A stretch of DNA of 20,879 nt, taken from IMG/VR virus record IMGVR_UViG_3300036832_000737, positions 1-20,879 of that record. One strand, 5' to 3'. This document shows positions 1 to 20,879 of the stretch, one piece after another (position 1 is the first letter of the stretch; each line of letters begins with the position of its first letter). A program made the position numbers and the translations under genes. The stretch comes from a virus. The notes beneath the pieces are model-generated. The model was given only the letters and a program-made list of their open reading frames with translations, ran no database searches and was not told where the DNA came from.

Positions 1-1282
1 CAGTCACGTTGTCGGCGAAGAGTTCCTCGACTGCCTCGCAGACCTGGACCATGTGAGTGCCGCCGGTCATTTTGACTTGGTCCATGATGACGGTCATGGT
101 CTCGGCCATGTCAGTCAGCATCTGGAGTTTAGCGCCCTCGAGCTTAGCCGACTGCTTGGCGACGAAAGTAGCCAGGCGAGCCTCATAAGCGTCGATGGTC
201 TTAGCCGACTTCCACTTCCGGGCCAGGCGGAGGATGCCAGCGGCGATGTCCCGGCCTTCGATCTTGCAGGGGATGCGAGCGCGTATGAGGGCGAAAGCGG
301 CTTGTACGAGCGGCTTGGTGTTGCGACATAGGATTGCGTCAGCCGAGGTCGGCTTCGCCGTCAGGAAGGCGTCCCAGGCCATCTGCGACACGTTCCCCTC
401 CGGGGCGGTCTCGTGAGCCTCGATGTGGGAGACCCATTGGTGGGCGAACTCGACGACCGCCTTGGGGCAGCGGTAGGTCGTGGTCAGGGGCATCTCAATG
501 CACTTGAACTCCTGCTTGATCAGCTCGAGGCTGTCATTGTCCGCGCCGGTGAAGCCGTAAATGGCTTGGCGCGGGTCACCGACGGCGATCAGGCGGCCAC
601 CCCAGCGCAGGAGCTTCTTGGCCAACTCGCGCCGAGCGGGGTTCGTGTCCTGGGCCTCGTCGATGATGACATTGTCATACTGCCAGATTTTCATCGGGTG
701 GACGAGCGGCAGGTAAACCATGTCGTCGAAGTCGATGACGTTGGTGTTGGCGTTGCTGGCCTTGAGGGTCCGCTGAGCGAGCGAGATGATCTCGTCGACG
801 GCGTCCCCGTCGATTTCCTCGTCGACCAAGTCGAAGTGGGTGATGATGTCCATCCAGGCGTCATAGTCGTGGAAGCCGCAGACAGCGCCGATGGCGCGTT
901 GCTTGGCCAGCGACACCAGCTTGACGACGATCGAGGCGTAGGGACCGTCGTCGACCATGTCGCGGACTTTGTCGGCGTCGACTTTGACCGCCGAGTTGAA
1001 CTTGCGGATGGCCTTGAAGCCAAACGAGTGGACCGTGCCTGCGTTGCATTGTTTCCAGTCGATGCCCATGTCCTCGAGCTTGACTGAGATCTCCTGGGCA
1101 ATTTTCTTGTTGTACGCCATGATGGCAGTCTTGCCTCGCATGCGCGACACAGCGCCGAGGAAGGTCGTGGTTTTGCCCGAGCCGGCGACTGCGATTAGAA
1201 CGCAGCTGCCGCGGCCGTTGATGGCCCAGTCGATGAAGTTAGCCTGTTGGGTCGACCAGGTGGTGGGTAAAGCGTAAGTCAT
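1..1282 (-). CDS. UvrD/PcrA-like superfamily 1 DNA helicase (C-terminus outside window)
   Basis: An ATP-dependent 3'-5' DNA helicase expected to act in phage replication or recombination. The reverse strand is open from ATG at 1282 to the window edge (427 codons), so the C-terminus is missing. Visible motifs: Q motif near residues 12-20, Walker A AVAGSGKTTT (31-40), an NKK/TVHSFGFK region (58-90), DFDDM (184-188), Walker B VIIDEAQD (205-212), motif III GDPRQAIYGFTGAD (235-248) and TTTYRCP (267-273). The order and spacing match UvrD-type helicases; the 427 residues seen include the 1A/2A core but not the last motifs. GGAGA lies about 8 bases before the ATG, behind its own promoter at 1309-1337. 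Family membership is certain; UvrD, PcrA or Rep identity is not resolved. Confidence 0.93.
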   Translation of the reverse strand, partial: MTYALPTTWSTQQANFIDWAINGRGSCVLIAVAGSGKTTTFLGAVSRMRGKTAIMAYNKKIAQEISVKLEDMGIDWKQCNAGTVHSFGFKAIRKFNSAVKVDADKVRDMVDDGPYASIVVKLVSLAKQRAIGAVCGFHDYDAWMDIITHFDLVDEEIDGDAVDEIISLAQRTLKASNANTNVIDFDDMVYLPLVHPMKIWQYDNVIIDEAQDTNPARRELAKKLLRWGGRLIAVGDPRQAIYGFTGADNDSLELIKQEFKCIEMPLTTTYRCPKAVVEFAHQWVSHIEAHETAPEGNVSQMAWDAFLTAKPTSADAILCRNTKPLVQAAFALIRARIPCKIEGRDIAAGILRLARKWKSAKTIDAYEARLATFVAKQSAKLEGAKLQMLTDMAETMTVIMDQVKMTGGTHMVQVCEAVEELFADNVT

Positions 1283-1308
1283 TTGGGTTCTCCATTGCTA
1301 TGGAGAGA

Positions 1309-1337
1309 CATTTAAGATGAGATGTGGTAAACGTCAA
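1309..1337 (-). promoter_or_regulatory. Leftward promoter P1 (helicase)
   Basis: On the minus strand ATCATTGACG gives a -35 TTGACG, then 17 bases, then -10 TAAATG, followed by a short leader with GGAGA before the helicase ATG. It shares the ATCATTGAC block and 17-base spacer with six other promoters in the window. Its -10 is the weakest of the close family. Confidence 0.65.
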
Positions 1338-1341
1338 TGAT

Positions 1342-1377
1342 AAAAAGAGGTGACCGAGAGATTATTTCATCCCTCGG
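1342..1377 (-). terminator. Possible weak terminator after the 1420-1641 gene
   Basis: CCGAGGGAT pairs with ATCTCTCGG (9 bp with one G-U; arms 1369-1377 and 1354-1362, loop of 6). A run of five T follows on the minus strand, but only after a 7-base gap. The shape is terminator-like but the T-tract is displaced, so termination may be partial. Confidence 0.4.
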
Positions 1378-1419
1378 CCAAGTCTTCCGCTGTTGCCGCT
1401 CTTTGGGGCGGCTAAATTC

Positions 1420-1641
1420 TTACTCTACTTCTAAATCCTCGTCTTTTTTCTCGACGCTCCAGATGCGCCAGCCACCTTTCACTTTTCTGGACTTTCTATG
1501 GAGCTTGCGCCATTTCATGGCACCGAGTATTTGGCTCTTCTCCTCCGGGGTTTTAACGAAGATGCTGTCTCCGATCTCCATCGTGTCAAGCTCGGTATAT
1601 TTGTCTTCAGGGATGGGTACGCCCTTATCGATCTTAACCAT
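1420..1641 (-). CDS. Small conserved phage protein, DUF7303-like
   Basis: A 73-residue basic protein. The pattern of an N-terminal VKIDKGVPIPEDKY, a central MEIGDSIFVKTPEEKSQ, a basic block RKLHRKSRKVKGG and a final WRIWSVEKK resembles the small phage family I know as DUF7303; function unknown. The stretch around MEIGDSIFV suggests a small beta-barrel, possibly nucleic-acid binding (inference). The ATG at 1641 has GGGAG about 11 bases upstream and follows an AT-rich promoter (1688-1716) that differs from the other leftward promoters. The gene is flanked by a strong terminator upstream and a weak one downstream, so it may be its own transcription unit. Confidence 0.8.
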   Translation of the reverse strand: MVKIDKGVPIPEDKYTELDTMEIGDSIFVKTPEEKSQILGAMKWRKLHRKSRKVKGGWRIWSVEKKDEDLEVE

Positions 1642-1660
1642 ATTTGATTACTCCCTTTCC

Positions 1661-1680
1661 ACTGTCATTTTTCTGACAGT
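1661..1680. promoter_or_regulatory. Perfect dyad ACTGTCA-N6-TGACAGT (operator candidate)
   Basis: A 7-bp perfect inverted repeat (1661-1667 and 1674-1680) lies immediately downstream of the -10 of the 1688-1716 promoter, about where transcription would start. A further TGACAG half-site (1731-1736) lies upstream of the -35. A repressor bound here would block the promoter; in RNA the same sequence would form a hairpin in the 5' leader. Regulatory role is inference. Confidence 0.5.
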
Positions 1681-1687
1681 CAAATAT

Positions 1688-1716
1688 ATTTTATATATTA
1701 AAAATATTTTACTCAA
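1688..1716 (-). promoter_or_regulatory. AT-rich leftward promoter for the 1420-1641 gene
   Basis: The minus strand shows -35 TTGAGT, a 17-base spacer that is almost entirely A/T, and -10 TAAAAT. It lacks the ATCATTGAC block of the other leftward promoters and is bracketed by TGACAG half-sites, suggesting separate control. Confidence 0.65.
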
Positions 1717-1737
1717 CCCCTAATTTTAACCTGTCAG

Positions 1738-1775
1738 AAAAAAGGGCCGAGGGCGATTTACGCCGCCCTCGGCCC
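1738..1775 (-). terminator. Strong intrinsic terminator, leftward
   Basis: GGGCCGAGGGCG pairs perfectly over 12 bp with CGCCCTCGGCCC (arms 1764-1775 and 1744-1755, loop of 8), followed on the minus strand by six T (1743-1738). It ends the unit containing the genes at 2260-2943 and 1871-2260. Confidence 0.9.
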
Positions 1776-1870
1776 CCACTCCCAGACCTTTCGTTTTCAC
1801 CGCTTCAATGGAGACAAATCGCGGTGGACGCCGGGGTGCAACGGATAAAAACCCGGGACGGCTGGGAAAT

Positions 1871-2260
1871 TCAATGCAGGATCCTCGGAAACAGGTTGAG
1901 GAAGGGGTGGCCGTTGGCTGGCTGCTCGGTCACCTTGACGCCCTTGCTGCCGCGAATGAGTTCCAGCTGCTGGGCTAGCTGATCGCCCTCGCGGCTGGCC
2001 GCATAGAGGGAGATGACCTTAGTTCGCCGGCCCAGGCCGCTCATGAAGCAGTAGCAGTTGATCCCGTTCTCATCGAAGAAGACGGTGATAAACTCGGCGA
2101 TGTTCTCCACCTTCTCGCGACTGGGTGTCATCAGGACATAGAGTTCACCGTCTGGGCATTGCACCAGGAAGCCAGGGTCCATCAGGCGACTCTCGCTGAT
2201 GGACGCGTCGATGGACTGGCGGACGAACTCGACCATCTCCTGGAGGGTGAAGGTTTTCAT
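1871..2260 (-). CDS. Hypothetical protein, 129 residues
   Basis: I do not recognise this family. It begins MKTFTLQEMVEFVRQ, is soluble, of mixed alpha/beta character, and has a region IAEFITVFFDENGINCYCF followed by SGLGRRTKVISLYAAS. There is no signal peptide or membrane segment. The start at 2260 was chosen because its ATG shares one base with the TGA of the gene before it (TGATG), which is typical of translational coupling; a longer open frame upstream only reads through the DUF2786 gene in another frame. It is the last gene before the strong terminator at 1738-1775. Confidence 0.8.
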   Translation of the reverse strand: MKTFTLQEMVEFVRQSIDASISESRLMDPGFLVQCPDGELYVLMTPSREKVENIAEFITVFFDENGINCYCFMSGLGRRTKVISLYAASREGDQLAQQLELIRGSKGVKVTEQPANGHPFLNLFPRILH

Positions 2261-2943
2261 CACCCCACCCTCCGATGCAGTTGAACCTTGTCGCCCGCTG
2301 CGTAGCCAGCCATCGTGCCGCTGCCCGAGCGAGTGCCCCGGGCCGAGGACTTCCGGGTGGCGATGCCGGCCAGCACCTGCTTGTTCTCGGCGTCGAGCTC
2401 CTTGAAGTAGCCGCTCACCACCAGGGCGGTCGACGAGATGTCGGCGGCGATCTGGATGGGGTTGGCGACGAACGCGTTGGCGCGGTGGAGGACGCGGTGA
2501 GCGCAGGCGACTTTGAAGGTCCGGCGGAACTCGGCTCGTTCTTTCTGGGTCATGCCCGATGGCAGGGCCTGCTTGTAGAGCGACTCGACCTGCTGGGTCA
2601 GCCACATCATGGTCATCTCGGCGGCGTCGGTGTTGTCGCTCCGCCCGATGAAGGCGAAGCCGTGCTTGCCTGATTTCCAGAACAGGACCCGGCAGCCGTA
2701 GAGCACGCCGGCAGCGCTGGCCAACCAGACTTCGTGTGGCTGGATCGAGCGGTCGACTCGGGCGGCCATCTTGGCGGTGGGCTTAGCGCCCCCGAGAGTT
2801 GCTTGGTCGATGCCATGCTTGGCCATCAGGCCCATCGCCATCCGCATCGCGGTGGCGGCCTCATCCTCGGTCGCGCCACTGTCGGCGGCTCCGAGGGCGA
2901 GCATTTTGCGGATTTTTTCTTTGATGCTGGCGATGTCGTTCAT
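2260..2943 (-). CDS. DUF2786 domain protein
   Basis: A 227-residue protein. The N-terminal part (about residues 1-55), with IKEKIRKMLALGAADSGATE, then DEAATAMRMAMGLMAKHGID, is the DUF2786 signature (KIxKLLALA, then EAxxAxxxAxxLMxKHGID). The middle part, with LYGCRVLFWKS..FAFIGRSDNTDAAEMTMMWL and a long basic helix, matches the segment usually found after DUF2786 in phage and plasmid proteins. The molecular function is not established. ATG at 2943 is preferred over one four codons earlier because GGAGA sits about 7 bases ahead of it, as in neighbouring genes. It is driven by the promoter at 2990-3018. Confidence 0.85.
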   Translation of the reverse strand: MNDIASIKEKIRKMLALGAADSGATEDEAATAMRMAMGLMAKHGIDQATLGGAKPTAKMAARVDRSIQPHEVWLASAAGVLYGCRVLFWKSGKHGFAFIGRSDNTDAAEMTMMWLTQQVESLYKQALPSGMTQKERAEFRRTFKVACAHRVLHRANAFVANPIQIAADISSTALVVSGYFKELDAENKQVLAGIATRKSSARGTRSGSGTMAGYAAGDKVQLHRRVG

Positions 2944-2989
2944 TGTGGTCTCCATTGGTTTGTGGCGTCAGCTCCTGCTGACAACATCT

Positions 2990-3018
2990 TCAATAGCAGA
3001 TGTCTCGAGACCAGTCAA
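2990..3018 (-). promoter_or_regulatory. Leftward promoter P2 (DUF2786 unit)
   Basis: Minus strand: TTTCATTGACT gives -35 TTGACT, 17 bases containing GAGACATC, and -10 TATTGA, preceded by an A-rich tract. It lies in the short gap between the 3042-3707 gene and the DUF2786 gene, about 45 bases ahead of the latter's ATG. Confidence 0.65.
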
Positions 3019-3041
3019 TGAAATCTCTAGAAGTTTTTTTC

Positions 3042-3707
3042 TCAAGGTGGCAAGACCGTGATGCATAGAGGCAGCCCACTAGGATTGACGCCCTCGGTGT
3101 CCTTGGCGATGACAGCGACGCCGCCCTGAAAAGGGATGCGCCAGCCCTCCGGTGGGATGTCAAGCTTGTTCTCTGGGTGAGCCTTCATCTGGGCAGTGAT
3201 GTGGTCCATCGCTGCTTTGCTCAGGGGCCGTAGCGCTTTAAGCAACTGGATCGGTGTGCGCGCGCCGCAGCGCTCAGCCAGGCGGGCCATTGCGTGGTGA
3301 TTGATGAGGAGCCATGTGAAGTCATCGAAGTCGGCGGTGTAATTGCCCTTGTTCTTGATGGTGAGCCAGCCGACACCCAGCCATGGTCTCTCAGGTAGGA
3401 CCGCGCCATCTTTGACTGGCTCTCCGTTGACCCAGCCCGTCCAGCAGTGGAAGTACATCGTGTAGCGCCCACGCTTGCCGGTCTTGACGCTCAGGTCAAA
3501 GATCGCCGGCCCGGCTGCCGCCGCTAGGCGGTGGGCCAACCTCATCTGTGAGATGGGATTGCCATCTTTACACGTCTTGACGACTCGAGCCATCTCTTCC
3601 CATCGCTTCTCGCCGTGCTTGATCAGCCACACGGCCATCTCACCGGCGATGCGCTGCGCGTGCAGCTCGGGCGGTGGGCCGACCGACTCAATGACTGGGT
3701 ACTTCAC
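3042..3707 (-). CDS. Hypothetical protein, 221 residues (start uncertain)
   Basis: Unrecognised soluble phage protein. A conserved-looking core reads FDDFTWLLINHHAMARLAERCGARTP, then a helix, then a C-terminal half with WRIPFQGGVAVI and GLPLCITVLPP, which looks like a folded beta domain. The frame stays open upstream to 3869, but that part overlaps the well-supported gene at 3688-3897. I chose GTG at 3707, which overlaps that gene by only 20 bases and has GAGAAAG ahead of it; ATG at 3770 is the alternative. Transcribed with the genes upstream from the promoter at 4582. Confidence 0.7.
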   Translation of the reverse strand: MKYPVIESVGPPPELHAQRIAGEMAVWLIKHGEKRWEEMARVVKTCKDGNPISQMRLAHRLAAAAGPAIFDLSVKTGKRGRYTMYFHCWTGWVNGEPVKDGAVLPERPWLGVGWLTIKNKGNYTADFDDFTWLLINHHAMARLAERCGARTPIQLLKALRPLSKAAMDHITAQMKAHPENKLDIPPEGWRIPFQGGVAVIAKDTEGVNPSGLPLCITVLPP

Positions 3708-3897
3708 TTTTATCTTTCTCAAGGAATTTTGGATGATATGGCTCGCTGGGATGTTTGGTAGTCGAGCCATCCCATCGTATTCGGCAGCAGCCGTTACCCA
3801 TGACGTATTCGACGACGCCGCGCCGGTCGGGTGTACTGGTGATGAGCTTGCCCTCTTCTGAGAAAACAACTCGATCTCCTATGGTGAATTTATTCAT
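3688..3897 (-). CDS. Small hypothetical protein with SH3/KOW-like look
   Basis: A 69-residue protein beginning MNKFTIGDRVVFSEEGKL, with RRGVVEYVMGNGCCRIRWDG and then YHPKFLEK. This arrangement (GDRV..., G-V-V, a central beta strand with R-I-R-W-D-G, and a Y-H-P-x-F-L ending) recurs in tiny phage proteins and suggests a small beta-barrel; function unknown. GGAG lies 8-9 bases before the ATG and inside the end of the previous gene, which it overlaps by 8 bases, so the two are probably translationally coupled. Confidence 0.78.
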   Translation of the reverse strand: MNKFTIGDRVVFSEEGKLITSTPDRRGVVEYVMGNGCCRIRWDGSTTKHPSEPYHPKFLEKDKSEVPSH

Positions 3898-4315
3898 CGT
3901 GTAGCTCCTTCACTTCGACTTTCTGCTCGGTGCCATCGGATTTGAGACATTCGATCGTCGGCCCATTGTCGTCGGTGCAGACAATGCGCATACCATCGAC
4001 ATAAGAGAACAGCATCGTGGTAGCCCCGGTGGCGTCGATCCACTCTAGCGAGCAGTGCCTGTCTCCGCAGGCGGGCGTCAGGTTGCGCTGCGCGGCGTCA
4101 GCAGCGGCTGCACTCCACCGAGCGGTGAATACGTCGAGCGACGGCTCCGACGCCGCTGGAGGCGCTTCTAATGGCGTCGGCGTCGACTGCACGTGTGGGT
4201 GGCGAATGCTGCAGGACGGCTGTGGCCACGGATACATCCACTTGGAATAGTGGTGGCATGCGGCTGTCGCTGGTGTGGCCAGTAGCAGCGCAGTGATGGC
4301 GAGGGCGGTTCTCAT
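3890..4315 (-). CDS. Secreted hypothetical protein with signal peptide
   Basis: A 141-residue protein with an N-terminal signal peptide (MRTALAITALLLATPATA, predicted cleavage near residue 18-19), then HHYSKWMYPWPQPSC, a Pro-rich linker, a short Ala-rich helix, and a C-terminal part with four cysteines (ACGDRHC, IVCTD, IECLK), probably disulfide-bonded in the periplasm. The Cys after the signal does not sit in a good lipobox, so I do not call it a lipoprotein. The HYSxWxYPWPQ motif recurs, from memory, in small proteins of phages of Rhizobiales. Its ATG directly abuts the stop codon of the previous gene. Function unknown. Confidence 0.75.
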   Translation of the reverse strand: MRTALAITALLLATPATAACHHYSKWMYPWPQPSCSIRHPHVQSTPTPLEAPPAASEPSLDVFTARWSAAAADAAQRNLTPACGDRHCSLEWIDATGATTMLFSYVDGMRIVCTDDNGPTIECLKSDGTEQKVEVKELHDE

Positions 4316-4561
4316 TTACACTTCCGGGTTCTTGAGGGTGTCACTGGGCAGCGGGAATACGACGCCCAGCCCATGCTGCCACTCCATGTTGATGCAATCG
4401 CCGCTGTCGGTGATGATCACCCGTTCAATGACGCCTAGCTTGCAAGCGACGTTGTTCGTGTAGTGCTCGAACGCTTTGACGGCTTCCGCCGCGTCGACAT
4501 TCCGGCGCACATACTCGTAGCTGTTATCCTCGAAAAACTGGACTACATTGAACTTTTCCAT
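4316..4561 (-). CDS. Conserved small phage protein, 81 residues
   Basis: A compact soluble protein: MEKFNVVQFFEDNSYEYVRR, a helix DAAEAVKAFEHYTNNVACKLG, and VIERVIITDSGDCINMEWQ. I have seen this pattern in other small phage proteins but know no assigned function. It is the first gene after the promoter-like sequence at 4582-4610, with AGGAG about 8 bases before the ATG. It ends one base before the ATG of the secreted protein that follows. Confidence 0.78.
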   Translation of the reverse strand: MEKFNVVQFFEDNSYEYVRRNVDAAEAVKAFEHYTNNVACKLGVIERVIITDSGDCINMEWQHGLGVVFPLPSDTLKNPEV

Positions 4562-4581
4562 CGGTGCTCCTTGTCGCTCAA

Positions 4582-4610
4582 ATTTTAAGGGGAAATTGAC
4601 GAAATCGCAA
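4582..4610 (-). promoter_or_regulatory. Weak leftward promoter (unit 4561 to 3042)
   Basis: Minus strand: -35 TTGCGA, 17 bases, -10 TAAAAT, then TTGAGCGACAA and AGGAG. The 17-base spacing, and the TTGAGCGACAA leader identical to that after the 7293-7321 promoter, suggest a relative of the leftward promoter family. It lacks the ATCATTGAC block. Confidence 0.5.
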
Positions 4611-4613
4611 CCG

Positions 4614-4844
4614 TTATCTCGGCCTCACATACGTCACGCCGGCATGGGTCTCGGTGGTCCACTCATGACCTTTATTGTCGCGACCATAGGTCACTCCGGC
4701 GTGCTCCTCCTGGGTCGACCGTTCACCGTGTGGGCCATAGCCGTAGAGCGTATCGCCGTGCTGCTCGTAGGTCCAAGTCTGGGCGTGGACCGCTAGGGGT
4801 ATAAAAATTAGGGCGAGATGTAGCACATTTTTATACCAGCGCAT
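4614..4844 (-). CDS. Small secreted protein with internal repeat
   Basis: A 76-residue protein with an N-terminal signal peptide (MRWYKNVLHLALIFIPLAVHA, cleavage near residue 21) and a mature part containing two imperfect copies of a roughly 20-residue unit ending HAGVTY (EEHAGVTYGR and ETHAGVTYVR), rich in Gly, His and Tyr. It is presumably exported to the periplasm. Function unknown. ATG at 4844 overlaps the TGA of the preceding gene by one base (TGATG) and has GGAG 8 bases upstream; a GTG one codon earlier is a poorer choice. It ends just before the promoter at 4582. Confidence 0.75.
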   Translation of the reverse strand: MRWYKNVLHLALIFIPLAVHAQTWTYEQHGDTLYGYGPHGERSTQEEHAGVTYGRDNKGHEWTTETHAGVTYVRPR

Positions 4845-5173
4845 CACATCCGCTCCAAAAAGGCGTCATCGCCGACGACGATGACAATGGAGCCGACCAG
4901 ATGGTCCTCGGTGATGGGGCGGCCGACGGCGAGACGCCACAGCGCCTGCGCGGCGCGGTTGATCTCAAGACCCTTCTGCTTGCCATTTTCATCGCAGAAG
5001 GCGATGCAGCGGCTAACGCCCAGCTTGTCGAGCAGGGGCACGATCTCGAGCGGTCCGGTGATGTGCTCTTTGAGCATGTCGAGAGTCGGGATGCCGGTCA
5101 ACTTCTGATAAGAGTAGGTTCCACTCGGGTGAATGGTCAACATGTAGGGTTCGTTTGGCGGTAGCTCAGTCAT
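4844..5173 (-). CDS. DUF3846-like protein
   Basis: A 109-residue protein. YMLTIHPSGTYSYQKL, then PTLDMLKEHITGPLEIVPLL, then IAFCDENGKQKGLEINRAAQALW and ITEDHLVGSIVIVVGDD follow the layout I know from DUF3846: a substrate-like N-terminal strand, a helix with a G-x-x-E-x-V-P motif, a D-E-x-G-K strand, N-x-x-A, then G-x-x-x-V. Such proteins are common in phages and have no firm function. The start at 5173 (MTELPP) has AAAGGA at good spacing; an in-frame ATG two codons earlier lies too close to it. Confidence 0.72.
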   Translation of the reverse strand: MTELPPNEPYMLTIHPSGTYSYQKLTGIPTLDMLKEHITGPLEIVPLLDKLGVSRCIAFCDENGKQKGLEINRAAQALWRLAVGRPITEDHLVGSIVIVVGDDAFLERM

Positions 5174-5184
5174 GAACATTCCTT

Positions 5185-5568
5185 TCAGTGGCAGCGGGCT
5201 CGCGCGTTGGCTGCTGCTTGTTCAGTTAGAAATAAACCTCGGCGAAGATTAAAGCAACTCTGTGGATCGTTCGGGCTCTCGCTCGGGGGTGGCGGCGGCA
5301 GCTCCTGAAGCATCGGCGGCGCAAGGGCCTCAGGAGCCGCTGGGACGTTCGTGGGCGGCGATGGCGCAGCCACTGAGGGTGAATGCCCGGGCGGCGGGTA
5401 CTGCGGCGCTGGAGGCGGCGTGACCTTGTCTGGGTGGGCCGGGTCCATGTGGTAGCACTGGTGCTGCATGTCGCATGAATATTCGGGTGACTTCTCGAAG
5501 AGACCTGGCGGGTAGTCGTCGGCTAGGGCTGCGGTCGACGCCAGCAGCAATGGTAGGAGCCATTTCAT
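5185..5568 (-). CDS. Secreted proline-rich protein
   Basis: A 127-residue protein with a signal peptide (MKWLLPLLLASTAALA, cleavage before DDYPP), a short part with CDMQHQCYHMDPAHP, a long Pro/Ala linker (about residues 50-100) and a C-terminal helix with CFNLRRGLF..QAAANARARC. The paired cysteines at each end suggest disulfides in the periplasm. A periplasm-spanning, spanin-like or cell-wall-associated role is conceivable, but nothing proves it. ATGA overlap with the upstream 363-residue gene implies coupled translation. Confidence 0.72.
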   Translation of the reverse strand: MKWLLPLLLASTAALADDYPPGLFEKSPEYSCDMQHQCYHMDPAHPDKVTPPPAPQYPPPGHSPSVAAPSPPTNVPAAPEALAPPMLQELPPPPPSESPNDPQSCFNLRRGLFLTEQAAANARARCH

Positions 5569-6656
5569 TTCTTGACCTCATAATCCTTGGTGACGAAGCC
5601 GATGGTGGCGTCGCCAGTCGTGTAAGCCTTCTTCCAGGTGCGCCCGCCGCCGCAACCGAGGCAATGCCAGCGGGGGATGCCGTCGGCGCTGATCTCGGGC
5701 ATCGACGGCCATGTATGATCGCAGGCCTGATGCAAGTTGTAGTGGTAGAAATGCCCCTTGACATCGTGGGCAGCTTTGGGCGTGTGCATTCCCGGGCGCA
5801 TCAGGCTACTGATGGTTTGCTTGCCCGTCAGATGAATTGTCACCACGCTATGCGCGCCATACACCACTCGCTTGCCCTTGTGGAGCGCAGCTTGCCAGGG
5901 CACGTCGCGGAGGGAGATGAACGAGCGCTTCTGATTGATGAGGAGCAGAGCCGCCCACACGGTGCGCATGTCGCCAGCCGCAGCCGTCACTTGCAAGCGC
6001 ATCTGAGCTGGGCCCATCTTGATGGTGATGCCGGTGAACTCGCCGTCGGGATTGCCAGTCTTTTTCATGGAGCTCGACTTGAAACGCTCGTTCATCAAGT
6101 TGATCCGGGTCGAGCGTATCAGATCGAGACGGGTGGTCTCGTCCGGCATGTCGTCGACGGTGGTGCCGAGCAGGAGCACGGCCCGGGCCCACTCGTCGTC
6201 CGGGTCGCCCGACTGCATCGGTTCATCGAAGATCGGTCCGCTGCCGGCCGGAGTGTCCATTTCATAGCGGAAGAGGGCGGGGGACGCACGCTTCTCATTC
6301 CTGGAAATTGGGTAGACCCGTCGTTCGTAGATGAAGTAGCCAACCTGGGTGTCGCGGCCTTCTTGACCCATCGTGTCCGCCGAGGAACTTTTACCGATGG
6401 CCTTGAGCATGTCGTCCAGCTCGACCTGGACATAGGTCACCGGGAAGGGCGGGATGGCGAACTGGCGGTTCTGCAGGATCAGTGCGCCGCAGTCGCGGAT
6501 GAAGTGCCCGAGGTGCACGCTCGCCTCACGGTCGAAGATGAACCGCCGCGCGTGCGGTTTCAGCGCTAGGATGTGGTCGAAGTCTCGGTCGAGCGCTACA
6601 GGCCTCATGATGTCCAGCGCCTGGGGCTGAGCCTTTGGCTTGGGCGGGTGCTTCAT
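5565..6656 (-). CDS. Hypothetical protein with C-terminal zinc-ribbon-like Cys pattern
   Basis: The largest complete leftward gene, 363 residues. The N-terminal two thirds are soluble, with FDREASVHLGHFIRDCGALIL and a strand-rich middle. The C-terminal part reads VKGHFYHYNLHQACDHTWP, then WHCLGCGGGRTWKK, then GDATIGFVTKDYEVKK. Cys/His residues in CDH and CLGC could bind zinc. The ending (VxGHFxxY ... GDAxxGFVTKDYxV) is one I associate with uncharacterised phage proteins of Alphaproteobacteria. It overlaps both neighbours by 4 bases. Function unknown; DNA or RNA binding is only a guess. Confidence 0.8.
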   Translation of the reverse strand: MKHPPKPKAQPQALDIMRPVALDRDFDHILALKPHARRFIFDREASVHLGHFIRDCGALILQNRQFAIPPFPVTYVQVELDDMLKAIGKSSSADTMGQEGRDTQVGYFIYERRVYPISRNEKRASPALFRYEMDTPAGSGPIFDEPMQSGDPDDEWARAVLLLGTTVDDMPDETTRLDLIRSTRINLMNERFKSSSMKKTGNPDGEFTGITIKMGPAQMRLQVTAAAGDMRTVWAALLLINQKRSFISLRDVPWQAALHKGKRVVYGAHSVVTIHLTGKQTISSLMRPGMHTPKAAHDVKGHFYHYNLHQACDHTWPSMPEISADGIPRWHCLGCGGGRTWKKAYTTGDATIGFVTKDYEVKK

Positions 6657-6865
6657 GTCTTTGACGTCATGGTGAACTGACTGTTGCCCTGTCGTGTGGC
6701 GAGACCTTGAGCTACCAGTGCCTCAATTAGCTCCGGCTCGATGCGGGTGCATCGAGTGCGCGAGAAGCCCCAGTAGTTGCCGCCGTAGTTTTTGATCGGC
6801 TTCTTCTTGGCGTAGCTCAGGAGCCACTTGGCTTCCTTGTCGATGAATTCCTGCGTTAGTTTCAT
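6653..6865 (-). CDS. Small hypothetical protein, 70 residues
   Basis: A basic protein beginning MKLTQEFIDKEAKWLLSYAKKK, with NYGGNYWGFSRTRCTRIEPELIEALVAQGLA. The end part looks like a small winged-helix-type unit (helix, then a short G-L-A turn and a beta pair), so DNA binding is possible but unproven. GGAGAA lies about 10 bases before the ATG, inside the end of the previous gene. It overlaps the 363-residue gene by 4 bases (ATGA). Confidence 0.72.
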   Translation of the reverse strand: MKLTQEFIDKEAKWLLSYAKKKPIKNYGGNYWGFSRTRCTRIEPELIEALVAQGLATRQGNSQFTMTSKT

Positions 6866-6868
6866 TGC

Positions 6869-7111
6869 TTATGTTCTCCTGCTCTCGACCTTGTGAGCCG
6901 ACCAGTCGCTGAAGACGCGGAACTGAGCGCCGGTGTCCAGGGTGACGACTGTGTTGTTGTCGCCCCTGTTGCGGTCCATCTTGACGATGACGCCGACTGA
7001 CTTGTAGTTGGCGGTGCCCAAGCGATAGTCGTCGGCGCGCATCCTGAAGTGGGTCGCGTGCCCGTCGTGATCGGGGCACCAGACGATGTAGTTAGTGATT
7101 TTCTTGGCCAT
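6869..7111 (-). CDS. Hypothetical protein, 80 residues
   Basis: Soluble, strand-rich protein: MAKKITNYIVWCPDHDGHATHFRM, DYRLGTANYKSVGVIVKMDRN, and TVVTLDTGAQFRVFSDWSA. No known family recognised. The ATG at 7111 has GAGGAAG at good spacing and follows the previous stop codon by two bases; a GTG two codons earlier is a weaker candidate. Confidence 0.72.
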   Translation of the reverse strand: MAKKITNYIVWCPDHDGHATHFRMRADDYRLGTANYKSVGVIVKMDRNRGDNNTVVTLDTGAQFRVFSDWSAHKVESRRT

Positions 7112-7113
7112 GG

Positions 7114-7266
7114 TCACTTCCTCAGCTGGCGGGCGACGTTATTGAGCAGGGCGGCGTGAGGGTGGCCTTCGCGGCCGTCGTCTTCGATTTCCATCGCCTT
7201 CTCATTGAGAAGTTCGATCAGGGTTTCGAGGTCGGCGTCGGTGAGGGTGATGGTCTTGGTGGTCAT
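7114..7266 (-). CDS. Small hypothetical protein, 50 residues
   Basis: A small acidic/amphipathic protein, MTTKTITLTDADLETLIELLNEK followed by MEIEDDGREGHPHAALLNNVARQLRK: essentially two helices. The beginning resembles the LTDEEL..LI..L pattern of many small phage helical proteins. It is the first gene after the promoter at 7293-7321, with GGAGA about 9 bases before its ATG. Function unknown. Confidence 0.75.
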   Translation of the reverse strand: MTTKTITLTDADLETLIELLNEKAMEIEDDGREGHPHAALLNNVARQLRK

Positions 7267-7292
7267 TTGAGGTCTCCGTTGTTGTCGCTCAA

Positions 7293-7321
7293 TATCTAAA
7301 GATGTGGATGGCGAAAGTCAA
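7293..7321 (-). promoter_or_regulatory. Leftward promoter P3 (unit from 7266)
   Basis: Minus strand: GACATCATTGACT (-35 TTGACT), 17 bases ending CACATCTT, -10 TAGATA, then TTGAGCGACAAC and GGAGA. An A-rich tract precedes it (UP-element-like). Confidence 0.75.
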
Positions 7322-7350
7322 TGATGTCTCGACTGGTTTTTCATTTTTTC

Positions 7351-7575
7351 TTATGCTGTGAACCTCACAATGACATCGGATAGGCTCTCGCCTCGCTTGC
7401 GCATGGCGTTGAACGCCGTCATGGCTTCCTTGGGCAACCAGATAGGGACCATGCCGGCCGGTGGGACACCGAACAAGCTGGAGCCGCTTTGCCTCTGCTG
7501 CTCGGCGTCAGCCGCGCCCGGGACGCTCGAGGCGATGGCCTCGAACGCCCCTTGGGTGATGAGGACTCGGAGCAT
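7351..7575 (-). CDS. Hypothetical protein, 74 residues
   Basis: A soluble protein: MLRVLITQGAFEAIASSVPGAADAEQ, then PPAGMVPIWLPKEAMTAFNAMRKRGESLSDVIVRF. The second half (a short strand, then WLPKEAMTAFNAMRKRGES-LSDVI) looks like a ribbon-helix-helix-type fold (strand, helix, G-E-S, S-x-x-I), so an Arc/MetJ-like DNA-binding role is worth testing; that is inference. Its ATG lies 4 bases after the TGA of the previous gene. Confidence 0.7.
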   Translation of the reverse strand: MLRVLITQGAFEAIASSVPGAADAEQQRQSGSSLFGVPPAGMVPIWLPKEAMTAFNAMRKRGESLSDVIVRFTA

Positions 7576-7579
7576 CGGC

Positions 7580-7879
7580 TCAGTCCAGGTAGGCGATGTA
7601 GAGGCGTCGGCCCACAACCTTCCAGGCGTGGGGGGCGTAGTCGGTGTCGAGGGTGAACGGCCCGGTCGCCGGGTCGTTGAGGATGCGCACGACTCGAGCG
7701 ACCTGGGCGTCGTTGACCTCATCGGGGGTGACCACGTAGCCGCGTCGCCCGGACTGGAGATCGACAGCGTGGCTGGCGTAGCGGTGTTTGCCCGCGCAGC
7801 CGCAGCAGCATTTACCGTCCTTGCCCGAGTAAACGTGGCCGACGGCGGAAGCTTTGATGGTCTTGACAGTGTAGTTCAT
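7580..7879 (-). CDS. Conserved small phage protein with Cys cluster
   Basis: A 99-residue protein: MNYTVKTIKASAVGHVYSGKDG, then KCCCGCAGKHRYAS, then RGYVVTPDEVNDAQVARVVRIL, then a beta ending WKVVGRRLYIAYLD. The CCCGCAGKHxYAS motif recurs in small phage proteins I remember as conserved but uncharacterised; the four close cysteines plus His suggest metal binding. GGAGAA sits about 8 bases before the ATG, behind the promoter at 7906-7934. Confidence 0.8.
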   Translation of the reverse strand: MNYTVKTIKASAVGHVYSGKDGKCCCGCAGKHRYASHAVDLQSGRRGYVVTPDEVNDAQVARVVRILNDPATGPFTLDTDYAPHAWKVVGRRLYIAYLD

Positions 7880-7905
7880 TTGAGTTCTCCGTTGTTGATG
7901 CTCAA

Positions 7906-7934
7906 AATATAAGATGATGCCAGTGAAACGTCAA
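7906..7934 (-). promoter_or_regulatory. Leftward promoter P4 (unit from 7879)
   Basis: Minus strand: CCATCATTGACG (-35 TTGACG), 17 bases, -10 TATATT, then a leader with GGAGAA. It begins directly after the terminator at 7948-7967, so one unit stops and the next starts within 60 bases. Confidence 0.78.
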
Positions 7935-7947
7935 TGATGGTTTCAAA

Positions 7948-7967
7948 GAAAAAGGGGCCGAAGCCCC
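7948..7967 (-). terminator. Intrinsic terminator with C(UUCG)G tetraloop, leftward
   Basis: On the minus strand GGGGC-TTCG-GCCCC (arms 7963-7967 and 7954-7958) is closed by the very stable C(UUCG)G tetraloop, preceded by AAAAACT and followed by TTTTT. It ends the 7978-8241 gene 10 bases after its stop codon. Confidence 0.9.
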
Positions 7968-7977
7968 AGTTTTTATT

Positions 7978-8241
7978 TCAGAACGGGAAGTCGTAAGTCA
8001 GGTCCCGCCACTCGGCGTAACCCGTGTAGTCGCCGTCGACCCCATCACCCTCATCCTCGCCGTCGTAGCTCTCAGGATGGGGGACTGGGGGACCCACATA
8101 AAACGGGTTGGGGTACCAAGTGTCGCGATCGGAAGCGATCCAGGCCAGGTCGGGACGGGCAGCGCCCATCTCGTAAGCGCCAGCGCGGTCCCATTCCGCG
8201 TCAGTGGAATATGTAAAACCTTCGTCGTCGGGGTGAACCAT
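7978..8241 (-). CDS. Acidic hypothetical protein, 87 residues
   Basis: A very acidic protein rich in Asp, Glu, Tyr and Pro, with AEWDRAGAYEMGAARPDLAWI, then a YPNPFYVGPPVPHPESYDG segment, then DEGDGVDGDYTGYAEWRDL. No family recognised. The start at 8241 (MVHPDDEGF) has GGAGA 8 bases upstream and lies just below the promoter at 8273-8301; a longer frame reaching 8364 would run through that promoter and is rejected. A terminator follows the stop codon, so this is a one-gene unit. Such small acidic proteins can be DNA mimics, but nothing here shows it. Confidence 0.75.
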   Translation of the reverse strand: MVHPDDEGFTYSTDAEWDRAGAYEMGAARPDLAWIASDRDTWYPNPFYVGPPVPHPESYDGEDEGDGVDGDYTGYAEWRDLTYDFPF

Positions 8242-8272
8242 TTTTAAGTCTCCATCTGTTGTCGTCGATGAA

Positions 8273-8301
8273 GATATAGAGATGTCACTGGTCTTTGTCA
8301 A
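8273..8301 (-). promoter_or_regulatory. Leftward promoter P5 (8241 gene)
   Basis: Minus strand: GACATCATTGACA (-35 TTGACA), 17 bases ending GTGACATCTC, -10 TATATC. It matches the promoters at 9729 and 10589 nearly base for base, with an A-rich stretch upstream. Confidence 0.82.
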
Positions 8302-8320
8302 TGATGTCTTGTGGTTTTTC

Positions 8321-8494
8321 TCACTTTTCTTTTGTGACTTGCGCCGCGTGTATTTTACGCTCAACTTCTTTGACCGAGTCCAGGATTAGGGCATTGAAGA
8401 TGTAGGAGGCATCCTCGAGGCGACCCGAGATGAGGGCGGCAACCAACTGGGCCGCCCCGTCGCGCAGGTCCTCAGCGGCTTCGCGCAAGGTCAT
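8321..8494 (-). CDS. Small helical hypothetical protein, 57 residues
   Basis: A short ORF reading MTLREAAEDLRDGAAQLVAALI, then SGRLEDASYIFNALILDSVKEVERKIHAAQVTKEK. It is almost wholly amphipathic helix, in three segments. Its ATG overlaps the TGA of the preceding gene (ATGA), which together with the sensible composition supports it as real. No function known. It ends 20 bases before the -35 of the promoter at 8273-8301. Confidence 0.65.
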   Translation of the reverse strand: MTLREAAEDLRDGAAQLVAALISGRLEDASYIFNALILDSVKEVERKIHAAQVTKEK

Positions 8495-8703
8495 TCGAAG
8501 TCCTCGGCTTCTGGCTCATAGTCATCCTCGGCTATGACGACGGTCTTGTCCTCATAGATGAGCACCTGGAGGTGGTCGCTGATGGCGTCGATCGCCGGGT
8601 CTTCTTTGCTCCGGGTCATGTAGGTGTCGGCGGCAGCGTCGATGCTTTTCGCCTCGATGCTTTCGCTGATGACGCCGACGGCCGTGTAAACGTTGAACTT
8701 CAT
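8491..8703 (-). CDS. Small acidic hypothetical protein, 70 residues
   Basis: A soluble protein with MKFNVYTAVGVISESIEAKSIDAAADTY, then AISDHLQVLIYEDKTVVIAEDD and an acidic tail. The strand-helix-strand-strand character suggests a compact alpha/beta fold; family not recognised. GGGAGAAA lies 8 bases before the ATG. Structured element R1 (8719-8772) ends just upstream of this ribosome binding site, so translation of this gene is a candidate target of that element. It overlaps the next gene by 4 bases. Confidence 0.75.
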   Translation of the reverse strand: MKFNVYTAVGVISESIEAKSIDAAADTYMTRSKEDPAIDAISDHLQVLIYEDKTVVIAEDDYEPEAEDFE

Positions 8704-8718
8704 TCTATTTCTCCCATA

Positions 8719-8772
8719 TCGGCTTGATCGCCGGTCACGCCCAACCGTGAGGATGGGCGTGGGCTTCGATCA
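8719..8772 (-). repeat. Structured intergenic element R1
   Basis: Minus-strand order: TGATCG, AAGCC, arm CACGCCCA, loop of 10, arm TGGGCGTG, ACCGG, CGATCA, then AGCCGA. The outer 6-bp and inner 8-bp stems pair perfectly. The first three bases are the TGA stop of the 8770-8928 gene; the ATG of the 8491-8703 gene follows the CGATCA arm by 21 bases. One of four copies. Confidence 0.85.
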
Positions 8773-8928
8773 GGCGAGTTCGGCTTTTGCCGTCGCCTTC
8801 AGGCGCTCGTGGGCCGCTAATCGCTTCTTGTACCGTCGATGAGCAGCAGCGACTTTAGCCTTGCTGCTCAATACCTCATTGGCACGCTTGCCCCACTTCT
8901 TCACGTTCGCCTTGTGGTCATTCGCCAT
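8770..8928 (-). CDS. Small basic hypothetical protein, 52 residues
   Basis: A Lys/Ala/Arg-rich protein, MANDHKANVKKWGKRANEVLSS then KAKVAAAHRRYKKRLAAHERLK, probably one or two helices with strong positive charge; nucleic-acid binding is plausible but unproven. GGAAAAGG lies ahead of the ATG. Element R2 ends 27 bases before its start and element R1 begins exactly at its stop codon, so it is flanked on both sides by the repeated structure. No family recognised. Confidence 0.68.
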   Translation of the reverse strand: MANDHKANVKKWGKRANEVLSSKAKVAAAHRRYKKRLAAHERLKATAKAELA

Positions 8929-8949
8929 TTACACTTTTCCTTTTCCAGT

Positions 8950-9002
8950 TCGGCATGATCGCCGATCATATCCAACGGGGTGATGGATATGGGCTTCGAT
9001 CA
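8950..9002 (-). repeat. Structured intergenic element R2
   Basis: Minus-strand order: TGATCG, AAGCC, arm CATATCCA, loop of 9, arm TGGATATG, ATCGG, CGATCA, then TGCCGA. The inner stem differs from R1 at three base pairs, each change compensated. The TGA is the stop of the 28-residue ORF at 9000-9086; the downstream gene is 8770-8928. Confidence 0.85.
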
Positions 9003-9086
9003 CAGCATTGCAATCAAGTGTCCAATCAGGTACAAGAGATTTATGACTGCGCCGATAGCGTGGATTAAATTCAAGATGTCGGTCAC
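9000..9086 (-). CDS. 28-residue hydrophobic membrane peptide, GTG start
   Basis: A very short ORF, starting GTG and reading TDILNLIHAIGAVINLLYLI then GHLIAML. Almost the whole peptide is one hydrophobic helix of membrane-spanning length. The case for it is a near-ideal ribosome binding site (AAAGGAGAT, 5 bases before the GTG), its place just 12 bases after the previous stop, and a TGA that coincides with the start of element R2 as in the other three copies. Function unknown; single-helix phage peptides can be holin-like, inhibitory or accessory. Confidence 0.62.
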   Translation of the reverse strand: MTDILNLIHAIGAVINLLYLIGHLIAML

Positions 9087-9098
9087 GTTGATCTCCTT

Positions 9099-9263
9099 TC
9101 AGAAGAACATCCTATCGCCGAAGACCAGCGAGCCGCCGAGGGCGCCGAAGAAGACACCAACGCTAATCGCCATAGTGACCCCGATGACAATGCCCATGAA
9201 TGTGCCAATTGCATATTCCATGGGCGAGGGCGGGATCATGTCCCGTCGTTCACGCCTGCCCAT
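9099..9263 (-). CDS. Small membrane protein, 54 residues
   Basis: MGRRERRDMIPPSPMEYAIG, then TFMGIVIGVTMAISVGVFFGALGG, then SLVFGDRMFF. A basic N-terminus precedes a Gly-rich hydrophobic segment (about residues 18-48) that could span the membrane once or twice. AAGGAGAT lies 6-7 bases before the ATG, and the ATG shares a base with the previous stop (TGATG). Together with its neighbours at 9000, 9263 and 9778 it forms a cluster of tiny hydrophobic proteins. Function unknown. Confidence 0.68.
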   Translation of the reverse strand: MGRRERRDMIPPSPMEYAIGTFMGIVIGVTMAISVGVFFGALGGSLVFGDRMFF

Positions 9264-9427
9264 CAGAGATCTCCTTCCTGCAATGGCGGAATATCAATTG
9301 CAGCCATTGAGATTAATGGCGGGTCGGAGACGTGTGTGGGCGCGAGCGCCTGGTTGATGCCGAACGCGGCCAGAGCCAGGAATATTTTTGCCCAGTCGGG
9401 CAAAGGGGTGTGAGGGTGGCTGTGCAT
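9263..9427 (-). CDS. Small protein with one hydrophobic segment, 54 residues
   Basis: MHSHPHTPLPDWAKIFLALAAF is followed by GINQALAPTHVSDPP and an acidic end LQEGDL. His-rich start, one hydrophobic stretch (about residues 13-29) that may be a weak membrane anchor. The start at 9427 has GGAGAAAG about 4 bases ahead; an in-frame ATG upstream lies inside the tail of element R3 and is not used. It follows R3 and is coupled to the next gene by TGATG. No family recognised. Confidence 0.66.
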   Translation of the reverse strand: MHSHPHTPLPDWAKIFLALAAFGINQALAPTHVSDPPLISMAAIDIPPLQEGDL

Positions 9428-9441
9428 TTCTTTCTCCATTG

Positions 9442-9491
9442 TCAGCATGATTGCCGGTCATGCCCCCCGCGAGGGGCATGGGCTGCAATCA
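9442..9491 (-). repeat. Structured intergenic element R3
   Basis: Minus-strand order: TGATTG, CAGCC, arm CATGCCCC, loop of 6, arm GGGGCATG, ACCGG, CAATCA, then TGCTGA. The outer stem shows a compensated change (TGATTG/CAATCA against TGATCG/CGATCA). The TGA is the stop of the 9489-9701 gene; the ATG of the 9263-9427 gene follows the CAATCA arm by 20 bases. Confidence 0.85.
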
Positions 9492-9701
9492 ACTGACGGT
9501 CATGAAACCTTTGTTGGCGAAGAAGGTGACGTTGCCGCCGAGGAACTCTCGGTTGAGGCCGAGCGGGAAGATCGCCGTCCAGCGCCCGGCTCGGTTGCGA
9601 ACGATCACGTACTTGGTCTTCTCGCGAAGCATCGGGCCGAGCGCCTTGAGGAGGTTTGCTTCGGTGGCGTAGCTTTTGGCAGTGTCGATGTTGAGGTCCA
9701 T
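9489..9701 (-). CDS. Hypothetical protein, 70 residues
   Basis: MDLNIDTAKSYATEANLLKAL, then GPMLREKTKYVIVRNRAGRW, then TAIFPLGLNREFLGGNVTFFA and a short tail. A helix followed by beta strands with the VRNRAGRWTAIFPL pattern, which I associate with small uncharacterised phage proteins. GGAGAA sits about 8 bases before the ATG at 9701; a longer frame upstream starts at the promoter and is not credible. It is the first gene after the promoter at 9729-9757, and its stop codon starts element R3. Confidence 0.75.
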   Translation of the reverse strand: MDLNIDTAKSYATEANLLKALGPMLREKTKYVIVRNRAGRWTAIFPLGLNREFLGGNVTFFANKGFMTVS

Positions 9702-9728
9702 TTGAAGTTCTCCGTTGTCGATGGTCAT

Positions 9729-9757
9729 GATATAAAGATGTCACCCGAGTTCGTCAA
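9729..9757 (-). promoter_or_regulatory. Leftward promoter P6 (unit from 9701)
   Basis: Minus strand: GACATCATTGACG (-35 TTGACG), 17 bases ending GTGACATCTT, -10 TATATC, then a short leader with GGAGAA before the ATG. It starts 20 bases past the stop of the 9778-10029 gene, with no terminator between. Confidence 0.82.
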
Positions 9758-9777
9758 TGATGTCTCGAGGAAATCTT

Positions 9778-10029
9778 TCAGAAATACCCCACCAGGTGAA
9801 GGAGGGTGAGGGCGATGACACCGAAGATGGTGACTCGGACAATGATCCCGGTGTCTTCTTGCTTGCGGTTCCGAGCCTCGGTGACAACCGCTGCTGCAGG
9901 GTTGATGGCTCGGAGCAGGTCGCGTTGCTGGCGAGCTTGCTCGGCAGCGAGGCGGCGGGTGGCGCGGTTGCGACTCTTGACTGCTGCAAGCACCAAGACG
10001 ACTACAACAATGACAGGTATGATGAGCAT
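9778..10029 (-). CDS. Two-helix membrane protein, 83 residues
   Basis: An N-terminal hydrophobic helix (LIIPVIVVVVLVLAA, residues 2-16), a charged Arg/Gln-rich helical middle (about 18-58, RNRATRRLAAEQARQQRDLL) and a second hydrophobic helix (GIIVRVTIFGVIALTLLHLV, 61-80). It probably sits in the inner membrane as a hairpin with the charged loop in the cytoplasm. The size and topology allow a holin-like role, but no lysis gene is visible nearby, so I leave it unassigned. GGAGAAAAG lies about 5 bases before the ATG, just after element R4. Confidence 0.72.
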   Translation of the reverse strand: MLIIPVIVVVVLVLAAVKSRNRATRRLAAEQARQQRDLLRAINPAAAVVTEARNRKQEDTGIIVRVTIFGVIALTLLHLVGYF

Positions 10030-10049
10030 TTCTTTTCTCCGGGGTTGTC

Positions 10050-10106
10050 GGCTTTTGGTCGCCGTTCCTGCTCCACGCGGCGGGCGAGGAGCAGGGGCTG
10101 CGATCA
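10050..10106 (-). repeat. Structured intergenic element R4
   Basis: Minus-strand order: TGATCG, CAGCC, arm CCTGCTCC, loop of 13, arm GGAGCAGG, AACGG, CGACCA, then AAGCCGA. The inner stem pairs perfectly; the outer stem has one A-C mismatch. The TGA is the stop of the 10104-10538 gene; the ATG of the 9778-10029 gene follows the outer arm by 26 bases. Confidence 0.82.
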
Positions 10107-10538
10107 GTCCTCCTTTTTGTCGAGGGCCTTGATGTCGGCCATCGAATAGGGAGCCTCGAAGCCAGCGCGGCGGAGCTTGGCCCGCATCACCTTGGGGTTG
10201 AGGCCGTGCTTGGCGAAGTATTCGCCGACTTCCGGATCCGACTGGTTCTTGCGAACCGCCTTTTCCTTCTTGGCCTTGGGCGCCTTCGCCTTCACGACCC
10301 TGGCCGGCTTGGTCGGCTTGTCAGCGACCGTGTCATCGGCCTTGACCTTGGTGTGGTCAAGGACGGTGTCGCGGTCAGCGACGACGGGGGTCTTGGGCAG
10401 CGCCTTGATCTTGGCGATGAGGGCGTCCTTGGAGGCCTTCCAGACGGTGATCTGGGCGACTGTGGGGTGGCTCTTGACTACGAGGGCGTTGAAGTGCTTG
10501 ACCAAATCCTTGGTCGAAAGGGTGTTGAGGTTGTCCAT
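10104..10538 (-). CDS. Lys-rich hypothetical protein, 144 residues
   Basis: Three parts: an N-terminal helical region (MDNLNTLSTKDLVKHFNALV ... VWKASKDALIAKIKAL, about 1-47), a Lys/Ala/Pro-rich linker (about 60-95) like a histone tail, and a C-terminal helical unit EYFAKHGLNPKVMRAKLRRAG then FEAPYSMADIKAL (about 105-140), which looks like a small DNA-binding helix-turn-helix. A DNA-binding or nucleoid-like role is likely but inferred. It is the first leftward gene, with GGAG about 9 bases before the ATG, driven by the promoter at 10589-10617. Its stop codon begins element R4. Confidence 0.78.
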   Translation of the reverse strand: MDNLNTLSTKDLVKHFNALVVKSHPTVAQITVWKASKDALIAKIKALPKTPVVADRDTVLDHTKVKADDTVADKPTKPARVVKAKAPKAKKEKAVRKNQSDPEVGEYFAKHGLNPKVMRAKLRRAGFEAPYSMADIKALDKKED

Positions 10539-10588
10539 TTGTTTAACTCCAGGTTGGTGATGTCGGTCAGTCCGTCATCCATGCCCAT

Positions 10589-10617
10589 GATATAAAGACG
10601 TCACTGGGTCGTGTCAA
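10589..10617 (-). promoter_or_regulatory. Leftward promoter P7 (first leftward gene)
   Basis: Minus strand: GACATCATTGACA (-35 TTGACA), 17 bases ending GTGACGTCTT, -10 TATATC, with an A/T-rich tract upstream. The leader to the ATG is about 45 bases, longer than for most other family members. It faces away from the late operon. Confidence 0.82.
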
Positions 10618-10678
10618 TGATGTCTGGGAAGAATTTCTAAAAAATCTTTTGGGGGCCCAAAAAACCTCGACCAGTTGA

Positions 10679-10709
10679 TGGCACCACTGCCATGTGGCAT
10701 GGTGTGGCA
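10679..10709. promoter_or_regulatory. Hairpin/dyad with TGGCA half-sites before the rightward operon
   Basis: CACCA-c-TGCCA-TG-TGGCA-TGGTG (10682-10704) is a near-perfect inverted repeat with one extra C. TGGCA also occurs at 10679-10683 and 10705-10709, the latter 10 bases from the one at 10695. It ends 17 bases before the ATG of the NusG-like gene, so it could be an operator or a leader hairpin. I found no convincing -35/-10 pair for the rightward operon near it. Confidence 0.45.
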
Positions 10710-10726
10710 GTAGGCGGGAGGTAGAA

Positions 10727-11221
10727 ATGTGGGTAGTAGTGCGAGCGAAGCCAGGGCAGATCCAAATGGCTCTGCGTCACCTGGAGCGGCAGGACTTTGA
10801 GTATTATGCGCCCAAGCTCAGGGTCACTCTGGTCCGACGCCACAAGGTCGTGGAGGTCGAGCGGTTCCTGTTTATGAACTATGTGTTTGTGGAGGTCGAC
10901 AGCCGGTGGATGGCCCTGCGCAATACTTATGGGATCGGCTCGGTGCTGATGTTTGGGGACGGACCCGAGGAGGTAGACCCCCGGGTTATCAGGAACTTGC
11001 GCGAGCTGGAGGGGCCGGATGGGTTCTTCAGGTCTAGCGAGTCGCCGGGGAGATTCCAGCCGGGTCAGACACTAAAAGTGATCGGGGGGTTGCTGGAAGG
11101 CCAGTTTTGTGAGTTTATACAGTTCCTCGGCGCTAACCGCGCTCGAGTTATGATGTTTCGGTCTCGACTTGTTGTGATGTCTTTGACAAACTTAGCCGCC
11201 ATCGCTGCCAGGGGCGGGTAA
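10727..11221 (+). CDS. NusG/RfaH-like transcription antitermination protein
   Basis: A 164-residue protein expected to bind RNA polymerase and promote processive transcription. The NGN domain spans about residues 1-105: MWVVVRAKPGQIQMALRHLE, YYAPKLRVTLVRRHKVVEVER, FLFMNYVFVEVD and a GIGSVLMFGDGP loop. The C-terminal part (about 120-150) has the KOW pattern F-Q-P-G-Q-x-L-K-V-I-G-G-L-L-E-G-Q. GGGAGGT lies 4 bases before the ATG at 10727; an in-frame ATG at 10694 lies inside the upstream hairpin and lacks a ribosome binding site. As first gene of the virion operon it fits a role in reading through the long late transcript (inference). Confidence 0.86.
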   Translation: MWVVVRAKPGQIQMALRHLERQDFEYYAPKLRVTLVRRHKVVEVERFLFMNYVFVEVDSRWMALRNTYGIGSVLMFGDGPEEVDPRVIRNLRELEGPDGFFRSSESPGRFQPGQTLKVIGGLLEGQFCEFIQFLGANRARVMMFRSRLVVMSLTNLAAIAARGG

Positions 11222-11303
11222 GGAAGAAGGCCCGGTTCTCGGCCTTGACAACTAATGGGCTGGTGGCACATGTGGGGCACCCGTCTACGGTAGTTAGCCC
11301 CCG

Positions 11304-11615
11304 ATGACCAAAAAACCCAGGCGAGCTTCCGGCGGGCGAGTGAAAGGGGCCCGAAATCACGAGACAGCAAATAAGTCCGCTGAGGTTGCGCGGACCGGCA
11401 TAACGCCGCTCGATTTTCTCATCAAAGTGATGCGCAACACCAAAGAGCCTATGTGGCTTCGGTGTCAGTGCGCCAAAGCGGCGGCCCCTTATGTCCATCC
11501 CAAACTCGCTCAAATTGACCACACCATCGGAGGTCGGACATTCGTTGTAATCAAGGGCGGTCTGCCCGATGGAGATGATCCCATTCTCGACCTCACCGCA
11601 GAGTCAGACGAATGA
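11304..11615 (+). CDS. Terminase small subunit-like protein
   Basis: A 103-residue protein that would recognise phage DNA and recruit the large terminase. The start TKKPRRASGGRVKGARN is the basic GRPKGxRN-type segment common in small terminases, followed by a helical part TPLDFLIKVMRNTKEPMWLRCQCAKAAAPYVHPKLAQ that matches the LDFLLxVMRDPxxxxxxRxxAAKAAAPYxHPKLA pattern of a widespread phage family. Position directly before the large terminase, with a 47-base overlap, supports the call. No clear Shine-Dalgarno precedes the ATG; the 82 bases between this gene and the NusG-like gene hold only a CACATGTG palindrome and a GGGCT/AGCCC pairing. Confidence 0.82.
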   Translation: MTKKPRRASGGRVKGARNHETANKSAEVARTGITPLDFLIKVMRNTKEPMWLRCQCAKAAAPYVHPKLAQIDHTIGGRTFVVIKGGLPDGDDPILDLTAESDE

Positions 11616-12927
11616 AATCATCGTCAATTTACCCACTCTCCACCGCGACCAGGTCAAGGCCTTTTATCTCCCCGGCAAGCGCAAAGCTATCCGGTGTGGC
11701 CGACGCTGGGGCAAGACGGAATTCGCCAAGACCATAGGCTGCGACGCGGTCGTGCGCGGGCAAAGCGTCGGCTGGTTCGCTCCAGACTACAAGATCCAGT
11801 CTGAAGCGTATACTGAAATGGTCGACATTCTAGCGCCGGTCATTTCATCCGCGAACCAGAACGCGGGTGTCCTACGCACCTTGACTCAAGGGCGCATGGA
11901 CTTCTGGACCTTGGAGAATGAACGGGCCGGGCGCTCGCGGAAATATCATCGGGTCATCATCGACGAGGCGGCGTTCACCAAGCCGAACATGATGTCCATC
12001 TGGGAACTGTCGATTGAGCCGACACTCCTCGACTACAACGGTGACTGCCTGGTCCTGTCGAACACCAACGGCAACGACATCGAGAATTTCTTCTACCAGA
12101 TCTGCAACGAGCCCAGTCACGGCTTCGTCACCTACCACGCGCCCACCAGCGCCAACCCGCTCCTGCCGCTGCGCCGGCCCAATGAACATAATGACGCATG
12201 GCTCTTCCGCCGTCAGGAGATGCTCGACAAGCTGATCGCCGACCACCCGCCGCTGGTTTACCAGCAAGAGTATCTGGCTGAGTTCGTTGATTGGTCCGGC
12301 GTCGCGTTCTTCTCACTCGCCAAGCTGCTGGAGAATGAGCAGCCGGTCGAGTATCCGGCGATTTGCGACACGGTCCTCGCTGTCGTCGACACGGCGACCA
12401 AGACCGGCAAAGAGAATGACGGCACCGCGGTCCTGTTCGCTGCTCTCTCCACTTACACCGGTAAACCCTCGCTGGTGCTTCTTGACTGGGATTACATCCA
12501 GATCGAGGGTGCTTTGCTTGAGAGTTGGATACCCTGGATCTTCAAGCACTGCGAAGATTTGTCCGATCAGTGCCATGCGCGGTTCGGCTCCAGCGGGGTC
12601 TTCATCGAGGATAAGAACAGCGGCATGGTCCTGCTCCAGCAGGGCGAGAACCGCGGGTGGCCCACCCACGCCATCGAGTCCAAGCTCACGGCGATGGGCA
12701 AAGTTGAACGAGCCATCAACTGCAGCGGCTACGTGTATCAGGATTTGGTGCGACTGAGCCGTGCGGCGTTCGACAAAGTGACCAAGTACAAAACGACCAC
12801 GCGCAACCACTTGGTGTCCCAGATCGTGGGCTTCCGGCCCAGCAACAAGGACCCCGTCGACGACGATCTGCTCGACACCTTCTGTTACATGCTGATGTTG
12901 ACCCTGGGCCAGCAGACGGGTTTCTGA
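11569..12927 (+). CDS. Terminase large subunit
   Basis: The 452-residue ATPase/nuclease that packages DNA into the prohead. N-terminal ATPase: Walker A CGRRWGKT (43-50), of the GxRxxGKT form; Walker B RVIIDEAAF (128-136); coupling motif LSNTNG (163-168). C-terminal RNase H-like nuclease: VVDTATKTGKENDG (272-285), FIEDKNSG (345-352) and the acidic D-P-V-D-D-D-L-L-D (428-436) supply the metal-binding residues. Length is typical of the family. ATG codons at 11569 and 11575 are both possible, inside the end of the small subunit; neither has a good independent ribosome binding site, so translation is probably coupled. The TGA overlaps the next ATG. Confidence 0.95.
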   Translation: MEMIPFSTSPQSQTNEIIVNLPTLHRDQVKAFYLPGKRKAIRCGRRWGKTEFAKTIGCDAVVRGQSVGWFAPDYKIQSEAYTEMVDILAPVISSANQNAGVLRTLTQGRMDFWTLENERAGRSRKYHRVIIDEAAFTKPNMMSIWELSIEPTLLDYNGDCLVLSNTNGNDIENFFYQICNEPSHGFVTYHAPTSANPLLPLRRPNEHNDAWLFRRQEMLDKLIADHPPLVYQQEYLAEFVDWSGVAFFSLAKLLENEQPVEYPAICDTVLAVVDTATKTGKENDGTAVLFAALSTYTGKPSLVLLDWDYIQIEGALLESWIPWIFKHCEDLSDQCHARFGSSGVFIEDKNSGMVLLQQGENRGWPTHAIESKLTAMGKVERAINCSGYVYQDLVRLSRAAFDKVTKYKTTTRNHLVSQIVGFRPSNKDPVDDDLLDTFCYMLMLTLGQQTGF

Positions 12928-13148
12928 TGGTTATGACTCCGGACGAACTGCTGATCGACTGGCTCCACAGCGAGCTGAACGATGAAATCGAGCGCATAGT
13001 TCGCCGAGATGGACCTATCCGTTATGACGAACGGGGCATGGCCGTGGTCAGGCAAGTGGCGCTTGACGTAATCGGGAAGATGTCAGACGCCGACTTGCAG
13101 CGGCTGGTCAATGACTCCTACGAATGCATCCTCAGGAAATTGGGGTGA
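12927..13148 (+). CDS. Small hypothetical protein after terminase
   Basis: A 73-residue, mainly helical acidic protein: MVMTPDELLIDWLHSELNDEIE, RIVRRDGPIRYDERG, MAVVRQVALDVIGKM, DADLQRLVNDSYECIL. No family recognised. It overlaps the terminase stop codon by one base (TGATG), so it is translationally coupled. The gene lies between terminase and an S74-chaperone protein, a position where small accessory packaging or structural proteins are often found; function unknown. Confidence 0.75.
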   Translation: MVMTPDELLIDWLHSELNDEIERIVRRDGPIRYDERGMAVVRQVALDVIGKMSDADLQRLVNDSYECILRKLG

Positions 13149-13151
13149 AGT

Positions 13152-13820
13152 ATGCCACAAACCCCCGTCAAATTATTTGCTGAGTGTGGCGACGCGGATT
13201 GGGTTGATGACCGTGTGGTCAACGCTAAATGGGTGAAGGACCAGGTAGCGGCTGGCGGTGGTGGCGGGGGCGGGGGTGTTCCCGAGGCTCCGACTGATGG
13301 GGGCGTTTACGCAAGACGTGGGAGTGATGCTTCTTGGCAGCCGTCATTCACCAATGGAAGCAACGGCTATTTTGACGGTATTTCAGTAAATACGATTGGT
13401 TGCAGTGTGTTCATTCAAACGCCGAGTTTACAGGGACCGGGTGGAAAGGTCAGCATTGATCCGAATTCAATGTTGGTGCTTAGCGCTGATCCAACTGATC
13501 CGTTGGGTGCAGCGACTAAGCAATATGTAGACAACGCCGTCGCACCGAGTGATCGGACCTTGAAGGAGAACATCGCTCCGCTAGAGGGGGCGCTCGACAA
13601 GGTGACTCAACTCGAAGGCGTCACGTTTAATTTCATCGGCGAGGAGCGCGAGCGTATCGGCCTGATCGCGCAAGATGTGGAACCCATTTTACCCCAGGTC
13701 ATCCAGCCGTTCCAGCGCGACGGCGAGCAAAAGCTTGGCGTTGACTATCCTCAACTCGTCGCTGTTTTGATTGAGGCGGTGAAGACACTCACGCTTCGTG
13801 TTCAGGCTCTGGAGAAATGA
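13152..13820 (+). CDS. Short virion protein with C-terminal S74 intramolecular chaperone
   Basis: A 222-residue protein. Residues 1-34 are a small N-terminal part; 35-42 are eight glycines; 43-62 contain PEAPTDGGVYARRGSDASW, the APTDG-x-x-Y-x-R motif of phage tail-spike and fibre proteins; then a short beta region (about 65-130). The C-terminal domain starts at SDRTLKENIAPLE: Ser133 and Lys138 fit the catalytic dyad of peptidase S74 chaperones, which trimerise and then cut themselves off just before the Ser. RIGLIAQDVEPILPQVI and YPQLVAVLIEAVKTL confirm the domain. Probably a trimeric fibre or decoration protein. Its place between terminase and portal is unusual. Confidence 0.88.
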   Translation: MPQTPVKLFAECGDADWVDDRVVNAKWVKDQVAAGGGGGGGGVPEAPTDGGVYARRGSDASWQPSFTNGSNGYFDGISVNTIGCSVFIQTPSLQGPGGKVSIDPNSMLVLSADPTDPLGAATKQYVDNAVAPSDRTLKENIAPLEGALDKVTQLEGVTFNFIGEERERIGLIAQDVEPILPQVIQPFQRDGEQKLGVDYPQLVAVLIEAVKTLTLRVQALEK

Positions 13821-13969
13821 AACGGTTCTGGAACTGGGTCAACGACAAGACCCCAGGACCGCTCTCAAATGCCTATAGAGACCCGTGGGCCGGGATCAAA
13901 GCTCAGCTTGATGAAATACTCCAGCGTTTGGACGAACGCCAACCCAAGGCTCCCAGGAGGCCAAAATGA
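13817..13969 (+). CDS. Small basic hypothetical protein, 50 residues
   Basis: A short ORF: MKRFWNWVNDKTPGPLSNAY, then RDPWAGIKAQLDEILQRLDE and a basic, Pro-containing tail RQPKAPRRPK. One amphipathic helix is evident at the middle. Real gene status is supported by 4-base ATGA overlaps at both ends and by GGAGA ahead of the ATG inside the S74 gene. Unrecognised; perhaps an accessory head or tail protein. Confidence 0.66.
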   Translation: MKRFWNWVNDKTPGPLSNAYRDPWAGIKAQLDEILQRLDERQPKAPRRPK

Positions 13970-14181
13970 CGCATCCCGCTGTTCAACTCCACCGCGAGGC
14001 CGCAGGGGCGCTTTCAGCAGCCTCAGACAAACATCTCGAGGCCGCTGACGCGCATGAGTCTGGTGATCACGAGGACGCCAGGGAATTTGCAGCGGCAGCC
14101 AAGCAGGCCGGACTCGACGCTGCGGTCAAGTCGGACTCGGCTGCGAAGGCATCCGAAGCAGAAGACCCACACGCCGCCTAA
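13966..14181 (+). CDS. Ala-rich helical hypothetical protein, 71 residues
   Basis: A low-complexity, Ala/Asp/Glu/His-rich protein: MTHPAVQLHREAAGALSAAS, DKHLEAADAHESGDHEDAR, EFAAAAKQAGLDAAVKSDS. Likely one long helical coil. CAGGAGG lies 6-7 bases before the ATG. It lies directly before the portal gene, whose ATG follows its TAA with no gap. Such small Ala-rich proteins in head operons are common but uncharacterised. Confidence 0.72.
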   Translation: MTHPAVQLHREAAGALSAASDKHLEAADAHESGDHEDAREFAAAAKQAGLDAAVKSDSAAKASEAEDPHAA

Positions 14182-15807
14182 ATGCCCGACCGGAACGCAT
14201 ACTTAGACAGCACGGCGCTCGGCAACAGCCTTGAGGAGATATTCTTCACGGGCGACATTTCGCCGGGCGACATTGTCAGCTACAACATCTGCAAGTCGAT
14301 ATTTCTCTACCACCCGCTCGGCTACAAGATGGTTTGCGGACCGCTCCAGCTGGCGATGGCTGAGGGCCGTGCCATCACGGTGCCCGACTCGCCGGGTGAG
14401 CGGGTGGCCGAGGCGTTCCAGCAGCAGTGGGAAGAAATCAACGCCGACGCCTACATCTTCCAAACCATGGCGATGTCGCGTGTCTATGGCATCAGCTCGG
14501 TCGCTATGTTAGTCGAGGGCCTGTCTCCGACTGACGCCGTCGACTATTGGTCATTGCCCGACGCCAACATCGCTTTCAACATTTATGATCCCCTCAATAC
14601 TTCCGGTTCGCTGGTCATCAGCCAGCAGCCGATGGCGATGGACTTCTTGAAGGTTCAGGAAATCGGGGTTCAGGGCAATGTGTTTCATCGCTCGCGGGCC
14701 ATCACTATTCAGAATGAGTTCCCGGTCTACATTTCATGGAACGCAGCTGCGTTCGGGTTTGTCGGCCGCAGTGTCTATCAGCGGGCGTTCTTCCCGCTGA
14801 AATCCTACCTGAAGTCGATGATCACCGACGACATGATCGAGACGAAGGTTGGAGTCATTGTCGCTAAGATCAAACAAGCCGGGGCGATCGCCAATGCGGT
14901 GGCGAGGGCCAGCGCCGGCTTCAAACGCAATGTGGTCAAGGAGGCGGAGACCGGGAACACCATCAACATCACACCCGATGAGGATGTGGTCTCCTTAAAC
15001 CTCACCAACATGGACGCGCCTCATGCATTGGCTCGAAGGAATATACTCGAGAACATCGCCACCGCGGCCGACATGCCCATCAAAATCCTCGCCCAAGAGG
15101 CTTTTGTCGAGGGTTTTGGCGAAGGTACGGAAGATGCTCGCGCAGTGGCTCGGTTCGTCGACCGGGTCCGGATAACGACCAACCCGCTCTACCGCTTTTT
15201 CGACAAAGTCTGCATGTACCGGGCCTGGTCGCCCGCTTTCTTCGAGGGAATGCAGACGGATTTCCCCCAGACCTACGGGAGCATGAGTTACAAAGACGCC
15301 TTCTACCGCTGGGCGAACTCTTTCCACACCGAGTGGCCATCAGTTCTCGAGGAGCCTGAGAGCGAGCTGGCGCAACTCGAGGATGTCAAGCTCAAGGCAG
15401 TGATCGCGCTCATCCAGGTGTTCGAGCCGATCCTCGACAGCAACAACAAGTTGGTGCTGTACGAGTGGGCCGCCGACAATATTGCCACCAACAAGGTCAT
15501 CTTCAGCGCCCCGCTCGAGTTCGACTTCGAGCAGCTGGGCGCTCACTTGGAAGACCAGGAGCAACAGTCGCAAGATCTCCAGGACGCCCAGGAAGAGGGC
15601 TTCCAGAATATGGGTGATCCCGACCAGCAGGGCGGCGGGCAGCAGGGTGGTGATCAGGACGGCGGCGTCAAGATCAAGATGGGTAAGGCTGACTCGCTCG
15701 CGGCTCGGTTCGACAAGGCAGCGGCGGTTCTAGCCAAGATCTCTCCTGACGCCAAGGATGTGATTCCGCTCGACCAACTGCGCAGGGCGCTGACGAGGAA
15801 GCGATGA
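14182..15807 (+). CDS. Portal protein
   Basis: A 541-residue protein expected to form the dodecameric portal at the head vertex. The ordered core contains YHPLGYKMVCGPLQLAM near the N-terminus, a FQQQWEEINADAYIFQTM helix, a SRVYGISSVAMLVEG region, FVGRSVYQRAFFPLKSYLKSM, and IATAADMPIKILAQEA then GFGEGTEDARAVARFVD, matching the portal type related to DUF1073. The C-terminal tail (about 455-505) is rich in Gln, Asp and Gly, as is common in the flexible portal tail, followed by a helical end. Length and position (after terminase, before the head morphogenesis gene) fit. ATGA links it to the next gene. Confidence 0.85.
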   Translation: MPDRNAYLDSTALGNSLEEIFFTGDISPGDIVSYNICKSIFLYHPLGYKMVCGPLQLAMAEGRAITVPDSPGERVAEAFQQQWEEINADAYIFQTMAMSRVYGISSVAMLVEGLSPTDAVDYWSLPDANIAFNIYDPLNTSGSLVISQQPMAMDFLKVQEIGVQGNVFHRSRAITIQNEFPVYISWNAAAFGFVGRSVYQRAFFPLKSYLKSMITDDMIETKVGVIVAKIKQAGAIANAVARASAGFKRNVVKEAETGNTINITPDEDVVSLNLTNMDAPHALARRNILENIATAADMPIKILAQEAFVEGFGEGTEDARAVARFVDRVRITTNPLYRFFDKVCMYRAWSPAFFEGMQTDFPQTYGSMSYKDAFYRWANSFHTEWPSVLEEPESELAQLEDVKLKAVIALIQVFEPILDSNNKLVLYEWAADNIATNKVIFSAPLEFDFEQLGAHLEDQEQQSQDLQDAQEEGFQNMGDPDQQGGGQQGGDQDGGVKIKMGKADSLAARFDKAAAVLAKISPDAKDVIPLDQLRRALTRKR

Positions 15808-16043
15808 CAACTCGCGATGAAGTACCGATCATACCCGGCGATAAACCTGAGTTGCCCCAGAGCAAACCTGTGTCACCGGTAGTCGAATATTACATTCAAA
15901 CCATCCCACTGCCCATCGAAAACGATGACGTAGTCCTTCACTTGAACAAGCTGGGCGAAGATCGGTGGCGACTGATCCTTGTAACCATCACTAACGACGC
16001 GCGTCTCTGGTTCATCAGAGAGGTTGACTCGAATGGCCAGTAG
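15804..16043 (+). CDS. Small DUF4177-like protein
   Basis: A 79-residue protein with a Pro-rich start and then VVEYYIQTIPLPIENDDVV, LHLNKLGEDRWRLILVTI, DARLWFIRE. The W/Y-E-Y ... LN-x-L-G-x-x-G/R-W-x-L-I/V ... F-x-R layout is that of DUF4177-type proteins, small alpha/beta units of unknown role that occur in phage head operons. Starts inside the portal gene with ATGA and ends inside the next gene by 11 bases. Confidence 0.72.
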   Translation: MTTRDEVPIIPGDKPELPQSKPVSPVVEYYIQTIPLPIENDDVVLHLNKLGEDRWRLILVTITNDARLWFIREVDSNGQ

Positions 16044-16386
16044 CAATATCACCTCGGCGCAAGTGGGGACCGCTGTCGTTGCTGCGGCCGGGACCCTCAA
16101 GGGACTGGCGATTACGATGCCGATCGCCGCCAACGCTGACTTTCACACGCCCCTGACCCTGATCGACGCTACCGTGGCCAACCCGGTGGGTCCGACCCTG
16201 TTCTCCGCCCTCCTGGGTGATCTCTCATTCATCTACGGGGTCAAGCCCACCAGTGTGCCCATAACGCCGGGATCGCCCACCGGACCCGCGCCTGGAGTTT
16301 TCATGGTCAACGGTGCGACGCCGTTCGCTAAAGGCCTGTATGTGAGGAGTTGCCCGGCGAATGTGACGTTCACGGCGACTACATGA
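16033..16386 (+). CDS. Small virion-like protein, probably structural
   Basis: A 117-residue beta-rich protein: MASSNITSAQVGTAVVAAAG, TLKGLAITMPIAANADFHT, PLTLIDAT, FSALLGDLSFIYG, PGVFMVNGATPFAKGLYVR, CPANVTFTATT. The alternating hydrophobic strands and the ending (V-x-F-N/M-V-N-G-A-x-x-F-x-x-G-L) resemble small phage structural or decoration proteins; I cannot name a family with confidence. ATG at 16033 is preferred to an in-frame TTG at 16024 because GAGAGGT precedes it. It overlaps the DUF4177-like gene and is linked by ATGA to the head morphogenesis gene. Confidence 0.72.
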   Translation: MASSNITSAQVGTAVVAAAGTLKGLAITMPIAANADFHTPLTLIDATVANPVGPTLFSALLGDLSFIYGVKPTSVPITPGSPTGPAPGVFMVNGATPFAKGLYVRSCPANVTFTATT

Positions 16387-17246
16387 GTCTCAGAGACTTT
16401 CAAGCGGTCGTTCGCGAAGCGGTGAGGTATTTCACCCAGCATGGTTACACGAGTGAGAGGGCGTTGGACCTGTGGGCAGGGCGCATCGCCGAGTCGGCCC
16501 AGGGCGCTCTAGTGCGACCCGAGGAGGCGAGCGCCCAGATCGCTCGGCATCTCTCCGCTGTTTATGGCCGGGTGATGCGCAAGCTCCCCAAGCATATGCA
16601 GAAACTGCAGTCACACACTGCAGTGCGGATGGGACCGGAGATGTTCTTCCGCCGGATTGCAAGCTTACCTGAGCTTGCCCACAAAATGAGGAATGAGCTG
16701 GACCGTCGAATTGCGGCCAGCGCTGACTTAATAAAGATCCGACGTGAGGAGAGCCTGGCAGCGACCATGCGTCGGTTTAGGGGGTGGGCGAGCAGCATAC
16801 CTCCCGGCGGCACGCCCGCCCCCGTCCGTAATGAAACTGAATTGATTTTTAAGGCATTCCGGCAGGTCCGATTTGAGACGAACCGACTCAATGTGGATCA
16901 GGGACATAAGCTCAATTCATCCCTCAACGCCACTCTCGCTGAAGGCACCGGCGCTATTGCCGCGATGTGGCACTCCAACTGGAGACAGGTCAACTACAAG
17001 TACCGGCCCGACCATAAGGACCGTGATCAGCAGATTTATACGCTGCGCGGCAATTGGGCCCAAGAGCGAGGTCTGATGAAACCCGGTCCGGCCGGTTACA
17101 CCGACGAGATCACCCAACCAGCCGAGGAAGTCTATTGCCGGTGCTGGTACGTGTACATCTACAACCTCAACCGTTTGCCTCCAGTCATGTTGACCGAGAA
17201 GGGTCGCAAGGCGATCGAGGCGCTCGATAACCTCGAGGCGGCTTAA
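16383..17246 (+). CDS. Minor head protein, SPP1 gp7/Mu gpF-like head morphogenesis protein
   Basis: A 287-residue protein. A helical N-terminal half (MSLRDFQAVVREAVRYFTQHG and on) leads to the morphogenesis domain: FRQVRFETNRLNVDQGHKLN, then W-R-Q-V-N-Y-K-Y-R-P-D-H-K-D-R-D-Q-Q-I-Y-T-L (an H-x-x-R-D-G/Q-Q type segment) and EEVYCRCWYVYIYNLNRLP with the conserved C-x-C. Location between portal and protease is classic for this family, whose role in capsid assembly or DNA ejection is not fully known. Starts within the ATGA of the preceding gene; a TTG 33 bases earlier is in frame but unsupported. Confidence 0.82.
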   Translation: MSLRDFQAVVREAVRYFTQHGYTSERALDLWAGRIAESAQGALVRPEEASAQIARHLSAVYGRVMRKLPKHMQKLQSHTAVRMGPEMFFRRIASLPELAHKMRNELDRRIAASADLIKIRREESLAATMRRFRGWASSIPPGGTPAPVRNETELIFKAFRQVRFETNRLNVDQGHKLNSSLNATLAEGTGAIAAMWHSNWRQVNYKYRPDHKDRDQQIYTLRGNWAQERGLMKPGPAGYTDEITQPAEEVYCRCWYVYIYNLNRLPPVMLTEKGRKAIEALDNLEAA

Positions 17247-17260
17247 AAGGAGAAGCACTC

Positions 17261-17644
17261 ATGGCCGACGAAAAACAAGACAAGCCAGATCGTCAGAAGA
17301 TGGAGATGGGCGGTTCCGGCACCGCCAAGGTCTCGTTCAAAGACGCCCTCGGGAACGAGGTTAAAGTCAAATCCTCGCAATGGACTGCATCGGGTTCTGT
17401 CGTCGTAACCCCCGATGACAAAGACCCCACCGGTGCTAAGTTGTTTGCATCGGGGCCGGGTCCTTCAACTCTCCGAGCAGTCGGTTATAACGAAGATGGC
17501 GGCTCAGCCACCGCGTCAATCGAAATCATGGTGGTTGAGAAAGACTCACCAGTCGAAGGCAAGATCCAGATTTCGGTTCAACCCGCTCCGGCTAAGAAAA
17601 AAGAAGAGCCTGCTAAGACCCCAGCGCCAGCAGCGCACGGGTAA
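17261..17644 (+). CDS. Ig-like beta-sandwich protein
   Basis: A 127-residue protein with an AKVSFKDALGNEVKVKSSQWTASGSVVV core and a repeated hydrophobic strand pattern (STLRAVGYNEDGGSATASIEIMVVE), typical of the bacterial Ig-like (Big-type) domains found on phage virions. Disordered Lys/Asp start and a Pro/Ala/Lys-rich tail (PAPAKKKEEPAKTPAPAA). Strong AAAAGGAG lies 8 bases before the ATG. Likely a decoration or cell-surface-binding protein; that role is inference. Confidence 0.78.
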   Translation: MADEKQDKPDRQKMEMGGSGTAKVSFKDALGNEVKVKSSQWTASGSVVVTPDDKDPTGAKLFASGPGPSTLRAVGYNEDGGSATASIEIMVVEKDSPVEGKIQISVQPAPAKKKEEPAKTPAPAAHG

Positions 17645-17648
17645 TTCG

Positions 17649-18194
17649 ATGCCTCTCACTGCAAAAGGTGAGAAGATCATGAGCTCCATGCAGGAGAAGC
17701 ATGGGGTTGAGAAAGGTAAGCAGGTCTTTTACGCGAGTAAAAACGCAGGAAGGATCACGGGCGTGGACAAGAAGAGCGACGACGACGACAAGAGAAAGGA
17801 TCAGGAGAAGGAAGAGTCTCCGGTCAAGGAGACAAAGACCACCGTCAAGGAGCCCGCTGGCGGCGGTGAGAAGCAGGAAGATCCCAAGGCCAAGCTCAAA
17901 GCCGCTGAGGATGAGCTCGCGGCCCTCGAGCGTGAGCAGGAGCAGTCGGAAGAGGGTCAAGGTCGCATGAATGCGATCGACGACCAGAAGAAGATCATCC
18001 GCCAGCTGCGCAATGAAATGCGCGAGACGGAGCACAAGGAGCGGATGGGCATCGCCGACGCAGTCGAGAAATTGGAGTATCAGCAAGACAGTACTCTGCT
18101 GATGAAGCATATCGGCGACGCCGTCAGTCGACTGGCTGATCGCATGGATGCTTTTGAGAAAAAGAAAGATTACGCCTCGGCGCAGGCGCGTTGA
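17649..18194 (+). CDS. Coiled-coil protein with recurring phage N-terminal module
   Basis: A 181-residue protein. Residues 1-40, MPLTAKGEKIMSSMQEKHG then KGKQVFYASKNAGRITGVD, match the xLTxKGxxIMxxMxxxYGxxKGxxVFYASxNxGxIxGV module known from many uncharacterised phage proteins. A charged, disordered Asp/Lys/Glu-rich linker (about 41-80) is followed by long coiled-coil helices (ELAALEREQEQSEEG..., IIRQLRNEMRETEHKERMG, VSRLADRMDAFEKKKD). The composition is scaffold-like. No ribosome binding site is obvious; ATG lies 4 bases after the previous stop. The longer frame upstream overlaps the Ig-like gene and is not real. Confidence 0.75.
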   Translation: MPLTAKGEKIMSSMQEKHGVEKGKQVFYASKNAGRITGVDKKSDDDDKRKDQEKEESPVKETKTTVKEPAGGGEKQEDPKAKLKAAEDELAALEREQEQSEEGQGRMNAIDDQKKIIRQLRNEMRETEHKERMGIADAVEKLEYQQDSTLLMKHIGDAVSRLADRMDAFEKKKDYASAQAR

Positions 18195-18197
18195 TGC

Positions 18198-19271
18198 ATG
18201 ATCACTGCCGCGTTTGTCCTGTTCCGCACTCCGGATGGTCGAGTCTTGCTGCTCCGTCGAGCGAAGGGCGGAGATCATGTGGGCAAGTGGGGCCTACCCG
18301 GCGGAAAACTGGAAGACGGTGAAAACGTCTCCGAGGCAGTGATCCGGGAGACTTGGGAAGAAATTCGCTTCCGCATGGGTCACGCGGGCCGCTGGCTTTG
18401 CCGCCGGGTCAGGGACGGGGTCGACGCCACTACATTTCTCTACGATGTCGACGACGATTTCACTCCCAAGCTGAAGCGCGACGAGCACGACGACTGGGAT
18501 TGGGTGACGCCGGTCGACGCGCTCAAGCAGTCACTGGACCCCGACGACGACGGTTTCACGTTGCATCCCGCTGTGGTCATTGCGTTGCGCCGCCTGCGGA
18601 TGAATGAGTTCGAGGTCGCTGAAGCGATCCGAGACGGTGAATTGTCCAGTCCCCAGTGGTTTGAGAATGTGCTTTTGGTGGATATGCGGATCAGCGGCAC
18701 CGGGATCAGTTACCGTCCCAAGCTTAAGGAGTGGGTGTACCGCCGGCCCGAAAACTACCTGAGCGAGGACTTTCTCAAGCGCACCGCGGGGATGCCCATC
18801 ATCTATGAGCATCCCGACGAGACTGTGCTCGACAGTAAGAGTTTCGGTCACCGTGTGGTCGGAACCATGCAACTGTCTTACATTAAAGGTGAAGATGTTT
18901 GGGGCATCGCCCGCATCTATGACAGGGAAGCCGGCAAAGAGATTCTCGAGGCGGATGGAGATCTCTCAACTTCCCCCTCGGTCGTGTTCCGTGATCCGGC
19001 AGTCAACTATGAGATCGAGCTGGACAACGGCGAGACGATGCTAGTCGAGGGATCGCCTAGCTATCTCGACCACCTGGCCATCTGCGCCAGCGGTGTGTGG
19101 GATAAAGGCGGCGCGCCTTCCGGTATTCGGGTCGATAGTGTCGACGCGCGGCTTGAGGCCATTGCTGACAGCATCGATTTGTTGGCTGGGCGATTGACCC
19201 GCCACATGATAACCCGGGCCGTCGGGCGTCTGGAACGGCGAATTGAGCAAGTGGAGGCCCATGATGGCTGA
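18198..19271 (+). CDS. Nudix hydrolase fused to DUF2213 prohead-protease-like domain
   Basis: A 357-residue two-domain protein. The N-terminal Nudix domain (about 1-130) has the box GGKLEDGENVSEAVIRETWEE: G36, E42, R50-E51 and E54-E55 fit G-x5-E-x7-RE-U-x-EE, but the expected Gly at 57 is Arg. The C-terminal DUF2213 domain (about 150-330) reads FENVLLVDMRISGTGISY, EWVYRRPENYL, GMPIIYEHPDE, SFGHRVVGTM, then SPSYLDHLAICASGVWDKG, matching the DUF2213 order (GxPVTxxHP, HxxVGxV, HLALVxxGRxG). DUF2213 proteins in this position are thought to be prohead proteases. The protein might cut scaffold and capsid precursors while the Nudix part acts on nucleotides or RNA; the last point is inference. Confidence 0.85.
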   Translation: MITAAFVLFRTPDGRVLLLRRAKGGDHVGKWGLPGGKLEDGENVSEAVIRETWEEIRFRMGHAGRWLCRRVRDGVDATTFLYDVDDDFTPKLKRDEHDDWDWVTPVDALKQSLDPDDDGFTLHPAVVIALRRLRMNEFEVAEAIRDGELSSPQWFENVLLVDMRISGTGISYRPKLKEWVYRRPENYLSEDFLKRTAGMPIIYEHPDETVLDSKSFGHRVVGTMQLSYIKGEDVWGIARIYDREAGKEILEADGDLSTSPSVVFRDPAVNYEIELDNGETMLVEGSPSYLDHLAICASGVWDKGGAPSGIRVDSVDARLEAIADSIDLLAGRLTRHMITRAVGRLERRIEQVEAHDG

Positions 19272-20259
19272 TCGTAAAGACGAAGGCGGCGGCGGCGAAC
19301 CCCTAGACAAGGTGTTGTCGAAGCTCGATGCATTGGGCGGCCGCATGGACGCCCTCGAGACTGGAGCGGGATCCAAAAATCCGCTCAAGGGCGACAAGCG
19401 CCGCGGTGACGACGACGACGACGACAAGAAGAAAGACGCCGTCGCTAAGGGAGACAAAGACGAAGACGAAGACGAGGACAAGGACGACTCCAAGAAAGGA
19501 GATGAGTTCCCACCTAAGGACAAGGACGACTCCAAGAAGGCCGACAAGAAAGACGACGACGACGAGGGTGAGCAGGAAGAAGGCAAGAAGGCCCCTCCAG
19601 TCGCTGCCGACAAGAAGAAAGACGGCCGCAAGGATCAGTTCCCGCCCGCCAAAGCGCCGCCCACTTCTGACAAGAAGGGGGACGACGACGATGACGACGA
19701 CAAGAAAGACTCCAAGAAGGCAGACGACGACGACGATAAGCGCCGTGACGCGGCCATCGCCGACGCCGCTGCTCAGAACCGTAAGCTCGAGCGTCAGCTG
19801 AGCAGGCAGAATGAGGAGATCGCCCGCCTCACTGCGCTGATGCGGCCGCGGTCGGACGACGAGCACGCGGCGTTCGCCGACGCTCAGGCGCGGGCCGACA
19901 GTGTGTTCCAAGGCTTCGGCAAGCAAGCTCCTCGCCCGCTCGAGGGTGAGACGCTCATCAACTACCGCAAGCGCTTGGCCACGCACCTCAAGCCACACTC
20001 CGCAACCTGGAAGTCGGTCAAGTTCAGTCAACTTCCAGAAGAGGCGTTTGGCATCGCCGAGGCTCAAGTCTATTCGGACGCTGCAATCGCGGCAGCGAGC
20101 CCGAGTGACTTGGACGAAGGTGAATTGCGCGAGGTTTCGCGCACTGACCCGCGCACCGGTATGAAGACGAATGTGTTCTATGGCAAGAACAGTTTCGTCA
20201 AAGCGATGGGGCGCCCGGCGCGACGAGTGGCCAGCTTCCGCACCCAGTTCTCCAACTAA
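19264..20259 (+). CDS. Scaffold-like protein with Asp/Lys low-complexity region
   Basis: A 331-residue protein. After a short helix (EPLDKVLSKLDALGGRMDALE) comes an extreme Asp/Lys repeat region (about 47-160) with runs of up to 7 Asp and repeated DDSKK and FPP units, then a coiled coil (AQNRKLERQLSRQNEEIARLTALM) and a more folded C-terminal part (about 190-331) with LINYRKRLATHLK and FGIAEAQVYSDAAI. Order (protease, then this, then probable capsid) fits a scaffold protein. ATG at 19264 has GGAGG 6 bases ahead and overlaps the Nudix gene by 8 bases; ATG at 19261 is also possible. Confidence 0.72.
   Translation: MADRKDEGGGGEPLDKVLSKLDALGGRMDALETGAGSKNPLKGDKRRGDDDDDDKKKDAVAKGDKDEDEDEDKDDSKKGDEFPPKDKDDSKKADKKDDDDEGEQEEGKKAPPVAADKKKDGRKDQFPPAKAPPTSDKKGDDDDDDDKKDSKKADDDDDKRRDAAIADAAAQNRKLERQLSRQNEEIARLTALMRPRSDDEHAAFADAQARADSVFQGFGKQAPRPLEGETLINYRKRLATHLKPHSATWKSVKFSQLPEEAFGIAEAQVYSDAAIAAASPSDLDEGELREVSRTDPRTGMKTNVFYGKNSFVKAMGRPARRVASFRTQFSN
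19405..19740 (+). repeat. GAC/AAG-rich low-complexity tract inside the scaffold-like gene
   Basis: Degenerate trinucleotide repeats of GAC and AAG with five clear runs of consecutive GAC/GAT codons (Asp) and three copies of a GACTCCAAGAAG-type unit (DSKK). It is read in frame without interruption. It could vary in length by slippage. Confidence 0.8.
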
Positions 20260-20295
20260 ACGGCGGGAGCAACCTCGAAATCAGGAGCTAGGTTC

Positions 20296-20879
20296 ATGGC
20301 AATTCAACTCAACCCTTACATCCAGACCAGTGCGGCCGGGATGTTCAACATCGAGTCCGATGGTTATATCGTCGGCGCGGCGATGCCCGATCCCTCTTCA
20401 CGTAATTATCTGTCGGGCGGCTGGCTCGCAATGACGGAGACGCTTCCAATGTTCGGCGGCGTCGGCATCTCGGAAAATATTCCGCAGGAGCGCCCGCCGG
20501 TCAATCGGCCGGATACAGCCCTCGGCGGTGCTATCGCCCGCGCCACTGCCGAGGCCAATCTCACCGGCTTCAGCGTGTTCGACCAGAACTACGCCGCGGT
20601 CAATACACCGCAGTCGCCATGCCCGAGCGTCCAGCCCGGCGGCCTGGTGAACTTCTATCGTTTTGGGTCGCTCGCTCGAGTGGCGCTGGCGATCGATCCG
20701 ACGTTGATCTCCTTGGAAGGTGGTCTCATCACTCAGCAGGTCAGCTGGGACTTCACCAACCAGAAGATTATCGCCTTCGCGACGAATGCTCTGCCGGTCA
20801 GGATCCTGGGGGTCAAGGCCAGCAATTGCATGGTTCCGGTCTATAGCCCCGGGACCGGCTGGGTGACTTGGAACTACAA
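20296..20879 (+). CDS. Probable major capsid protein, N-terminal part
   Basis: An open frame to the window edge (194 codons, C-terminus missing). MAIQLNPYIQTSAAGMFNIE, then GYIVGAAMPDPSSRNYLSGG, WLAMTETLPMFGGVGISE, ALGGAIARATAEANLTGFSVFDQ, then the PSVQPGGLVNFYRFGSLARVALAIDP segment and WDFTNQKIIAF. I recognise the pattern of an LxGFSVFDQ turn, NxPQSPxPxxxxGG-x-V-N-F-Y-R-x-GSxAR and VSWDFTNQ as a structural protein family of phages of Alphaproteobacteria. Position after the scaffold-like gene makes major capsid the best guess, but a tail or decoration protein cannot be excluded. AGGAG lies 10-11 bases before the ATG. Confidence 0.62.
   Translation, partial: MAIQLNPYIQTSAAGMFNIESDGYIVGAAMPDPSSRNYLSGGWLAMTETLPMFGGVGISENIPQERPPVNRPDTALGGAIARATAEANLTGFSVFDQNYAAVNTPQSPCPSVQPGGLVNFYRFGSLARVALAIDPTLISLEGGLITQQVSWDFTNQKIIAFATNALPVRILGVKASNCMVPVYSPGTGWVTWNY

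Follow-up and report, generated by a model that had tools for sequence, protein, structure and literature searches.

Integron attC sites are hairpins with a variable tip that lie directly after a stop codon, in a serial gene-site-gene order. In phage T7, the site R1.1 lies between genes 1.0 and 1.1; it has a length of 60 nt and an internal loop of 4/5 nt, and can be cut by an alphaproteobacterial RNase III (PMC6121014). Mycobacteriophages of cluster K carry many copies per phage of the SAS, a fixed 13-bp sequence (GGGATAGGAGCCC) at the ribosome-binding site, just upstream of the starts of genes that are non-structural. An inverted repeat with a variable spacer (ESAS) accompanies about half of them, and for these repeats the authors found little support for RNA pairing (PMC3203893).

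Here we compare with these systems a family of cis-acting RNA elements that lie between the genes of phage operons. The family was first seen in a virus record of 20.9 kb, the whole of which is referred to as the window. The initial annotation had described four elements on its minus strand, and all of them are present in the sequence, within two runs of short genes:

8719 to 8772, minus strand: R1, two-stem hairpin TGATCG-AAGCC-CACGCCCA(loop)TGGGCGTG-ACCGG-CGATCA-A-GCCGA; covariance model 59.5 bits, fold z = -4.0
8950 to 9002, minus strand: R2, TGATCG-AAGCC-CATATCCA(loop)TGGATATG-ATCGG-CGATCA-T-GCCGA; covariance model 60.2 bits, fold z = -2.7
9442 to 9491, minus strand: R3, TGATTG-CAGCC-CATGCCCC(loop)GGGGCATG-ACCGG-CAATCA-T-GCTGA; covariance model 69.7 bits, fold z = -4.7
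10048 to 10106, minus strand: R4, TGATCG-CAGCC-CCTGCTCC(loop)GGAGCAGG-AACGG-CGACCA-AAA-GCCGA; covariance model 51.6 bits, fold z = -3.1

The shared pattern that had been proposed, TGATYG-MAGCC-8 bp-ANCGG-CRATCA-N-GCYGA, is exact in R1–R3, but R4 has CGACCA and a longer spacer, and its GCCGA ends at 10048, two bases beyond the boundary first given. The CGACCA of R4 corresponds to the single A-C mismatch already reported for its outer stem. Compensated variation at six of the eight inner pairs and at one outer pair, as claimed, can be followed by eye among R1–R4. The internal loop bases, described as fixed, are nearly invariant across the wider family, while the TC said to begin every loop is found in all four window elements but is not kept in the wider family. 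The predicted fold of R1–R3 is the proposed one; the minimum free energy structure of R4 favours an alternative hairpin, in which the conserved CGGC pairs with the downstream GCCG. Among 200 dinucleotide shuffles of each of the R1, R2, R3 and R4 regions, 0, 1, 0 and 1, respectively, folded as well as the native sequence.

In all four elements the first triplet is the TGA stop of the upstream ORF, in agreement with the initial annotation, and these ORFs end at 8770, 9000, 9489 and 10104. The features around the elements are as follows:

8491 to 8703, minus strand: 70-aa ORF 3' of R1
8701 to 8715, minus strand: Shine-Dalgarno (GGGAG) and ATG, read from the sequence, for the gene past R1
8770 to 8928, minus strand: 52-aa ORF, with its ATG after R2 and its stop, TGA (8770-8772), as the opening triplet of R1
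9000 to 9086, minus strand: 28-aa hydrophobic ORF with a GTG start and AAGGAG ahead, whose TGA is the first triplet of R2
9263 to 9427, minus strand: 54-aa ORF 3' of R3, its ATG behind GGAG
9489 to 9728, minus strand: 79-aa ORF; R3 opens with its TGA
9778 to 10029, minus strand: 83-aa ORF 3' of R4
10104 to 10538, minus strand: 144-aa ORF; R4 opens with its TGA
10571-10645, 9711-9785, 8255-8329, 7883-7939, 7275-7349 and 3013-3038, minus strand: promoter-like repeats

We infer that the genes flanking the elements are co-transcribed in a polycistronic message. The promoter-like repeat, present in five or six minus-strand copies (for example TTGACG-17-TATATT), marks the beginnings of the short-gene runs and not R1–R4, and its copies are probably the phage's own early promoters. 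The 28-residue ORF at 9000-9086 on the minus strand (MTDILNLIHAIGAVINLLYLIGHLIAML) has a good Shine-Dalgarno sequence ahead of its GTG and, judged by its sequence, likely encodes a real single-pass membrane peptide; the element also marks short genes of this kind, which gene finders drop. The window's phage also encodes a NusG/RfaH-like protein at 10727-11218 on the plus strand (phrog_6386; PF02357), divergent from the element-bearing operons. Such a protein is also found in G009, G026 and G031, of which G009 and G026 are rich in elements.

We then searched for the element elsewhere with a strict finder, which asks for the motifs of the internal loop together with 9 or more pairs in the inner stem and leaves the outer stem unused in selection. 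As a result, we obtained at least 111 distinct high-confidence copies in at least 73 viral loci from a partial sampling of viral contigs, while three scrambled motifs of similar composition gave 2-3 matches each in the same DNA. Two later scans enlarged the copy set, and the counts given here hold among the matches listed. A pattern with the outer stem fixed matched 91 viral stretches, with a clear variable stem in about half of them, and a pattern with the outer stem left free recovered about 30 further viral stretches carrying other outer stems. In a whole-record covariance-model search at E <= 0.001, 13 copies were counted in each of G010 and G026, 10 in G005 and 6 in G009, including a few reverse-strand matches to the same hairpin. 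Among uncultured phages the element is widespread, and as a structured RNA it is apparently uncatalogued.

The family can be described, from 5' to 3', as a stop codon at or just before P1, the 5' half of P1, C or A followed by AGCC, P2, ANCGGC, the 3' half of P1 and GCCGA. P1, the outer stem, has 5-7 bp. The inner stem P2 is variable, with 8-12 bp and mostly 10-11 pairs, and its first four pairs lean to CAUG:CAUG yet covary. The internal loop is fixed, with C/A-AGCC facing ANCGG, and the two bases ahead of CGG are nearly always AA, AT, AC, TA or CA. A GCC or GCYG flank is retained in 96-101 of the 111 listed copies (GCYG downstream in 96), and the spacing from CGGC to GCCG is usually 6 nt. Two structural features of the family are among those that had escaped the initial annotation. 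The outer stem also changes freely from phage to phage, and where the ATG is distant (39 of 102 copies) an extra hairpin of variable sequence lies in between in 38 of the 39, which places a further hairpin ahead of the Shine-Dalgarno sequence in about 38% of copies. The leader of the remaining 63 copies is almost always unstructured. This second hairpin keeps a constant placement between GCCGA and the leader in L051, L103, L107, L117, L128, L131, L138, L145 and others.

The initial annotation had taken the element for a conserved RNA structure and not for drifting DNA repeats, and covariation, a sense-strand preference for G-U and retention at orthologous genes all speak for this reading. Its suggested roles were protein binding, processing and translation coupling. 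Over raw sequences, without correction for relatedness, 97.4% of pair cells are paired in a set of 47, with double-sided changes at 14 of 18 pairs, and 95.7% in a set of 103, with double-sided changes at 15 of 18 pairs and 365 double-change cells against 94 in shuffles. The pairing of the 47 sequences was reached by 0 of 500 shuffles, and no slid register approaches it. Since the inner stem served in selection, pairing is more cleanly tested on the outer stem; its positions 1-5, on the same uncorrected basis, are paired in 98, 94, 84, 91 and 71% of sequences, versus 81, 87, 63, 77 and 42% expected from composition. For the variation of P1 the scan with a free outer stem is the better witness, since most loci were fetched by patterns that fix part of P1.

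Moreover, the inner stems contain 19 G-U against 5 A-C oppositions (p = 0.007, with G-T and A-C treated alike in selection), so the element acts as RNA of the gene sense strand; such an asymmetry is expected of a sense-strand RNA and not of a DNA cruciform. In the outer stem the counts, 27 A-C and 17 G-U, do not differ significantly (p = 0.17). Drift of the stems without compensation in homologous phages, which had been named as an outcome that would speak against the proposal, did not occur. At orthologous genes of different phages, with 33-52% protein identity, the element is kept while both stems are rewritten; the outer stems ahead of the same 259-aa protein, for example, are TGATCG:CGATCC, GATGTG:CATATC and AGCTTG:CAGGCT. 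Other homologous genes have no element, and hence the element is also gained and lost.

As to the place of the element among the genes, 94 of the 111 listed copies have an upstream ORF of at least 25 codons whose stop is no more than about 9 nt away from the 5' end, mostly exactly there, and only once among the 111 does the upstream stop lie further inside the element. Hits unlinked to stop codons, a further outcome named as speaking against the proposal, are therefore not what the family shows, although the other 17 copies have no nearby stop of such an ORF, a point that the initial annotation had missed. Likewise, a TGA exactly at the first position is the commonest arrangement but not the rule. 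Copies that start with TGA use it as the in-frame stop in 48 of 59 cases, versus one-third expected; other stops are TAG or TGA one base earlier and TAA or TGA four bases earlier, with offsets from -1 to -9. Since the codon varies, it is the position and not the codon that is conserved, and a simple reason would be enough for the link, namely that translation must end ahead of the structure. On the downstream side, a Shine-Dalgarno sequence and an ATG follow in 102 of the 111 listed copies, and the start codon after the element is ATG in 97 of 99. As 17 copies have no close stop, the association with the downstream start is no weaker than that with the upstream stop. Selenocysteine-type read-through was rejected, as the listed contexts show stops that vary in frame and offset, and each element is followed by a new Shine-Dalgarno-ATG.

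The statement that no element of this form had been described agrees with our searches. Rfam release 15 (4227 models) gave no match at the gathering threshold in the window and seven carrier loci, and at E up to 5 only one weak match fell in the element region, at none of R1–R4. Text searches of the open literature, within the limits of the library searched, returned no description of the element. Like many Rfam families, it is a covarying cis RNA. It shares with SAS and ESAS the position just upstream of start codons, but pairing, strongly supported by covariation, is the conserved feature of the present element, and a 13-bp GGGATAGGAGCCC at the ribosome-binding site was not seen, the surroundings of the Shine-Dalgarno sequence differing between copies. 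Among hairpin RNAs that lie between phage cistrons we consider the element new: its loop is unusually strict, it abuts stop codons and it is spread very widely.

The nearest working analogue is found in the RNase III sites of phage T7. Both occur in several copies between the genes of one polycistronic message, both are irregular hairpins with an internal loop between a lower stem and an upper stem of roughly 10 bp, and in both the upper-stem sequence varies while pairing is kept. The regions at what we take to be the positions of the five T7 RNase III sites fold with upper stems of 9-13 bp with variable paired tips. The present element likewise has two stems and an internal loop over about two helical turns (outer stem 5-7 bp, inner mostly 10-11), and it is intercistronic as the T7-type sites are, with a stop upstream in 94 and a start downstream in 102 of the 111 listed copies. 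Unlike the T7 sites, it has a stop codon abutting the outer stem, a fixed loop sequence with a GCCGA flank, and up to 13 copies per record; we know of no counterpart of the conserved GCCGA in T7. In sequence the two are not homologous, the best score of an unfiltered cmsearch being 6.9 bits (E = 0.52).

The element is probably a site where a multi-gene message is cut or bound. Because the T7 sites are the nearest working analogue, we rank first, with a probability of roughly 0.4, an intercistronic hairpin for processing or insulation that is recognised by the host and works like them. By this analogy, a long irregular hairpin of about two helical turns, interrupted by a loop, would be recognised in the polycistronic message by a host factor, most simply RNase III, and cutting or binding would separate the cistrons. 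The upstream message would keep a stable 3' hairpin and the downstream gene would get a free leader, while the upstream gene would stop at the hairpin edge so that translating ribosomes leave the hairpin folded. The T7-like anatomy, with an inner stem that peaks at 10-11 bp, is consistent with such a role. The downstream genes belong to many families, including DUF932, ArdC-type anti-restriction proteins, AAA ATPase, helicases, a sigma factor and many unknown ones. No protein family is common to all 14 compared records, which are partial, and the commonest cluster occurs in 8 of them; a host factor is therefore the simplest reader. A NusG-like protein was rejected as a general partner, being present in only 4 of 30 records. 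Against processing, if a host factor suffices, the absence of the element from ten named phage records is unexplained; the GCCGA flank and the lack of sequence similarity to the T7 sites count against it too. If the processing reading is true, the use of one standard hairpin at stop codons to divide polycistronic messages would be common to many phages, and the fixed internal loop would point to a reader encoded by host or phage.

Also against processing, phages of great diversity keep the internal loop almost invariant, which is stricter than RNase III is known to need and hints at a sequence-specific binder. Such an RNA-binding protein, of host or phage, might control the downstream (or upstream) gene through its translation or stability, a reading we rank second and hold to be possible but doubtful. 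Its contacts would be the invariant loop AGCC/ANCGG and the GCCGA flank, with the stems merely presenting them, and this fits the free change of both stems around the loop, the retention of the flank in 96-101 of the 111 listed copies and the location directly ahead of Shine-Dalgarno leaders; the up to 13 copies per phage record could be co-regulated. No phage protein, however, is common to all compared carriers (partial records), the NusG-like one occurring in only 4 of 30 records. Nor do predictions point to simple blocking, since the Shine-Dalgarno sequence comes out equally open with or without the element. The same prediction bears on a two-state RNA gated by ribosomes, which we rank third and regard as rather unlikely. 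The initial annotation had overlooked that CGGC can alternatively pair with the downstream GCCGA. In the model, P1 and this CGGC:GCCG hairpin (P3) would be mutually exclusive, and a ribosome that ends translation at the stop codon within the 5' strand would block P1 and permit P3, so that translation of the upstream gene would set the state met by the next step, be it reinitiation, cleavage or binding. GCYG lies downstream in 96 of the 111 listed copies, usually 6 nt past CGGC, the mean predicted probability is 0.54 for P1 and 0.44 for P3, rising to 0.91 for P3 once the 5' strand is covered, and the in-frame use of the initial TGA (48 of 59) points the same way. On the other side, 17 of the 111 listed copies have no nearby stop, and because the predicted states do not differ in how open the Shine-Dalgarno sequence is, initiation is not expected to be affected directly. 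Both arms of P3 are nearly invariant and so offer no covariation. We think it unlikely that the element is an operon-wide repeated switch read by terminating ribosomes, in which the central CGGC swaps between the stop-containing P1 and the GCCGA hairpin; if it were, the ribosome at each upstream stop would set the processing or expression of the next gene.

Action in transcription, as a terminator or a nut/put-type anti-termination site, is very unlikely. Put anti-termination sites need no companion factor, and some carriers, the window's phage included, do encode a NusG/RfaH-like protein, but this gene was not found in 26 of 30 records. The stems are followed by A-rich unstructured leaders and not by a T run, no terminator-like calls were made at R1–R4 on the minus strand, and the copies lie between genes inside the runs, away from the promoter-like repeats. 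The lowest probability of all goes to an element acting as DNA, such as an attC-like cassette recombination site, a mobile repeat or an ESAS-like protein-binding inverted repeat. The hairpin with a variable tip at a gene's stop codon and the gene-site-gene series do recall attC, and in L015 and in L045/L091 two copies that are almost identical enclose a single gene or short segment. The present element differs from attC in its sense-strand RNA signature and in having no recombinase linked to its carriers: a tyrosine recombinase scored above the cut-off in only 4 of 29 records, and in neither G005 (10 copies) nor G026 (13). A DNA-level element is further disfavoured by the orientation, which follows the genes in 102 of the 111 listed copies, by the tolerance of G-U over A-C and by stems that differ, with compensation, between the copies within one phage.

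In the bacterial genomes and named phages that were scanned, no genuine copy was found. In 84,980 bacterial and archaeal species genomes the pattern gave 105 matches of the chance type, the longest stem having 6 pairs and none in an intergenic context, in a scan that fixed the TGATYG outer stem, whereas L102, L120, L145, L147 and L149, from IMG isolate-genome records, carry the GCGATT type. Two pattern samples of alphaproteobacterial genomes yielded just two matches, both by chance, and a covariance-model sample of 337 genomes, insensitive with 16 candidates scored per genome, yielded none. No element was seen in rhizobial plasmid DUF932 loci or in the ten named phages, whose records show relatedness in DNA polymerase, portal, AAA-ATPase or terminase; for these phages the search had no positive control, which makes its negative result weak. 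A short BLAST query against cultured phages gave no relevant match.

Near-identical element pairs flank one short gene or segment in L015 (9648-9985), in L045 (4243-4729) and in L091, which suggests duplication or exchange of gene-plus-element units. Furthermore, L102, L120, L145, L147, L149, L349, L358 and L369 are 'virus' records from IMG isolate genomes, of up to 132 kb, and in several of them a DUF932 gene and a conserved 34-aa ORF have an element of the GCGATT or GATTTG type around them.
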